64,000 nt of DNA, taken from the NCBI RefSeq assembly GCF_900129795.1, contig NZ_FQWW01000001.1, positions 620,001 through 684,000 on the forward strand, read 5' to 3'. Positions within the stretch are counted from its first letter, which is position 1. Each line of letters starts with the position of its first letter. The position numbers and the translations under genes are program-made. Source of the DNA: Flavobacterium sp. CF108 (GTDB taxonomy: Bacteria > Bacteroidota > Bacteroidia > Flavobacteriales > Flavobacteriaceae). The notes under the pieces are model-generated. The model did no database searches, was not told the DNA's origin, and saw nothing but the letters and a program-made list of their open reading frames with translations. This document shows positions 1 through 64,000 of this stretch, one piece after another.

Positions 1-1
1 A

Positions 2-46
2 GATACAAAACGCGACTTAGACAGGATTAAAAAAGCGTACAACTAA
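2..46 (+). CDS. C-terminal end of a gene truncated by the window edge
   Basis: The first bases keep one reading frame open to a TAA at 44-46. It would encode a charged tail, DTKRDLDRIKKAYN. A second frame stops at 28-30, so the choice rests only on the charged, protein-like composition. No function can be assigned from 14 residues. Confidence 0.3.
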   Translation, partial: DTKRDLDRIKKAYN

Positions 47-124
47 TCTTTCATTTATTCTAGCTAAATCTATGTTTATCAAAATTTTATAGTTATTTTT
101 ATAGAAACAATATAACTGTAAAAT

Positions 125-766
125 ATGAAAAAGTACTTAATTCTACTCATTGCAATTCTGTCACTTTCAGGTTGTGGCAGTAACACCACTATTGTAAACA
201 GTTGGAGAGATCCAAAAATAACGGTTGCTCAGGAACACTTTAAAAAAGTCTTAGTTGTTGCTTTAGTTAAAGATGAAGCTTCGAGGAGAATTACCGAAAA
301 TCGAATTGCATCAAGTAATCCGATTTTTAAAACTTCTTACCAATACTTAAACGAAACTACCAAAGAACTTACAAAGGAGCAAAAGCTAAAAATTCTTCAG
401 GACGAAAATTTTGACGGCGTTGTAACCATGCGTTTGGTAAGCACCGAAAAAGAAACTACTTATGTTCCCGGATCTTACACAGGAATGTATTACGGCGGTT
501 TCGACGGCTTATATTCTGGAGTTTATGGTTATGGTTTCGGAAATTGGTACGGAATGTATTCTCCTGCTTACTATGATCCTGGTTATTATCAGGAAACAAC
601 CTATTATATGGTTGAAACCAATATTTTTTCTTTAAAAGAAAATAAACTAATCTGGACCGGAACTACAAAATCAGATTATGTTACAGACTTAGGCCAAACT
701 GTAGATGCTATTATGCAGGCCGTAGTTAAAGAAATGAGAAAAGACGGTTCTTTACCTCCAAAATAA
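125..766 (+). CDS. putative lipoprotein of unknown function
   Basis: The 213-residue protein starts with a lipoprotein signal peptide: a Lys pair, a hydrophobic stretch, then lipobox LSGC with Cys17 as the predicted lipidated residue. It should sit in the outer or inner membrane facing the periplasm. The mature part opens with a VNSWRDP motif. A Tyr/Gly-rich segment follows at about residues 115-160 (YGYGFGNWYGMY and similar), and the protein then ends in an alpha/beta-looking part with the phrase LIWTGTTKSDYVTD. The fold recalls DUF4136-type small lipoproteins, but I cannot confirm that. A hairpin with a T run lies 8 bases after the stop, so this is probably a single-gene unit. Confidence 0.8.
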   Translation: MKKYLILLIAILSLSGCGSNTTIVNSWRDPKITVAQEHFKKVLVVALVKDEASRRITENRIASSNPIFKTSYQYLNETTKELTKEQKLKILQDENFDGVVTMRLVSTEKETTYVPGSYTGMYYGGFDGLYSGVYGYGFGNWYGMYSPAYYDPGYYQETTYYMVETNIFSLKENKLIWTGTTKSDYVTDLGQTVDAIMQAVVKEMRKDGSLPPK

Positions 767-774
767 AATAAGAG

Positions 775-803
775 AAAGCAATATTTAAAGTATTGCTTTT
801 TTT
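775..803 (+). terminator. rho-independent terminator of the lipoprotein gene
   Basis: AAAGCAATA (775-783) pairs perfectly with TATTGCTTT (791-799) around a 7-base loop and is followed by a T run. Confidence 0.8.
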
Positions 804-828
804 ATAACTTTTAGAATGACTAAATTTG
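793..828 (+). promoter_or_regulatory. probable Bacteroidetes-type promoter of the XRE-Fic gene
   Basis: TAAATTTG at 821-828 matches the -7 consensus TAnnTTTG, 21 bases before the ATG at 850. The best -33 TTG is at 793-795, 25 bases upstream, which is slightly long. It lies inside the preceding terminator stem. Confidence 0.5.
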
Positions 829-849
829 TCAAGACTTTAATTTTCATAA

Positions 850-1857
850 ATGAAATCGTTACTAAAAAATGCCAGAGAACAAAAAGGATTAAAAACCCGT
901 GAAGTTGCTCAACTTCTGAGAATTGATCAGGCATTAATCAGCAAATTTGAATCTGGAACCAGAAAACCAACCAAAGATCAAATTATAAAACTCGCCCAGC
1001 TTTTAGAAATTGATTACGAAACTTTAATGATTGCCTGGCTCAAAGAAAAAATTCTTTATGAAATTGGTGATGAAGAATTTGCATTAAAAGCTCTAATTTT
1101 AGTGGAACAAGAAATTCAAAACAATAAAAAAGAAATTAACTCTACAATCGTTTCTTCCGTTCAAAATATCTTAGATGAAATTGAAATATTAAAAAATAAA
1201 ATTCAATCTTTTAATCATTTTGAATTACGTCAAATTTCAAAGACATTAGAATTAGAATTTATTTTTAAAAGCATTCGTTTAAACGGAAATTCTTTGACGT
1301 TGGAAGAAACTAAATCTGTTATAAATGATGGTTTAACCATTTCTGACAAAAGCATTCAAAATCATCTTGAAGCTATAAATTTTCAAGAAACAGCATTATA
1401 CATCAAAGATTTAAATCAAAAGAAAATATCTTTAAATGAAAAAGATTTTCTTTCTATTCATAATTTAATTTTTAGAGGGATTGAATCTGAAAATTCAGGG
1501 AAATATAAAAATGATTCATTGATTTTACGTAAAATGAATTTATTTTTTAATTGGTACGAATCACATAAAAACAATCTTCATCCCATAATTCTTGCATCTG
1601 AAGCACATCTAAAAATACTTGAAATCAATCCTTTTGAAAATGGAAATCTTCAAATGGCAAATTTGACATTGAATTGGATCTTACTTCAACATAATTATGT
1701 GTATGCTTCAATTGAAGACAATCAAGAAAATATAAATGAATATTTATCTGTTTTGGAAGAAAGTCAACTTCAAAAGGATCAATCGATTTTTATAAATTAT
1801 ATCTTAAAAATTGAAAAGGAAAATCTAAATCGAGCTATCCAATTAATTGTAAAATAA
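850..1857 (+). CDS. XRE-family HTH / degenerate Fic domain fusion protein
   Basis: The N-terminus (about residues 4-60) is a Cro/C1-type helix-turn-helix with the typical EVAQLLRIDQALISKFESG pattern. Residues about 140-330 align with the Fic fold: an SIRLNGNSLT segment at the inhibitory-helix position, then EAHLKILEINPFENG at the Fic core. Canonical Fic proteins carry HPFxxGNGRxxR. Here it reads NPFENGNLQMAN (260-271), so the catalytic His is Asn260, the second core Gly is Leu267 and both Arg are replaced. The class II inhibitory motif (S/T)xxxE(G/N) reads SIRLNG (141-146), with Glu replaced by Asn145. Intact Fic proteins transfer AMP or another nucleotide moiety to hydroxyl side chains. This copy is unlikely to do that and may act only as a DNA-binding regulator or binding module. 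The frame is intact over 335 residues, so it is not an obvious pseudogene. A start at the ATG 21 bases after the promoter fits. Confidence 0.85.
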   Translation: MKSLLKNAREQKGLKTREVAQLLRIDQALISKFESGTRKPTKDQIIKLAQLLEIDYETLMIAWLKEKILYEIGDEEFALKALILVEQEIQNNKKEINSTIVSSVQNILDEIEILKNKIQSFNHFELRQISKTLELEFIFKSIRLNGNSLTLEETKSVINDGLTISDKSIQNHLEAINFQETALYIKDLNQKKISLNEKDFLSIHNLIFRGIESENSGKYKNDSLILRKMNLFFNWYESHKNNLHPIILASEAHLKILEINPFENGNLQMANLTLNWILLQHNYVYASIEDNQENINEYLSVLEESQLQKDQSIFINYILKIEKENLNRAIQLIVK

Positions 1858-1886
1858 GAAAAAGCCCAGCTAACCGGGCTTTCTTA
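1856..1886. terminator. bidirectional terminator between convergent genes
   Basis: AAAGCCC (1861-1867) and GGGCTTT (1876-1882) form a GC-rich stem flanked by A-rich and T-rich sides. It serves both the plus-strand XRE-Fic gene and the minus-strand pcm gene. Confidence 0.85.
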
Positions 1887-2528
1887 TTAATTTTTATCTT
1901 CTAATAAAGGAACAAATCTAAATTCTCCAAACTCATGTTTTTCAAATTGAGTTTCATTCTTTCTAATTAACAAAGTCATAATCTGAACATCCTCTCCAAG
2001 CGGAATTACCAGCCTTCCACCTATTTTTAACTGCGCCATTAACGGCTGTGGAATAAATGGCGCGCCTGCCGTTACAATAATACTATCAAACGGAGCATAA
2101 TGCGGCAACCCTTTATAACCATCACCAAAAGAAACATGTTTAGGGCGAATATTTAATTTCGGAAATAAAATTGAAGTCTGTTTAAACAATTCGTTTTGTC
2201 TTTCGATAGTATACACTTTTGCACCCAAAGCAAATAAAACTGCCGTTTGGTAACCTGAACCAGTTCCAATTTCCAGAATTTTGTGATCTTTTTTTACTTC
2301 TAACAGCTGCGATTGAAACGCCACAGTGTACGGCTGCGAAATAGTCTGCCCCGCACCAATAGGAAAAGCCTTATCCTGATAGGCAAAATCTTCAAAACTT
2401 GAATTCAAAAAAAGGTGTCTTGGGATTTTTTTTATCGCATCCAGAACCGTTCTATCAGTAATTCCTTTTTGTTCTAAAGTACTTACTAATTGATTACGAA
2501 GTCCTTGATGTTTGGCAGTGTCTTTCAA
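1887..2528 (-). CDS. pcm: protein-L-isoaspartate O-methyltransferase
   Basis: The 213-residue protein has the family length and motifs. QTISQPY (61-67) is the isoaspartyl-peptide binding signature. LEIGTGSGYQTA (85-96) is SAM-binding motif I. A VIPLGED segment lies near the C-terminus. The enzyme methylates isoaspartyl residues in aged proteins in the cytosol with SAM, starting their repair to aspartate. The gene stands alone, convergent with the XRE-Fic gene and divergent from the RDD gene, and has its own promoter upstream. The assignment is secure at family level. Confidence 0.95.
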   Translation of the reverse strand: MKDTAKHQGLRNQLVSTLEQKGITDRTVLDAIKKIPRHLFLNSSFEDFAYQDKAFPIGAGQTISQPYTVAFQSQLLEVKKDHKILEIGTGSGYQTAVLFALGAKVYTIERQNELFKQTSILFPKLNIRPKHVSFGDGYKGLPHYAPFDSIIVTAGAPFIPQPLMAQLKIGGRLVIPLGEDVQIMTLLIRKNETQFEKHEFGEFRFVPLLEDKN

Positions 2529-2549
2529 AATGGGTAGGTTTTATTCTCG

Positions 2550-2581
2550 CAAAAATAAGAAAACAAATCATCAATTATCAA
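2550..2581 (-). promoter_or_regulatory. promoter of pcm
   Basis: On the minus strand TATTTTTG (2557-2550) fits TAnnTTTG. A TTG (2581-2579) lies 21 bases upstream, the spacing usual for Flavobacterium vegetative promoters. Confidence 0.55.
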
Positions 2582-2647
2582 GTACTTTTTAATCATTTAA
2601 TTTCTATTTTTGATTTATTCTCTAACCTGAATGAATTCTAATATTTT

Positions 2648-3652
2648 ATGAAAAAAATTATACTCGTTTTATCTTTACTTTTTTCGCTCTTAGGCATTTT
2701 AAGATCCTTTTTTTTCGTTTTTTATGATTTTGAAGAGGTAACAGAATTTCTAAATTTTATAGTATTCAGGATTCAGCCATATGGTTTCGCAGGAATGGAT
2801 ATCTATGTTCCAAGACACTTAATTAATGGAAATGCAGAAGGCGGTTCAATTTCAATGGGACTTATAAATTTGTCTTTTTTTCTAACTTTTCTTTCGGGTA
2901 CTATTATTTATTATTTTTCAAAATATAAGGAAACAAAGCTGTTAGTTTTCAATTACAGCTTAATGTTTTTAGATTCTATAATAAAAGTATTTTATTTTAT
3001 TGCTCTTTTTAATATTAGCAAACTCCGCGTTTATGATGTTCTCTATATTATAGTTACTTTATTATACATTTTTATACCCTATTATTTCATAACCAAGGAA
3101 TTAAATCCTAACATTATTGATAATGACAATCAAATAACAGAAAGCAATCTTGACAACTCTTCAAATTCTAAGCGTTTTATAAATTTACTTATTGATTCTT
3201 TCGTTATAATTGTTATTGTTTTTGGATTTATCAGTTATGCGGAAAGAAATCAAGAATCAGCTTCTGTTTTCACTTATTTTAGAATGGTATTTGGAGATAA
3301 ATTTGCTGCTATAGCATTCTTTTGCACCATTAAATTTATTTATTACTTAGTATTTGAATCTATATTTAAAACTACGCCTGCTAAAGCCATAACAGCATGC
3401 AATGTGATAGATGAAGAAGGAAATTCTCCTAATTTTTCGATCATTTTAAAACGAACATTATTACGATTTGTTCCTTTTGAAAGTTTCTCTTTTTTAATGG
3501 GTAAAAATCTGCATGACGACTATTCAGATACATATGTTGTCAATAAAAAAATAGATCGTAAAATTGAAGATCGATATACACTATTTTTAGCAGTTGCATT
3601 CGGTATACTCATCGTTACTTATTTTTTTATGTCTAGCAGATATCCATACTAG
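2648..3652 (+). CDS. RDD-family integral membrane protein
   Basis: This is a 334-residue multispanning membrane protein. The N-terminal part has about four hydrophobic helices (around 5-25, 75-95, 100-120 and 125-147). A polar linker rich in Asn and Ser follows. The C-terminal half, from about residue 174, fits the RDD domain: RFINLLIDSF at its first helix, YYLVFESIFKTTPAK as the re-entrant signature, and KRTLLRFVPFESFSF afterwards. RDD proteins are poorly defined, and some act in ion transport. The usual first Arg-Asp-Asp pattern is only partly kept (R...N...D). No operon partner is visible, because the next gene has its own promoter. Confidence 0.8.
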   Translation: MKKIILVLSLLFSLLGILRSFFFVFYDFEEVTEFLNFIVFRIQPYGFAGMDIYVPRHLINGNAEGGSISMGLINLSFFLTFLSGTIIYYFSKYKETKLLVFNYSLMFLDSIIKVFYFIALFNISKLRVYDVLYIIVTLLYIFIPYYFITKELNPNIIDNDNQITESNLDNSSNSKRFINLLIDSFVIIVIVFGFISYAERNQESASVFTYFRMVFGDKFAAIAFFCTIKFIYYLVFESIFKTTPAKAITACNVIDEEGNSPNFSIILKRTLLRFVPFESFSFLMGKNLHDDYSDTYVVNKKIDRKIEDRYTLFLAVAFGILIVTYFFMSSRYPY

Positions 3653-3742
3653 TTCATAAAAACAAACAAGTAAGATTGATTTTTAATTTATAGAATCACT
3701 AAATCTTTACTACATTCATTTTCACGTTCGACAAATAAATTA

Positions 3743-3750
3743 TATTTTTG
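3743..3750 (+). promoter_or_regulatory. -7 promoter element of the oxidoreductase gene
   Basis: TATTTTTG fits TAnnTTTG and lies 16 bases before the ATG at 3767. The -33 region has only a TTC at the right place, so support is moderate. Confidence 0.45.
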
Positions 3751-3766
3751 TTTAAAATACATTCTC

Positions 3767-4732
3767 ATGTTAAAAGTAGGAGTTTTAGGTGCTGGTCATC
3801 TTGGTAAAATACATTTACGCTTATTACAACAATCTGACAAATACGAATTAGTTGGATTTTACGACGAAAATCAAGAAAATGCCGAAAGAATCTCAAAAGA
3901 ATTTGGCTATAAAAATTTCAGCACAATTGCAAAACTTATACACGCTGTCGATGTAATCGACATTGTAACTCCAACACTTTCTCACTACAAATGTGCAAAA
4001 GTGGCAATTAAATCAGGAAAACATATCTTTATTGAAAAGCCAATTGCCAATACCGTTGAAGAAGCCGAAGAAATTATCGCTTTAGCAAAAGAATACAACG
4101 TAAAAGGACAAGTTGGTCATGTTGAGCGTTTTAACCCAGCTTTTATCGCTACAAAAAACATGATCGAAAATCCAATGTTTATTGAAACGCATCGTTTGGC
4201 AGAGTTTAATCCGCGTGGTACAGACGTTCCTGTAGTTTTGGATTTAATGATTCATGATATTGATGCAATTTTAAGTGTTGTCAAATCAAAAGTAAAAAAC
4301 ATTAATGCAAGCGGCGTTTCGGTTATCAGCGAAACTCCTGATATTGCAAATGCCCGAATTGAATTCGAAAATGGCTGCGTTGCGAATTTAACTGCCAGCA
4401 GAATCTCTTTAAAGAATATGCGTAAATCACGTTTCTTTCAAAAAGATGCCTACATTTCAGTTGACTTTTTAGAGAAAAAATGTGAAGTAGTTCGTATGAA
4501 AGATGCGCCAGAAGTTCCCGGAGATTTTGATATGATCCTGCAAAATGCCGAAGGTGTAAAAAAACAAATCTATTTTACAAATCCAGATGTAGAGCAAAAC
4601 AACGCAATTCTTGACGAATTAGAATCTTTTGCAGATGCTATAAACACAGATACAACTCCGGTTGTAACACTTGAGCAGGCAACAGATGCATTGCGTGTAG
4701 CTTATCAAATTATTGATTGTTTCGATAAATAA
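3767..4732 (+). CDS. Gfo/Idh/MocA-family NAD(P)-dependent oxidoreductase
   Basis: The 321-residue protein has an N-terminal Rossmann fold with GAGHLGKIH (8-16) binding the dinucleotide. The family motif EKP (90-92) carries the Lys that helps catalysis. A C-terminal Gfo/Idh/MocA alpha/beta domain includes NPRGTDVPVVLDLMIHDID, where the MIHD His is the likely catalytic residue. Such enzymes oxidise or reduce sugars, inositols or related polyols. The substrate cannot be told from the sequence, although the closest style is that of biliverdin-reductase-like or UDP-sugar members. The next gene, hbd, is separated by a strong hairpin, so the two are probably not co-transcribed. Confidence 0.9.
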   Translation: MLKVGVLGAGHLGKIHLRLLQQSDKYELVGFYDENQENAERISKEFGYKNFSTIAKLIHAVDVIDIVTPTLSHYKCAKVAIKSGKHIFIEKPIANTVEEAEEIIALAKEYNVKGQVGHVERFNPAFIATKNMIENPMFIETHRLAEFNPRGTDVPVVLDLMIHDIDAILSVVKSKVKNINASGVSVISETPDIANARIEFENGCVANLTASRISLKNMRKSRFFQKDAYISVDFLEKKCEVVRMKDAPEVPGDFDMILQNAEGVKKQIYFTNPDVEQNNAILDELESFADAINTDTTPVVTLEQATDALRVAYQIIDCFDK

Positions 4733-4757
4733 TATAAAAATATAACTCATTATTTTT

Positions 4758-4794
4758 AAGGTTTAAAGCTGGCAGAAAAGCCACTTTAAACCTT
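4758..4794 (+). terminator. strong stem-loop after the oxidoreductase gene
   Basis: AAGGTTTAAAG (4758-4768) pairs perfectly with CTTTAAACCTT (4784-4794). An inner TGGC/GCCA stem carries an AGAAAA loop, with one bulged C. The following sequence AACTTTTAAAATTT is only weakly T-rich. It is probably a terminator and may also act as an mRNA-stabilising hairpin. Confidence 0.65.
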
Positions 4795-4823
4795 AACTTT
4801 TAAAATTTAAATACCAAAACAAA

Positions 4824-5711
4824 ATGAAAACTATAGCTGTAATTGGTGCAGGAACAATGGGTAACGGAATTGCTCATACATTTGCACAAAGCGGATTTAC
4901 CGTAAAACTAATCGACGTTTCTGAAAAATCATTAGATAAAGGAATGGCAACTATTGCGGCCAATTTAGACCGTATGCTTGCAAAAGGAACAATTACACAG
5001 GAAGATGTTGCTAAAACAATCACCAATATTATTACCTACACTGATATTAAAGATGGCGTTGTTGGCGCTGATTTAGTTGTAGAAGCGGCAACCGAAAATG
5101 TAGAATTAAAACTAAACATTTTCAAGCAGTTAAACGAAGCTTGTTCTCACAATACCATTTTAGCAACCAATACATCTTCAATCTCAATTACGCAAATTGG
5201 TTCTGTAGTTGCACATCCTGAGCGTGTTATCGGAATGCACTTTATGAATCCGGTGCCAATTATGAAATTGGTTGAAATCATTCGCGGTTACAATACCAGC
5301 GATGAAGTAACAAAAATCATCATGGACTTATCTGTAAAACTTGGTAAAGTTCCAGTTGAAGTAAACGATTATCCAGGTTTCGTAGCAAATAGAATTTTAA
5401 TGCCAATGCTAAATGAATCAATCGAAACGTTATATAATAAAGTTGCCGGAGTTTACGAAATTGACACGGTAATGAAATTAGGAATGGGACACCCAATGGG
5501 ACCACTTCAATTAGCTGATTTTATTGGTCTTGATGTTTGTCTTGCTATTTTAAACGTAATGTACGAAGGTTTCAAAAATCCAAAATATGCTCCTTGCCCA
5601 TTATTAGTAAATATGGTTAGAGCCGGAAAACTGGGTGTAAAATCTGGTGAAGGTTTTTACAATTACAGCGAAAGTAAAAAAGCAGAGAAAATCTCTAAGC
5701 AGTTTATCTAG
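4824..5711 (+). CDS. hbd: 3-hydroxybutyryl-CoA dehydrogenase (3-hydroxyacyl-CoA dehydrogenase family)
   Basis: The protein has 295 residues, close to the 280-300 usual for short single-domain members. The N-terminal NAD(P)-binding motif is GAGTMGNGIAH (8-18). The catalytic His-Glu pair is visible as His139 in MHFMNPVP and Glu151 in KLVEI, with the expected spacing of 12. A C-terminal dimerisation domain carries DYPGFVANRIL and GMGHPMGPLQLADFIGLD. It interconverts 3-hydroxyacyl-CoA and 3-oxoacyl-CoA in the cytosol, in fatty acid or aromatic degradation or in butyrate-type metabolism. The downstream hypothetical gene begins 9 bases after the stop. Confidence 0.93.
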   Translation: MKTIAVIGAGTMGNGIAHTFAQSGFTVKLIDVSEKSLDKGMATIAANLDRMLAKGTITQEDVAKTITNIITYTDIKDGVVGADLVVEAATENVELKLNIFKQLNEACSHNTILATNTSSISITQIGSVVAHPERVIGMHFMNPVPIMKLVEIIRGYNTSDEVTKIIMDLSVKLGKVPVEVNDYPGFVANRILMPMLNESIETLYNKVAGVYEIDTVMKLGMGHPMGPLQLADFIGLDVCLAILNVMYEGFKNPKYAPCPLLVNMVRAGKLGVKSGEGFYNYSESKKAEKISKQFI

Positions 5712-5720
5712 AAAATAATT

Positions 5721-6308
5721 ATGAGGAATCTGTTTTTAATTGTGGTGCATTTTACAACAATCATTTGTATATCTCAAAACACAAATCCAGATTCTGATAA
5801 AAAGTTTACAATTCATGAAATTGACAGCATCTCTGACAAAAATGGCAGATATATAATTTCAGAAGGAAAAATAGAAGCAATTCTCGAAACTAAAGCTAAG
5901 AAGCAAAAGACAAAAATTCTAAACGGAAGCGGAGGTTTCTCATACAATCTTTATCAGTATCATTTTAATGAAGAGAAATACAATGCGTTATCACAAATAG
6001 AACAGAGAAAATATAATTTTGATAAATACACTAATTTAATAAAAGGAAAATATCATCAGGCAATTCATTATGAAAATGCGTATTCTGAAAATATTTATGG
6101 TGAGTTTTATTATTTTAAAACATTGCTTTTTTATGTAAAAATTAGAATTATTAAATCAGAAAATAATAAAGAAGATATTTCAGAAACATTCAGCTTGAGT
6201 CTTGCAGAATTAGACGATCCAAAAGAAATAAAAAGTTTTTTCATTATTGTAAAAAGCTGGGTGAACGAAAAAAATAATGAAATATTAAAGATTTACAACC
6301 GAAAATGA
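5721..6308 (+). CDS. hypothetical secreted protein
   Basis: This 195-residue protein of unknown function begins with a hydrophobic segment, about residues 3-18 (LFLIVVHFTTIICIS). That segment looks like a Sec signal peptide ending before QNTNPDSDKK. The mature part is Lys-, Glu- and Tyr-rich, with a GSGGFSYNLYQYHF segment in the middle and no motif I recognise. It starts 9 bases after hbd. Its TGA overlaps the ATG of the yggS-like gene (ATGA), so the three are probably translated from one mRNA. Confidence 0.65.
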   Translation: MRNLFLIVVHFTTIICISQNTNPDSDKKFTIHEIDSISDKNGRYIISEGKIEAILETKAKKQKTKILNGSGGFSYNLYQYHFNEEKYNALSQIEQRKYNFDKYTNLIKGKYHQAIHYENAYSENIYGEFYYFKTLLFYVKIRIIKSENNKEDISETFSLSLAELDDPKEIKSFFIIVKSWVNEKNNEILKIYNRK

Positions 6309-6979
6309 GTGCAATAAAGCAAAATCTGATTCAAATAAAATCAACACTTCCTGAAAATGTAACTCTAGTTGCCGTTTCAAAAACAAAACCTGTTTCAGAT
6401 TTGATACAGGCTTATGAAGCCGGACAGCGTATTTTTGGAGAAAACAAAATTCAGGAAATGACTGAAAAATGGGAACAAATGCCAAAAGACATTCAATGGC
6501 ATATGATTGGTCATGTTCAGTCGAATAAAGTCAAATTTATGGCACCGTTTGTGAGTTTGATTCATGGAGTTGACAGTTTGAAATTATTACAGGAAATCAA
6601 CAAGCAAGCTTTAAAAAATAACAGAACAATAGATTGCCTTCTTCAAATGTATATTGCCGAAGAAGAATCTAAATTTGGTTTAGACGAAAAAGAACTAAAT
6701 GAACTTTTAACTTCTGTGGAGTTTAAAGAGTTAAAAAATATTCGTATCTTAGGTTTAATGGGAATGGCAACCTTTACAGAAGATCAAAATCAAATAAAAA
6801 AAGAATTTACTCATTTAAAATCAATTTTTGATTCACTAAAAAATATTGACGGATATGGTAAAGACGCACTGCAGTTCGTCTCTACAATTTCAATGGGAAT
6901 GTCCGGAGATTATCAACTTGCAATAGAATGCGGCAGCACAATGGTTCGCATTGGAAGCAGCATTTTTGGAGGAAGATAA
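6305..6979 (+). CDS. yggS: YggS/PROSC-family pyridoxal phosphate homeostasis protein
   Basis: The 224-residue protein forms the TIM-barrel PLP-binding fold of the YggS family. VAVSKTKP near the N-terminus holds the PLP lysine, Lys26. Further family motifs are FGENKIQEM, WHMIGHVQSNKVK, KFGLDEKE, LGLMGMATF and the C-terminal SMGMSGDYQLAIECGSTMVRIGSSIFG. It binds PLP and buffers its level in the cytosol, and no enzymatic reaction is established. Its start codon overlaps the stop of the preceding gene by four bases. The 3' side runs into the repeats that flank the four-helix-bundle gene. Confidence 0.93.
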   Translation: MSAIKQNLIQIKSTLPENVTLVAVSKTKPVSDLIQAYEAGQRIFGENKIQEMTEKWEQMPKDIQWHMIGHVQSNKVKFMAPFVSLIHGVDSLKLLQEINKQALKNNRTIDCLLQMYIAEEESKFGLDEKELNELLTSVEFKELKNIRILGLMGMATFTEDQNQIKKEFTHLKSIFDSLKNIDGYGKDALQFVSTISMGMSGDYQLAIECGSTMVRIGSSIFGGR

Positions 6980-6995
6980 TTTTCAATATCAATTG

Positions 6996-7030
6996 CAATT
7001 ACAAAAATCAATATCAATTGCAAAAGTCAA
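6996..7030 (+). repeat. left arm of inverted repeat flanking the S23-type gene
   Basis: These 35 bases match the reverse complement of 7435-7469 at 32 of 35 positions. The arm is built from near-repeats of TCAATATCAATTGCAA. It ends 15 bases before the ATG of the four-helix-bundle gene at 7046. Confidence 0.75.
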
Positions 7031-7045
7031 AAGTTAGTAATTTAA

Positions 7046-7393
7046 ATGGAAAAAATATTCAATTTTGAAGATCGATTAGTTCGTTTTGCAGGAGAATGTA
7101 TTTTCTTTACAAGACAATTAGAAAAAATATTTGAAAACGAATATTATAAAAATCAATTGATCAGATCATCTGGAAGTGCATCTTTAAATTTTGGAGAAGC
7201 ACAAGGAACAATAACTGATAAAGATTTTATTTTTAAAGTTTCTTTAGTTGTAAAAGAGCTAAAAGAATCCAGAAACTCATTAAAAATTCTAGATTATATT
7301 AAAGAAGGTGAAAACGAAAAAAGAAATAAACTTTTAATTGAAGTAGAACAGCTTATCGCAATTTCATCAAAAATGATAATAAATAAAAGATAA
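7046..7393 (+). CDS. four-helix bundle protein (23S rRNA intervening-sequence / S23 family)
   Basis: This 115-residue all-helical protein has the hallmarks of the S23/IVS-encoded family. The opening FEDRLVRFAGECI helix is followed by a second helix ending in NQLIRSSGSASLNFGEAQG, the most conserved segment of the family. KELKESRNSLKIL and a final helix come last. Members were first found inside intervening sequences of 23S rRNA genes. The accessory protein Avd of diversity-generating retroelements shares the fold. The molecular role is unknown. Here the gene stands alone between the 35-bp inverted repeats at 6996-7030 and 7435-7469, and no reverse transcriptase is nearby. Confidence 0.85.
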   Translation: MEKIFNFEDRLVRFAGECIFFTRQLEKIFENEYYKNQLIRSSGSASLNFGEAQGTITDKDFIFKVSLVVKELKESRNSLKILDYIKEGENEKRNKLLIEVEQLIAISSKMIINKR

Positions 7394-7434
7394 CCTTTCA
7401 ATGACAATTACAATAACAATTGCAAATTTCATTA

Positions 7435-7469
7435 TTGACTTTTGAAATTGAAATTGATTTTTGAAATTG
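7435..7469 (-). repeat. right arm of inverted repeat flanking the S23-type gene
   Basis: This is the reverse-complement partner of 6996-7030 (32 of 35 positions). It lies directly in front of the exonuclease gene. Degenerate copies of the same short unit (CAATTACAATAACAATTGC at about 7404-7422) sit beside it. Confidence 0.75.
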
Positions 7470-7484
7470 ACATTGACATTGAAT

Positions 7485-8846
7485 ATGTACGCAATACTTG
7501 ACATAGAAACTACTGGAGGACAGTTTAATGAAGAAGGAATTACTGAAATTGCCATCTATAAATTTGATGGACATGAAGTAATAGACCAGTTCATAAGCCT
7601 TGTCAATCCTGAAATTCCGATTCAGCCTTTCGTAGTAAAACTGACCGGAATCAACAATGCTATGTTACGCTCAGCTCCAAAGTTTTACGAAGTTGCCAAA
7701 CGCATAATCGAAATAACTACCGACTGCGTTATTGTCGCTCACAACGCATCTTTTGACTACCGAATTTTACGAACTGAATTCAGACGTTTAGGCTACGATT
7801 TTGAAGCCAGAACACTTTGTACGGTAGAATTAGCAAAAAAACTAATTCCAGAACAACCATCATACAGCTTAGGAAAACTAGTGCGTGCCCTCGGAATCCC
7901 AATGGCCGACAGACATCGCGCCAGCGGAGACGCCATGGCAACCACAAAGCTTTTTAAAATGCTTCTTGAAAAAGACGTCGAAAAAACAATTGTAAAAGAC
8001 TTTATAAAACTTGAAATCGAAAAAGGAATTGCGCCAAAATTCCTTGACCTTTTAAGCCAAATGCCAGCAAAAACCGGTGTTTATTACATTTATAATGAAA
8101 GCGGAACTCTAATATACATTGGCAAAAGCCAAAATATTAAAAAGAGAATCAATCAGCATTTTACCGGAATCACAACTAAAAGCAAAAAAATTCAAGCTGA
8201 AGTTTTCACCATTACTTATGATGAAACTGGAAGTGAATTAATTGCACTTTTAAAAGAAAGCGAAGAAATTAAAATAAACAGACCAAGATACAATCGTGCA
8301 CAGCGTAAAACAATTTTTCAATACGCTTTATATGCCGAAAAAGATGCTCAGGGATATTTGAACCTAAAACTTGAAAAAGCCGACGGGCGTAAAAAAGAAA
8401 TCAGCTCTTATGCTTCTTTGCAGGAAGGCAAAAACGCACTTTTTAAATTCACGGCAAAATATCATTTGTGTCAAAAATTAACCGGATTATACCAAACTAA
8501 AAAAGAGTGTTTTCAATATAAAATAAAAGAATGCGACGGAGCCTGTATTGGCGAAGTTACTCCGGAAATATATAATTTAAGAGTAAAGCAATTCATCTCA
8601 GAAAACAGTTTCGAAAACAAAAGCCTGATTTTGATCGACAGAGGTCGAAATGTAAATGAACGAAGCGCTATTTTAATAGAAAAAGGTGTCTATAAAGGTT
8701 ACGCCTATTACGATCTTAATTATCAGATTACAAACATCGATATCCTAAAAAATATCCTAACACCCATGCAGCACAATCGCGATGTAAAAAACATAATTCA
8801 AAGCTACATCCGTAAAAGTAAATCTCTTAAAATCCTCAATTTTTAA
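7485..8846 (+). CDS. DnaQ-like 3'-5' exonuclease fused to a GIY-YIG (UvrC/Cho-type) nuclease
   Basis: I place the start at ATG 7485. The longer frame from the TTG at 7461 would add eight residues encoded entirely by the flanking repeat. From 7485 the protein has 453 residues. Residues 1-165 are a DEDDh exonuclease like the epsilon subunit of DNA polymerase III: DIETTGG (Asp6, Glu8), HNASFDYRIL, then HRASGDAMAT with the closing His and Asp. Residues about 190-280 form a GIY-YIG nuclease with KTGVYYIYNESG and LIYIGKSQNIKKRINQHF. The rest holds Cys-containing segments like those of UvrC/Cho. Fusions of this type are thought to act in DNA repair incision and end trimming. The substrate is inferred, not shown. 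Confidence 0.88.
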   Translation: MYAILDIETTGGQFNEEGITEIAIYKFDGHEVIDQFISLVNPEIPIQPFVVKLTGINNAMLRSAPKFYEVAKRIIEITTDCVIVAHNASFDYRILRTEFRRLGYDFEARTLCTVELAKKLIPEQPSYSLGKLVRALGIPMADRHRASGDAMATTKLFKMLLEKDVEKTIVKDFIKLEIEKGIAPKFLDLLSQMPAKTGVYYIYNESGTLIYIGKSQNIKKRINQHFTGITTKSKKIQAEVFTITYDETGSELIALLKESEEIKINRPRYNRAQRKTIFQYALYAEKDAQGYLNLKLEKADGRKKEISSYASLQEGKNALFKFTAKYHLCQKLTGLYQTKKECFQYKIKECDGACIGEVTPEIYNLRVKQFISENSFENKSLILIDRGRNVNERSAILIEKGVYKGYAYYDLNYQITNIDILKNILTPMQHNRDVKNIIQSYIRKSKSLKILNF

Positions 8847-8876
8847 CAAAACAAAACTTTCATTATCTTCGCAGAT

Positions 8877-9716
8877 ATGAAAAACAGAAAATCAAAATAC
8901 GAAATCTTTAGAGAAAAAATCAAAATTATCCTGTATGGTACAAACACCATTTTAGGACGAATGTTCGATTTAGTTCTTTTAGGTTTGATTTTATTAAGTG
9001 TTCTTTTGATTATGATGGAAACTGTTCAGGGAATCAATCAAAAATACCATGAACAACTTATTATATGCGAATGGATTATAACTGTCTTTTTCACAATCGA
9101 ATATATCTTAAGAATTATATCCATTCAAAAACCAATAAAATACATTTTCAGCTTTTACGGAATCATCGATTTACTTGCCGTATTACCCATGTATTTATCA
9201 ATATTTTTTCCCGGCGCAAGCGTCTTATCAGTTATTAGAGCATTACGTTTCTTCAGATTATTCAAAATATTACATATTCCGCAAATCTCCCATCAATCGG
9301 CACAACTTCGGGATGCGATCGAAGCCAGTAAAGAAAAGATTTTAGTATTCATCTATTTTGTACTCATCAGCACCGTAATCATTGGTACAATTATGTACTT
9401 AGTCGAAGGCAAAGAATCAGGATTTACCAGTATCCCAATGGCGATTTACTGGACAATAGTAACCTTAACAACAGTTGGTTACGGCGACATTTCACCTCAA
9501 TCCCCTTTAGGGCAGTTTATTGCAGCACTGGTAATGATTTTAGGTTACGGAATCATTGCAGTTCCAACCGGAATTGTAACAGCAGAATTTGCAAAAAACA
9601 CTTTAAAAAACAACACAGTAAGCGGTAAAAAAACATGCAGAAAATGTCAATCGCAAGTACATTTTGACAACGCCAAATACTGCTACGAATGCGGAACCCA
9701 ATTGCCAAATAATTAA
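8877..9716 (+). CDS. voltage-gated potassium channel-like protein with C-terminal zinc ribbon
   Basis: The 279-residue protein has six membrane helices in the ion-transport order. S4 carries regularly spaced arginines (Arg121, Arg124, Arg127 in VIRALRFFRLFKIL). The pore loop holds the K+ selectivity filter TVGYGD (199-204), followed by an S6 helix at 211-232. After S6 a short tail carries CRKCQ (Cys254, Cys257) and CYECG (Cys269, Cys272), a four-Cys zinc ribbon unusual for this family. It should let K+ cross the inner membrane in response to voltage, and the ribbon might bring metal- or redox-dependent gating or assembly. It is located just downstream of the exonuclease gene (30 bases), where TATCTTCG just ahead of the ATG could be a -7 element. 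Confidence 0.9.
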   Translation: MKNRKSKYEIFREKIKIILYGTNTILGRMFDLVLLGLILLSVLLIMMETVQGINQKYHEQLIICEWIITVFFTIEYILRIISIQKPIKYIFSFYGIIDLLAVLPMYLSIFFPGASVLSVIRALRFFRLFKILHIPQISHQSAQLRDAIEASKEKILVFIYFVLISTVIIGTIMYLVEGKESGFTSIPMAIYWTIVTLTTVGYGDISPQSPLGQFIAALVMILGYGIIAVPTGIVTAEFAKNTLKNNTVSGKKTCRKCQSQVHFDNAKYCYECGTQLPNN

Positions 9717-9717
9717 T

Positions 9718-9868
9718 TTATGGAGCTAATCCAGCTGTACATTGCAACTCCTCCTTATCTTTGTTGTTTTTTTAAGGCATAAAAGGAGCTTCCGCTGGTC
9801 GCTCTTTTACACCAAAAAAAACGAACAAATATAAGTCCGGGGCTTCCATTTTCATCTGGGCTAAAAAA
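9718..9868. repeat. probable dispersed Flavobacterium intergenic repeat
   Basis: This gap holds a distinctly GC-richer, structured sequence: GGAGCTAATCCAGCTG at the left, a stem between CTCCTCCTTAT (about 9749) and ATAAAAGGAG (about 9779), then GGAGCTTCCGCTGGTC and GGGGCTTCC...CTGGGCT at the right. From memory, intergenic elements of the form GGAGCTAATCCCGCT...GGGGCT recur in Flavobacterium genomes and are sometimes mis-called as small proteins starting MELI. Multi-copy status cannot be shown inside this window. Confidence 0.5.
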
Positions 9869-9869
9869 T

Positions 9870-10790
9870 ATGAAATACCTAATCACCATTGTCGGACCAA
9901 CAGCTATAGGCAAAACAGCCTTGAGTATTGCTTTAGCACAACATTTTAAATGCGAAATCGTTTCTTGCGACAGTCGTCAGTTTTTTAAAGAAATGACAAT
10001 TGGAACCGCAGTTCCCAATCAAGACGAACTCAATTCGGCCAAACATCATTTCATTCAAAATAAATCCATCTTCGAAAATTACACTGTTGGCGATTACGAA
10101 AAAGAAGCTTTAGCAAAAATTGAAGAACTATTTCAAAACAATGATTTTGTAATTCTTATTGGCGGATCTGGTTTATACGTTGATGCAATTTTAAAGGGTT
10201 TCGATGAATTTCCGGAAATTGATCCCGAAGTCCGTTCTCAAGTAAACTCAAATTATGAAAAACGCGGAATTGAATATCTTCAGGAACAATTAAAAAACCT
10301 AGATCCAGATTATTATCAAAAAATAACTTTAGAAAACCCGCAGACGCTGCAAAATCCACAGCGAATGATGCGTTTTGTAGAAGTCTGCATTGGAACACAA
10401 AAACCATATTCTTCTTTTTTAAATCAGAAGAAAAACAATAGAAACTTCACTCCTATTTTAATTGGTTTAGACGCTGACAGAGAAATCATTTACAGCCGAA
10501 TTAACCAACGCGTTGATATTATGATAAACGAAGGTTTACTTGAAGAAGCAAAAGCCTTGTATCCTAACAAAGCGTTAAATGCGCTCCAAACCGTCGGTTA
10601 TAGAGAATTATTTAGTTATTTTGACGAAGAATTCACGTTGCCTTTTGCCATTGAAGAAATCAAGAAAAACACCCGAAGATTCTCCAAAAGGCAATTAACG
10701 TGGTTCAAAAGAAACGAAAATACAAAATGGTTTGATTATGAAACAGATAGAAAAAACATTATAGATTACATAGAAAATCTTCTAAAGTAA
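9870..10790 (+). CDS. miaA: tRNA dimethylallyltransferase
   Basis: The 306-residue protein matches the usual length. The P-loop GPTAIGKT (8-15) is followed by SCDSRQFFKEMTIGTAVP, which binds the substrate, and then AKHHFIQ and IGGSGLYVDA. A late QTVGYRELFSYF and TRRFSKRQLTWFKR complete the MiaA signature. It transfers a dimethylallyl group to N6 of A37 in tRNAs that read codons starting with U, in the cytosol. The gene lies between the intergenic repeat and an AT-rich low-complexity spacer before the thioesterase gene. Confidence 0.97.
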   Translation: MKYLITIVGPTAIGKTALSIALAQHFKCEIVSCDSRQFFKEMTIGTAVPNQDELNSAKHHFIQNKSIFENYTVGDYEKEALAKIEELFQNNDFVILIGGSGLYVDAILKGFDEFPEIDPEVRSQVNSNYEKRGIEYLQEQLKNLDPDYYQKITLENPQTLQNPQRMMRFVEVCIGTQKPYSSFLNQKKNNRNFTPILIGLDADREIIYSRINQRVDIMINEGLLEEAKALYPNKALNALQTVGYRELFSYFDEEFTLPFAIEEIKKNTRRFSKRQLTWFKRNENTKWFDYETDRKNIIDYIENLLK

Positions 10791-10876
10791 AATCAAAAAT
10801 CTTTTTTCTATACTCTTTCTTCTATTCTCAAATAGAAAAAATCTAAACTCAACAATCTAAAATCTAAAATAATAAA

Positions 10877-11623
10877 ATGCCAATATCTCCAAATTTCACA
10901 TCAGTTTTAAGTAAGGACTGGGAAATCAATTTCACACAATGCACGCCAGCAGGTTTCTTAAAATATACCGATTTGTGTAATATTTTACAATTAACCGCTG
11001 CCGCACATTCAGAAATTGGAGGAATTAGTTTTTATGATATGCAGGAATTTCACCAAGCCTGGGTTTTAAGCCGAATGCGAGTTGAAGTTCATGCCTTACC
11101 AAAATGGCAGGACGTTGTAACCGTAAAAACATGGATTAACAGTTTAGAGAATTCACGTTCTGTTCGTGCATTGGAAATGTATGTAAACGGAAAAAAAATC
11201 GTAGGCTGCGAAACCTATTGGGCAGTTTTCAATACACAAGCGCGCCGTCCAGAAGCTTTAGCACTTCCGTATGAGCATTTCGAATTATTCCCAGAAAAAA
11301 GAGCTACAGAAGAAGGATTTTCTAAAATAAACATCAATCACGAAAAAGAGGCCGTTTTTGAAAAAATAGTTTATTTATCTGATTTAGACATTGTAAATCA
11401 TGTAAATAACGTAAAATATCTGGAATGGTGCCTTGATCACGTTGATCCAAAAAGAATCATGAAACAAGAAGTTAAAAGCTTCGAAATGAATTTCATGAAA
11501 GAACTTTCCCTAAAAGATAATGTTGTAATTCACGAAAGCGAAGATGATGATCATACTACAGCAACATTCAGCATTACAAAAGGTGAAAAAACTTGCTTTG
11601 CTTTGGAACTGCATTGGAAATAA
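10877..11623 (+). CDS. acyl-ACP thioesterase (FatA/FatB-like)
   Basis: The 248-residue protein has the double hot-dog architecture of bacterial acyl-ACP thioesterases. The N-terminal repeat shows LTAAAHSEIGGISFYDMQEF and WVLSRMRVEVHALPKW. The second carries YLSDLDIVNHVNNVKYLEWCLD, with the Asn-His catalytic environment (NHVNNVKY). The enzyme hydrolyses acyl-ACP to free fatty acids in the cytosol. A 30-bp inverted repeat and a shared terminator separate it from the convergent TPR gene. Confidence 0.88.
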   Translation: MPISPNFTSVLSKDWEINFTQCTPAGFLKYTDLCNILQLTAAAHSEIGGISFYDMQEFHQAWVLSRMRVEVHALPKWQDVVTVKTWINSLENSRSVRALEMYVNGKKIVGCETYWAVFNTQARRPEALALPYEHFELFPEKRATEEGFSKININHEKEAVFEKIVYLSDLDIVNHVNNVKYLEWCLDHVDPKRIMKQEVKSFEMNFMKELSLKDNVVIHESEDDDHTTATFSITKGEKTCFALELHWK

Positions 11624-11636
11624 AATTGCTATTTCA

Positions 11637-11749
11637 TTCCTGCAAGGTTTTCAAAACCTTGTAGGTATTTGCATTTGAAAGCGTTCACTCAAATTTCGAT
11701 ATCAATATCTAAATAACAAACCTACAAGGTTTTGAAAACCTTGCAGGAA
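11637..11749. repeat. 30-bp perfect inverted repeat pair
   Basis: The 30 bases at 11637-11666 are the exact reverse complement of 11720-11749, with 53 bases between. Each arm is itself nearly palindromic around GCAAGGTTTTCAAAACCTTG. This could fold into one long hairpin or two small ones. The motif resembles REP-like palindromes scattered in Flavobacterium genomes. It lies in the 3' region between convergent genes. Confidence 0.85.
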
Positions 11750-11761
11750 CTTATACTAAAT

Positions 11762-11790
11762 AAAAAACGATGCAAATTGCATCGTTTTTT
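11762..11790. terminator. bidirectional terminator
   Basis: AAAAAACGATGCAA (11762-11775) and TTGCATCGTTTTTT (11777-11790) are perfect reverse complements around a single base. A-runs and T-runs on both sides make it work for the thioesterase gene (plus) and for the rtcB-prfH operon (minus). Confidence 0.9.
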
Positions 11791-11798
11791 ATTTAAAA

Positions 11799-12326
11799 TC
11801 ATTTCAATTTCTTTTTAGAATCTTTTTTAGATTTCTTTTTCTTTTTTAGCAAATCAATTTTGCCTTCAATTCTTTTCTCTACATCGCTAATATTACATTC
11901 GTATGCAAATTGTAAAGAATGAAGTTTAGCATTTTTAATTTCCTTCAAAGCTTTCTTAAACTCATGCTGTGCTTCAAAAAGAATCGCTTTTTTAACGTAA
12001 ATATCAGATTTATTAATCCCTTTTATCGTTAAAGCAAAATCAATTAATTTTTGTGCTTCTTCATAATCTTCATTCAAAATTAAAGTCTGCAAATAATACG
12101 GATAAACTTCAAGCGCATGAATATTAATCGATAAAGCCTCCTGAAAATAGGTTTTAGCCTCTTCATAATTCATTAATTGTTCTGCCTGAATTCTTCCGTA
12201 CAAACACAAAACCATTGTATTTTTTGCATCATAAGAAAAAGCATAATCTAAAGATTCAATCGTTTCTTCAAGCGAATACGGATAGTTATCCAAAGCCTGA
12301 AAAAGGTATTTATCAATTGTTTTCAT
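11799..12326 (-). CDS. tetratricopeptide-repeat protein, last gene of the rtcB-prfH operon
   Basis: The 175-residue protein is built of helical TPR-like repeats: AKNTMVLCLYGRIQAEQLMNY is one, the repeat with EALSINIHALEVYPYY is the next, and a third contains KAILFEAQHEFKKALKEIKNA. A strongly basic tail, about 20 residues of mostly Lys and Ser, ends it and could contact RNA. TPR proteins act as protein-binding scaffolds. Its start codon overlaps the end of prfH by 14 bases, so translation is probably coupled. A role with PrfH or the ribosome is inferred only from this position. Confidence 0.8.
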   Translation of the reverse strand: MKTIDKYLFQALDNYPYSLEETIESLDYAFSYDAKNTMVLCLYGRIQAEQLMNYEEAKTYFQEALSINIHALEVYPYYLQTLILNEDYEEAQKLIDFALTIKGINKSDIYVKKAILFEAQHEFKKALKEIKNAKLHSLQFAYECNISDVEKRIEGKIDLLKKKKKSKKDSKKKLK

Positions 12327-13002
12327 TTCGTAAATCGTTTTTTAATTTCTGACGAGTTCCTTTGTAATTTTTCTCTACTTTGTTCTTTTTAAAGTCACTT
12401 CCGGTAAAAACCCTCACAGGATTGCCACGCTCAATATTCAGCTGATTTTCCCATTGTTTCCCAACGTAATTTTTAAGTTGAACCAGTTTCTCGTCTTCTA
12501 GTTTTTTTAATAATCTTTCTGTTGCCAGTTTTTTGTTTTGGTGCTGCGAACGACTGTCCATAGAAACAACCGCAATTCCTGTTGGAATATGCGTTGCCCG
12601 AATTGCCGAACTCACCTTGTTCACATGCTGACCGCCCGCTCCTGAACTTCGCATTGCCTGATATTGAATATCATTTTCTGAAACTAATGCATTTTTCTGC
12701 GGTTCGATTTCAAAAATTCCAATAAACCAGTTCTTGCGTTTATGCATTTTCCTAAACTGACTCTGACCAATCCATTGAATAGTTCCAATCCAAGATTTTA
12801 TAAAGCTCTCAGCATTTTTTCCTTTTACAGAAATTGAAACTGTTTCAACGGTTCCGTTTTCTTCTCCAACTTCTCGTTGTAGTAAGACAACATCTAATTG
12901 CTGATCCTGCGCTTCTTCCAACACTTTTTTAAGTACTTGGGCAACAACCCAAGTGCATTCTGCAGGTCCACGACCCGCTGTTATTTGAATTATTCTTTCC
13001 AT
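12313..13002 (-). CDS. prfH: peptide chain release factor H (RtcB-associated)
   Basis: The 229-residue protein is a class I release-factor homologue. The peptidyl-tRNA hydrolysis loop is intact: GAGGQHVNKV with GGQ at 123-125, followed by RATHIPTGIAV and SMDSRSQHQNK. It is much shorter than RF1 and RF2 (about 360 residues) and lacks their N-terminal domain, as PrfH proteins do. PrfH genes are characteristically next to rtcB, and the pair is linked to rescue and repair of ribosomes damaged in the decoding centre. Here rtcB is two genes upstream. Its start overlaps the zinc-ribbon gene by 13 bases and its end overlaps the TPR gene by 14. Confidence 0.93.
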   Translation of the reverse strand: MERIIQITAGRGPAECTWVVAQVLKKVLEEAQDQQLDVVLLQREVGEENGTVETVSISVKGKNAESFIKSWIGTIQWIGQSQFRKMHKRKNWFIGIFEIEPQKNALVSENDIQYQAMRSSGAGGQHVNKVSSAIRATHIPTGIAVVSMDSRSQHQNKKLATERLLKKLEDEKLVQLKNYVGKQWENQLNIERGNPVRVFTGSDFKKNKVEKNYKGTRQKLKNDLRNENN

Positions 13003-13601
13003 TTCTTTAAAATTTTAAGTAGCTTTTCTCTGTTTTTTGCTACTTTTACAAATTGTGGTAAATACGCCACTAAACTCGACGTATAATTGACCTTTGAATT
13101 TCTTTCTCTTAAACCAGCTTGAATATATCTTTCCAGATAATCAATATGATCCTGATTATAAGCCCAGAAAATGTTACCATCGATTTCTTTTTGAAACCAA
13201 AGTGGTAAATTATACCACGTGTCCCTAACTAAACCATCATCAAGCTTTGACTCTATTTTAATTTCATTAATCTTAGGCTTAACTTCTTCCTGAAAATTGC
13301 AATGCGGGCATCTGGTTTTATAAATCAAAGGCTTTATTTTAAAGGCCCGAGATTCAAATTCAAATTTCTCAAAGCACTTACTACAATATATTTTTCCATA
13401 AGCAACATACTTGAAAATAGGCGGTTTAGATTTAGAAAAACACTGTTTGCATTCAAAATACATCGACTTACATCTACCGCATTTACAATCATCTTTTAAC
13501 TTTTTTATAATAGCTGATTTAGATTCACATTTTGGGCACTTTACCGAAATTTCATCAACAAAATTTCTCAACCATTTATTTTCATCTTGAAATCTTTCCA
13601 T
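12990..13601 (-). CDS. cysteine-rich zinc-ribbon protein of the rtcB-prfH operon
   Basis: The 203-residue protein is not one I recognise. Residues 20-105 hold eleven Cys, mostly as CxxC pairs: Cys22/25, Cys41/44 (with Cys39), Cys51/54, Cys73/76 and Cys98/101. That is enough for at least two zinc ribbons, a pattern common in RNA- or ribosome-binding proteins. The C-terminal 90 residues lack Cys. They carry LPLWFQKEIDGNIFWAYNQ, then a basic helix region ending LLKILKKWKE. Its start lies 12 bases after rtcB and its end overlaps prfH, so the three are made together. A part in recognising damaged RNA or ribosomes is plausible but unproven. Confidence 0.75.
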   Translation of the reverse strand: MERFQDENKWLRNFVDEISVKCPKCESKSAIIKKLKDDCKCGRCKSMYFECKQCFSKSKPPIFKYVAYGKIYCSKCFEKFEFESRAFKIKPLIYKTRCPHCNFQEEVKPKINEIKIESKLDDGLVRDTWYNLPLWFQKEIDGNIFWAYNQDHIDYLERYIQAGLRERNSKVNYTSSLVAYLPQFVKVAKNREKLLKILKKWKE

Positions 13602-13613
13602 AATTTTACTTTT

Positions 13614-15005
13614 TTAACGATCCATTCTAACAATCTTCGGCGTAAAAGTTCCTAAGACTTCGACCAAATCAGTTTGGTTTGCCATCACTTTTGTAATGTC
13701 TTTGTATGCCATTGGAGCTTCATCAATATTTCCTCCAATCAAGGTTACATCATTCGCTTTCAAAACCTTTTTGATTTCGCTTTGCGTAAAAGTACTTTTG
13801 CATTTTGCTCTCGAAAACAAACGTCCGGCGCCATGAGAAGCAGAATTTAAACTCTCTGCATTTCCTTTCCCTTTCACAATGTAACCCGGAGCAGTCATTG
13901 ATCCGGGAATAATTCCCAATTGACCTTCTCCAGCAGGAGTTGCTCCTTTTCTGTGCACAATACATTCCTGACCATTTACCATTTCTTTCCATGCAAAATT
14001 GTGATGGTTTTCAATTGTAACCACTACTCTTTTTCCAATTGCTTTAGCAATTCGTCTGTGAATATCATCGTGACACGCTTTTGCATATTCTCCAGCTAAA
14101 TTCATTGCCAGCCAATATTCCTGACCATCGTGTGTATTCAAATCCAGCCAGGCCAAATGCTGTACATTTTTTGGCAACGGACATTGTTTTATTGCCAAAT
14201 AGGTATAATGTTTCGCAATATTTGCACCTAAACCACGAGAGCCACTATGTGAAAGAACTGCGAAATATTCGCCTTTTTCAAGCTTCCATTCATTCTCCGG
14301 ATTATCAATTTTGGCAATTCCAAATTCTACAAAATGGTTTCCTCCGCCTGAGCTTCCTAATTGTTTATAGGCTTTTGGCAAAAGATTCTTTAGCAGCGGA
14401 ATATTCTGAAATTCACTTTTATGAAAAACTTCATGATCTACTCTTGAAGCATGTGTTTCATTCATTCCGAATTTTGTATTGTCTTTTAAAATTGCTTCTA
14501 ACTGATGTTCTTTTCCTTTGAAATGCGACGCAGGCAAATCAAAAATTGAAAGACTCATTCGGCATCCAATATCAACTCCAACTCCGTATGGAATCACAGC
14601 ATTATCTGTTGCTAAAACTCCACCAATTGGCAATCCATATCCTGAATGTGCGTCCGGCATTAAAGCTCCGGCTACTGAAATTGGGAGTTTCAACGAATCA
14701 TACAATTGAAATTTTGCCTGCTGGTCAATTTCATTTTCACCAAAAATTGTAAAAGGAGCTCTTGTTGCTTTAAGCTGATGCATTCTTACCTGAACCGGTT
14801 TTATCAAACCTTCGGCAACTTTTCCCCAAGTTCCGTGACCTTCAAATTTTTCAGGATTCAGCAGAACGTCTTTTGCCTCTGTTAGAATAGATTCCTTTTT
14901 TTCTCTTTTTCTATATCTGTTTATCTGCCCTAAGGCAATGTTTATTGAATTATTCTTTGGAAAGCCCAATTTAATCAGGTCTTTTCCAGTTAATTTATTT
15001 CCCAT
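13614..15005 (-). CDS. rtcB: RtcB-family RNA-splicing ligase
   Basis: The 463-residue protein keeps the residues of the Mn2+/GTP-dependent RNA ligase. Cys148 is in VGVDIGCRM, His224 in GGGNHF, His253 in HSGSRGLG and His334/335 in ENHHNFAW. His351 in VHRKGATPAGEGQ is the predicted guanylylated residue. RtcB joins a 2',3'-cyclic phosphate (or 3'-phosphate) end to a 5'-OH end of RNA. No RtcA cyclase or archease gene is in the window. Co-transcription with prfH fits the RtcB2-PrfH branch rather than the RtcAB operon. Its start overlaps the end of the basic protein gene by 11 bases. Confidence 0.95.
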   Translation of the reverse strand: MGNKLTGKDLIKLGFPKNNSINIALGQINRYRKREKKESILTEAKDVLLNPEKFEGHGTWGKVAEGLIKPVQVRMHQLKATRAPFTIFGENEIDQQAKFQLYDSLKLPISVAGALMPDAHSGYGLPIGGVLATDNAVIPYGVGVDIGCRMSLSIFDLPASHFKGKEHQLEAILKDNTKFGMNETHASRVDHEVFHKSEFQNIPLLKNLLPKAYKQLGSSGGGNHFVEFGIAKIDNPENEWKLEKGEYFAVLSHSGSRGLGANIAKHYTYLAIKQCPLPKNVQHLAWLDLNTHDGQEYWLAMNLAGEYAKACHDDIHRRIAKAIGKRVVVTIENHHNFAWKEMVNGQECIVHRKGATPAGEGQLGIIPGSMTAPGYIVKGKGNAESLNSASHGAGRLFSRAKCKSTFTQSEIKKVLKANDVTLIGGNIDEAPMAYKDITKVMANQTDLVEVLGTFTPKIVRMDR

Positions 15006-15756
15006 GATTTATATCATTTTCATCTAAATATTGCTGATACAATACATTTAGACTTTTATTTTTAATACGGTTTTCTTCTCTTGGATCTTTATAATCGTAA
15101 TAACCCGAATAACGAGAGTAACCATCTACTAATTTGTTTATTTTATTTCTTAAATTAAGATTAGTAATGTAATTATCCAGAAGCTGAATTTCACTTTCCA
15201 AATCTGAATCGACCATTTTAGTATGCGTTATCATATAAGGACTGATACGAAGTACGTATCTCCAAGACTCATTAAACATATAATGAATTCTATGTCGCTT
15301 GAAATTGCTGCACCAACGTTCTCGTTTATAAAAATGCGCTTTTTCTTTTTCTGTCAATTCTAATTTTGAGCTTCTCCACTCCCATTCTGAAAATTCCTTT
15401 ACAGTTTGAATCTTTTCAACATAAACATTTCTTCTTTTTCTCTTTTTCTTTCTTTTAAAAGATTTTTCAGAAGAAAACTGCCATGTGTTTATTTTTTCCA
15501 ATAGCCCTCTGTAAAATGACGATTCATTTGATCTTGCAATATCTTCTCTCAGTACAAAACTGCGCTGCCACCCTTTTTGATAAGGGCTTTCAAGCGGAAT
15601 CAATGGTAAATTATTTTGTTTTTGCCAAAGTTCTTTTTCTTGCTTTCTTAACTGGATTAAATGTTTTTCAAAATCCTTTTTTACTAATCTTTTTTTTCTT
15701 CTTTTACTTTTAAAACGAGTACACAAAGCATACTCATCTACCGTATAATTTTCCAT
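14995..15756 (-). CDS. highly basic protein of unknown function, first gene of the rtcB-prfH operon
   Basis: I choose ATG 15756 (253 residues). The frame is open to a TTG at 15789, but the extra 11 residues look like leader sequence. No known domain is seen. Two dense basic clusters stand out, residues 16-27 (KSKRRKKRLVKK) and about 101-109 (KRKKKRKRR). The rest is rich in Trp, Tyr, Arg and Glu, with HFYKRERWCSNFKRHRIHYMF in the middle and a C-terminal YSRYSGYYDYKDPREENR. Such composition suggests binding to RNA or ribosomes. It overlaps rtcB by 11 bases and so is probably translationally coupled. A function in RNA repair is inference from context only. Confidence 0.7.
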   Translation of the reverse strand: MENYTVDEYALCTRFKSKRRKKRLVKKDFEKHLIQLRKQEKELWQKQNNLPLIPLESPYQKGWQRSFVLREDIARSNESSFYRGLLEKINTWQFSSEKSFKRKKKRKRRNVYVEKIQTVKEFSEWEWRSSKLELTEKEKAHFYKRERWCSNFKRHRIHYMFNESWRYVLRISPYMITHTKMVDSDLESEIQLLDNYITNLNLRNKINKLVDGYSRYSGYYDYKDPREENRIKNKSLNVLYQQYLDENDINHGK

Positions 15757-15803
15757 TAAAAAATTATAGTGTATTAAATTAACAGCCAAATAGGCTTAAA
15801 CAT

Positions 15804-15822
15804 TTTATCCTTGACGGATAAA
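15804..15822. promoter_or_regulatory. short palindrome upstream of the rtcB-prfH operon
   Basis: TTTATCC (15804-15810) and GGATAAA (15816-15822) are 7-base inverted arms around TTGAC. They lie about 50 bases before the operon's first ATG and could be an operator or a small leader hairpin. No clear TAnnTTTG element lies between the upstream terminator and the operon. Confidence 0.35.
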
Positions 15823-15865
15823 TAAATAAAATCGATTTTCGGGAAAATTTTAAAGTGTCTAGAAT

Positions 15866-15902
15866 AAAAAAAGCCCGAAACTAAATGTCTTCGGGCTTTT
15901 TT
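15866..15902 (-). terminator. strong terminator between the small leader unit and the rtcB-prfH operon
   Basis: On the minus strand AAAAAAGCCCGAA and TTCGGGCTTTTTTT form a GC-cored stem around a 10-base loop with a T run. It begins about 20 bases after the stop of the 27-codon ORF and lies about 110 bases before the first operon ATG. It could simply end the small unit or work as an attenuator. Confidence 0.85.
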
Positions 15903-15922
15903 ATATATCTAAAAATGTATTT

Positions 15923-16006
15923 CTAAGATTGAAATAAGCCACGAAGAAGTGCTGCACCAAATCCGTTTGGTGTGAAGCTTTGTGATGTCAATGTAAGTAC
16001 AAACAT
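15923..16006 (-). CDS. 27-codon leader-type ORF (small peptide or structured RNA)
   Basis: ATG at 16006 opens a 27-residue frame starting MFVLTLTSQSF and ending GLFQS before TAG (15925-15923). Promoter elements lie about 40 bases upstream of the ATG, and a strong terminator begins about 20 bases after the stop, so this is a complete small transcription unit. Inside it CACCAAA (15955-15961) pairs with TTTGGTG (15966-15972), a 7-bp hairpin with a 4-base loop. The unit may therefore be a regulatory RNA rather than, or as well as, a peptide gene. It points toward the rtcB-prfH operon, so a leader-peptide or attenuator role is possible. Confidence 0.4.
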   Translation of the reverse strand: MFVLTLTSQSFTPNGFGAALLRGLFQS

Positions 16007-16045
16007 TTTTCTTCGTTTTTAAAGGGTTATTATTTTTTTCGTCTG

Positions 16046-16078
16046 CAAATATTCAGAATTGTTTTTTGATTTTCCAAA
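16046..16078 (-). promoter_or_regulatory. promoter of the small leader unit
   Basis: On the minus strand AATATTTG (16053-16046) matches TAnnTTTG with one mismatch. TTTG (16078-16075) lies 21 bases upstream. Transcription would begin near 16040. Confidence 0.5.
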
Positions 16079-16285
16079 TTTATTTTTCAGAAAAGTCATG
16101 TGAAAATATTTTTAGCTTTAAATTCTTCAACAAACAAGAAGTTATTGTTTTGAAAATGAAAGAAATAAATCATGTAGGAATAAAATTAAAAATTCTAGTA
16201 TTTTATGTCTTTTTTGTCATTTCAACTGAAAGGAGATTTGATCGATATCTAACAAACGAAGGAAATCAAACAATTATAATTCGAT

Positions 16286-16521
16286 AAAGATTGGCGATTC
16301 TCTTTGCGTAGACGCACTGCTGTGCGTCTCTACGATATACGTTATCTATAAATCAATCACAATTTTAATATAGAGATGTACACTGCAGTACGTCTACACG
16401 ATTTACATTATCTATAAATCAATGACAATTTTTAATATAAATCAATCATAATTTTTAATATAAATCAATCATAATTTTAATGTAGAGATGCACTGCAGTG
16501 CATCTAACCAAAGATTGGCGA
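16286..16521. repeat. cluster of hairpin repeats bracketed by a 12-bp direct repeat
   Basis: The nearly 600-base gap between the small leader unit and the response regulator carries this cluster. AAAGATTGGCGA occurs at 16286-16297 and 16510-16521. Between them are three hairpins of one family: GACGCAC..GTGCGTC at 16307-16334, an imperfect one around CACTGCAGTAC at 16371-16398, and the perfect palindrome ATGCACTGCAGTGCAT at 16488-16503. The spacers repeat AAATCAATCATAATTTTTAAT about four times. No gene is supported here. A 73-codon plus-strand frame at 16066-16287 looks spurious. Confidence 0.75.
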
Positions 16522-16544
16522 CATTTAATTTCCTTTGTAAACAT

Positions 16545-16573
16545 AAAAAAAGCCCTGATTTCTCAGAGCTTTT
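16545..16573 (-). terminator. terminator of the response regulator/histidine kinase operon
   Basis: An AAAAGC...CTGA/TCAG...GCTTTT stem lies 26 bases beyond the response-regulator stop, with a T run on the minus strand. Confidence 0.75.
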
Positions 16574-16598
16574 ATATTGTTTTTAGGTGAATTTGTTA

Positions 16599-17315
16599 TT
16601 ATTCAGAAACTTTGCTTTTTACAACTAATCTGAAACCTTCTCCGTGAATGTTAAGAATCTCAACATCTTCATCAGATTTAAGGTATTTTCTAAGTTTAGC
16701 GATGTAAACGTCCATACTTCTTGAAGTAAAGTAGTTGTCATCTCTCCAGATTTTAGTCAAAGCTAATTCTCTTGGCATTAAGTCATTTTCATGAAGAATT
16801 AACATTTTAAGCAATTCATTCTCTTTTGGAGATAATTTAATTGGCTCTTCATCCTGGAAAGTCAAGAATCTAAGTTTTGAGTTTAAGTGGAATTTACCAA
16901 TATTAAATTCAAATTGTACTTGTTCTGCTTTTGTATCAGCTGATTTTCTTTGAATAATCGCTTTGATTTTCATCAATAAAACTTCTGAGTCAAAAGGCTT
17001 GTTTAAATAATCGTCAGCACCAGCTTTGTATCCTTTTAACACATCTTCTTTCATAGATTTTGCTGTTAAGAAGATAATTGGCACTTCGCTATTTTTTTCT
17101 CTAATTTCTTTTGCTAAAGTATAACCATCTTTATAAGGCATCATTACATCGAGAATGCATAAATCATAAACATCTTTCTTGAATTTCTCGAAACCTTCCA
17201 TACCGTTTTTAGCTAAAGTAACTTCAAAGTCATTTAACATTAGATAATCTTTAAGAACCGCCCCAAAATTTAGGTCATCTTCTACTAAAAGTATTCTTTT
17301 GTTAGTATTTTCCAT
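16599..17315 (-). CDS. OmpR/PhoB-family response regulator
   Basis: The 238-residue protein has an N-terminal receiver domain with acidic Glu12/Asp13/Asp14, phospho-acceptor Asp56 in CILDVMMP and the conserved Lys in YLNKPFD. The C-terminal winged helix (about 135-235) contains IKLSPKENELLKMLI and YFTSRSMDVYIAKLRKYL. It is a DNA-binding output regulator phosphorylated by the histidine kinase encoded 3 bases upstream. The target genes are unknown. The closely packed kinase-then-regulator order and the shared terminator mark a two-gene operon. Confidence 0.95.
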   Translation of the reverse strand: MENTNKRILLVEDDLNFGAVLKDYLMLNDFEVTLAKNGMEGFEKFKKDVYDLCILDVMMPYKDGYTLAKEIREKNSEVPIIFLTAKSMKEDVLKGYKAGADDYLNKPFDSEVLLMKIKAIIQRKSADTKAEQVQFEFNIGKFHLNSKLRFLTFQDEEPIKLSPKENELLKMLILHENDLMPRELALTKIWRDDNYFTSRSMDVYIAKLRKYLKSDEDVEILNIHGEGFRLVVKSKVSE

Positions 17316-17318
17316 ATT

Positions 17319-18905
17319 TTAATTTATTAATGGTATTTTTATTATAAAGGTGCTACCTTTTCCTTTTTCGCTTTCAACATATACTTGACCATTATGGTCC
17401 TCTACAATTCTTTTTACGTATGCAAGACCTAAGCCATGCCCTTTTACATTATGAAGGTCTCCAGTATGTTCTCTATAGAACTTCTCAAACACTCGTTTTT
17501 GAGCTATCTTACTCATTCCCAAACCATGATCTCTTACTTTTATCAAAATCATGTCTTTTACATTTTCTGTAAAAATTTCAATTTCAGGAATGTCAGGTGA
17601 ATATTTTATGGCATTCTCTAAAATATTAACCAGAACGTTTGTAAAATGAACTTCATTGATCAAACAAGTTGTTCTTGCTGCATTATAATGTTTTACTACT
17701 GTACCTTTTCTATCTTCTAAAATAAGGTTTACATGCTCAATTGCATCGTCAATTACATCAGTCACCACTGTTGGTTCTTTAGTAATATCAAGTTCTCGTT
17801 TTTCTAATTTAGAAATACGTAAAACGTTCTCAACCTGCGCATGCATTCTTTTATTTTCATCCCTTATCATTTGAAGATACCTAAAGACTTTATCTTTATC
17901 TTCAATAATTTTAGGATTTCTAATCGCATCAAGTGCTAAATTTATTGTCGCAATTGGAGTTTTAAACTCGTGCGTCATATTATTTATAAAATCTGTTTTG
18001 ATTTCAGAAATATGTTTCTGACGCAACAATTGGTTTAAGGCACTTGTGTATGCAACTATTATAATTAATGTAAAAACTATTGATAAAATAGTAATACTTA
18101 ACAATTCTGATAGTAAAAATTTCTTCTTATGAGGAAATGTAACTGACAATTCATATCTGCTATTCCCTTCATTATCAGTATATATCGGAATATTATATGT
18201 TGCTTCTTTATCGTAGTGAAATCCATCCGATTTAATTTTGGTTGGAACACCGCTGCTATAAATTCCAAATTCAAATTTGGTTTTAACTCCGTACTCTTGT
18301 AATTCTTTCTTTAAAAGCTTAGAAAGTTTATCTTTAGTAATTCTTCCTTCAATTGGAGTTAAGGACGCAATATCTTTATACTGAATTTGCTGCTGAACTT
18401 TATTTAAAATATCTAAACTTCCTGATTTTTCAATTGTAAGGTCCGGTATTATACTTTGCCCTAAATTGTTATTATCAATTCCGTTATTGTTATTATAAAC
18501 TTCGGTTACTCTTTTAGAGCTGAAATTCTTAAATCTCTCACTGCTGAATTTTTTATTAAAAAACGATCCGCTTATATCGTAATCTTCAGAAGTCAGCGTA
18601 TTAGAATAAACAATTGTTTTATTTGTTTTTGCATTTCTCTGCACATAAAACACTTGAAGCAAATCCTCTTTTTTGGGAATTTTACCAGTACTGTCTTTTA
18701 TGCGGTTGTATTTATCGTAAAAACTGTATTCTTCCTGCTGTTCAAGCTTGTCTGCTACATTTCCGATAACTTGGGTAACGTGGTATTTAAACTGCTCTTC
18801 GTTATTTTTAAATGAAGAGTTAAACCAAAATACCTGCACTAGAATTATCCCTATTAAGGACAAACTCATCAGTAAAACAAGTATTCTAAAAAATAATTTA
18901 TTCAT
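17319..18905 (-). CDS. membrane sensor histidine kinase
   Basis: The 528-residue protein has two membrane helices (about 7-28 and 266-290) that enclose a large periplasmic sensor region of about 240 residues. The cytoplasmic half has the H-box THEFKTP with phospho-acceptor His312, an N-box (NILENAIKYSP), and the G-boxes DHGLGM and GHGLGLAYVKRIV. It senses an unknown periplasmic cue and phosphorylates the response regulator encoded just downstream. The periplasmic region is Asn-rich at 137-150 and I do not recognise a named sensor domain. No HAMP domain is obvious. Confidence 0.95.
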   Translation of the reverse strand: MNKLFFRILVLLMSLSLIGIILVQVFWFNSSFKNNEEQFKYHVTQVIGNVADKLEQQEEYSFYDKYNRIKDSTGKIPKKEDLLQVFYVQRNAKTNKTIVYSNTLTSEDYDISGSFFNKKFSSERFKNFSSKRVTEVYNNNNGIDNNNLGQSIIPDLTIEKSGSLDILNKVQQQIQYKDIASLTPIEGRITKDKLSKLLKKELQEYGVKTKFEFGIYSSGVPTKIKSDGFHYDKEATYNIPIYTDNEGNSRYELSVTFPHKKKFLLSELLSITILSIVFTLIIIVAYTSALNQLLRQKHISEIKTDFINNMTHEFKTPIATINLALDAIRNPKIIEDKDKVFRYLQMIRDENKRMHAQVENVLRISKLEKRELDITKEPTVVTDVIDDAIEHVNLILEDRKGTVVKHYNAARTTCLINEVHFTNVLVNILENAIKYSPDIPEIEIFTENVKDMILIKVRDHGLGMSKIAQKRVFEKFYREHTGDLHNVKGHGLGLAYVKRIVEDHNGQVYVESEKGKGSTFIIKIPLIN

Positions 18906-18964
18906 CGAAACAAAATTAATATTTTAACAATATACTAAATAATACATTAACCAAATATTAACAT

Positions 18965-19561
18965 TTAAGACTGTTTTTGTTTTATTTTCAAAATTTTAAG
19001 AATTTCAACTACTTCTTCTTTAGCAATTTTAAGATTACTGTTATTAATAACAAAATTGCTTAAAGAAATTCGTTTTTTATCATTCCACTGCATTTTCATT
19101 CTGCTTAAAACGTGTTCGCGTGTTGTATTATCACGTTTCATCACTCTTTCAATTCTTAACTCTTCTGGCGCAGTAACTGTAACTATATAATCGAATTCTT
19201 TGTATTTTCCACTTTCAAATAAAATGGCAGCTTCGTAAACTACAAATGCTTCATTTTTATTTTGAGACAGCCAATGTTGAAAATCCTTTTTTACTGCCGG
19301 ATGTACAATCGAATTTAAAACTGTTAATTTATCTGCATTATTAAAAACAATATCAGCTAATTTTGCCCGGTTTAAAACATTATTTTCAAAGAGCGATTTT
19401 CCAAAAGCATTTTTTATTGCAGCAATAATTTCTGCTGACTGCATTATCTTTTTAGCTTCGTCATCTGCGATGTAAACAGGAATTCCCATTTCCTTAAAAA
19501 AAGCAGTGATTGTTGTTTTACCGCTTCCTATTCCGCCGGTCAAGCCGATAATTTTTGTCAT
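18965..19561 (-). CDS. coaE: dephospho-CoA kinase
   Basis: The 198-residue protein starts with the P-loop region GLTGGIGSGKTT (6-17). YIADDEAKKIM follows, then the FVVYEAAILFESG segment and the RVMKRDNTT lid region typical of CoaE. It phosphorylates the 3'-OH of the dephospho-CoA ribose with ATP, the last step of CoA synthesis, in the cytosol. It lies one base downstream of the glycosyltransferase gene, so the two are co-transcribed although functionally unrelated. The coaBC gene of the same pathway lies 5 kb away. Confidence 0.96.
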   Translation of the reverse strand: MTKIIGLTGGIGSGKTTITAFFKEMGIPVYIADDEAKKIMQSAEIIAAIKNAFGKSLFENNVLNRAKLADIVFNNADKLTVLNSIVHPAVKKDFQHWLSQNKNEAFVVYEAAILFESGKYKEFDYIVTVTAPEELRIERVMKRDNTTREHVLSRMKMQWNDKKRISLSNFVINNSNLKIAKEEVVEILKILKIKQKQS

Positions 19562-19562
19562 A

Positions 19563-20561
19563 TTATATCTTAAAAAACATACGAGGAAAAGCTTCTTGTG
19601 GTTTCTTCTTTAGTAAAATAACTTTTACAAAAGATTCCAAAAATCCTGTTCCGTAACCGTAAAATTGTTTCCAAACAGCAATAACCGATAAATACCCAAT
19701 TTTGATACTTTTATTTTGAATACTTGCTGTAAGAAAAATAATAACGAAATATACAAAATATAATTGTAATAAAATATCAATATTAAAAATTAATAGTAAA
19801 AAAGCTATCAATAAACCTATAATAAATGCGCTTGGAAAGAAAAAAGTAAGCTTATTATGTTCTGGATACCAACTGTTTAATATTGGTCTTGCGATGCCGA
19901 ATTTTTTTACCTGAATGGAGAATTTTTCCCAGTCAATCCTACGTTTGTGGTACACAAAAGCCTCAGAAAACAGTCTGGTTTCAAATCCTAAGTTCCATAA
20001 ACGGATCGATAAATCGGGATCTTCGCCAGGATGGATGTTACCAAAGCCTTTTGAAGCTTCAAAAGCTTTCTTAGAAATTCCCATATTAAAGCTTCTTGGC
20101 TGAAACTTATTAATTTTTTCAGAACCGCCGCGAATCCCGCCTGTAGTAAGAAAAGATGTCATTGCAAAATTAATTGCTTTTTGAATATTCGAAAAGCTTT
20201 TCAAGGCTTTATCCGGCCCGCCAAAACAATCGACATATTTTTCATCTAAAGCCTTACGAACTTCAGTTAAATAATTAGACGGAATAATACAGTCTGAATC
20301 AAAAATGATAAAATAATCCCCTCTCGCCTTCTGCATTCCAAAATTTCTGGAATCGCCGGGACCAGAATTTGGTTTAAAATAATATGAGATATTCAATTTC
20401 CCTTCATAGTTCATTACAACATCTTTACAAGGAATCGATGATCCATCTTCAACCAGAACAATTTCAAAAGGTTCGTTGTAATCAGATTTTGTAAGACTTT
20501 CTAAAAGTTCATCAACTTCGTCCGGGCGATTATACACGGGTATAATTAAAGAAAAAATCAT
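19563..20561 (-). CDS. family 2 glycosyltransferase with membrane anchor
   Basis: The 332-residue protein begins with the GT-A/GT2 fold: SLIIPVYNRPDEVDELLESL, then VEDGSS and the metal-binding DSD motif in YFIIFDSDCIIP. GNIHPGEDPDLSIRLW is the usual acceptor-side ED motif. Two or three hydrophobic helices near the C-terminus (about 238-285) anchor it to the inner membrane. It should transfer a sugar from a nucleotide donor to a polysaccharide, lipid or glycoprotein acceptor, which cannot be identified here. Confidence 0.9.
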   Translation of the reverse strand: MIFSLIIPVYNRPDEVDELLESLTKSDYNEPFEIVLVEDGSSIPCKDVVMNYEGKLNISYYFKPNSGPGDSRNFGMQKARGDYFIIFDSDCIIPSNYLTEVRKALDEKYVDCFGGPDKALKSFSNIQKAINFAMTSFLTTGGIRGGSEKINKFQPRSFNMGISKKAFEASKGFGNIHPGEDPDLSIRLWNLGFETRLFSEAFVYHKRRIDWEKFSIQVKKFGIARPILNSWYPEHNKLTFFFPSAFIIGLLIAFLLLIFNIDILLQLYFVYFVIIFLTASIQNKSIKIGYLSVIAVWKQFYGYGTGFLESFVKVILLKKKPQEAFPRMFFKI

Positions 20562-20610
20562 AACGGGAATGCGGTTTTAAGTGGAATATTCTAAACTTTA
20601 AAAATTTGAG

Positions 20611-20644
20611 CAAAGATAGGTTATATTCATAAAAAAACCACCAA
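20611..20644 (-). promoter_or_regulatory. promoter of the glycosyltransferase-coaE operon
   Basis: On the minus strand TATCTTTG (20618-20611) is a perfect TAnnTTTG. A TTG (20644-20642) lies 23 bases upstream, within the fabV terminator stem. Confidence 0.6.
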
Positions 20645-20663
20645 CTTTTGGTTGATGGTTTTT
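20633..20663 (-). terminator. terminator of fabV
   Basis: A stem of AAAAACCACCAAC against GTTGATGGTTTTT has one mismatch and starts about 20 bases beyond the fabV stop. Poly-T follows on the minus strand. Confidence 0.8.
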
Positions 20664-20681
20664 ACTGTAAGATTTATGTTT

Positions 20682-21872
20682 TTATTTGATACTGTCAATA
20701 TTAACTACTTCATTAGCTTCTGCTTTGTAGTCAACTCCGTCAAATTCAAATCCAAATAAGTTTAAGAAATCATTTCTATAACCTGCTAAGTCTCCAATAG
20801 CCGGTAATGTTTCTGTTGTAGCTTCTTTCCAAAGTTCAGCCACTTTTGCCTGAACATCGTCACGCATTTCCCAGTCGTCAATTCTAATTCTTCCTTTTTC
20901 ATCTACAGGAACTTCAGAACCGTTGTATAATCTATCCTGAAATAAACGCTGAATCTGCTCGATACATCCTTCGTGAATACCTTCTTCTTTCATGATTTTG
21001 TATAAAAGAGAAATATATAACGGAATAACCGGAATTGCAGAACTTGCTTGTGTAACTAATGCTTTATTTACAGAAACATAAGCTTTTCCGCCAATAGATT
21101 TTAAGTTATCTGTGATAGTGAATGCTGTAGCTTCTAAATGGTCTTTTGCACGACCAATTGTTCCTTTACGGTAAACTGCTTCTGTTAATGCCGGCCCAAT
21201 ATAAGAATAAGCTACTGTTGCAGCACCTTCTGCCAATAAATTTTCATTTTTTAAAGCATCGATCCACATTGCCCAGTCTTCACCTCCCATTACAGCAACT
21301 GTGTTTTCAATATCTTCCTCGTTTGCTGGAGCGATTGAAACCTCAGTTACATTTCCTGTATGAAAATCAACTGTTTTGTTTGTAAATGTCTGTCCAATTG
21401 GTTTTAAAACCGAACGGTGCAAAACTCCTGTATTAGGGTTTGTACGTACTGGAGAAGCTAAACTGTAAATTACAAGATCCACTTGTCCTAAATCAGCTTT
21501 TATTAAATCTAATGTTTCTCTTTTTATTTCGTTTGAAAAAGCATCTCCATTGATACTTTTTGCATATAGACCTGCTTTGTGAGCTTCTGCTTCAAAAGCT
21601 GCAGAATTGTACCATCCTGGTGAAGCTGTTTTTCCTTCAACCGGCGGTTTTTCGAAAAATACTCCAATTGTAGCAGCATCAGATCCAAAAGCACTTGTGA
21701 TTCTTGAAGCTAATCCGAAACCTGTTGAAGCACCAATAACTAATACTTTTTTTGCTCCGGCAATTGCACCTTTTGATTTGATATATTCAATTTGATTTTT
21801 AACGTTTTGCTCAGCTCCCTTTGGGTGGGCAGTCAAACAAATAAATCCTCTCATTCTAGGTTCTATAATCAT
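20682..21872 (-). CDS. fabV: trans-2-enoyl-CoA/ACP reductase (FabV/TER)
   Basis: The 396-residue protein matches the FabV/TER length. It has a Rossmann motif LVIGASTGFGLASR (44-57), the segment VIYSLASPVR, and the FabV catalytic Y-x8-K motif as Tyr234...Lys243 (YRKGTIGRAK). It reduces the trans-2 double bond of enoyl-ACP or enoyl-CoA with NADH, the last step of fatty acid elongation. FabV enzymes are typically insensitive to triclosan, unlike FabI. It has its own promoter and terminator and so is a single-gene unit next to recN. Confidence 0.97.
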   Translation of the reverse strand: MIIEPRMRGFICLTAHPKGAEQNVKNQIEYIKSKGAIAGAKKVLVIGASTGFGLASRITSAFGSDAATIGVFFEKPPVEGKTASPGWYNSAAFEAEAHKAGLYAKSINGDAFSNEIKRETLDLIKADLGQVDLVIYSLASPVRTNPNTGVLHRSVLKPIGQTFTNKTVDFHTGNVTEVSIAPANEEDIENTVAVMGGEDWAMWIDALKNENLLAEGAATVAYSYIGPALTEAVYRKGTIGRAKDHLEATAFTITDNLKSIGGKAYVSVNKALVTQASSAIPVIPLYISLLYKIMKEEGIHEGCIEQIQRLFQDRLYNGSEVPVDEKGRIRIDDWEMRDDVQAKVAELWKEATTETLPAIGDLAGYRNDFLNLFGFEFDGVDYKAEANEVVNIDSIK

Positions 21873-21954
21873 ACTCTTTTTATTTACTCATAAATTAATC
21901 ATTATCAAGATAAATGACAACTTATGCCTGTTTTGTTTAATTATTTTTCGATGA

Positions 21955-21984
21955 CAAATATAAAGTATTTCTTTAGTTCAACAA
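21955..21984 (-). promoter_or_regulatory. promoter of fabV
   Basis: On the minus strand TATATTTG (21962-21955) fits TAnnTTTG. A TTG (21984-21982) lies 19 bases upstream, inside the 3' end of recN. Confidence 0.6.
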
Positions 21985-23625
21985 GGCTTTAGCGTGATTT
22001 AAAGCCGAATCTGAAACGACTGCTCCTGATAACATTTGAGCAATTTCTATAACTCTTTCGTCCTGAGACAGTAACTTTAATTCTGACTGTGTATGATCGC
22101 CTACTGTTGCTTTCGAAACTTTAAAGTGCGAATCGCCTTTTGCTGCAATCTGCGGTAAATGTGTGATGGCAAAAATCTGCATTTTGGCACTCATTTCTTT
22201 CATAATCTCTCCCATTCTAATGGCAATTTCTCCTGAAACTCCAGTGTCAATTTCATCAAAAATTAAGGTTGGTAATTTTGAATACTGCGCTAAAATTGCT
22301 TTAACTGCCAGCATAATACGAGACATTTCCCCGCCTGAAGCTACTTTTTTCAATAAACCAAAATCAGTTCCTTTATTGGCTGAAAATAAGAACTGTAATT
22401 CGTCTTTTCCGTTTTGGAAATAGGTTTCAGATGGTAAAAGTTCCATATTAAAACGAACATTTGGCATTCCTAATGTTTCTAAAATCGATATTAACTGATT
22501 GGATAAAACCGGAATTGCATTTATTCTATTTTGATGAATTGTTGCCGCAAAAGCATCTAATTCTGTTGCTTTTTCTTCGATTGATTTAGATAAATTTTCG
22601 ATTTCTTCCTCAATATTATCTAATTCTAAAAGTGTATTTCCTAAATCTGCCTGAATCTGCAGTAATTCGTCTACAGAATTAACATGGTGTTTCTTTTGCA
22701 GATTAAAAATTAACTGCAGTTTTTGACTTACTAATTCTAATTGCTCCGGATCATTTAATAATTTTTCAGAAGCGCTTTGTAATTCTTTTGAAACATCATC
22801 AAATTCAATTGAAATACTGGTGATTCGTTCAAAAAAGTTTTGATATTCTACTGAAAACGGTGCAATTTTTTGCAGTGCGTTTTTAATTTCATTAAGATTA
22901 TGAAAAACACCAAACTGTTCTTCGTTTGCAATTACAAGCGATTTATCAATTGATTCTTTTATAATTTCGACGTTATTCAGCTTTTCAAAATCAGCTTCTA
23001 ATTCTGCCTGTTCTCCAGATTTTAATTTAGCCGAAACCAATTCATTCAATAAAAAAGTATTGTACTCCTGCTCTTTTCCTGAATCGCTTTGCTTTTTTAA
23101 TAAAGCATTTAATTTTGATTTCTCTGATTTATAAAGTTTTAATAGATTTTGATAGGTTAGAATTGTATCAAAATTATCAGCAATAGCGTCAATTATTTTG
23201 AATTGAACCGTTTCATCAGACAATTCCTGAGTTTGCTGCTGCGAATGTATATCTATTAAAAAGAGACTCAAATCCTGCAATTCCTGAAGATTTACGGGAC
23301 TGTCGTTTATAAAAGCTCTTGATTTTCCCGAAGGTAAAATTTCACGTCTAATTATGGTTTCATCTTCATAATCTAGATCATTTTCTGCAAAAAAATCTTT
23401 TAAGTTGTATTTAGAAATTTCAAAATGTGCTTCAATAACACATTTTTCTTCTTTGTTTTTTAATGAAGTTAAATCTGCTCTTTTTCCTAAAACGAGTCCA
23501 ACCGCTCCTAATATAATCGATTTTCCTGCTCCTGTTTCACCAGTAATTATAGAAAAACCTTTTGAAAAATCAATAGAAAGCTTTTCAATCAGAGCATAAT
23601 TTTTAATCGATAGTGAAGTTATCAT
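21973..23625 (-). CDS. recN: DNA repair protein RecN
   Basis: This 550-residue SMC-like ATPase has a Walker A motif GETGAGKS (29-36). Two coiled-coil arms flank about 150-370, and a Walker B region LPTLIFDEIDTGVSG is preceded by the signature KKVASGGEMSRIMLA. RecN acts early in recombinational repair of double-strand breaks in the nucleoid. It stands in the conserved flavobacterial run bamD-omega-coaBC-DUF4835-recN and is probably co-transcribed with the DUF4835 gene 54 bases upstream. Confidence 0.97.
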   Translation of the reverse strand: MITSLSIKNYALIEKLSIDFSKGFSIITGETGAGKSIILGAVGLVLGKRADLTSLKNKEEKCVIEAHFEISKYNLKDFFAENDLDYEDETIIRREILPSGKSRAFINDSPVNLQELQDLSLFLIDIHSQQQTQELSDETVQFKIIDAIADNFDTILTYQNLLKLYKSEKSKLNALLKKQSDSGKEQEYNTFLLNELVSAKLKSGEQAELEADFEKLNNVEIIKESIDKSLVIANEEQFGVFHNLNEIKNALQKIAPFSVEYQNFFERITSISIEFDDVSKELQSASEKLLNDPEQLELVSQKLQLIFNLQKKHHVNSVDELLQIQADLGNTLLELDNIEEEIENLSKSIEEKATELDAFAATIHQNRINAIPVLSNQLISILETLGMPNVRFNMELLPSETYFQNGKDELQFLFSANKGTDFGLLKKVASGGEMSRIMLAVKAILAQYSKLPTLIFDEIDTGVSGEIAIRMGEIMKEMSAKMQIFAITHLPQIAAKGDSHFKVSKATVGDHTQSELKLLSQDERVIEIAQMLSGAVVSDSALNHAKALLN

Positions 23626-23679
23626 AAAGGGGAATTATAAAAATAAAGTGCTACGAAGAAAGGAAAAAAAATTAAGTTA

Positions 23680-24570
23680 TTAAAACTTAATTTGTGACCA
23701 TTTTGAATTATTTAAAGGCGAAACTCTATTCAAAATATCGGTTAAGTCCGTAACAGGAATACTTGGTCCTCCAGAAAAAATAGAAACTATTTCATCTGAT
23801 TTTGCATCAAAAAATACGCGGGTTAAAAATGCATTTGGTCTAACTGAATTTACTTTTCCAATAAGCAATAAAGAAGATTTCACCTTTTCTTTTGCTCCTT
23901 TTAAATCATTGCTCATGGTGTCTAAACCTGTGTGATATAAAAAGGTTGTCTGACGCAAATCAGTATACATTGGAGAAAGCATATCTGTTATTAAATAATA
24001 ACGATTTTGAAGTCCGTCTGACTGACTCCATCCTCTAAACCCGCCTTGCTGTGCAACGCTTGCAATGTTTTGAGCTGTTTCAAAATATTGATTTCCGGCA
24101 CCGCTTTGAAAAGTATCAGCATCCATACCCAGAATTACATAGCTGTAAAAAGATACTACAGATACTAAATTTGATTCGAAAACAGATGGATTGAACAATA
24201 ATGGCTCATATTCTGTGTATCTAAAATTAAAGTCTTTGTCGTTAAAATTTAGAACAGGTGAAGAATAAGTCGAATTGTAAACTAATCTTGAAGACTGCAC
24301 CTGAATAGTTCCTGTAAACTGGTCAGAACTATAAGATGACAATGTAATATACATTGAACAGTTAATTCTTTCATGTTGTTTTAAGGAAGATCCAGATCCT
24401 GTCCAGTCTGTTTTATTTACAAATTCAGATAAAGAGGTCTGCAGTGTTTTAAAAACCTGTTGATTTGGTGTAGGAAGCCTTTCAGTATTGATAGTTACTG
24501 TACAATTTAGCTGCTGCGCCTGAGTAAAGCCAAAAATAAAAAATACGAAAAGTGTAACTATTTTGTTCAT
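23680..24570 (-). CDS. DUF4835 family secreted protein
   Basis: The 296-residue protein has a Sec signal peptide (about 1-19, cut near TQAQ/QL). The family start QLNCTVTINTERLPTPNQQVFKTLQTSL follows. Further conserved stretches are FVNKTDWTG, YPPLxF-like EPLLFNP, and VVSFYSYVILGMDADTF. DUF4835 proteins are conserved in Bacteroidetes between coaBC and recN. Their function is unknown, and a periplasmic or outer-membrane role is expected from the signal peptide. Confidence 0.88.
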   Translation of the reverse strand: MNKIVTLFVFFIFGFTQAQQLNCTVTINTERLPTPNQQVFKTLQTSLSEFVNKTDWTGSGSSLKQHERINCSMYITLSSYSSDQFTGTIQVQSSRLVYNSTYSSPVLNFNDKDFNFRYTEYEPLLFNPSVFESNLVSVVSFYSYVILGMDADTFQSGAGNQYFETAQNIASVAQQGGFRGWSQSDGLQNRYYLITDMLSPMYTDLRQTTFLYHTGLDTMSNDLKGAKEKVKSSLLLIGKVNSVRPNAFLTRVFFDAKSDEIVSIFSGGPSIPVTDLTDILNRVSPLNNSKWSQIKF

Positions 24571-24639
24571 ACAAATAAAATTTTATTAGCAGCAAAAATA
24601 GAACAACTATTCTTACTTTTTATAAAATATTTTAAATCT

Positions 24640-25854
24640 TTATGATTTTGAAAAATGCGAAATCACTTTGTTTAAAATATCGACTGCTACAAATTCTTTC
24701 GATTTCAATTCCATTGGCTCGATATTAAAGTTTTTATCAATAAATGTTACTTTATTGGTTTCTTTTTTAAAACCGGCACCTTCATCCTGCAAAGAATTTA
24801 GAACTATCAAATCTAAGTTTTTTTTCTGGATTTTCAGCTTCGCATTTTCAATTTCATTTTCTGTTTCAAGGGCAAAGCCTATTAAAAACTGATTTTTTTT
24901 AATAGCTCCTAAAGAGGATAAAATATCTTTTGTTTTCTCTAATTCAATCGAAAACTCACTTGCATTTTTCTTAATCTTTTGTAACGCAACCTCTTTGGGT
25001 TTGTAATCTGCAACGGCCGCTGCTGCTATTGCTGCATCAGAATCATCAAAATGTTTGTGACAGGCATCGTACATTTCCTGCGCCGACATTATATTTATAA
25101 CTTCAATCGAAGGATTTTTAACTTTATAATGTGTTGGCCCTGAAACTAAAATAACCTGAGCTCCAAGATTTGCGGCTGCATTTGCAATATCAAATCCCAT
25201 TTTTCCAGAAGAATGATTTCCTATAAAACGTACGGGATCTATTGCTTCGTATGTTGGACCTGCAGTTATTAGTATTTTTTTTCCTTTAAGGGGTAATTTG
25301 CTTTCTAAATCTGCTTCAAGAAAAGCTATAATGTTTTCTGGTTCAGCCATTCGGCCTTCTCCAGATAAACCACTTGCTAATTCTCCTTTTTCAGCGGGAA
25401 TAATAATATTTCCGAATTGCTTTAAGGCATTGAAACTAGAAATTGTAGAGGGGTGTTTGTACATATCCAAGTCCATTGCGGGAGCAAAATAAACTGGACA
25501 TTTAGCCGATAAGTATGTTGCAATTAAAAGATTATCGCAATTTCCTGTTGCCATTTTAGACATTGTATTTGCTGTTGCAGGAGCTATCAGCATCAAATCT
25601 GCCCAAAGACCTAATTCAACGTGATTATTCCATACAGCATCTTCATTGTCGTCATTAAAGAAACTGGAATGTACAGGATTTTTTGATAAGGTAGATAACG
25701 TAAGTGGCGTTACAAAATCCTTAGAAGCAGGTGTCATTATCACTTGGACATGTGCACCTGCTTTTATAAAAAGTCGTACTAATGAGGCTGTTTTATACGC
25801 TGCAATTCCACCGGAAACTCCCAGTAAAATCTTTTTTCCGTTTAAAACTGACAT
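24640..25854 (-). CDS. coaBC: bifunctional phosphopantothenoylcysteine decarboxylase / phosphopantothenate-cysteine ligase
   Basis: The 404-residue protein joins two domains. The N-terminal flavoprotein decarboxylase (1-180) shows LGVSGGIAAYKTA, LIAPATANTMSKMATG and FAPAMDLDMY. The C-terminal ligase (from about 188) shows ITAGPTYEAIDPVRFIGNHS and AAAVADYKPK. It makes 4'-phosphopantetheine from 4'-phosphopantothenate, cysteine and a nucleotide in the CoA pathway. It lies 9 bases downstream of the omega gene, so the two are co-transcribed. Confidence 0.97.
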   Translation of the reverse strand: MSVLNGKKILLGVSGGIAAYKTASLVRLFIKAGAHVQVIMTPASKDFVTPLTLSTLSKNPVHSSFFNDDNEDAVWNNHVELGLWADLMLIAPATANTMSKMATGNCDNLLIATYLSAKCPVYFAPAMDLDMYKHPSTISSFNALKQFGNIIIPAEKGELASGLSGEGRMAEPENIIAFLEADLESKLPLKGKKILITAGPTYEAIDPVRFIGNHSSGKMGFDIANAAANLGAQVILVSGPTHYKVKNPSIEVINIMSAQEMYDACHKHFDDSDAAIAAAAVADYKPKEVALQKIKKNASEFSIELEKTKDILSSLGAIKKNQFLIGFALETENEIENAKLKIQKKNLDLIVLNSLQDEGAGFKKETNKVTFIDKNFNIEPMELKSKEFVAVDILNKVISHFSKS

Positions 25855-25863
25855 TATACTATA

Positions 25864-26181
25864 TTATTTGTTTGAACCTCTGTGGTAAGTTTTTCCGTCT
25901 AACCATTCCTGAACAGCTAAAGCGTGTGGTTTTGGTAATTTTTCGTAAAATTTAGAAACTTCGATTTGTTCTTTATTTTCAAAAACTTCTTCAAGACTGT
26001 CATTGTAAGTAGCAAACTCTTCTAATTTCTCAGTTAACTCTTTTTTAATTTCAGAATTAATTTGGTTTGCTCTTTTAGCCATAATGGTAATTGCTTCATA
26101 CACATTTCCTGTTGGCTCTTCAATAACTGTTTTATTGTAAGTTATTGTGTTAACAGGAGCATTCGTCTTTTTTAAATCCAT
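25864..26181 (-). CDS. rpoZ: DNA-directed RNA polymerase omega subunit (Bacteroidetes type)
   Basis: The 105-residue protein contains the omega/Rpb6 core NVYEAITIMAKRANQINSEIKKEL (26-49). A Glu-rich helix follows, and the C-terminus is longer than in E. coli omega, as usual in Bacteroidetes (PKPHALAVQEWLDGKTYHR). Omega assists assembly of RNA polymerase around the beta-prime subunit. The gene sits between bamD and coaBC with about 9-base gaps on both sides. Confidence 0.92.
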   Translation of the reverse strand: MDLKKTNAPVNTITYNKTVIEEPTGNVYEAITIMAKRANQINSEIKKELTEKLEEFATYNDSLEEVFENKEQIEVSKFYEKLPKPHALAVQEWLDGKTYHRGSNK

Positions 26182-26190
26182 GACTTATTT

Positions 26191-26985
26191 TTATTTAGTA
26201 TATTTTTGTAAATCTGTTTCAACTCTGGCATTCATTTCGTCTGCCTCTTTTTTGTATTTTGTATCGCTTTTGTACTTGATTAAGTTTGCGTAAGCTGTTT
26301 TTGCGATATTTAAACGTTCTTCCATTTTTGAAGGAACACTGTTTATTGCTAACTTATATGCTGAATCATATTTGTAAAACAAAGCATCTTCTTTAAAAGG
26401 AGTTCCCGGAAAATCAGCTATAAAATTATCAAAAGCTACTAAAGCTGATTTATAATCTGAAATTGTGTTGTATCCTTTAGCATTTTCGTATGCTTTTTTC
26501 TCTAATTTTCCATTTAAAACCTGTACGGTTTTATTTGCCTCAGGTATGTATTCTGAATTTGGATAATTATCAATAAATGCTTGTAATTTCTCTAAAGCTT
26601 TTACCGTATCAGCCTGATCTAAACTATAAACCGGCGATAATTTTGAATAACTGTAAGCTCCTAAATAAGCACATTCCTGTACTTTTTCGCTTCGCGGATA
26701 TCCTGAAACAAAACTTTCAAACTGATACCCAGCCAGATAATATTGTTTTGTTTTGTAATAAGACTGTGAAAACATATAAAAAAGTTTTTCAGCCTGAGGT
26801 TTACCTCTATATGTTGGCGCTAATTGTTCAAAAAGACGAATGGCTTTATTATACTTGCCAGCTTCGTACATTTTTGTCGCCACTTCGAACTTTGCTGCAA
26901 CATCTTCATTTTTTAACGCCTTTTGGTAATCACTACAAGAACAAAAAAGGGCTACAACAATTAATAGAGATACTATTTTTTTCAT
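26191..26985 (-). CDS. bamD: outer membrane assembly lipoprotein BamD
   Basis: The 264-residue protein has a lipoprotein signal peptide ending in FCSC with Cys17 predicted to be lipidated (Cys15 precedes it). TPR-like repeats follow: KMYEAGKYNKAIRLFEQL, KLFYMFSQSYYKTKQYYLAGYQFESFV and ALVAFDNFIADFPGTPF. BamD is the essential periplasm-facing lipoprotein of the BAM complex that folds outer-membrane beta-barrels. It heads the operon with the omega and coaBC genes and has a clear promoter at 27055-27084. Confidence 0.94.
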   Translation of the reverse strand: MKKIVSLLIVVALFCSCSDYQKALKNEDVAAKFEVATKMYEAGKYNKAIRLFEQLAPTYRGKPQAEKLFYMFSQSYYKTKQYYLAGYQFESFVSGYPRSEKVQECAYLGAYSYSKLSPVYSLDQADTVKALEKLQAFIDNYPNSEYIPEANKTVQVLNGKLEKKAYENAKGYNTISDYKSALVAFDNFIADFPGTPFKEDALFYKYDSAYKLAINSVPSKMEERLNIAKTAYANLIKYKSDTKYKKEADEMNARVETDLQKYTK

Positions 26986-27054
26986 TTATTTACTTTTATT
27001 ATGATTTTCTTAGACATTATGCCAAAGTAAAAATCACACCGAAGCTTTCGGGTG

Positions 27055-27084
27055 CAAATTTAGTCATTAATTTAGCGACTGCAA
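27055..27084 (-). promoter_or_regulatory. promoter of the bamD operon
   Basis: On the minus strand TAAATTTG (27062-27055) is a perfect TAnnTTTG. A TTG (27084-27082) lies 19 bases upstream. An approximate inverted pair CACCGAA/TTCGGGTG sits immediately downstream near the transcription start. Confidence 0.7.
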
Positions 27085-27124
27085 AATAATTTTTTAGTAT
27101 CTTATAATACTAACACTTTAACAA

Positions 27125-28006
27125 TTATTTAATGCTATTTTTTACAAACTCATTTAATCTTGCTGCTAAAGCGTCATCTACAGAAACCAGAGGTAAACGT
27201 ACCACATTTTCAGCAATACCAAGGGCTTGAAAGACTTGTTTTATTCCGGCAGGGTTTCCTTGTTCGAAAATCATATCAATACAATCTGCTAAAAAGTATT
27301 GTGTTTTAAACGCTTCAACGGCTTTTTTATTCAATCCTAAGCGAATCATTTCTGAAAATTCTTTTGGAAAACCTTGTCCAATTACTGAAATTACACCTGC
27401 ACCGCCCGCTAAAACGATAGGTAAAGCAATCATATCATCTCCGGAAATTACCAGAAAATCTTTTGGTGTATCTTTTATAAGTTTTAATGCCTGAGCCATG
27501 TCTCCTGCCGCTTCTTTTATAGCTACGATATTTTTAAAATCATTTGCTAAACGAACAACTGTCGACGGAAGCATATTACTTGATGTTCTTGCCGGAACGT
27601 TATATAATATTACAGGAAGCGGAGATGCTTCTGCAATTGCTTTAAAGTGCTGATAAATTCCTTCCTGAGTTGGTTTATTATAATATGGTGAAACTGAAAG
27701 TATGGCTTCGAAAGCAGAAAAATCTCTTGTTTTTAATTCTTCAACAATCTGCATGGTGTTATTTCCTCCAACTCCAAGAACTAATGGCAGTCTTCCTTTA
27801 TTAACATCAATTACGGTGCTGATAACTAACTCTTTTTCTTCTTGTGTTAAGGTAGCATTTTCTGCTGTAGTTCCCATAATGACAAGATATTCAACTCCTC
27901 CGTCAATCGAAAAGTTAACGACACGCTGCAACGCTTCGATATCTACTGAAAAGTCTTTTTTAAATGGGGTTACAAGCGCAACACCAGTTCCTATTAATGA
28001 TTGCAT
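27125..28006 (-). CDS. dapA: 4-hydroxy-tetrahydrodipicolinate synthase
   Basis: The 293-residue TIM-barrel protein has GTTAENATL near the N-terminus. [15 protein letters not shown] includes the catalytic Tyr, and [13 protein letters not shown] follows. The Schiff-base Lys is in VAIKEAAGD. It condenses pyruvate with aspartate semialdehyde in lysine and diaminopimelate synthesis. It lies 16 bases downstream of the DUF6913-like gene and is probably in one transcript with it. Confidence 0.97.
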
Positions 28007-28022
28007 ATTTTGATTTATAATT

Positions 28023-28535
28023 TTATTTTATACTTTTTAAATACTTAAACAATTCTGTAATGAAAAGTTTATACTCTTTCATTGTAGTGCTAATCATCCA
28101 GCGATTTAATTTTTCATCGACCGAAGAAAACCCTACTTTAAATTTTGCTTTTGACTTGCTTGTGATCATCATTAAAATCGAAGTTTCCTCTTCATAATAA
28201 CTAATCAAAAGATCAAATTCTGTATCTATAAATTCATTTAAAAAAACTTCTGTAACCTGCCCTTTCCAATCGATATGTTTTTTACCGAAAGTAGGTCTTG
28301 AATACGTTTTTTTCTTATCGAACTTACGTCTGTACGCTGCAATTTTTATGTTTTCGGGAGCAATTCCATTCGACACAAGTTCTTTTATTAACTCTTTTGA
28401 ATGGCGAAATTCACTCTCATCAACCAGCAAACCAATGGTTTGTATATTGCTTGTAAAAACTTCGTTTTTGATAGTTTTTAAGTTATTTTTTAATGATTTT
28501 TTTACAAAAAATTCTCTTATATAATCTAAAAACAT
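28023..28535 (-). CDS. DUF6913-like conserved flavobacterial protein
   Basis: The 170-residue cytosolic protein has the phrases [17 protein letters not shown] and [29 protein letters not shown], and I match it from memory with DUF6913, a family often next to dapA in Flavobacteriaceae. It contains an NTP-like alternating beta pattern but no catalytic motif I can name. Its function is unknown. It is divergent from the plus-strand nucleotidase gene, and CAAAATTA at 28553-28560 could be its -7 element. Confidence 0.75.
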
Positions 28536-28581
28536 AGTACTTTTACGAATTACAAAATTAATTATTTAAGCCGCATTTAAA

Positions 28582-29361
28582 ATGGTAAAACTAAAAAAGT
28601 ATAACCGATTTTTAAAACTTTTTGTTATATTCTTAACACTATTTTCAATATTTTCCTGCAGTCCTAAGAATTATAATTTAACGAAGATAGAAGGAAAACA
28701 GATTCCAGTTGCAGAAAATAGTGCACAAACTCCAGAAATTGAGAATTTTATTAAACCTTATCGCGATAGAATTAATAAGGATTTAGACAGCGTTTTGGCG
28801 TATTGTCCTGAAACTCTTGATAAAAGTACAGGAAAATGGCAGACTTCTATTGGAAATTTATTGGCCGATGTCTGCTTAGAAAGAGGAAATAAAGTTTTTA
28901 AAATGCGTGAAAATAAAAGTATTGATATCTGCTTTTTAAATCATGGCGGTATTAGAGCGATTTTACCTAAAGGAAATGTTACGACGAGATCTGCTTTTGA
29001 AATTATGCCTTTTGAAAATAATATGGTTGTTCTGGCTTTAAAAGGTGAACAGATTTTAGAAATAACGTCTTATATAATAAGAGAGAAAAAACCGCATCCT
29101 TTGTCTGGAATGACTTTTACTATTGCAAAAGATAATACGGCAAAAAATATCCTGGTTCAGGGAAAACCGCTTGACGTAAATAAAACGTATTATGTTGCTA
29201 CAAATGATTATTTGGCAAATGGCGGTGATAACATGAGTTTCTTTGCAAAAAATATTCAGAAATATGATTTGAATTACAAACTTCGAAATGTTTTAATTGA
29301 TTATTTTAAGGAAGTTGATACAATTCCGGTTCCTAGAGATATTCGTATTACAGAAGAGTAA
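28582..29361 (+). CDS. 5'-nucleotidase C-terminal-domain lipoprotein
   Basis: The 259-residue protein has a lipoprotein signal ending in FSC (about Cys27, LFSIFSC). After it comes only the C-terminal half of a UshA-type 5'-nucleotidase: NHGGIRA, EIMPFENNMVVLAL and NDYLANGGD, which bind the nucleoside. The metallophosphatase half is encoded by a separate gene 130 bases downstream (29492). Together they probably hydrolyse nucleotides or related phosphate esters outside the cytoplasm. Confidence 0.9.
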   Translation: MVKLKKYNRFLKLFVIFLTLFSIFSCSPKNYNLTKIEGKQIPVAENSAQTPEIENFIKPYRDRINKDLDSVLAYCPETLDKSTGKWQTSIGNLLADVCLERGNKVFKMRENKSIDICFLNHGGIRAILPKGNVTTRSAFEIMPFENNMVVLALKGEQILEITSYIIREKKPHPLSGMTFTIAKDNTAKNILVQGKPLDVNKTYYVATNDYLANGGDNMSFFAKNIQKYDLNYKLRNVLIDYFKEVDTIPVPRDIRITEE

Positions 29362-29368
29362 AAAAATA

Positions 29369-29450
29369 TTTTGCCACGAATTGCACAAATTTTCACAAAT
29401 TTAAATTGTCAAAAAATAATTCGTGTTAATTCGTGCAATTCGTGGCAAAA
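29369..29450. repeat. long imperfect hairpin of the GCCACGAATT type
   Basis: TTTTGCCACGAATTGCAC (29369-29386) is the perfect reverse complement of 29433-29450. The pairing continues inward with a few mismatches (AATTxxCACxAATT). It lies in the spacer between the two nucleotidase halves. This motif looks like a dispersed Bacteroidetes intergenic palindrome and could modulate expression of the downstream half. Confidence 0.75.
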
Positions 29451-29491
29451 AAATCACCAAAATATAAAGTTCCCTGCAAAAAATATAGAAA

Positions 29492-30388
29492 ATGAAAAGA
29501 AGAGAATTTATCGAAAAAACAGCTGCAAGTACTGCCTTATTAAGTTTAGGATTGTCGTTGAGCAGTTTTGGAAATAATGACATAAAACACTTAACTGTTC
29601 TGCATACAAACGATGTTCACAGTCATATAGATCCGTTTCCGGCTGATGATCCGCGTAACCCAAATAAAGGCGGCGTGTCTCGTCGTGCGGCGCTTATTGA
29701 AACGATTCGTAAGGAAAATCCAAATGTTCTTTTGTTAGATGCGGGTGATATTTTTCAGGGAACTCCGTATTTTAATTATTATGGTGGTGAATTGGAATTT
29801 AAGTTAATGAGTATGATGAAATATGACGCATCAACTATTGGAAATCATGATTTCGACAATGGTCTTGATGGTTTGTATGCTCAAATGCCTCATGCAACTT
29901 TTGAATTTATAAATTCTAATTACGATTTTAAAAATACCGTAATGAACGGTTTGGTGAAACCGTATAAAATTTTCAATAAAAACGGAATCAAGGTTGGTGT
30001 TTTTGGTGTAGGTATTGAACTTCAGGGTTTAGTTGACAAACAATTATACAAGGAAACTGTTTATAATGATCCTGTAGAAGCTGCTCAGGATATGACACGT
30101 TTATTAAAACAGGAAGAAAAATGCGATTTGGTAATTTGCCTTTCACATCTTGGTTATAAATATAAAGATGAACCTTCGAAAATTTCTGATTTAAAATTTG
30201 CGGAACTTACGCAGGATATTGATTTAATTATTGGCGGACATACGCACACTTTTCTTGACAAACCTACTATTGTAAAAAACAAAGCCGGAAAAGAGGTATT
30301 GGTTAATCAGGTTGGGTGTTACGGAATAAATTTAGGCCGTATCGATTTTTATTTTGATAAGGATAAAGCTCACAGCAATCAAGCTAGA

Positions 30389-30403
<15 letters not shown>
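29492..30403 (+). CDS. metallophosphatase half of a 5'-nucleotidase, Tat-exported
   Basis: The 303-residue protein starts with a twin-arginine signal, KRREF, and a hydrophobic stretch. It then shows the calcineurin-type metallophosphatase motifs in order: HTNDVHSHIDPF, DAGDIFQGTPYF, IGNHDFDNG, CLSHLGYK and GGHTHTFLDKP. These residues hold the two-metal centre. It lacks the C-terminal substrate-binding domain, which is the product of the preceding gene. Its 3' end overlaps the convergent membrane gene by 15 bases. Confidence 0.92.
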
Positions 30404-33122
<2,719 letters not shown>

Positions 33123-33180
33123 TCAAAATTAGGATTATTTTTGTTTAAATAACATTAAACACAAAAGTTTTATAAAATCA

Positions 33181-33214
33181 AAAATCAGGCAGCAAAAACT
33201 TGCGGCCTGATTTT
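33181..33214 (-). terminator. terminator of the surface-protein operon
   Basis: AAAATCAGGC (33181-33190) and GCCTGATTTT (33205-33214) pair perfectly. The hairpin lies about 110 bases past the stop of the OmpA-family gene, with T-rich sequence after it on the minus strand. Confidence 0.7.
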
Positions 33215-33326
33215 CTCCTTGTCCATTATTCTTAAAAAAGAATTTAAAAAAAACCAACTTCCAAATGGTTTCTATGTTCTACATCTTAAAATCTAATTAT
33301 CAATAAATTAGATCGAAAATATAGTA

Positions 33327-35264
33327 CTATTTTTGAATAATGATGAAATCGGAGCGTCTGTTTAATAAATGTTCTTCTTCAGTACATTTCACTCCATTTT
33401 TGCATTTATTGATTAATCGGCTTTCACCGTAACCAATGGCACTTTCGATTCTTGAAGCGTCAATTCCCTGCGAGATAATATAATCTCTTGTTGATTTTGC
33501 CCTGTTATCTGAAAGCTTTAAGTTATAAGCATCTTTTCCTCTTGAATCTGTATGTGATTCAATTTTGATTCTGATGTTTGGAAATTTTTGCATGATGAAA
33601 ACTACTTTCGTCAATTCTTCGACTGCCAAAGGTGTAATGTCGTATTTGTCGTAGTCAAAATAAATTGGTTTAACATCTACTTTTTCAACACCTTTCTTTT
33701 TTACCACTAAATCGTCATAATTGCTAAGTTCAAAATTGATATTTGGAATTTCACCTTCATTTTCTTTTGTAGTTGTTACCGTTTTTTCGTCACTGCTGTA
33801 ATTTGGTTTGGCAGCAATCATATTAACCACTTTATCACAAGGAACGACAATGGCGTATTTTCCTTCGTAGTTGGTTTTGGTTTCGCCTAAAACTTCTTTA
33901 AAAGAATTGTAAGCCATTACGGTTACATCTGATAATGGAAGTTTAGATTTTCTGTCAACGGCAATTCCCGAAATACTTTGGTTACAAACCGGTTTTCCTT
34001 TTACAAAAGAATAAATATCATCGTCTCCTTTTCCTCCTGCTCTGTTGGATGAAACGTAACCGTAACTATCTGACTTATCAACGATATAAGCAAAATCGTC
34101 TTTGTTACTGTTTATTGGAGCGCCAAGATTTCTTGGGGTTGTAAAAGTTCCGTCTGATAAAAATTTACTTTCGTAAACATCTAAATCTCCTAAACCATAA
34201 TGCCCGTCTGAAGAAAAATAAAGCATTCCGTTTCTGTAATAAGGAAAAAGGTCATTACCAATTGTATTGATTTTTGGTCCAAGATTGAGCGGTGTACTCA
34301 TTGTTCCGTCATCTGAAATTTTTACCACATACAAATCTGTTTCCCCAAATCCGCCCGGCATATCTGATGCGAAGAAAAGCCATTTTCCGTCATCGCTTAA
34401 AGAAGGATGCCCAACTGAATAATCATCGCTGCTAAAGAATACGTTTTGCGGATTTTCTAATTTATTATCTACAACATCACCTTTAACAATTTGAAAATTA
34501 TTGACTTTATCACCATCAACAACTAATTTGTTTTTCTTTAAAATATTAGTTGTGTAATAAATCGTTTTTCCACTTGCATCAAATGTGGCTGTTGCTTCGT
34601 GATATTTGCTCATTACATTTGGAATAAACAAACTTTCATTAAATAAGCCTCCGTCTGCAGGGTTTCTTTCGGAAACATACAAATTCAGGAATGGCTGATT
34701 GTTCCAAGTGTATAGTTTTTCGCTAAACTTGGTTGTATCTCTTGCCGAAGTAAAGACAATTTTTTCCTGAAAAAAAGTGGTTCCAAAATCAGATTTACTG
34801 GTATTGATATCCAGGTTTTTAATTTGATACAATGGCTTTGCTTTCGCTAAACTATCTAATTGCTTTTTCTGAGCAACATAGCGGTTAATTTCCTTTTGAT
34901 CTCCTTTTTTATCCAGATATTCCTTGGTTATTCTATCTGCTTCATCATAATCCATAACAGCTTTCATGCTTTGAATGTATCTCAGATAGTAAATATCAGT
35001 TAGATTATTGCCCTGCGCTTCGTATAATTTTTTATACCATTTAAGGGCATTTCGTGCATCAGAAATAAAATAATACGAGTCTGCGGCATTTTTTAATGTT
35101 TGTGTCGACGGACTGCTGATATTCTGTAAAATTTCTTCATAAGCCTTTGATGCATCTGTATACGAATAATTTCTAAACAAAGCATCGGCTTTCTTTAAAT
35201 TAGTCTTTTGAGCAAAACTAAACGTAATGCTCAAGACTAAACTTAGGATATATAATTTTTTCAT
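33327..35264 (-). CDS. OmpA-family protein with PD40 beta-propeller and TPR-like N-terminus
   Basis: The 645-residue protein has a signal peptide (1-18), a TPR-like helical N-terminus (about 25-140), PD40/WD40-like repeats such as DDGKWLFFASDMPGGFGETDLYVV and FSSDGHYGLGDLDVYES (about 150-410), a carboxypeptidase-regulatory-like beta domain (about 425-505), and a C-terminal OmpA peptidoglycan-binding domain (IESHTDSRGKDAYNLKLSDNRA). Proteins of this design anchor outer-membrane machinery to the cell wall. With the PorP/SprF-like and giant adhesin genes upstream it forms the usual trio for type B cargo of the type IX secretion system. Confidence 0.9.
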   Translation of the reverse strand: MKKLYILSLVLSITFSFAQKTNLKKADALFRNYSYTDASKAYEEILQNISSPSTQTLKNAADSYYFISDARNALKWYKKLYEAQGNNLTDIYYLRYIQSMKAVMDYDEADRITKEYLDKKGDQKEINRYVAQKKQLDSLAKAKPLYQIKNLDINTSKSDFGTTFFQEKIVFTSARDTTKFSEKLYTWNNQPFLNLYVSERNPADGGLFNESLFIPNVMSKYHEATATFDASGKTIYYTTNILKKNKLVVDGDKVNNFQIVKGDVVDNKLENPQNVFFSSDDYSVGHPSLSDDGKWLFFASDMPGGFGETDLYVVKISDDGTMSTPLNLGPKINTIGNDLFPYYRNGMLYFSSDGHYGLGDLDVYESKFLSDGTFTTPRNLGAPINSNKDDFAYIVDKSDSYGYVSSNRAGGKGDDDIYSFVKGKPVCNQSISGIAVDRKSKLPLSDVTVMAYNSFKEVLGETKTNYEGKYAIVVPCDKVVNMIAAKPNYSSDEKTVTTTKENEGEIPNINFELSNYDDLVVKKKGVEKVDVKPIYFDYDKYDITPLAVEELTKVVFIMQKFPNIRIKIESHTDSRGKDAYNLKLSDNRAKSTRDYIISQGIDASRIESAIGYGESRLINKCKNGVKCTEEEHLLNRRSDFIIIQK

Positions 35265-35275
35265 ATGTTTTGTTT

Positions 35276-36208
35276 TTAGAAGAATCGTGGAGATTTAATT
35301 TTGCTTTGTCCTTTGTTGAATGAATAACGCAGGATAAATTCGTGCGTCCCATCGTTGTATTTATTCAATTGACTTGTGGTGTAATCAAAAGCATATCCTA
35401 AATAAAAACTAGGAGATACTTGAAAACCTGCCAGAATACTTACTGAATCATCTGTTCGATATGATCCTCCAATAACAAATTTTTCATAAAGCATAAAATT
35501 CGCCGATACATCAGCAGTTATCGGTGCTCCGCTTACTGCTTTTACTAAAAATGCTGGTTTGAACTTCAAATTTGGGTTCAAATCAAAAACATATCCTCCC
35601 ATTAAATAATAATGCAAACGATCGTAATCTATCGATTCCTGCACATCATCATAATAGTTGTTTGAAATAAAACTTGGAATAGAGAATCCTAAATACCATT
35701 TTTCTGTGTAATAGTAAATTCCGGCTCCTACTGCTAGTTTCATTTGATTGTCTATATTTTGGTTTAGGAGAACATCATTATTATCATAATATCTTCCTTT
35801 TGACCAATCTATATTTAGCATTCTCATACCTGCTTTTATACCAAATGCTAATCTTTTTTCGTACCCAAGAGGTAATGAATAAGAAAAGTTTCCGTCAAGG
35901 TATAATTCATTTGAAGGACCAATTTTGTCATTAACTACACTCAATCCTAAACCGATTTTTTCATTTGAAAGCGGTGAGTGAATGGAAAACGATTGTGTTT
36001 CTGGTGCCCCTGAAATTCCTACCCATTGTGAACGGTGTAAAAGTGTGGCTTCGAGAGTGCCGGTAGATCCGGCATAAGCCGGATTTACCGCCATTGTATT
36101 ATACATATACTGCGTATATTGAGGATCTTGTTGTGCACTGACACAAACTGTAATAAGAGAACATATTAAAATGAAATACGTTTCTAATGGTTTTATATAT
36201 AGTTTCAT
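35276..36208 (-). CDS. PorP/SprF-family type IX secretion outer membrane protein
   Basis: The 310-residue protein has a signal peptide. The family signature QYTQYMYNTMAVNPAYAG lies near the N-terminus, and alternating beta strands ending in ILRYSF-type aromatic motifs suggest an outer-membrane barrel. SprF of Flavobacterium johnsoniae is needed to export or attach the SprB adhesin, and PorP/SprF homologues are regularly encoded beside large proteins with the gliding-motility-associated C-terminal domain. It starts 45 bases after the giant gene. Confidence 0.93.
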   Translation of the reverse strand: MKLYIKPLETYFILICSLITVCVSAQQDPQYTQYMYNTMAVNPAYAGSTGTLEATLLHRSQWVGISGAPETQSFSIHSPLSNEKIGLGLSVVNDKIGPSNELYLDGNFSYSLPLGYEKRLAFGIKAGMRMLNIDWSKGRYYDNNDVLLNQNIDNQMKLAVGAGIYYYTEKWYLGFSIPSFISNNYYDDVQESIDYDRLHYYLMGGYVFDLNPNLKFKPAFLVKAVSGAPITADVSANFMLYEKFVIGGSYRTDDSVSILAGFQVSPSFYLGYAFDYTTSQLNKYNDGTHEFILRYSFNKGQSKIKSPRFF

Positions 36209-36252
36209 AACGATACTTATTTAGTTTAATTAATTAGATGATTAATAGAATG

Positions 36253-39200
36253 TTATCTCATTATTGATAACCATCCTTTTTTAACCGTTCCATCTCCAAT
36301 GGTAATCACATAAAAATAAGTACCTGTTGGCAGCATATCTCCTCTATTAACTACTCCGGATACATTTGCAGTTCCGTCCCAATCGTTCTCATAGTGTGCT
36401 TTGCTGTACACTAATGCACCATATCTATTAAAAACTTTTAACTCATTGTTAGGATGTGTTTCGATACAATCAATTCTAAACAAGTCATTAGCTCCGTCAT
36501 TATTTGGTGTAAACTCATTGTAAACTGTTAAACAAATTGGCTCAACCGAAGCTGAAGCTGAATTGTTTGCTGCATCGACATCTAAAGGAGTTGAGTTTTC
36601 GATAGCAGCAACATTTAAGTAATTTCCGCTTGAAAGTACTTCTGCAACTATTGTTAACGTTACACTTTGTCCTGCAGGCAGTGCTGGGATTGTCCAAAGT
36701 CCTGTTGCCGGATTATAAGTTCCTGTTGATGTATTAGAGCTAACTAAATTATATCCTGTTGGTAATAAATCACTAACAAGTGTATTGATGAAACCTCCTT
36801 CGCCAACATTGTTTACCGTAATTGTAAATGTTACGTTATCACCAAAATTTGGCGTTGGATTATCAACCACATTCGTAATTGTTAAATCAGAACATGTTGC
36901 CACTGTTACGTTTAAGAATTTAGTTGTGGTTTCATCACAAGTATTTGTGTAAGTAACCTCAACTCTTCCCGGTCCAATATCTGACCAAGAGATTGTTGCA
37001 GATCCGTCTGCAGTTCCTCCGCCAGAAGTGATTGTTCCGTTTGTAACTGACCAAACATAATTTGATTTTCCATTTGCAATTGAATAGGTTACTCCTTGGA
37101 AAACACATGGTGTGTCGTCTGTAGTTGTAAGCTGTACTAAAGCATCATTTTCAAAGGCTATTGTAATACCCAGTCTTGCTGCGCTTTCGCATCCGTTTGT
37201 TGTGTTACTAAGTGCAGCGGCATAATACGTACCGGCTGTTAGTAATGTTCCTGCTGGCAGCGGTGTTCCGCCTGTTGCGGTGGCGTAGAATACAACGTTT
37301 GGTTCATTAACCAAGATGTTTGCTATTGTTGGCAGTTTAGATAAACAGAACGTTTGTGTTGCATTTGGCGTTGTAATGACACCCGGGGTATTTACATTTA
37401 CTGCAACTGCTAATCTCACTGGATTTTCACAATTTATAGCACTTGACACAGCTCCATAATAAGTTCCTGTTGCTAAAGCTGTTGTGGCTGGAATTGCTGT
37501 TCCGCCTGTAGCAGAAGTATACCAAATCACATTTGCTTCATTTACCTGAATATTAGCAACTGTTGGTGCATTTATTGAACAGAAATCCTGTGTAGCATCT
37601 GCTGTCGTTGGCGTTGGACTCGGATCTGTTACTGTTACAGTAACTTGTAAACGAGTTGAGCTTTCACAACCTGTTGCCGGATCTACAATATTTCCATAGT
37701 AAATACCTGATGTTAATGCTGTAGCTGCCGGAATCGCTGTTCCGCCTGTGGCTGTGCTAAACCAAGTTACATTGCTTTCATTTACCTGAATACTTGCAAT
37801 TGTTGGTGAAGCTGTTGAACAGAAGCTTTGCACAGCATTGTTTGTTGTTGGATTAATTGTGTTTCCAACTGTAACTGCAACTAATAACCTCACGCTGCTT
37901 TCGCATCCTGTTACCGGATCCTGAATTGCTCCATAATAATTACCTGTTGCCAAAGCTGTTGTAGCTGGAATTGCTGTTCCGCCTGTAGCAGCTGTATACC
38001 AAACTACATTTATTTCATTTACCTGAATGTTAGCAACCGTTGGTGCATTTCCAGAACAGAAAGTCTGTGTAGCATCTGTAGTTGTTGGTGTAACAGGATC
38101 TGTTACCGTAACTGCAATTGCTAATCTTACTGCACTTTGACAATTTGTTGCCGGATCTAAAATGGCTGCATAATAAGTTCCATTTGTCAAAGCAGTTGTA
38201 GCTGGAATTGCTGTTCCACCTGTTGCTGTACTGTACCAAACAACATTTGATTCATTTACCTGAATATTGGCAAAAGTTGGTGCATTAACTAAACAAAAGT
38301 CTTGTGTTGCATCTGTTGTAGTTGGTGTTCCCGGATCGGTTACGCTTACGGCAACTGCTAATCTAACATTGCTTTCGCAATTAGTTGTCGGATCTAGAAT
38401 TGAAGCGTAATAGGTTCGTGTTGCTAAAGCTGTTGTAGTTGGAACTGCTGTTCCGCCTGTGGCAGCTGTGTACCAAACTATTGTTCCAACAGCTGGTGTA
38501 TTTATCTGAATGTCGGCAACTGTTGGCGCATCAACTAAACAGAAATCTTGTGTTGCATCTGTAGTTGTTGGTGTTCCTGGATCGGTAACACTTACTGCAA
38601 TTGCTAATCTAACATTGCTTTCGCAATTAGTTGTCGGATCTAGAATTGAAGCGTAATAGGTTCCTGTTGCTAAAGCTGTTGTTGCAGGAACTGCTGTTCC
38701 GCCTGTGGCAGCTGTGTACCAAACTATTGTTCCAACAGCTGGTGTGTTTACCTGAATATCAGCAACTGTCGGAGCATCAACTAAACAGAAATCTTGTGTT
38801 ACATCTGTTGTAGTTGGAGTTCCAGGATCTGTTACGCTTACTGCAATCGCTAATCTAACATTGCTTTCGCAGTTTGTTGTTGGATCTAGAATTGAAGCGT
38901 AATATGTTCCAGTTGCTAATGCTGTTGTTGCTGGAACCGCTGTTCCGCCTGTAGCAGCTGTGTACCAAACTATTGTGCCTACCGCTGGTATGTTTACCTG
39001 AATGTCGGCAACGGTTGGCGCATCAACTAAACAGAAATCTTGTGTTGCATCTGTTGTAGTTGGTGTTCCAGGATCAGTTACGCTTACTGCAACTGCTAAT
39101 CTAACATTGCTTTCGCAGTTGGTTGTTGGATTTAGAATTGAAGCGTAATATGTTCCAGTTGCTAATGCTGTTGTTGCTGGAACCGCTGTTCCGCCTGTAG

Positions 39201-42200
39201 CAGCTGTGTACCAAACTATTGTTCCTACCGCTGGTGTGTTTACCTGAATGTCGGCAACAGTTGGCGCATCAACTAAACAGAAATCTTGTGTTGCATCTGT
39301 AGTAGTTGGTGTCCCAGGATCTGTTACGCTTACTGCAATCGCTAATCTTACCGCACTTTCACAATTTGTTGTTCCGTTCAAAATTGATGCATAATAAGTA
39401 CCTGTAGTCAAAGCTGTCGTAGAAGCGATTGGAGTTCCGCCTGTCACAGCAGTATACCAAACTATTGTTCCAACGGCTGGTGTGTTTACCTGAATATCGG
39501 CAACTGTCGGCGCATCAATTAAACAGAAATCTTGTGTCGTATCTGTAGTAGTTGGTGTTCCCGGATCGGTTACACTTACTGCAACTGCTAATCTAACATT
39601 GCTCTCGCAGTTTGTTGCTGGATTTAGAATTGAAGCATAATATGTTCCTGTTGCTAAAGCTGTTGTAGTAGGAACTGCTGTCCCGCCTGTAGCAGCTGTA
39701 TACCAAACTATTGTGCCTACTGCTGGTGTATTTATCTGAATATCGGCAACGGTTGGCGCGTCAACTAAACAGAAATCTTGTGTCGTATCTGTAGTAGTTG
39801 GTGTTCCTGGATCGGTTACGCTTACTGCAATTGCTAATCTAACATTGCTCTCGCAGTTTGTTGTTCCATTTAAAATTGAAGCGTAGTAGTTTCCTGTTAC
39901 TAAAGCTGTTGTGGTTGAAATCGCTGTTCCGCCTGTGGCAGCTGTGTACCAAACTATGGTACCTGCTGCTGGTGTGTTTACCTGAATATCGGCAACGGTT
40001 GGTGCATCAACTAAACAGAAATCTTGTGTTGCATCTGTAGTTGTTGGTGTTCCTGGATCGGTTACGCTTACTGCAATCGCTAATCTAACATTGCTCTCGC
40101 AGTTTGTTGTTCCATTTAAAATTGAAGCGTAGTAGTTTCCTGTTACTAAAGCTGTTGTGGTTGGAATCGCTGTTCCGCCTGTAGCAGCTGTGTACCAAAC
40201 TATTGTGCCTACCGCTGGTGTGTTTACCTGAATGTCGGCAACGGTTGGCGCATCAACTAAACAGAAATCTTGTGTTGCATCTGTTGTAGTTGGTGTTCCA
40301 GGATCAGTTACGCTTACTGCAACTGCTAATCTAACATTGCTTTCGCAGTTTGTTGCTGGATTTAGAATTGAAGCGTAATATGTTCCAGTTGCTAATGCTG
40401 TTGTTGCTGGAACCACTGTTCCGCCTGTAGCAGCTGTGTACCAAACTATTGTTCCTACCGCTGGTGTGTTTACCTGAATGTCGGCAACAGTTGGCGCATC
40501 AACTAAACAGAAATCTTGTGTTGCATCTGTAGTAGTTGGTGTCCCAGGGTCTGTTACGCTTACTGCAACAGCTAATCTTACCGCACTTTCACAATTTGTT
40601 GTTCCGTTCAAAATTGATGCATAATAAGTACCTGTAGTCAAAGCTGTCGTAGAAGCGATTGGAGTTCCGCCTGTCACAGCAGTATACCAAACTATTGTTC
40701 CAACGGCTGGTGTGTTTACCTGAATATCGGCAACTGTCGGCGCATCAATTAAACAGAAATCTTGTGTCGTATCTGTAGTAGTTGGTGTTCCCGGATCGGT
40801 TACACTTACTGCAACTGCTAATCTAACATTGCTCTCGCAGTTTGTTGCTGGATTTAGAATTGAAGCATAATATGTTCCTGTTGCTAAAGCTGTTGTAGTA
40901 GGAACTGCTGTCCCGCCTGTAGCAGCTGTATACCAAACTATTGTGCCTACTGCTGGTGTATTTATCTGAATATCGGCAACGGTTGGCGCGTCAACTAAAC
41001 AGAAATCTTGTGTCGTATCTGTAGTAGTTGGTGTTCCTGGATCGGTTACGCTTACTGCAATTGCTAATCTAACATTGCTCTCGCAGTTTGTTGTTCCATT
41101 TAAAATTGAAGCGTAGTAGTTTCCTGTTACTAAAGCTGTTGTGGTTGAAATCGCTGTTCCGCCTGTGGCAGCTGTGTACCAAACTATGGTACCTGCTGCT
41201 GGTGTGTTTACCTGAATATCGGCAACGGTTGGTGCATCAACTAAACAGAAATCTTGTGTTGCATCTGTAGTTGTTGGTGTTCCCGGATCAGTTACACTTA
41301 CTGCAACTGCTAATCTTACGCTGCTTTCACAGCCTGTAATAGCGTCTGTTGCAGCTCCATAATAAGTTCCAGTTGTTAATGCTGTTGCAGATGGAATCGC
41401 TGTTCCGCCTGTTGAAACATTATACCAAACTACATTTGATTCATTTACCTGAATACTTGCAATTGTTGGGGCATCAACTAAACAGAAATCTTGTGTAGTA
41501 TCTGTAGTTGTCGGCGTATTTGGATCACTTATGATAATTACAGCATCTTGTAATGTTCCTGCAAGATTTTCACAAGTATTATCGCTGGCAACAGCCACAT
41601 GATAAGTAATTGGACTCATTGCTTTTGTCAATCCTACAGCTGTTAAAACACCTGCTGCATTGATTGTATAAGTAACTCCTGCTATAACTGAACCATTTGT
41701 TATTGGCTGCGTTCTGGCTGCATCTAAATACCAGGTAAATACCGGATTTGTTAATGTTGGTGCAGTTGGAGTCAATGATGCTGGCACGCTGTGACAAACT
41801 GTTAAATCATCAACTAAAATATCATTTACAGTTGAAGGAGGCAGAATTGTAAATGTAATTTGTTTTCTGTCTGCAACTGCAGTTTCACAAAATTGATCTC
41901 CGCTAACTCCTACATAATAGGTATAAGTTCCCGGAGCTAATCCATTTACGATTAACTGTGCCGTTGTTTCTCCAGGAATCAACTGCGCTGTAGTTCCGTT
42001 AAAGCTATACCAGTAATAAACAGGATTTGTTACAACTGGTGTTCCGCTCAAACTTGTCGCTAATGTTACAGTTCCTGAAGGAGAACAAATTGAAGTTGTT
42101 GTTCCTCCATTTAAAGTAATATCTGTTAAAGCATTTACCGGAGTCGAAGCTTTAATTTCAACGGTTACTTCTCCTCTAGCAAAAGTTTCACAACCATAAC

Positions 42201-45200
42201 GTACTGGCTGAACATAATATTTATAGATTCCTGCTGTTAAACTTGCCGGCACTGTATAAGTAATTCCTGTAGCAAGTGCAGTTCCTCCTGTTGGTGCATC
42301 ATACCATATATAAGTTGAACAGGCTTCCTCGGGTATTTGAAGCGTTATATCCGCTCCCGGGCAGACCGTTATTTTATTATCCGGATCAGCTCCTATTACG
42401 GTTGTGTTTGCAACTCTTTCTACTGTGTGAACTCTTAATAAATCTAATACCCCTAAAGTTCCTCCTAAACGAATTCTTACTCTATCGTATGATTCTGCTG
42501 TTGGTGAAGAAACCAAAACCATTGCCATTGTATTTCCCGGCAATAAGTTTGAGCTAAAAAATGGACTTGAATTGTCAATTGGCGCTCCAACGGCAACACT
42601 TCCCAAGTAACGCTGAATAGTAAATCCATTTAATAAATTAACACTTAAAATTGAACCTGGTCTTGAAACGACAATTCTTAGTGTATCACTTACAACTGAT
42701 GGTGTTTTGAATTCAACTGTTAAATCGGCAGCAGCCAAAACTCCTAATCCGCTGTACATTGTAGCAAAAGTTGCAATATCATTGTCTGCAACATTCCATG
42801 CATCGCTCACTCCTATTGCACCTGTAACAGTTATAGCTCCTAAATCAGTTGCGCCATAAAAAATATCACGAATATCCCCAGACGTACAAACGGCACTTGA
42901 AACTGATCTGTTATAATGTGCGTCGAATACTTTTGTGTTTTGAACAACACTTAAAAGTGAAGCTGACTGAATACGTATTCCGTCATAATTCTGCGGACCC
43001 GAAGCATCTGAAGGGACAAACGTAAACTCAAAGGTATTGTCTCCAGGAATTAAATTCAATAATGGGCCAGATATGGACTGCATTGTTCCGATATCAACTC
43101 CTCCAATTGTGCCTATTACTGATAAATTTTGACCAACCGCTAATAAGCTGGATTCAGAACCCAATTTAATAGTTACCGGTGTTCCTTTTACAATAGGTGC
43201 CGGCCAGGTTAAATCTTGCCAGGTTGTACCCACTCCTAAAAGTCCTAAACCTGTTGTAATTGTAGAGAATGTCTGCGGATCACCGTCAACTGCATTTGCT
43301 CCGTCGGTAACTGTTCCTGTAACTATTGTTCCAGATGTTTGTGCTGTTGCATAAACTCTTTCTGTTAAAGATTGACAATTGCTAAGATCAATTACATTAA
43401 TTACTTTGGTTGCAGTTGCAGAACAGATTCCGTCGCTGGCAACAACTGTATAAGTATAAACTCCCGGTGTGTTTAAAACTCCGGTAGTAAATGTTGGTCC
43501 GGTTAAAGCATTTCCTTGAGGATCAAACCATGAAATTGTTCCTGTTGATGTCGCTGTTAAGGTAACATTTGAACCTATATTTACGGATTCTGATGGATTT
43601 GTTACAACTAAACTTGGCAATGCATTTATTGTCACTGTAACAGATTGCTGTACCGAAGGACAAGTAACTCCATTACCCTGAGCTAAAATTGAATAAACAC
43701 CACTTAATGTAATATTAGCCGCAGCATCTGCAGTTATTACATTATTTGATGGATCATAAAAAGTATAAGTTGTATTTCCTGTTGAATCAAAATTAGTTAT
43801 TGCATCTCCTAAATTGGCACTTCCACAACCTGCTAATGCTGCATTTACAGTTAAAACAGTAGTTGAAGGGAAGTTAACGGTTACTTGTTTTAATGTTCCG
43901 TTTACATTTTCACAAGTTCCGCCATTTAAAATGGATACGAAATAATTATAAGGCGTTCCTGCAGCATTTAAACCTGCTATAGTAAGTTCTCCTGTTATGG
44001 CATCTTTCGTAAATGTTACTCCAGGCTGAGTTGCTACTGTAGTTCCTGTTATAATTTCCTGAGTTTTATTTTGATCTGTATAATATTTAAACTCAGCTCC
44101 TGTAATTGTTGATGATGTTGGAGTTAATACTGCACCTCCGGCACAAGTAGCCTCAACTGGAGTTGTAATTATAACATCAGCATCTGTAGGAATTGACAAT
44201 ACTGTAACGGTAACTGCCTGACGTAAACTATTAATACAAGTTCCTCCACGAGTTGCTTCTAAATAATATGTTGTAGTAGATGTTAAAGAAGCCGTTGGAT
44301 TAACTGCAACAATGTTTCCTCCTGTTGGTGCATCATACCATGTAAAGGTTTCTGTTCCTGTAGAAGAAGCTGTTAAAGAAGCTGTCTGTCCTGAACAAAT
44401 TGGTGCCGAAGCTCCTGTTATTACTGCATTTGGAAATCTGTAAGAAGCAGCATAAATGTACAAATTAGCTAATGCTGTTGCCAAACCTCCTAATCTTACC
44501 TCAACCTGATCAAATGGTGCAGTTGCAGTAAAACTTGCTTTAAATCTATTTCCTGACAATGGTTGAAGATTCAATAAATTATCTGTAATTACAACCCTGT
44601 CATTATTATACGTTACCCCATTAAAAGTTGCCAGACTAACCGCTCCTAATAATGTACCATTGGTTAATCCGCCAGGTAATTCTAATTCAACATCAATTAT
44701 ATCTCCTGTCTGACCTGGCGTTGCAAAAGTCAAAAGCTGCTGAATGTAACCTCCAACACCGAGTGGTACAGTAAGTTCTGCATATGTACTTATATCACCA
44801 TCTACAGAATTATTTTCATTAGCAGAAGTACACAAAACACATAAACCACCCGTACTTGTTATTTGAGAGCCGGCTTGTAAACAAGTACTAACATTATTTA
44901 TTACAATAACATTAATAACTCCTCTTACTGGATTTGTACAATCTGTCAGTGCATCAACTGCTTCAACATAATATGTTTTGTTAGCTGTTAAAACAGGGCT
45001 TGGAGTATATGATGTTGTATTTAAAGCTACAGATGTACCTCCTGTTGGAACATCATACCAATTGTATGTCACTCCTACTACAGGATTAGAGACTGACAAT
45101 GCAACTGTTTGCCCAGATTGTATAATAACATCTGAAGAAGCAAAAGTTGGCACTGCAGGCAGTGGATTAATGGTAAGATTTACAGCTGTACGTGTTGGCG

Positions 45201-47460
45201 TTGAACAACTTCCAACAACTGCTTCAACATAATAATTTGTATTTGCTGTTAAAGCCGGTGTCGTAAATGAAGTTCCTGTAAATACCAAATTTCCTCCTAA
45301 TGCAGCATCGTACCAATTATAAGTCGTACCTACTACTGGTGCCTGAACCGTTAAAGTCGTTGTCCCTCCGCTGCATATTGTTGATGGAGAAACATCAACT
45401 ACAGGCAGTACAGGATTATCTACTAAAACCTGAACTGGGTTTCTTTCACTGTTAACGCAGCTATTTCTTGTTATTTCAACATAATAAGTTGTTGCTGTTG
45501 TTAAAGCCGGAGTTGTAAATGCAGCTGTAGAAGCTAGTGAAGCCCCGCCAGTCGATGCGTTATACCAATTAACAGTTTCACCAACTGCAAGAGCGGCGGT
45601 TAATGTTGTCGTTTGTCCGCTGCAAATAGTTGTATTTCCTGTTATAACCGGAGCTTTATATCTATAAGCTGCCTGATAGATATCTAAATTTGCTACTAAC
45701 GCAGCCAAACCTCCTAATCGAATTTCTACACGATCAAAATTTGCTCCGGCAGTTATGCTTGCTCTAAAACGGTCTCCGCTTAATGCTTGCAAAATAATTG
45801 ACGGATTGTCAATTGAAATTCTGTCATTATTATACGTTGCTCCATTATACGTTGCCAGACTAATCTCTCCTAATAATGAAAGATTGGTTAATCCGCCTGG
45901 TATTTCTAATTCAACATCAACAATGTCACCCGTCTTACCCGGATTAGTAAATTGCAATGTCTGCTGAATCCATCCATTAATTAAACCAAGAGGAACCGTA
46001 AGTCTTGCTGCAGTTGCTGTATTTCCATCTACAGAATTATTTGGATCTGTGGAACTACACAATAAACACAAACCATTTTGTGTTGTCTGCTGGCTGCTGG
46101 CTTCAAGACATCCACCTAAAGCTGACAACTGAACCGTAACTGTTAAAGGAACTCTTACTGCACTAACACAGCTGCCGTTTGGGCTTTGAGCTTCAACGTA
46201 ATATGTTGTTGTTGCAGTTAAAATAGGTGTAGTAAAATTTGGGGTATTTGTTGCAACCGGTGTTCCGCCTGTAGGCACATCATACCAATTTAATTGTGCT
46301 CCGGGTTCAGAAGTTTCTGCATTTAGAGTTGCACTCTGCCCTGACTGAATCGTAACACTTTGTGTTAAAACTGTTGGTGTTGCAGGAACTGCCGTAGAAA
46401 CTACATTGACTGTAGTACGTGTAGGGCTTATACAACTGCCTATCGCACCTTCTACATAAAAGGTTGTAGTACCCAAAGGGACTGTAGGTGAATAGGTTGT
46501 TCCGGTTGCTAATGCTACTCCTCCACTTGCAACAGAAAACCAAGAGTATGTTGTTCCCGGAATTGGGTTTAAAAGCGTTAAAGTAGTCTGCTGCGTTGCT
46601 CCTGTAGAACAAATAGCAGTCCCAGCGTTATTAACCGCCGGCGCAACCGGGTTAGAAACATTAAGAACAACAGGTACCCGGACATTGCCTTCGCATCCAG
46701 CTGCACGGGAAATACCAATATAATAAGTAGTATTAGCATTTAAAGCAGGAGTTGTATAAGTGTTTCCTGTTGCTAATGGTGTTGTCGACGCTTCAGAACT
46801 ATACCATGCAAGCGTAGTTCCTGCTGCTGGAGTGGCTGTAAGCGTTGTCGCAGATCCGGCACAAACAGTTTGTGATAAACCGCCAGTAACTGTTGGCTGT
46901 GCAAACTCTAAACGAACATCATAAAGTCGTAAACTGAGTAAAAGACTTAAAGTCCCTCCAACTTGAATTTGTACTTGATTTGCATCGCCTGTTAAGGTAT
47001 ATTTTGCAACCCCAACAGTGTTTCCCAATAAAAAAATCAAATTCAAACTCGGGTCATTCAAAGCTACACTTGAACCTACATTGGTACCAGACATTTTGGT
47101 TTGAAGAGATACATTAGATAATAATCCAAGATCCAGCAAACCATTCCCTGTACCAAAGTAAATTGCAATTTGATCTCCTGCTCTTGCCGTCTGGTTCAAG
47201 GTCATTGTTTCTTCAACGAAACAACTTACACCAACAGCATTTGTCAGGGTTGCAAAAGTCGTTAAGCCTGCGCTGTCATAAGCGTTGGCGGGACTATCTA
47301 CATTTAATCCTAAGCACAAAAATCCGCCTTGACTATTTGTTTGAGACACTGGTCTACAAATAGTCTGCGAAAATGAATTCGTGCATAATAAGAATAAAAA
47401 TAATAGTCCTAATAATCTCTTCTGAAAGTTGAGACTACAAAAAGTAAATTTTTTTTTCAT
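36253..47460 (-). CDS. giant repeat-rich surface protein with gliding-motility-associated (T9SS type B) C-terminal domain
   Basis: The 3735-residue protein has a signal peptide (1-32). Ig-like modules of about 80 residues follow, with the pattern Tx(W/F)Y...GG...T...T..YY.......C.S..R. In the N-terminal third they alternate with about 150-residue domains (NNSVDGNTATAARLTVPLG type). About 18 tandem 82-residue modules occupy residues 1980-3437. A DUF11-like domain spans about 3530-3640, and the C-terminal 90 residues are the type B sorting domain (EFTPNNDGANDLFRI, ...GTYFYVITI). It should be exported by the type IX system and displayed as a SprB-like adhesin or filament. The following PorP/SprF-like gene is the probable export partner. 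No enzyme domain is seen. Confidence 0.93.
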   Translation of the reverse strand: MKKKFTFCSLNFQKRLLGLLFLFLLCTNSFSQTICRPVSQTNSQGGFLCLGLNVDSPANAYDSAGLTTFATLTNAVGVSCFVEETMTLNQTARAGDQIAIYFGTGNGLLDLGLLSNVSLQTKMSGTNVGSSVALNDPSLNLIFLLGNTVGVAKYTLTGDANQVQIQVGGTLSLLLSLRLYDVRLEFAQPTVTGGLSQTVCAGSATTLTATPAAGTTLAWYSSEASTTPLATGNTYTTPALNANTTYYIGISRAAGCEGNVRVPVVLNVSNPVAPAVNNAGTAICSTGATQQTTLTLLNPIPGTTYSWFSVASGGVALATGTTYSPTVPLGTTTFYVEGAIGSCISPTRTTVNVVSTAVPATPTVLTQSVTIQSGQSATLNAETSEPGAQLNWYDVPTGGTPVATNTPNFTTPILTATTTYYVEAQSPNGSCVSAVRVPLTVTVQLSALGGCLEASSQQTTQNGLCLLCSSTDPNNSVDGNTATAARLTVPLGLINGWIQQTLQFTNPGKTGDIVDVELEIPGGLTNLSLLGEISLATYNGATYNNDRISIDNPSIILQALSGDRFRASITAGANFDRVEIRLGGLAALVANLDIYQAAYRYKAPVITGNTTICSGQTTTLTAALAVGETVNWYNASTGGASLASTAAFTTPALTTATTYYVEITRNSCVNSERNPVQVLVDNPVLPVVDVSPSTICSGGTTTLTVQAPVVGTTYNWYDAALGGNLVFTGTSFTTPALTANTNYYVEAVVGSCSTPTRTAVNLTINPLPAVPTFASSDVIIQSGQTVALSVSNPVVGVTYNWYDVPTGGTSVALNTTSYTPSPVLTANKTYYVEAVDALTDCTNPVRGVINVIVINNVSTCLQAGSQITSTGGLCVLCTSANENNSVDGDISTYAELTVPLGVGGYIQQLLTFATPGQTGDIIDVELELPGGLTNGTLLGAVSLATFNGVTYNNDRVVITDNLLNLQPLSGNRFKASFTATAPFDQVEVRLGGLATALANLYIYAASYRFPNAVITGASAPICSGQTASLTASSTGTETFTWYDAPTGGNIVAVNPTASLTSTTTYYLEATRGGTCINSLRQAVTVTVLSIPTDADVIITTPVEATCAGGAVLTPTSSTITGAEFKYYTDQNKTQEIITGTTVATQPGVTFTKDAITGELTIAGLNAAGTPYNYFVSILNGGTCENVNGTLKQVTVNFPSTTVLTVNAALAGCGSANLGDAITNFDSTGNTTYTFYDPSNNVITADAAANITLSGVYSILAQGNGVTCPSVQQSVTVTINALPSLVVTNPSESVNIGSNVTLTATSTGTISWFDPQGNALTGPTFTTGVLNTPGVYTYTVVASDGICSATATKVINVIDLSNCQSLTERVYATAQTSGTIVTGTVTDGANAVDGDPQTFSTITTGLGLLGVGTTWQDLTWPAPIVKGTPVTIKLGSESSLLAVGQNLSVIGTIGGVDIGTMQSISGPLLNLIPGDNTFEFTFVPSDASGPQNYDGIRIQSASLLSVVQNTKVFDAHYNRSVSSAVCTSGDIRDIFYGATDLGAITVTGAIGVSDAWNVADNDIATFATMYSGLGVLAAADLTVEFKTPSVVSDTLRIVVSRPGSILSVNLLNGFTIQRYLGSVAVGAPIDNSSPFFSSNLLPGNTMAMVLVSSPTAESYDRVRIRLGGTLGVLDLLRVHTVERVANTTVIGADPDNKITVCPGADITLQIPEEACSTYIWYDAPTGGTALATGITYTVPASLTAGIYKYYVQPVRYGCETFARGEVTVEIKASTPVNALTDITLNGGTTTSICSPSGTVTLATSLSGTPVVTNPVYYWYSFNGTTAQLIPGETTAQLIVNGLAPGTYTYYVGVSGDQFCETAVADRKQITFTILPPSTVNDILVDDLTVCHSVPASLTPTAPTLTNPVFTWYLDAARTQPITNGSVIAGVTYTINAAGVLTAVGLTKAMSPITYHVAVASDNTCENLAGTLQDAVIIISDPNTPTTTDTTQDFCLVDAPTIASIQVNESNVVWYNVSTGGTAIPSATALTTGTYYGAATDAITGCESSVRLAVAVSVTDPGTPTTTDATQDFCLVDAPTVADIQVNTPAAGTIVWYTAATGGTAISTTTALVTGNYYASILNGTTNCESNVRLAIAVSVTDPGTPTTTDTTQDFCLVDAPTVADIQINTPAVGTIVWYTAATGGTAVPTTTALATGTYYASILNPATNCESNVRLAVAVSVTDPGTPTTTDTTQDFCLIDAPTVADIQVNTPAVGTIVWYTAVTGGTPIASTTALTTGTYYASILNGTTNCESAVRLAVAVSVTDPGTPTTTDATQDFCLVDAPTVADIQVNTPAVGTIVWYTAATGGTVVPATTALATGTYYASILNPATNCESNVRLAVAVSVTDPGTPTTTDATQDFCLVDAPTVADIQVNTPAVGTIVWYTAATGGTAIPTTTALVTGNYYASILNGTTNCESNVRLAIAVSVTDPGTPTTTDATQDFCLVDAPTVADIQVNTPAAGTIVWYTAATGGTAISTTTALVTGNYYASILNGTTNCESNVRLAIAVSVTDPGTPTTTDTTQDFCLVDAPTVADIQINTPAVGTIVWYTAATGGTAVPTTTALATGTYYASILNPATNCESNVRLAVAVSVTDPGTPTTTDTTQDFCLIDAPTVADIQVNTPAVGTIVWYTAVTGGTPIASTTALTTGTYYASILNGTTNCESAVRLAIAVSVTDPGTPTTTDATQDFCLVDAPTVADIQVNTPAVGTIVWYTAATGGTAVPATTALATGTYYASILNPTTNCESNVRLAVAVSVTDPGTPTTTDATQDFCLVDAPTVADIQVNIPAVGTIVWYTAATGGTAVPATTALATGTYYASILDPTTNCESNVRLAIAVSVTDPGTPTTTDVTQDFCLVDAPTVADIQVNTPAVGTIVWYTAATGGTAVPATTALATGTYYASILDPTTNCESNVRLAIAVSVTDPGTPTTTDATQDFCLVDAPTVADIQINTPAVGTIVWYTAATGGTAVPTTTALATRTYYASILDPTTNCESNVRLAVAVSVTDPGTPTTTDATQDFCLVNAPTFANIQVNESNVVWYSTATGGTAIPATTALTNGTYYAAILDPATNCQSAVRLAIAVTVTDPVTPTTTDATQTFCSGNAPTVANIQVNEINVVWYTAATGGTAIPATTALATGNYYGAIQDPVTGCESSVRLLVAVTVGNTINPTTNNAVQSFCSTASPTIASIQVNESNVTWFSTATGGTAIPAATALTSGIYYGNIVDPATGCESSTRLQVTVTVTDPSPTPTTADATQDFCSINAPTVANIQVNEANVIWYTSATGGTAIPATTALATGTYYGAVSSAINCENPVRLAVAVNVNTPGVITTPNATQTFCLSKLPTIANILVNEPNVVFYATATGGTPLPAGTLLTAGTYYAAALSNTTNGCESAARLGITIAFENDALVQLTTTDDTPCVFQGVTYSIANGKSNYVWSVTNGTITSGGGTADGSATISWSDIGPGRVEVTYTNTCDETTTKFLNVTVATCSDLTITNVVDNPTPNFGDNVTFTITVNNVGEGGFINTLVSDLLPTGYNLVSSNTSTGTYNPATGLWTIPALPAGQSVTLTIVAEVLSSGNYLNVAAIENSTPLDVDAANNSASASVEPICLTVYNEFTPNNDGANDLFRIDCIETHPNNELKVFNRYGALVYSKAHYENDWDGTANVSGVVNRGDMLPTGTYFYVITIGDGTVKKGWLSIMR
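37150..41530 (-). repeat. tandem 246-bp coding repeats with a 1230-bp super-repeat
   Basis: This segment of the giant gene encodes about 18 modules. Those at about 38.3-41.3 kb are exactly 246 bases (82 codons) apart. The block at about 39342-40046 recurs at about 40572-41276 (offset 1230 = 5 x 246) without visible differences over roughly 700 bases. The outer modules are more diverged. This indicates recent unequal recombination or slippage. Confidence 0.85.
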
Positions 47461-47913
47461 AATTTGGAAGATTAGAAAATGGACAATAAAATACCTGCTG
47501 CCATAAGCACGTATGCTTAGGCAATTAAAAAAACATTAAAAATCAATTAGTTAAACTCTAAAACAAATCCTTAGTACATAAAGAACTATAATTTAAATTT
47601 TTATTAAAAAAATTACGTTGTATCTAGTACACCGAAGTATACAATTGTGGCCTTTTTATTTTCTTCAAATAAAAAAAATCTCGAAACTTTTGGGAAATAT
47701 TGATCTGCACCAATCTTCCAAATGAAGTGATTTGTTTTAAAATTAATTTTCATAAAAGAAAACTTAAAGTGTAAGGGGAGAATTTTAATTCAATAATATT
47801 TAACCAATTTCAAATAGAAAGTTGATTACTCTTTCTATGATTTTGATTTATCTAAAACCAAAATCTAAATTGAATCAATTAGACATTAAAGGTTTGTCCA
47901 TTAAAAATAAAAT

Positions 47914-48123
47914 TTAACGGATGACATAATCGTCTACACAATGTAGACAACACTTTAAATATTTAGAATTGAATATTAAAAACTTTTGAAAAAAGTCTGT
48001 AATAAAAGAAGGATAATCAAAAGGATGAATAAGTTTGTTTTTCTTCAGAATAATAAAATATAAAGCTAAAATGATATGAAGACCTAATGCAAACTCGATA
48101 AAGAAAGTAAATGTCAATTCCAT
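47914..48123 (-). CDS. possible small membrane protein
   Basis: This 69-codon frame encodes one strong hydrophobic helix (about 3-27, FFIEFALGLHIILALYFIIL) after a short start. A basic stretch KKNK follows, then a polar tail with CLHC. The composition is protein-like, but there is no promoter match or ribosome-binding site. The hairpin GTCTACA/TGTAGAC (47932-47948) lies at its 3' end. It could be a genuine small gene or chance. Confidence 0.3.
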   Translation of the reverse strand: MELTFTFFIEFALGLHIILALYFIILKKNKLIHPFDYPSFITDFFQKFLIFNSKYLKCCLHCVDDYVIR

Positions 48124-48411
48124 AAGCAGAGCGATTAAAAGTTATTATTACAAAGGCGATTCAATTATAATTATTACATAGTATATTTTTTGAACTTAAA
48201 AGTTTAACAGATAAATTTTCTTTTGATTCTTATAGAAAAACCGAAAAACATTTTGTTTAACTTTTCTATTCTAAAATTATAAAAAACAAAACAATAAAAC
48301 AAGTATAAAATTCTTATTTTTTTGAAGCTTTCTAAAAATTAAAAACTAATAAAGCTTTGTTAATATAAGAAAATACAGTGTTTTTATTTTAAAAACAACC
48401 GATTTCAAAAG

Positions 48412-48437
48412 ACATAAAAACACTAGTGTTTTTATGT
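48412..48437. repeat. 26-bp perfect palindrome
   Basis: The 26 bases read the same on both strands, centred on ACTAGT with AAAAAC/GTTTTT arms. A further direct copy of one half, AGTGTTTTTAT, lies about 50 bases to the left (near 48377). Possible roles are an operator, a protein-binding site or a small bidirectional hairpin. Confidence 0.6.
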
Positions 48438-48633
48438 TAAATTTATTTTTTGTAGGTTTTAAATTACATTAAATAAATTTCAAACGATTGAAATTTAACA
48501 ATTTAGAACTTAATGCAGTCAAAATTCATTAAAAATGAGACGAAATCATAAACTTTTAGTTATTGATAAAAAACCACGTAAAAATACGGGTGTTTAAAAA
48601 TACAAAACATTAAACAAAAGTTAAAAACATAAA

Positions 48634-48675
48634 AAAAGGATAAACAATTAACATCATTGCTTATCCTTTTATAAT
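48634..48675 (-). terminator. terminator of the DUF6495-like gene
   Basis: AAAAGGATAA (48634-48643) pairs with TTATCCTTTT (48661-48670) around a 17-base loop, 31 bases beyond the stop. The minus strand continues into A/T-rich sequence. Confidence 0.65.
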
Positions 48676-48700
48676 ATTTTGAAAATGAACTTATTACAAC

Positions 48701-49174
48701 CTAAGACTCTAAAATTGTATTAATTTGAGTAAATAATTGTCCGTCACTTAAAAAAGCACCTTGTTTGATCAATTCAAAAATAGAAGAATTTCTATCCTCA
48801 GTAAAAACCTTTTTTCCAACTTTCATTTCTATATTTTCAGTAAACATATTATCGCTAAGCCATTGCAATCCTTCTTTACTTAAAAAATCAGTTTCTGGAA
48901 GTAATGACTTCAAAACTATCGATTGTACATAAGTATCAAAACATTGAAATAAAAAGATATGATTTTTTGAAAAATGCTCTAAAAATTCAGCTCTGCCCAA
49001 AACACCTTCCCAAATTAAATCTGAAAAAACATCCAGTTCCTGCTCTGCAACTTCTGGCTTATTTACTTTAAGAGAATCCCACTCTGCTTTATCTATTGCC
49101 TGAGTTGCTAAAAAACTTGCAAATTCTGCATGCAATTCATCAAACTGCTCTTTTGTTAATCTTGCGTACTTCAT
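48701..49174 (-). CDS. DUF6495-like conserved protein
   Basis: The 157-residue acidic, helical protein starts KYARLTKEQFDELHAEFASFLATQ and contains PEVAEQELDVFSDLIWEGVL and YLEHFS-like FLEHFSKNHIFLF. I match it from memory to a family of unknown function (DUF6495) widespread in Flavobacteriaceae. No signal peptide or catalytic motif is seen. It stands alone between two terminators. Confidence 0.75.
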   Translation of the reverse strand: MKYARLTKEQFDELHAEFASFLATQAIDKAEWDSLKVNKPEVAEQELDVFSDLIWEGVLGRAEFLEHFSKNHIFLFQCFDTYVQSIVLKSLLPETDFLSKEGLQWLSDNMFTENIEMKVGKKVFTEDRNSSIFELIKQGAFLSDGQLFTQINTILES

Positions 49175-49220
49175 CTATTTTTTTATTGTTTAAACGCATT
49201 AAAAAGAGCTTTTAATAACA

Positions 49221-49247
49221 AAAAAAAGCCCTCGCAAATGCGAGGGC
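49221..49247 (-). terminator. terminator of the Oar-like receptor gene
   Basis: GCCCTCGCA (49228-49236) and TGCGAGGGC (49239-49247) form a perfect 9-bp GC-rich stem with a two-base spacer (allow for a closing loop of four). A T run follows on the minus strand, 25 bases beyond the stop. Confidence 0.9.
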
Positions 49248-49271
49248 AAATTTATAACTTTTTTGTCATTA

Positions 49272-52200
49272 CTAAAATATGTATCTAACACCAAATTGAG
49301 CCTGCCATCTCGACGTTAAACTGGCATCATAACTAAATGTTTTGGTCTGGGTATTATTAAAGGTATATGTTGGTGTATTTCCAACAACAGTCACCCCAAT
49401 AGGCTGAACACTGGTTGGTACCTGAACAACGCCCCAATCAGAATTTAATAAATTTCCAAAATTTAAAATATCGATACTAAACTGAATAGTGTTTGTTTTT
49501 TCAGATGCTGATGAATATTTAAAATTATAATCCTGCAATAATTTAATATCACATCGTCCTCTCCAAGGTGATATAGCACCATAACGTTCTGCATACTGCC
49601 CTCTACGATCTTTCATATATTTATCCTGCGAAATAAATTTATCAAAAGCTTCGCCCTGGCCAGCACCGCTAAAAGTCATTTGGCCAATCTCTGCCGTTGT
49701 TGGAATATAAATCAAATCATTAACAGTAGAACCGTCTCCGTTGATATCTCCTCCATACGTATAATTAAAACGTCCGCCCTGAGCATATTCACAAAACGCA
49801 GAAACTGTAGTTGCCCACTTATCCTTTCCGTATTTCCATTTTTTTGAAGCTACACCAATAAAACGATGATTATCGCCATATTTAGAATTCGAAAGAACAT
49901 CATTATTTACATTTCCTAAAGCAGGATTAAAAGAAAAAGCATCTCCGGTAATTTCTGCTTCAATAGAGTTAACATCTTTTGATTTCATATAATTATAAGC
50001 AATACTGGCATACAATCCACTTACAAATGTTTTCTGCACTTTAACAGAAGCATTAAAAGCACCCCCTTTATCAGAATTTGTCATCACATACGCATTATTT
50101 GCGCCATGATCTGAGGCTACATAAATTGGTCTGTTGTCCACACCCGCCAAAGTTCCCGTTGGAGGTTTTAATCCCCAGTTTTGCACATGTACCGCATTAA
50201 TATCTCTATTATGCGATAAATCAAGCGTTACAATATAATTATTTTCAAATCGATGATCGTAACCTAAACTTGTTCTCCATACTTGCGGCCATTTATAATC
50301 CGGATCCATAATCTGCAAAAAGCTGTCATCTGCGCCACTTACCTGATTTCCTAACCAAACAAACGGAATTCTTCCTGTAAAAATTCCAGTTCCCCCTCTA
50401 AGCTGCGAAGTTGCATTACCTTTTACATCCCAATTAAATCCAAATCTAGGCGACCACAAAATTCTATCGCTAGGTAAATCTGTAGAAATTAATTTAACCG
50501 CTTGTCCTGTTTGAGGATTATAATAATCAATACTATTATCCCTTCCTGCTCCTCCATTATCAGTATCTATATATTTCTGAATCAAATCTGCAGTATTAAA
50601 ATACAACGGTTTATCAATTCTTAAACCAAAAGACAATTTAAAATCATTGCTTATACTAATATCATCCTGAGCATAAAATGCCCACTGACCTACATTTAGT
50701 TCTGCCAGTTTCCATCCACCGTCGCTGCCTACAGCAAATTGGCTTTTAGCATTATATGTATCTTGCGCATACTTAAGGTTTTGTGCAATAATGCTTGTAG
50801 CATATGGCTGCGCAGCATCATTTAAGAAATCTTGTACTGTAAAATAAGGTGTAAAGAATGTTCCTGCATACCCATTTGGGTTTCCAAAATTATCATAACC
50901 TGCTAAATTGAAAGAGTTTTTAAATTCAAATTTTTCAAAAGAAGTTCCAAAAGTAAAAGCATGATTACTAACAGCATATGTCAAATTGTTAGTAATTTGA
51001 ATTACTTTTTGATCTAAAGTATTATTTATAGAAAATGGTTCATGACCTGCAATAATATAATTTGATCCTGCCCCATCCTGAATATTTATAACAGGCGCCG
51101 GAACAGAAAATGGGTCTCTGTAATCCTTAAAATGAGTGTAACCTGCCTGTAACTTGTTCGATACCGATTCGCTAAATTTAGAATTCAATTCCACTAAAAA
51201 GGAACTCAGTTTATTATTGATTTGATATCCTGAATTTTGAAACTGTAATATGGAAGCATTTGGACCTCTAAAACCTAAGGCCGTTGGGTGTGCCGGTTTG
51301 TCTTTTGAGGCATCAAGAAAATTATAAATAACCGCTAATTTATGATTATCAGTAATATTCCAATCTACTTTTATAATTCCTTTACTTGAATTTGATTCGT
51401 GTTTAAATCCCTGATAGGCTCCAGTATTATAACCTAATTTTGCTAAGGCATCAGAAACTGCTATTAAATCAGATTCTAAAACTCTTGATTCATTAATTCC
51501 GGTTACACCATCATTATTATTGGCCACAAAATTAGAACCTAAATCACTTCGTTTATCAATTTCAAAATTTCCAAAAATGAATAATTTATCTTTAATAATT
51601 GGTGCTCCTAAGCTAAATCCAGCCTGAGTCTGCTCTAATGAAGGCACAAATATTTTCTCTCCTTTAATTTTACTTCCCGTTAAATCCTGATTTCTGTAAA
51701 AAGCATAGGCCGTACCATGAAATTCATTCGTCCCTGATTTGGTAACCGCATTTACAGAAGCTCCTGTAAAACCAGACAATGTCACATCATAAGGAGCTGT
51801 AGCAACCTGAATCTGCTCAATTGCATCTAACGATATTGGCTGAGCGCCTGTCTGCCCTCCTGGAGTTGCAGCATCAAGTCCGAAAGGGTTATTAAAAACC
51901 GCTCCGTTCAAGGAGTAATTGTTATATTGATCATTTCTACCGCCAAAAGACCCGCCGCTCGCAGTTGGCTCAAGACGTGTAAAATCTTCTGCCGATCTTG
52001 AAATTGTTGGCAGCGCTGTTAGCTCTCTCCTTCCAATTGTAGTTTCGGCACCGGTTTTTCCGCTTTTAAAAACTTTATCTTTTGAGGTTACTTTAACTTC
52101 TTCAAGAGCCTGACTTTCATCAGCAAGAAGTACATCTATATTAAATGGTTTTCCTAAATCCAGATATATGTCATTATATTCCTGACTTTGATAGCCAACA

Positions 52201-52442
52201 AACGTTACTAAAATCTTGTAAGGTCCGCCAATTCTCATGTTCAAAATATTAAACCTTCCATTTTCATTGGAAACGGCAGAATATTTAGTTCCAGTAGGAG
52301 TATGAACTGCTAAGATACCAGCTCCCGGTAATAGTTCGTTACCTGAACTTTTTACAATACCCTTAATACTCGACGTTGTGGTTTGTCCTGTGGCCGCGGT
52401 GAGTCCCAGCACACATAACATTAATACAAATAGTTTTTTCAT
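49272..52442 (-). CDS. Oar-like TonB-dependent outer membrane receptor
   Basis: The 1056-residue protein has a signal peptide (1-19) and a carboxypeptidase-regulatory-like domain (about 25-110, SIKGIVKSSGNELLPGAGI...FVGYQSQEYNDIYL). A plug domain follows (ALPTISRSAEDFTRLEPTASGGSFGGRNDQYNNYSLNGA, QIQVATAPYDVTLSGFTGASVNAVTKSGTNEFHG). A long 22-strand-type barrel ends in the outer-membrane signal LTSRWQAQFGVRYIF. This layout is that of Myxococcus Oar-type receptors. It probably imports or displays a large ligand with TonB energy, but the substrate is unknown. There is no SusD-like partner beside it. Confidence 0.92.
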   Translation of the reverse strand: MKKLFVLMLCVLGLTAATGQTTTSSIKGIVKSSGNELLPGAGILAVHTPTGTKYSAVSNENGRFNILNMRIGGPYKILVTFVGYQSQEYNDIYLDLGKPFNIDVLLADESQALEEVKVTSKDKVFKSGKTGAETTIGRRELTALPTISRSAEDFTRLEPTASGGSFGGRNDQYNNYSLNGAVFNNPFGLDAATPGGQTGAQPISLDAIEQIQVATAPYDVTLSGFTGASVNAVTKSGTNEFHGTAYAFYRNQDLTGSKIKGEKIFVPSLEQTQAGFSLGAPIIKDKLFIFGNFEIDKRSDLGSNFVANNNDGVTGINESRVLESDLIAVSDALAKLGYNTGAYQGFKHESNSSKGIIKVDWNITDNHKLAVIYNFLDASKDKPAHPTALGFRGPNASILQFQNSGYQINNKLSSFLVELNSKFSESVSNKLQAGYTHFKDYRDPFSVPAPVINIQDGAGSNYIIAGHEPFSINNTLDQKVIQITNNLTYAVSNHAFTFGTSFEKFEFKNSFNLAGYDNFGNPNGYAGTFFTPYFTVQDFLNDAAQPYATSIIAQNLKYAQDTYNAKSQFAVGSDGGWKLAELNVGQWAFYAQDDISISNDFKLSFGLRIDKPLYFNTADLIQKYIDTDNGGAGRDNSIDYYNPQTGQAVKLISTDLPSDRILWSPRFGFNWDVKGNATSQLRGGTGIFTGRIPFVWLGNQVSGADDSFLQIMDPDYKWPQVWRTSLGYDHRFENNYIVTLDLSHNRDINAVHVQNWGLKPPTGTLAGVDNRPIYVASDHGANNAYVMTNSDKGGAFNASVKVQKTFVSGLYASIAYNYMKSKDVNSIEAEITGDAFSFNPALGNVNNDVLSNSKYGDNHRFIGVASKKWKYGKDKWATTVSAFCEYAQGGRFNYTYGGDINGDGSTVNDLIYIPTTAEIGQMTFSGAGQGEAFDKFISQDKYMKDRRGQYAERYGAISPWRGRCDIKLLQDYNFKYSSASEKTNTIQFSIDILNFGNLLNSDWGVVQVPTSVQPIGVTVVGNTPTYTFNNTQTKTFSYDASLTSRWQAQFGVRYIF

Positions 52443-52450
52443 TTTCCTGG

Positions 52451-52476
52451 TTTTGAGTGAGTTAATTCACTCAAAA
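52451..52476 (-). promoter_or_regulatory. palindrome in the leader of the Oar-like receptor gene
   Basis: TTTTGAGTGA (52451-52460) and TCACTCAAAA (52467-52476) are perfect 10-bp arms around GTTAAT, ending 8 bases before the start codon. The same GAGTGA/TCACTC core forms the rplI terminator stem just upstream, so the arms could pair alternatively. It could be an operator or an mRNA hairpin that masks the start. Confidence 0.5.
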
Positions 52477-52482
52477 TTAGGC

Positions 52483-52514
52483 AAAAAAAAATCACTCCTA
52501 AGAGTGATTTTTAT
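52483..52514 (-). terminator. terminator of the rpsF-rpsR-rplI operon
   Basis: AAAAATCACTC (52487-52497) and GAGTGATTTTT (52502-52512) form a stem around CTAA, followed on the minus strand by a run of nine T. Confidence 0.85.
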
Positions 52515-52542
52515 ATTTTATTAACAAGAAGTTAACAAAATG

Positions 52543-52983
52543 TTATTTTTCAGCGATAATCTCGTATGGTAATTCAACGATAACATCTCTGTGTAAACGG
52601 ATGCTAGCTGTATATTTTCCTGTACGTTTTACGATACCACTAGTGATGAATTTTCTATCAATAGCGTTACCTGATTTCTCTAAAGCTTCAGCAATGTCAA
52701 TGTTTGTGATAGAACCAAAAAGTTTCTCTCCACCAGCTTTTGCAGTAAGTTTAATTTCAAGAGCTTTTAAAGTTTCAGCTAATGCTTTAGCATCAGCAAC
52801 CACTTTAGCTTCTTTATGTGCTCTTTGTTTTAGGTTTTCAGCTAAAACTTTTTTAGCAGAAGGAGTTGCTAATGAAGCAAAACCTTGAGGGATTAAAAAG
52901 TTACGACCGTAACCAGGTTTTACAGATACTACATCATCTTTAAATCCTAAGTTTTGTACGTCTTGTTTTAAAATAAGTTCCAT
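52543..52983 (-). CDS. rplI: 50S ribosomal protein L9
   Basis: The 146-residue protein matches L9. The N-terminal rRNA-binding domain shows MELILKQDVQNLGFKDDVVSVKPGYGRNFLIPQG. A long linker helix and the C-terminal domain with KLFGSITNIDIAEAL follow. It is the last gene of the ribosomal operon rpsF-rpsR-rplI. Confidence 0.98.
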   Translation of the reverse strand: MELILKQDVQNLGFKDDVVSVKPGYGRNFLIPQGFASLATPSAKKVLAENLKQRAHKEAKVVADAKALAETLKALEIKLTAKAGGEKLFGSITNIDIAEALEKSGNAIDRKFITSGIVKRTGKYTASIRLHRDVIVELPYEIIAEK

Positions 52984-53049
52984 GTTGTTGTCCTTATATT
53001 TTAGAAGTTAGGTTCTGATTGAACAGAAACCAGCGACTAGAGTTTTTAA

Positions 53050-53346
53050 TTATTTTAATAAATCGGCCACGTATGGCATTAAAGCTAAGTGACGAGCTCT
53101 TTTTACAGCTACAGAAACTTTTCTTTGGTATTTTAATGAAGTTCCAGTTAAACGACGAGGAAGAATTTTTCCTTGCTCATTTACGAATTTCAATAAGAAA
53201 TCAGCATCTTTATAATCGATGTATTTGATTCCTGATTTTTTGAAACGGCAATACTTTTTAGTTTTGTTAGTTTCAATGTTTAAAGGCGTTAAATATCTGA
53301 TATCTCCGTCTTTTTTTCCTTTTGCAGATTGCTCTATTGTAGACAT
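53050..53346 (-). CDS. rpsR: 30S ribosomal protein S18
   Basis: The 98-residue protein has the S18 core: [61 protein letters not shown]. The N-terminus is longer than in E. coli ([17 protein letters not shown]), as in other Bacteroidetes. S18 pairs with S6 on the 30S platform, and its gene is 5 bases downstream of rpsF. Confidence 0.98.
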
Positions 53347-53351
53347 AATGA

Positions 53352-53693
53352 TTAAGCTTTAGTAGATTTTAATTTTGCTCTTCTTCTCTCCGCCCATGAA
53401 ATAGCATGCTTGTCTAAACTTACAGTTAAGAAACGCATAACTCTTTCGTCACGTCTAAATTCAGTTTCAAAAGCAATTAGAACTTCTCCAGCTACTTTGA
53501 ACTCAAATAAGTGATAAAAACCACTTTTTTTGTTTTGGATTTCGTAAGCCATTTTTTTAAGACCCCAATCCTCTTTTGATACCATTTCAGCTCCTCTACT
53601 AGTAAGAAATTCTTCAAATTTCGTTACTGTTTCCTTCACCTGAACCTCAGATAAAACGGGATTTAAAATGAAAACAGTTTCATAATGATTCAT
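53352..53693 (-). CDS. rpsF: 30S ribosomal protein S6
   Basis: The 113-residue protein has the ferredoxin-like S6 fold: [30 protein letters not shown], then [24 protein letters not shown] and the C-terminal [16 protein letters not shown]. It heads the S6-S18-L9 operon, with a good promoter upstream. S6:S18 autoregulation of such leaders is known in other bacteria. I did not resolve that motif here. Confidence 0.98.
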
Positions 53694-53724
53694 AAATAAA
53701 AAATTTATTTGTTAAAATTGGGTG

Positions 53725-53754
53725 CAAAAGTAACCATTATTTTTAAATATACAA
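53725..53754 (-). promoter_or_regulatory. promoter of the rpsF operon
   Basis: On the minus strand TACTTTTG (53732-53725) matches TAnnTTTG exactly. A TTG (53754-53752) lies 19 bases upstream. It is the clearest promoter in the window. Confidence 0.75.
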
Positions 53755-53870
53755 CACATTTTTTCTTTTATTCGTCATAATGCAAAAATTATACGTCTAT
53801 TTTAGTTTTTTTTCCAAAAAAACTATACATTTACTACTGCTATCCTGAATTTATTCTAAATTTAAATGTT

Positions 53871-54569
53871 ATGAAACTAAACTGTGTTGTTGTGGATGAT
53901 AGTTCTATACAAAGGACAATTATTGCAAAATTAGTTAATAATCACCCAGGTTTGCACTTAATCGGGGATTTTTCTAATGCAATAGAAGCAAAAAGTTGTA
54001 TCTCATTAAATAATATCGACTTAATTTTTCTTGATATAGAAATGCCAGTCATTAATGGCTTTGATTTTCTTGATGGTTTAAAATCTAAACCACAAATTAT
54101 ATTTATCACTTCTAAAGCTGAATACGCATTAAAAGCTTTTGATTATGATGCCACTGATTATCTGCAAAAACCAATCGCTGTAGACCGTTTTAATGCTTCT
54201 GTAAAAAGAGCAATTGATATGCATTTGCTTAAAAAAGAAGTCAAAGAAGAAGAAGGCGAACATATTTTTATAAAAAGCAACCTCAAAAAACTTAAAATAT
54301 TCACTGCTAAAATCAAATGGATTGAAGCTTTTGGAGATTACGTAAGAGTTGTTACCGAAGACGATAGCAATCTTGTCCTTTCGACAATGAAATCTTTTGA
54401 AAATGATTTATCAAAAGACAAGTTCATTCGTGTACACAAATCGTATATTATTAATATTGATAAGGTAGAGCGCTTTAATAGTAAATTTGCAGAAATCGGA
54501 ATTACGAAAATTCCGCTTAGTCGAAACAAAAAGGAAGATTTAGTAAAAGCATTGTCGACATCTAATTAA
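53871..54569 (+). CDS. LytTR-family response regulator
   Basis: The 232-residue protein has a receiver domain with Asp9/Asp10, phospho-acceptor Asp55 in LIFLDIEMP and Lys in YLQKPI. A C-terminal LytTR DNA-binding domain (about 130-230) follows: IKSNLKKLKIFTAKIKWIEAFGDYVRVV and FIRVHKSYIINIDKVERF. It should bind a repeated upstream DNA site as a dimer after phosphorylation. No kinase gene is adjacent. It converges with priA and overlaps its end by four bases. Confidence 0.94.
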   Translation: MKLNCVVVDDSSIQRTIIAKLVNNHPGLHLIGDFSNAIEAKSCISLNNIDLIFLDIEMPVINGFDFLDGLKSKPQIIFITSKAEYALKAFDYDATDYLQKPIAVDRFNASVKRAIDMHLLKKEVKEEEGEHIFIKSNLKKLKIFTAKIKWIEAFGDYVRVVTEDDSNLVLSTMKSFENDLSKDKFIRVHKSYIINIDKVERFNSKFAEIGITKIPLSRNKKEDLVKALSTSN

Positions 54570-57013
54570 TAGAAATCGACATTGACAACAATTTTTATAG
54601 CTCTGTACTGAGCAACCGCTTCAAAACTATTCAACATTTTCTGAATAGTTTTTTTTGTGTTTCCTAAATGCAGGTTTTGCGGAATCTTAATTAAGATAGT
54701 CCTTATATATTCATTTCGAATTCTGCTAATGGCCGGCTCTTCCGGACCCAAAACAGGCATATTCAAGTTCTGACTTAAAACCTGATATAACCACATGGAC
54801 CCTTCTTTCAATTTATCAAAATCACGATGCTTTATCGTTAGTTTAATAATCCTGAAATAGGGCGGATATTTATAAATCTGTCTGTCATACAATTGCTCCT
54901 TATACATACCTATATAATTATGGTTTGTAACCTGCTGAATTGTATTGTGACTTGGATTATAGGTTTGAATAACAACTTTACCTTGTTTTTCTGATCTTCC
55001 TGCCCTTCCTGCAACTTGTGTCATCATTTGAAAACTTCGCTCAAAAGCCCTAAAATCGGGATGATGCAGCATATTATCCGCATTCATGATTCCAACCAAG
55101 CTTACGTTATCAAAATCTAAACCTTTGGCCAGCATTTGAGTTCCTACCAAAATATCAATTTCCCGATTTTTAAAGGTATCGATAATCTTTTCAAAACCGA
55201 ATTTGCCGCGAGTCGTATCCTGATCCATTCTTCCCGTTTTGGCTTTCGGAAAGAGCGATAACAACTCCTGCTCTATTTGTTCTGTCCCAAAACCTTTGGT
55301 TGTTAAATCAATGCTCGAACAGCTGTGACAATGCGTTGGTTTTGCAATCGAATACCCACAATAATGGCAGCGTAATTGATTTTTAAATTTATGAAAAGTC
55401 AAACTCACATCGCATTGCTGACAATGTGGTACGTGTCCACATGTGATACATTCTATTATAGGAGAATATCCCCTTCTGTTTTGAAACAAAATCACTTGTT
55501 CGCCTAGAGATAAAGCTTCGGCCATTTCTTCTATTAAAACATCGCTAAAATGCCCCGTCATTCGTTTTCTGAAATGCTTGTCTTTTAAGTCAACCAAAAC
55601 AACTTCTGGCATTCGAACATTTTTATAACGTTCTGTAAGCGTAACTAAACCGTATTTTTCGCTTTGGGTATTAAAATAGGTTTCAATACTTGGCGTTGCC
55701 GAGCCTAAAAGCACTTTAGCATTATGAAAATTTGCCAGAACAATAGCCGCATCTCTGGCGTGATATCTCGGCGCAGGATCTGTCTGTTTAAAAGTCTGCT
55801 CATGTTCTTCATCCACAATCAACAAACCAAGATCGTTGAAAGGTAAAAACAATGCCGACCTCGCTCCTATTACAATTTGTGCTTTCACTGAATTTTCGAG
55901 TGTTTGTTTCCAAACCTCAACTCTTTCATTATTACTGTATTTAGAATGAAAAACAGCTACTTTATCTCCAAAATGAAGTCGCAATCGTGAAACTAATTGT
56001 GTTGTAAGTGCAATTTCCGGAAGGAGATATAAAACCTGTCTTCCCGTTTGCAGATATTCTTCGATTAATTTAATGTAGATTTCTGTTTTTCCGCTTGAAG
56101 TAACGCCGTGAAGTAAGCAGACTTCTTTCTCAGAAAAACTCTCTTTTATTGCGGTAAAAGCATTTTGCTGTGCTTCACTTAGCTGTAATTCTTTATCTGA
56201 TTTTTCTCCGTTAAATAAAATACGATCTTGCTGTAAATAATACTCTTCAAAAATTTCATTCTTAACCAAAGTCTTCACAACGGCTGAAGTTGAGCCTGAA
56301 ACTTCCACCAGTTTATTAACTGTTATTGGCTTTTTTTCTGAAGCACTTATTTGAAAATATGCTAAAACAATTTCTTTTTGCTTATCACTTCTCAAAATAT
56401 CCAGCAAATTCGTCAAACCTTGATCTGTTTCGTATTGTGAATGTAATTTCACATATCGAACCAGTTTTGGTTTGTAGCTTTCTTTTATTTCTTCTTCTAA
56501 AACAATAATATCTCTTGCTATTAATTTTTGAAGAATTGGCAGGATGTTTTTTCTATTTAAGATTGAAGCAATTTCCTGAACTTTAAGTGAACTTTGATGC
56601 TGCAGTGCTTCGTAAACCAAAAATTCATCGTCAGAAAGTTCAGAATCATTGACAACAACTTCTGGTTTGTGCGAAACAATAGTTTCACTTTCTAATAATA
56701 ATCCAGTTGGGAAAGCTCCGCGATACACATCGCCAATACCACACATATAATAATTAGCAACCCAAAGCCAGTGCTTAATCTGGGTTTCGGTAGCAATTGC
56801 TTTTTCATCTAAAATTTGATGGATTTCTTTAGCCTCATATAATGTGGGCGCATTTTCATGTATATCTAATACAAGTGCTGTATATATTTTACTTTTACCA
56901 AAAGGCACCGCCACACGCATTCCCTTTTTTATAAAATGGAATTCGGCCTCAGAAACACGATATGTAAAGGTTTTTGCTAAGGAAAGCGGTAAAATAACTT
57001 CGATAAAAAACAT
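54566..57013 (-). CDS. priA: primosomal protein N' (replication restart helicase)
   Basis: The 815-residue protein has the PriA layout. An N-terminal 3' DNA-binding domain and a winged helix come first. The helicase core carries Walker A in HGVTSSGKTEIY and the DEEH box in LLIVDEEH. Paired zinc-binding Cys clusters follow (CITCGHVPHCQQCD, RCHYCGYS, THCHSCSS). Helicase motifs GTQMLAKGLDFDNV and QVAGRAGRSEKQG come after. It restarts stalled replication forks by loading the helicase. Confidence 0.97.
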   Translation of the reverse strand: MFFIEVILPLSLAKTFTYRVSEAEFHFIKKGMRVAVPFGKSKIYTALVLDIHENAPTLYEAKEIHQILDEKAIATETQIKHWLWVANYYMCGIGDVYRGAFPTGLLLESETIVSHKPEVVVNDSELSDDEFLVYEALQHQSSLKVQEIASILNRKNILPILQKLIARDIIVLEEEIKESYKPKLVRYVKLHSQYETDQGLTNLLDILRSDKQKEIVLAYFQISASEKKPITVNKLVEVSGSTSAVVKTLVKNEIFEEYYLQQDRILFNGEKSDKELQLSEAQQNAFTAIKESFSEKEVCLLHGVTSSGKTEIYIKLIEEYLQTGRQVLYLLPEIALTTQLVSRLRLHFGDKVAVFHSKYSNNERVEVWKQTLENSVKAQIVIGARSALFLPFNDLGLLIVDEEHEQTFKQTDPAPRYHARDAAIVLANFHNAKVLLGSATPSIETYFNTQSEKYGLVTLTERYKNVRMPEVVLVDLKDKHFRKRMTGHFSDVLIEEMAEALSLGEQVILFQNRRGYSPIIECITCGHVPHCQQCDVSLTFHKFKNQLRCHYCGYSIAKPTHCHSCSSIDLTTKGFGTEQIEQELLSLFPKAKTGRMDQDTTRGKFGFEKIIDTFKNREIDILVGTQMLAKGLDFDNVSLVGIMNADNMLHHPDFRAFERSFQMMTQVAGRAGRSEKQGKVVIQTYNPSHNTIQQVTNHNYIGMYKEQLYDRQIYKYPPYFRIIKLTIKHRDFDKLKEGSMWLYQVLSQNLNMPVLGPEEPAISRIRNEYIRTILIKIPQNLHLGNTKKTIQKMLNSFEAVAQYRAIKIVVNVDFY

Positions 57014-57059
57014 GTAGATATTTTAATAAAGATTGGAGAATATATTTGAACAAAAATAT

Positions 57060-57170
57060 TTAATTTCTTTCAAACCAGTTCTCCATTTGAATTCCGTCTA
57101 AAAGTTTAAAATCTTTAGTGTTATCAGTAACCAAAATCAATTGATTCTCAATTGTGGTTATCTTTTTATA
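57060..57170 (-). pseudogene. C-terminal remnant of a PIN-domain (VapC-like) toxin
   Basis: Only about 36 codons remain before TAA (57062-57060), and no start codon is left. They translate to ITTIENQLILVTDNTKDF, then KLLDGIQMENWFERN. This closely fits the end of VapC toxins (LVT.N..DF.....L..ENWF). The fragment follows directly, and overlaps in another frame, the end of the antitoxin gene, so a deletion appears to have removed the catalytic N-terminal part. Confidence 0.7.
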
Positions 57171-57361
57171 TCAGAAACAATTTCTTCTGCAGATTTTTCA
57201 GATGCAAAAGCTCCAAAAGATTTATAGAAATTATTCTCTTTCGATTTATTACTTTTAATAGACTTAGTTAATCGTTCTATAAGTTCAATTTTATTTGAAA
57301 AACTAAGTCCTTCAAATAAGTTTGAGTAGGTTTCCAATATATTTTTATCCGTTACAGTCAT
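57158..57361 (-). CDS. antitoxin-like protein of a broken VapBC-type pair
   Basis: I choose ATG 57361 (67 residues). It is preceded by AGAGGAGAT, one of the few Shine-Dalgarno-like sequences seen here. An eight-residue longer frame from the TTG at 57385 is less likely. The protein has MTVTDKNILETYSNLFEGLSF and IELIERLTKSIKSN, then FYKSFGAFASEKSAEEI, a pattern I know from Bacteroidetes antitoxins next to PIN toxins. The end SDIKR looks short by a few residues, consistent with the deletion that cut the toxin. Without a toxin it may be inert or repress its own promoter. Confidence 0.65.
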   Translation of the reverse strand: MTVTDKNILETYSNLFEGLSFSNKIELIERLTKSIKSNKSKENNFYKSFGAFASEKSAEEIVSDIKR

Positions 57362-57423
57362 ATCTCCTCTTATTAATTCAAACAAAATTAAACTATTTTT
57401 TTAACTACATCAGAATTTAATAG

Positions 57424-58176
57424 TTATCTGTTACTTTTTCCAGAAGATTTTTGAGCCAAATACTCATCAACCAATTTCAAAGTATGATTTAAAGATTCTG
57501 TATTAGTCCAGTCTTCATGACCCGGAATAATGTATTTTGGGTTCTTAAATTTTGCCTTCACTTTACCAATTGATTTTTTCCATTCTTTTACATCAGAATC
57601 TCCTAAATAACCAAGATCTTGAGCATCGGCACTTTTTATAAAACAAGCTCCGTAAAGCACCTTTTCTTTATTAAACCAAACTACAATATTGTCAGGCGCA
57701 TGACCTTTTCCCGGATAATAAACCTCAAAAGTATGCTGCCCGACTGTAAAAGTTTTATCATTTGGAATTATAAATTCTGCTCTCGGTTTATTCTCTTTTT
57801 TAAGAATATCATCTGTTAACTTAATCGAATACGTTTTGATTCCTTTTTTCTTGTAAAATTCAAATCCTCCGGCACGATCATCGTGAGAATGCGTTGCAAA
57901 AAGCATTATCACTTCTTTATTATGTTTTGCTTTTATGCTATCTAATAAAGGTTGAAACTGAGTTTCGTCCCAAGGTGCATCAAATAAAACAACACCTTTA
58001 TCTGTAACAAGATACATGGCATTGGCAGAAATCAACGTTCCCTTATAATCATGAAATGTTTTATAAACATAAAAGTCACCTGTAAGATGACTTATTGGTA
58101 ATGGCGAATTCTTCTTTTGTCCAAAACAGTTTAAGGTTATGACTAAGAATAAAACTATTGAAGCTAATTTTCGCAT
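57424..58176 (-). CDS. bla: subclass B1 metallo-beta-lactamase
   Basis: The 250-residue protein has a signal peptide (1-19). Zinc ligands of subclass B1 are intact: His96, His98 and His159 at the first site, and Asp100, Cys178 and His220 at the second. The landmarks are ATHSHDDRAGG, PGKGHAPDN, YGACFIKS and IPGHEDW. It hydrolyses beta-lactams in the periplasm, carbapenems probably included. Chromosomal enzymes of this subclass (JOHN, BlaB and IND types) are normal in flavobacteria, so this looks resident rather than acquired. It lies 11 bases after the DUF2147 gene, in an apparent operon with it and the BrkB-like gene. Confidence 0.93.
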   Translation of the reverse strand: MRKLASIVLFLVITLNCFGQKKNSPLPISHLTGDFYVYKTFHDYKGTLISANAMYLVTDKGVVLFDAPWDETQFQPLLDSIKAKHNKEVIMLFATHSHDDRAGGFEFYKKKGIKTYSIKLTDDILKKENKPRAEFIIPNDKTFTVGQHTFEVYYPGKGHAPDNIVVWFNKEKVLYGACFIKSADAQDLGYLGDSDVKEWKKSIGKVKAKFKNPKYIIPGHEDWTNTESLNHTLKLVDEYLAQKSSGKSNR

Positions 58177-58187
58177 TTAATTTTGAA

Positions 58188-58616
58188 TTAGTTTTTTATG
58201 CGTGTCCAGTATTGTGTTCTTCCCATAATAGAAATTCCAACATAGCCGCGAAGTTTTAATTTATCTGCAGAATCTAATGAGATATAACATTTGTATTTTT
58301 TACCGCTTGTTGGGTCTAAAATTGTCCCTCCGTTATATTCTGCACCGTCTTTTTTAAGACCATTTATAATGGTCATTCCTAAAATTGGTTTGTTTTTTTC
58401 GGTACCTTCACACTTTACACAAACATCTTTTTTATGATTCTCGCGAAGTATTTCTGTAATCTTCCCGTATATTTTTCCTGATTTTTCGTAAATCTCAACT
58501 ACAGATTTAGCTTCTCCCGTTTCATCATCTATGGTCTTCCATTTCCCTATAACACTTTGAGCCTGAATACTCATCGCAAAGAAAAAAACACCAATCGTTA
58601 ACATCCAATTTTTCAT
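58188..58616 (-). CDS. DUF2147 family secreted protein
   Basis: The 142-residue protein has a signal peptide (about 1-19, SIQAQS). The DUF2147 core follows: VIGKWKTIDDETGEAKSVVEIYEKSGKIYGKI, CVKCEGTEKNKPILGM, KKYKCYISL and LRGYVGISIMGRTQYWTRI. It probably folds as a small periplasmic beta-barrel. Its function is unknown. It starts one base after the BrkB-like gene and so is co-transcribed with it. Confidence 0.93.
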   Translation of the reverse strand: MKNWMLTIGVFFFAMSIQAQSVIGKWKTIDDETGEAKSVVEIYEKSGKIYGKITEILRENHKKDVCVKCEGTEKNKPILGMTIINGLKKDGAEYNGGTILDPTSGKKYKCYISLDSADKLKLRGYVGISIMGRTQYWTRIKN

Positions 58617-58617
58617 A

Positions 58618-59541
58618 TTATTTATTTTTTTTTTGTTTTAATTTTCTGATAGAAGCGTTCAATTCGAACCCTAAAAGCAGAATCATACAGTTTATCCAAA
58701 TATAAAACATTAGAATTAATAATGTTCCAATAGAACCATAAAGTTCGTTGTATTTTGAAAATTTTATAACCCAAATCCCAAAAAAGAACGAAGATATAAC
58801 AATTAGTATCGTTGTAAAAACAGATCCAATGCTTATAAAAGGTACTTTATTATACTGTTTTGTACCATAACGTAATAATATTGAAGATGTTATCAAAATC
58901 ATCAAGACAACGAATAAATATCGCCCTAAAATAATAAGCGGAATACGATCACTTAATACATCCTGAATGATTGTTTTTTGAATAAAAACCTCAAAAACAA
59001 CAATTGTAGCCACTGTTACAAACAATATTATTGTCATTAAAAGTGAAATTGCCAGTGCTACAAGATACTGACTAAAAAATCCACGTTTGTCAAATACGTG
59101 TTTAGACGATTCAAAACCGCTTAAAATTCCGTTAATACCATTTGCCATCAAAAAAATAGAAAGCAAAAATCCTGAAGATAATAAGCCTGAGTGACTATTA
59201 TTTAAGATATCGCTGATAATTTTACTAATCGCATCATAGGTATTTGGAGGAACGCCTTGCTGTACAAACTGCAAGAAATCATTTTGAAAATTATCTATAG
59301 GGATAAACGGAATTAAGTTTAAAATAAATAAAGCAAAAGGAAACAAGGCCATAAAAAAACTAAAAGAAACCGCACTTGCATGATACGAAAATGCCCCTTC
59401 AAGAATTCCTAAAGTGTACATTTCGAGTAAATCATACAAAGAAAATCCCTCTAACCAAGGGAGTTTTATTCTTTTAAAAAGTCGGGCTGCATTGCGTATT
59501 ACAGGCAGTTTTTCAATGCGCTCTTCTATTTCTTTCGACAT
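58618..59541 (-). CDS. YihY/BrkB-family inner membrane protein
   Basis: The 307-residue protein has the six-helix YihY/BrkB design. The conserved ASAVSFSFFMALFPFALFILNLIPFIP at the first helices is followed by SAxxGxxxx-like GINGILSGFESSKHVFDKR. Further helices come at about 160-190, 205-225, 235-255 and 270-295 (GSIGTLLILMFYIWINCMILLLGFELNA). Its function is uncertain; transport was proposed. It heads the apparent operon with the DUF2147 and metallo-beta-lactamase genes. Confidence 0.92.
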   Translation of the reverse strand: MSKEIEERIEKLPVIRNAARLFKRIKLPWLEGFSLYDLLEMYTLGILEGAFSYHASAVSFSFFMALFPFALFILNLIPFIPIDNFQNDFLQFVQQGVPPNTYDAISKIISDILNNSHSGLLSSGFLLSIFLMANGINGILSGFESSKHVFDKRGFFSQYLVALAISLLMTIILFVTVATIVVFEVFIQKTIIQDVLSDRIPLIILGRYLFVVLMILITSSILLRYGTKQYNKVPFISIGSVFTTILIVISSFFFGIWVIKFSKYNELYGSIGTLLILMFYIWINCMILLLGFELNASIRKLKQKKNK

Positions 59542-59547
59542 ATTTTT

Positions 59548-59641
59548 TTGATTTTAGATTTTAGAGTTCAGATTTTAGATTTATTTATAATCAATAGTTT
59601 TTAAAACCAAACTCATAACTTATAACTCAAAACTCATAACT
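59548..59641. repeat. AT-rich degenerate short tandem repeats
   Basis: The spacer between nadC and the BrkB-like gene is made of near-repeats: GATTTTAGATTTTAGAG and AACTCATAACTTATAACTCA. A similar patch (AATCTAAAATCTAAAATAA) lies at about 10850-10876 before the thioesterase gene. No gene or promoter was seen in them. Confidence 0.5.
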
Positions 59642-59644
59642 TCA

Positions 59645-60502
59645 CTAAAAAGCTTTTAAGCTCAAATCCATATTGTAAACAGAATGTGTTAAAGCGCCTG
59701 ATGAGATATAATTTACACCACATAAAGCATATTCACGAACAGTTTTTTCGCTAATATTCCCCGAAGATTCTGTCTGGCATTTTGTACCAATCAAATTTAC
59801 TGCCGTTTTTGTATCTGCATAATTAAAGTTATCAATCAGGATTCTATGAACGCCGTCGCTCAGTAAAATTTCTCTAATTTCATCCAGATTACGGGCTTCA
59901 ACAATGATTTTCAAATCCAGATTATTCTCTTTTAGATATTCTTTAGTTTTTGAAATAGCGCGTGTTATTCCGCCCGCAAAATCAATATGATTGTCTTTTA
60001 GCATAACCATATCATAAAGCGCAAAACGGTGATTTTCGCCTCCGCCTATTTTTACAGCCCATTTTTCGGCAACTCTAAAATTTGGCGTTGTTTTGCGTGT
60101 ATCTAATATTTTAGCGTTTGTTCCTTCTAAAAGTTTCATTAAATGTTTGGTTTTTGTCGCAATGGCAGACATACGCTGCATGGTGTTCAAAACCACTCTT
60201 TCGGCCTTTAAAATAGACTGTGAGCTTCCTGAAACTTCAAAAACAACTTCTCCATATTCTACATGCGTTCCGTCTTCAATAAAAGTTTTTACTTTTAGTT
60301 TTGGATCAACATGTGCAAATATCATTTTGGCAGCTTCAACACCGGCAATTATTCCCTGATCTTTTACCAATAATTTTGCCTGTCCATGTGCAGTATCCGG
60401 AATACAGGCAAGTGAGCTGTAATCGCCCGGACCAACATCTTCTCTAATGGCATTGCTTATCAAAAGTTGCAATTCTGCTTGAAATTGAGCTTCGCTTATC
60501 AT
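59645..60502 (-). CDS. nadC: nicotinate-nucleotide pyrophosphorylase (carboxylating)
   Basis: The 285-residue protein matches NadC. It shows AIREDVGPGDYSSLA, ERVVLNTMQRMSAIATKT, LDTRKTTPNFRVAEKWAVKIGGGENHRFALYDMVMLKDNHI and the C-terminal GVNYISSGALTHS. It converts quinolinate and PRPP to nicotinate mononucleotide, releasing CO2, in NAD synthesis. No nadA or nadB is in the window. Confidence 0.97.
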   Translation of the reverse strand: MISEAQFQAELQLLISNAIREDVGPGDYSSLACIPDTAHGQAKLLVKDQGIIAGVEAAKMIFAHVDPKLKVKTFIEDGTHVEYGEVVFEVSGSSQSILKAERVVLNTMQRMSAIATKTKHLMKLLEGTNAKILDTRKTTPNFRVAEKWAVKIGGGENHRFALYDMVMLKDNHIDFAGGITRAISKTKEYLKENNLDLKIIVEARNLDEIREILLSDGVHRILIDNFNYADTKTAVNLIGTKCQTESSGNISEKTVREYALCGVNYISSGALTHSVYNMDLSLKAF

Positions 60503-60798
60503 TTTTCTAATTTTAATAATATGCTAAATTAGAACTTATTTTATGGATTTAAAAGTTTACTTTCTGCGAAAAGTTATTTCAAACATTAAAATTTTATTTT
60601 TTAATCATTAAGATATAAAGAGAAATTAAGCATTCTTTTCTTTAAAATCACTTAATTTTCTAATTAAACCATAAACATAAGTTTTTCACTTTCAACCTTT
60701 AAAACAACAATCCTAAATATCGTTTATAAACTTAATATCTTAATGGTAAAAAAACTAAAAAACATTAAATATCTTTGAGGTTCAATCAAGCAAAATTT

Positions 60799-61899
60799 AT
60801 GGGATTAATTAAAGATATTTACTCGGTTTCTTTTTACGAAAAATTCAGTCAGGCTGTCGCCGAAGTGCATCCAACATTCAACAAACAAAAATTTATTGAG
60901 ACAATTTACGAAGGTGATTTTGCTCAAAAAGAATGGAAAGAAAGAATGAAACATACCACAGTTGTATTTCATCAATTTATGCCTCAAAATTTCCCTGAAG
61001 CCGTTTCCTTAATTGATAAAATTATTAAAAACCTAAAGAAAAATAATTTTGCAGACAGCAATCTGGCTTTCATTTTCTTTGCCGATTATATCGAAATGTA
61101 CGGTTTAAACGATTTTAAAACTTCGGCGAAAGCCTTTGTTTCAATAACACAGTTTATAAGCTGTGAGTTTGCCGTTCGTCCTTTCATTTTAAAATATAAA
61201 GAACAAATGATCGAAGAGATGACAAAATGGTCTCTGCACGAAAATCACCATGTTCGAAGATTAGCCAGCGAAGGTTCCCGCCCGAGATTACCGTGGGCTA
61301 TGGCAATTCCGTTTTTGAAAAAAGATCCTTCTTCTATTCTTCCAATATTAGAAAATCTAAAAAATGATCCTTCAGAATATGTCCGCAGAAGTGTTGCCAA
61401 TAACTTAAATGATATTGCAAAAGATAATCCTCAAATTGTGTTAGAAATCGCCAATAAATGGAAAGGACATAGCAAGGAAACCGACGGAATTATTAAACAC
61501 GGCTGCAGAACTTTATTGAAACAAGGACATCCTGAAATTTTAGGTCATTATGGTTTAGAAAGCACCAATATTGAGCTTTCTTCTTTTGAAATTAAAACGC
61601 CTATTGTAAAAATTGGAGATTATTTACAGTTTCAATTTCACTTAAATAATAAAAACGAAGAACCAAAAACAATCCGTTTAGAATATGCAGTTCATTATAA
61701 AAAAGCAAAAGGACATTTGGCGAAAAAAGTCTTCAAAATCAGTGAGAAAATTTATCAGCCGAATCAATTAACTAAAATCGAAAGAAATCAGTCTTTTAAA
61801 TTAATTACGACACGAGTTTTTCATACTGGAGCACATCAGTTGTCGATTATTATTAATGGAACGGAGAGTGAGGTTTTGGAATTTGAATTAGTCGATTAA
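60799..61899 (+). CDS. DNA alkylation repair (AlkD/HEAT-like) protein
   Basis: I choose ATG 60799 (366 residues). The longer frame from TTG 60775 starts inside TATCTTTG (60770-60777), which looks like the -7 promoter element. The protein is built of HEAT-type helical repeats: MGLIKDIYSVSFYEKFSQAVAEV, SLHENHHVRRLASEGSRPRLPW, SEYVRRSVANNLNDIA. This matches AlkD-like DNA glycosylases of the DNA-alkylation-repair superfamily. The C-terminal 110 residues form a beta-rich part (IKTPIVKIGDYLQFQFHLNNK) typical of long members. Whether it excises alkylated bases is inferred. Confidence 0.88.
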   Translation: MGLIKDIYSVSFYEKFSQAVAEVHPTFNKQKFIETIYEGDFAQKEWKERMKHTTVVFHQFMPQNFPEAVSLIDKIIKNLKKNNFADSNLAFIFFADYIEMYGLNDFKTSAKAFVSITQFISCEFAVRPFILKYKEQMIEEMTKWSLHENHHVRRLASEGSRPRLPWAMAIPFLKKDPSSILPILENLKNDPSEYVRRSVANNLNDIAKDNPQIVLEIANKWKGHSKETDGIIKHGCRTLLKQGHPEILGHYGLESTNIELSSFEIKTPIVKIGDYLQFQFHLNNKNEEPKTIRLEYAVHYKKAKGHLAKKVFKISEKIYQPNQLTKIERNQSFKLITTRVFHTGAHQLSIIINGTESEVLEFELVD

Positions 61900-61928
61900 T
61901 ATTAAATTATAATCTAAAAAAAATTAAA

Positions 61929-62684
61929 ATGATATTCCCTGATTATTTAAAAGAATTTGAAAGTGACTTATTAAAATACAAATTAGACTACATTAAAATT
62001 GATGCTAAACCAATAGAAAAAGAAACCATTTTAGATTTTATCCAAAGTAAATTCTTAGGAAAGCCATATTTACCAATTGGATTTGAATATCCAAAAGATA
62101 ATTCTGGAAAACCAATGATTCTATTAGCACAACTAAATTTTTCTGAAATTCCGCGACTAGAGAATTACCCCGAAAAAGGAATATTACAATTTTATATTCC
62201 AAGTGAAGATTGGTACGATATGGCTGAATTCAAAGTGATATATCATGCAGAAATAAATGATAATGAAACCAACTTCGATTTTTTAACGGAAGATTTATAC
62301 GAAGATTTTCCTGTTTATTGTGAGCATATTTTATCTTTCTCTAAAGAGGAAGAATATGGCGGGACTGAAGATTTTAGATTCGATTACTCTTTTAATGACC
62401 TTGATTATTGGGAATTTCAAGAAAACCTAAATAAATCTCAACAAGAAGAAATGGATAAATTCTTTTATAATACTGGACATAAAATTGGAGGTTACGCTTT
62501 CTTTACTCAAAGTGACCCTCGAGATTACAACAAAAATGCAAAAAATGATGTTTTATTATTCCAGATGGATACAGATGAAGAAATTATGTTTGGTGATAGT
62601 GGGGTTGCAAACTTTTTTATAAATGAAGACGATTTAATTAATAAAAGATTTAAAAAAGCATATTTCAACTGGGATTGCTGTTAA
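61929..62684 (+). CDS. DUF1963 (YwqG-like) protein
   Basis: The 251-residue cytosolic protein matches DUF1963. It has KFLGKPYLPIGFEYPKDNSGKPMILLAQLNFSEIPRLENYPEKGILQFYI, then HKIGGYAFFTQSDPRDY, and ends LLFQMDTDEEIMFGDSGVANFFIN. Members are small beta-rich proteins of unknown function. It follows the AlkD-like gene by 29 bases and may be co-transcribed with it. Confidence 0.9.
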   Translation: MIFPDYLKEFESDLLKYKLDYIKIDAKPIEKETILDFIQSKFLGKPYLPIGFEYPKDNSGKPMILLAQLNFSEIPRLENYPEKGILQFYIPSEDWYDMAEFKVIYHAEINDNETNFDFLTEDLYEDFPVYCEHILSFSKEEEYGGTEDFRFDYSFNDLDYWEFQENLNKSQQEEMDKFFYNTGHKIGGYAFFTQSDPRDYNKNAKNDVLLFQMDTDEEIMFGDSGVANFFINEDDLINKRFKKAYFNWDCC

Positions 62685-62785
62685 TCAAACAAATAGCAAA
62701 TAAACTTAGAGATTTTATTTATTTTTATAAATCCAAAAACAACTTTTCTTAATCTAAATTAAGTTACAGATTTCTATCACAACTG

Positions 62786-62793
62786 TAATTTTG
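62786..62793 (+). promoter_or_regulatory. -7 promoter element of the pirin gene
   Basis: TAATTTTG fits TAnnTTTG and lies 23 bases before the ATG at 62817. No convincing -33 TTG was found. Confidence 0.4.
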
Positions 62794-62816
62794 TTTTCAA
62801 ATCAAATAAAAATACC

Positions 62817-63698
62817 ATGTCAAATATCAGTTTAATTATCGAAGAACGTGCTGCCAATATTGGCAACTTTATGGTCGGCCGTTTATTGCCTTTCCGTGAA
62901 AAAAGAGCTGTCGGCCCATTTGTATTTATTGATCATATGGGACCTGCACATTTAAGTGATCACGAAAATATGGATGTTCCTCCACATCCGCATATCGGAC
63001 TTTCAACTCTTACTTTTTTGTTTGAAGGAAGTATCATGCACCGCGATAGTTTAGGAACAGAATTAGAAATAAAACCAGGCGCAGTAAACTGGATGACAGC
63101 CGGAAAAGGAATTGTTCACTCTGAAAGAACGCCAGAATATTTAAGACATTCAGATAAAATGCTTCACGGATTGCAGATTTGGGTGGCTCTTCCTAAAGAA
63201 TTAGAGCAAATGGATCCGAATTTTGCGCATGTTGAAGCTGATGATATTCCAGCTTGGCAAGAAGACGGAGTTTCATATAAACTAATTGCGGGTGAAGCTT
63301 TTGGAAAAAAATCTCCAGTTCCTGTTTATAGTCCGCTTTATTTTATAGAAATTAAAAGCACTGAAGCTAAAAAAATCAATATTGGTAAGGATTTATTCGG
63401 CGAAAGCGGATTATATATTTTAGAAGGAAGTATCAAAAGCGGTGAACACGTTTATGATCCAAAACAAATTTTAATTACAACTGACAGTACACTTTGTGAG
63501 TTTGAAATTGCCGAAAATTCTACGGTTTATATCTTTGGCGGACAGCCATTTCCTGAGGAACATTTCATCTTTTGGAATTTTGTTTCTTCGGATAAAAACC
63601 TCATCGAAAAAGCCAAAACTGACTGGACAAACCAAACTTTCCCTAAAGTTCCGGGCGAAACTGAATTTGTTCCATTACCTGAACCAAGAATCAAATAA
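62817..63698 (+). CDS. pirin family protein
   Basis: The 293-residue bicupin has the pirin signature GPFVFIDHMGP and PPHPHIGLSTLTFLFEG, whose His residues bind a metal such as iron. HRDSLG, GKGIVHSE and VYIFGGQPFPEE follow. Bacterial pirins have been described as quercetin dioxygenases or as regulatory partners, and the role here is not known. The next gene begins two bases after the stop, so pirin and the OsmC protein are probably one operon. Confidence 0.94.
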   Translation: MSNISLIIEERAANIGNFMVGRLLPFREKRAVGPFVFIDHMGPAHLSDHENMDVPPHPHIGLSTLTFLFEGSIMHRDSLGTELEIKPGAVNWMTAGKGIVHSERTPEYLRHSDKMLHGLQIWVALPKELEQMDPNFAHVEADDIPAWQEDGVSYKLIAGEAFGKKSPVPVYSPLYFIEIKSTEAKKINIGKDLFGESGLYILEGSIKSGEHVYDPKQILITTDSTLCEFEIAENSTVYIFGGQPFPEEHFIFWNFVSSDKNLIEKAKTDWTNQTFPKVPGETEFVPLPEPRIK

Positions 63699-63700
63699 AT

Positions 63701-64000
63701 ATGGATACTATATCAGCACAAATTGATACGCGTTTGTATCGAACAGAAATAAAATCAGCCAGTGGAAATGTTTTAATTTCTGATGAACCGCAGGGGCTAG
63801 GAGGAAAAAATTTAGGCCTGAACCCAACAGAACTTTTGGCCGCATCATTGGCTTCCTGCACCGTAATTACTTTACGAATGTACATTAATCGGAAACAATG
63901 GGAAGTTTCAGAGATTAATGTAAAAATTGATTTTGAAAGAGATTCTGAACGAAGTGTATCTGTATTCACAAGAAAAATTGAAGTAATTGGCGAAGTCGAC
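63701..64000 (+). CDS. OsmC-family peroxidase-like protein, 3' end beyond the window
   Basis: ATG 63701 opens a frame that stays open to the window edge (100 codons). It matches OsmC/Ohr-type proteins: LISDEPQGLGGKNLGLNPTELLAASLASC, with the peroxidatic Cys at the end, then a second helix (TVITLRMY). The second Cys of the family would lie beyond the window. OsmC proteins reduce organic peroxides with thiols. It is coupled to pirin (2-base gap). Confidence 0.88.
   Translation, partial: MDTISAQIDTRLYRTEIKSASGNVLISDEPQGLGGKNLGLNPTELLAASLASCTVITLRMYINRKQWEVSEINVKIDFERDSERSVSVFTRKIEVIGEVD

Follow-up and report, generated by a model that had tools for sequence, protein, structure and literature searches.

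Three candidate helper genes accompany rtcB and prfH in a predicted five-gene operon of Flavobacterium sp. CF108

What might further proteins contribute when they are encoded together with the RNA ligase RtcB and release factor H (PrfH)? The question is raised by a predicted operon in the window, the 64,000-nucleotide stretch of Flavobacterium sp. CF108 DNA analyzed here (contig NZ_FQWW01000001.1, positions 620,001 to 684,000). The first-pass annotation had described five interlocked minus-strand genes in the order basic protein, rtcB, zinc-ribbon protein, prfH and TPR protein, and the list of open reading frames confirmed this order, the overlaps and the gap. The gene for the basic, charged-helix protein (bas; 14995-15756; 253 amino acids from ATG, or 264 from an alternative TTG start) overlaps rtcB (13614-15005; 463 amino acids) by 11 bases. 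After a gap of 12 bases follows the zinc-ribbon gene (zr; 12990-13601; 203 amino acids), which overlaps prfH (12313-13002; 229 amino acids) by 13 bases, and prfH in turn overlaps the TPR-like gene (11799-12326; 175 amino acids, with a lysine-rich tail) by 14 bases. A terminator-like minus-strand hairpin lies directly 3' of the TPR gene (11757-11798; -19.5 kcal/mol, z -8.0) and another upstream of the predicted operon (15862-15904, minus strand; -17.7 kcal/mol, z -5.9). Both were chosen by eye and are missing from the list of the consensus scan, which places two short stems, of 5-6 pairs each, within the predicted operon on the same strand. Neither an Rfam family at gathering score nor a tRNA was found in the window.

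All five genes are under purifying selection when compared with eight chosen relatives. The dN/dS values against these relatives were 0.02-0.03 for rtcB, 0.04-0.09 for prfH, 0.06-0.13 for the TPR gene and 0.14-0.19 for bas; for zr they were 0.13-0.19 in seven of the eight pairs, the eighth having a saturated dS.

The two core proteins were assigned with strong scores. PrfH matched the NCBIfam equivalog TIGR03072 at 238.7 bits (cut-off 166.65) over profile positions 3-200 of 200. Its closest solved chains, both named release factor H, were 9mor_A (263.3 bits) and 7sa4_8 (155.8 bits), and its GGQ peptide-release motif (SSGAGGQHVNK) aligns with the GGQ of 9mor_A. RtcB matched PF01139 at 282.1 bits (cut-off 27; E 1.3e-83), and its stretches DIGC, GNHF, HSGSRG, ENHH, HRKGAT and SHGAGR align with the archaeal RtcB 1uc2; we take the aligned Cys and His stretches to be the metal-binding and guanylylated residues. 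The earlier view that RtcB and PrfH work as a pair in ribosome rescue and RNA repair is thus backed by family membership, as well as by work in E. coli, where the sections of PMC9223846 drawn on here report that the RtcB2-PrfH pair guards against colicin E3 and that rtcB2 alone on a high-copy plasmid is already protective. The locus resembles that two-gene operon, in which the ligase gene lies directly upstream of prfH, and it encodes a PrfH of the same family. However, the E. coli example has no annotated helpers, and the RtcB of the window falls under the cut-offs of both NCBI models for PrfH-linked RtcB (TIGR03073, 138.8 against 271.8; NF007153, 175.2 against 407), so the transfer of function from E. 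coli RtcB2 is inexact. RtcAB repair operons, which the literature excerpts used here describe as RtcB with RtcA and RtcR, have the ligase in common with the window; in contrast, searches of Pfam and NCBIfam with the five proteins gave no match to an RtcA or RtcR family, and PrfH is present instead. None of the five matched a PADLOC model of anti-phage defence at E <= 0.01.

Helper genes of these kinds are already in print. In the parts of Burroughs and Aravind (2019; PMC6514570) considered here, TPR, zinc-ribbon, charged-helix and nucleotidyltransferase genes are listed in RFH-RtcB neighborhoods, so that the arrangement is not new as a kind. The accessory kinds named there include a zinc ribbon whose C-terminal region is charged and a Pol-beta nucleotidyltransferase. 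The predicted operon shares with those systems the adjacent RFH and RtcB together with TPR (at weak scores), zinc-ribbon and charged-helix genes; it has no nucleotidyltransferase. The label TPR-like was chosen because nine TPR or TPR-like models matched at E <= 1, but all of them stayed under their cut-offs (the best, TPR_2, reached 24.2 bits where 27 are required). Our additions are the frequencies of the helpers over 147 PrfH loci, the specificity of bas for PrfH and the membership of zr in a wider stand-alone family.

For the survey 149 PrfH loci were scored and 147 kept; one was dropped where the contig ends 5 bases before prfH (L259) and one where an RF2-like protein fell under the PrfH cut-off (L260). 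One set of 80 loci contributed its 8 best (L005-L012); the other 72 were at 27-38% identity and many are probably RF1 or RF2. The 147 loci probably contain one duplicate or more, since L007 and L188 come from contigs of the same length, and a second PrfH copy in genome G185 lies outside them. A separate sample of the order held 395 genomes, 82 with PrfH, 22 of which were left out of the locus set.

TPR genes were found at 127 of the 147 loci, bas at 50, zr at 23 and a nucleotidyltransferase gene at 15. The expectation that the partners would accompany prfH across genomes therefore held for the TPR gene, whereas bas and zr, missing at 97/147 and 124/147 loci respectively, form no fixed set with it; two of the three helpers are thus optional. 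The TPR gene is near-fixed beside prfH in these loci: its presence changes 5 times along the PrfH tree, where shuffling gave a mean of 19.0, and 70 of 117 measured prfH-TPR pairs overlap (48 of them by exactly 14 bases). Repeated changes on the same tree were seen for bas, zr and the nucleotidyltransferase. Annotation of the E. coli and Aureibacter examples shows rtcB-prfH without a recognized helper, and this, with the lack of bas and zr at most PrfH loci, indicates that the core is independent of helpers.

In relatives a nucleotidyltransferase-like gene can fill the slot of zr between rtcB and prfH. Mutual exclusivity of the two in this slot was considered and rejected, as L381 has both in tandem. 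The presence of bas was associated with that of zr or a nucleotidyltransferase in a plain table (23, 27, 14, 83; Fisher p 5e-5). However, in a test on 9 independent pairs, taken from supported branches, 3.1 agreed with this direction and 0.2 opposed it (median p 0.25), so shared descent can explain the coupling. Homology among bas, zr and the nucleotidyltransferase was unsupported by hhalign (probability 0.1-0.2%, from shallow alignments), and the best match of the nucleotidyltransferase profile to PDB sequences had E 0.58.

Within the sample of 395 genomes bas was PrfH-specific. It occurred in 32 genomes, all 32 of which carry prfH, and the best bas copy of each lay within 3.4 kb of prfH (starts 2.1-3.3 kb off), a proximity with a chance P of about 5e-25, uncorrected for descent. 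This linkage is kept despite changing gene order: bas lies downstream of prfH in L368, L369 and L372 and upstream of rtcB elsewhere, and in two genomes of another family (L363, L366) it adjoins prfH without rtcB, the only rtcB found being on another contig. If this tie to PrfH, which persists even where no ligase gene is adjacent, reflects function, bas would be expected to work together with PrfH at the ribosome. Searches of Pfam, NCBIfam, PADLOC and PHROGs gave no match to the protein itself at the thresholds applied, and none was found on plasmids or in phages at E <= 0.01; its profile reached a best E of 0.98 against PDB sequences, and its structure model (2 sequences in, mean pLDDT 46.4) was too poor to show a fold.

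The zinc-ribbon protein scored weakly against Pfam zinc ribbons (best 15.4 bits), but an alignment of 13 members shows seven cysteines conserved in every one. Its C-terminal domain is common to a wider stand-alone family, members of which also lie on Streptomyces, Priestia and Nostoc plasmids; no match was found in phages. The operon copy is a recruited member of this family, which gives a place to what PMC6514570, in the portion cited here, calls a second domain of unknown provenance. The best PDB match of the zr profile, the eukaryotic zinc finger 2ctd (E 0.0011), is a zinc-finger resemblance only. The zr structure model (3 sequences in, mean pLDDT 56.3) was too poor to show a fold, and none of 211 Foldseek matches with it reached E <= 0.001.

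Together, these observations lead us to favor, with some reservation, the reading of the predicted operon as a counter-ribotoxin rescue and repair module. A nuclease would cut 16S rRNA in the decoding centre, as published for colicin E3 and E. coli. PrfH would then enter the damaged A site and free the peptide, a step published for E. coli PrfH and suggested here by family membership, and RtcB would join the 2',3'-cyclic-phosphate and 5'-OH ends, as its family and kept motifs suggest. The three helpers may have roles around the damaged ribosome or RNA: bas and the TPR protein might serve the PrfH or ribosome step, by binding 30S or as a scaffold, and zr might bind or present RNA, whilst in some relatives the nucleotidyltransferase could refill trimmed 3' ends ahead of sealing. 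We found no experiments on any of the three in the open-licence PMC literature. More tentatively still, bas may be a dedicated PrfH cofactor that recognizes ribosomes with a cleaved decoding centre, and zr may be one recruit from an undescribed family that binds ribosome or RNA damage and has stand-alone members in several phyla.

RtcB enzymes of other systems seal tRNA. The target of the module might accordingly be cleaved tRNA, or some other RNA, and not the 16S decoding centre; the helpers would then recognize that RNA, and PrfH would only free the ribosomes stalled by it. PMC6514570, in the part used, also proposes tRNA repair, with the nucleotidyltransferase refilling degraded ends. We consider this unlikely: for the E. 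coli pair PMC9223846 reports protection from colicin E3 and, in one of its section headings, denies it for tRNA-cutting toxins, and the tie of bas to PrfH points to the ribosome as the target. It is less probable again that the helper genes are passengers in a permissive operon. Absence beside prfH, which the first-pass annotation had taken as the mark of unrelated passengers, does hold for bas and zr at most loci, and relatives of zr stand alone elsewhere; however, the TPR gene and bas are tied to prfH, bas was never found without prfH among the 395 genomes and stays linked when gene order changes, and selection is purifying. That bas and zr are RNA- or DNA-binding regulators of the operon, outside the repair machine, is equally improbable: they are small, basic, cysteine-rich proteins and the five genes encode no other regulator, but neither matched a DNA-binding family in Pfam or NCBIfam, and since most PrfH loci have neither, expression of the core does not depend on them.

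Returning to the rescue and repair module, if the roles to which linkage points are the true ones, the helpers would explain how ribosomes with broken rRNA are located in the cell and, once the peptide is released, handed on for sealing of the RNA, a finding and hand-over step that the two-gene E. coli system leaves unrevealed. The stand-alone relatives of zr offer an independent lead in unrelated bacteria.

The five genes of the operon are present as the first-pass annotation had claimed. All on the minus strand in the ORF list, they encode a basic charged-helix protein (bas, 15756-14995), RtcB (15005-13614), a zinc-ribbon protein (zr, 13601-12990), PrfH (13002-12313) and a TPR-like protein (tpr, 12326-11799), and their junctions are overlaps of 11, 13 and 14 bases plus one 12-base gap. 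The unit is bounded at both ends by stable hairpins (n = 2, picked by eye; a consensus scan names neither). Family search identified its other-strand neighbors as an acyl-ACP thioesterase gene and miaA, and ORFs read by eye upstream apparently encode a response regulator and a histidine kinase. Between the operon and the thioesterase gene, a 27-base palindrome occurs in two inverted copies (11639-11665 and 11721-11747). Three sites, 6862-6881, 16310-16329 and 16486-16505, carry short palindromes of the form AGACGCACTGCAGTGCGTCT (six matches over two strands versus none in 100 shuffles); with the accompanying 23-base repeats at 16347-16481 they are a dispersed REP-like element. An ion channel (PF00520, 8877-9716, plus strand) ends C-terminally in a small zinc-ribbon-like cysteine cluster.

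PrfH scored above the curated equivalog cut-off, and its nearest solved chains carry the name release factor H. RtcB belongs to PF01139, keeps its Cys and His motifs in an alignment to archaeal RtcB and scores under both NCBI models for PrfH-linked RtcB (n = 2). In E. coli, the RtcB2-PrfH pair protects from colicin E3, a nuclease that cleaves 16S rRNA between A1493 and G1494; on a high-copy plasmid, rtcB2 by itself is also protective (PMC9223846). These assignments and the E. coli pair bear out the earlier description of RtcB and PrfH as a known rescue and repair pair. The window's genome has a second, unlinked rtcB (G000:C15:361561-362643), 51% identical to that of the operon. The TPR assignment comes from nine weak model matches, all under cut-off, and the protein has a lysine-rich C-terminal tail. 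Seven ribbon cysteines of zr are invariant across 13 aligned members; bas had no library match at the limits used.

A census of PrfH (TIGR03072, E <= 1e-40) found it in 76 of the 249 genomes sampled from the genus, 82/395 from the order (81 above cut-off) and 22/295 from the class, the samples overlapping in genomes. We scored 147 PrfH loci, the window included, for helper genes on the same strand near prfH, using HMMs built on the first 129 loci. The TPR gene was near prfH in 127/147 loci, bas in 50, zr in 23 and a nucleotidyltransferase in 15; among the three partners whose co-occurrence with prfH the first-pass annotation proposed to test, the TPR gene is nearly fixed, and bas and zr are optional. 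The fewest changes on the PrfH tree (quick method), against the mean of 500 shuffles, were 5 versus 19.0 for TPR, 27 versus 41.8 for bas, 12 versus 21.8 for zr and 9 versus 14.5 for the nucleotidyltransferase. Locus counts and tree changes therefore make TPR a stable third member, with the other three gained and lost within lineages. By annotation only, an E. coli record and Aureibacter tunicatorum (Cytophagales) each carry rtcB-prfH without an annotated helper, so the core pair works, or at least persists, without helpers.

As far as the data go, bas tracks PrfH more closely than it tracks the ligase. All 32 bas-carrying genomes among the 395 of the order sample were PrfH-positive (P about 5e-25, shared descent ignored), with the best-matching copy of each genome starting 2.1-3.3 kb away from prfH; one genome, G316, has a further copy at a distance of about 4.8 kb from prfH. 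Of 14 PrfH loci read from outside the order, 7 carry bas: upstream of rtcB (L367, L373), downstream of prfH (L368, L369, L372) or, in a genus from a different family of the same class, directly upstream of prfH (L363, L366). At the last two, rtcB was absent from the stretch read and the sole rtcB found was on another contig, both genomes being drafts of one genus and the contig of L363 ending some 340 bases away from prfH. At L178 and L190 the bas frame is divided into two ORFs, with rtcB and prfH remaining open, so the gene appears broken, or misassembled.

In the first 129 loci, rtcB and prfH mostly overlap or lie a short distance apart. Over the 147 loci, the slot between them is occupied by zr in 23 and by a nucleotidyltransferase-like protein in 15, L381 having both. 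The latter protein conserves SGGWAWH and DIDxFV stretches, which we take to be those of a Pol-beta type nucleotidyltransferase; its library matches were weak (Lnu(C), 14 bits against a cut-off of 300; NTP_transf_5, 12.6 against 31.2). The Pol-beta type reading accords with PMC6514570. At L234 the slot contains another, distinct cysteine-rich ORF. L238 (2852-8217, oriented with prfH on the plus strand) has two different rtcB genes in tandem, separated by a 198-aa ORF and followed by prfH and the TPR gene. At five loci (L143, L146, L169, L182, L184) the TPR gene is followed by a codirectional 181-aa gene (cluster c41), 580-860 bases past the prfH stop. Its product looks DnaQ/ERI1-type exonuclease-like by eye, and the gene is perhaps another accessory of RNA repair, or simply part of a shared neighborhood.

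The zr profile matched 30/395 genomes. The match adjoins prfH in 11 (228-339 bits), and in the other 19 only stand-alone relatives were found (best match 67-166 bits); those of 14 genomes are shorter proteins that have a single ribbon together with the C-terminal domain of zr. Seven of the 19 have prfH elsewhere in the genome. None of rtcB, prfH, bas, tpr or the nucleotidyltransferase was found at 24 stand-alone loci (20 genomic, 4 plasmid) with flanks of about 6 kb or 4 kb, one contig being just 4.3 kb. Relatives also occur on 20 plasmid records (Streptomyces 11, Priestia 7, [Kitasatospora] 1, Nostoc 1), and five stand-alone relatives scanned matched no Pfam or NCBIfam model at cut-off. PMC6514570 describes the second domain of the zinc-ribbon protein as "of unknown provenance", and the stand-alone family supplies a home for this domain.

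The two-gene operon was described in 2006 (PMC1586002), and a 2021 paper (PMC8327144) states the role of PrfH as unknown. TPR, nucleotidyltransferase, zinc-ribbon and charged-helix genes around RFH-RtcB were already reported by Burroughs and Aravind (2019; PMC6514570), who propose contact with rRNA; searches of open-licence PMC papers found no functional test of the helpers. Gene content, families, linkage and selection are shown here, and any activity is predicted. The core would carry out the same reaction as the E. coli pair, and the helpers may recognize the ribosome or RNA; because bas is linked to PrfH, the ribosome step is the likeliest place of its action. The operon is genuine and well formed and belongs to a known, published class, the RNA-repair-coupled release systems, to which the quantitative linkage and one family relation are new here.
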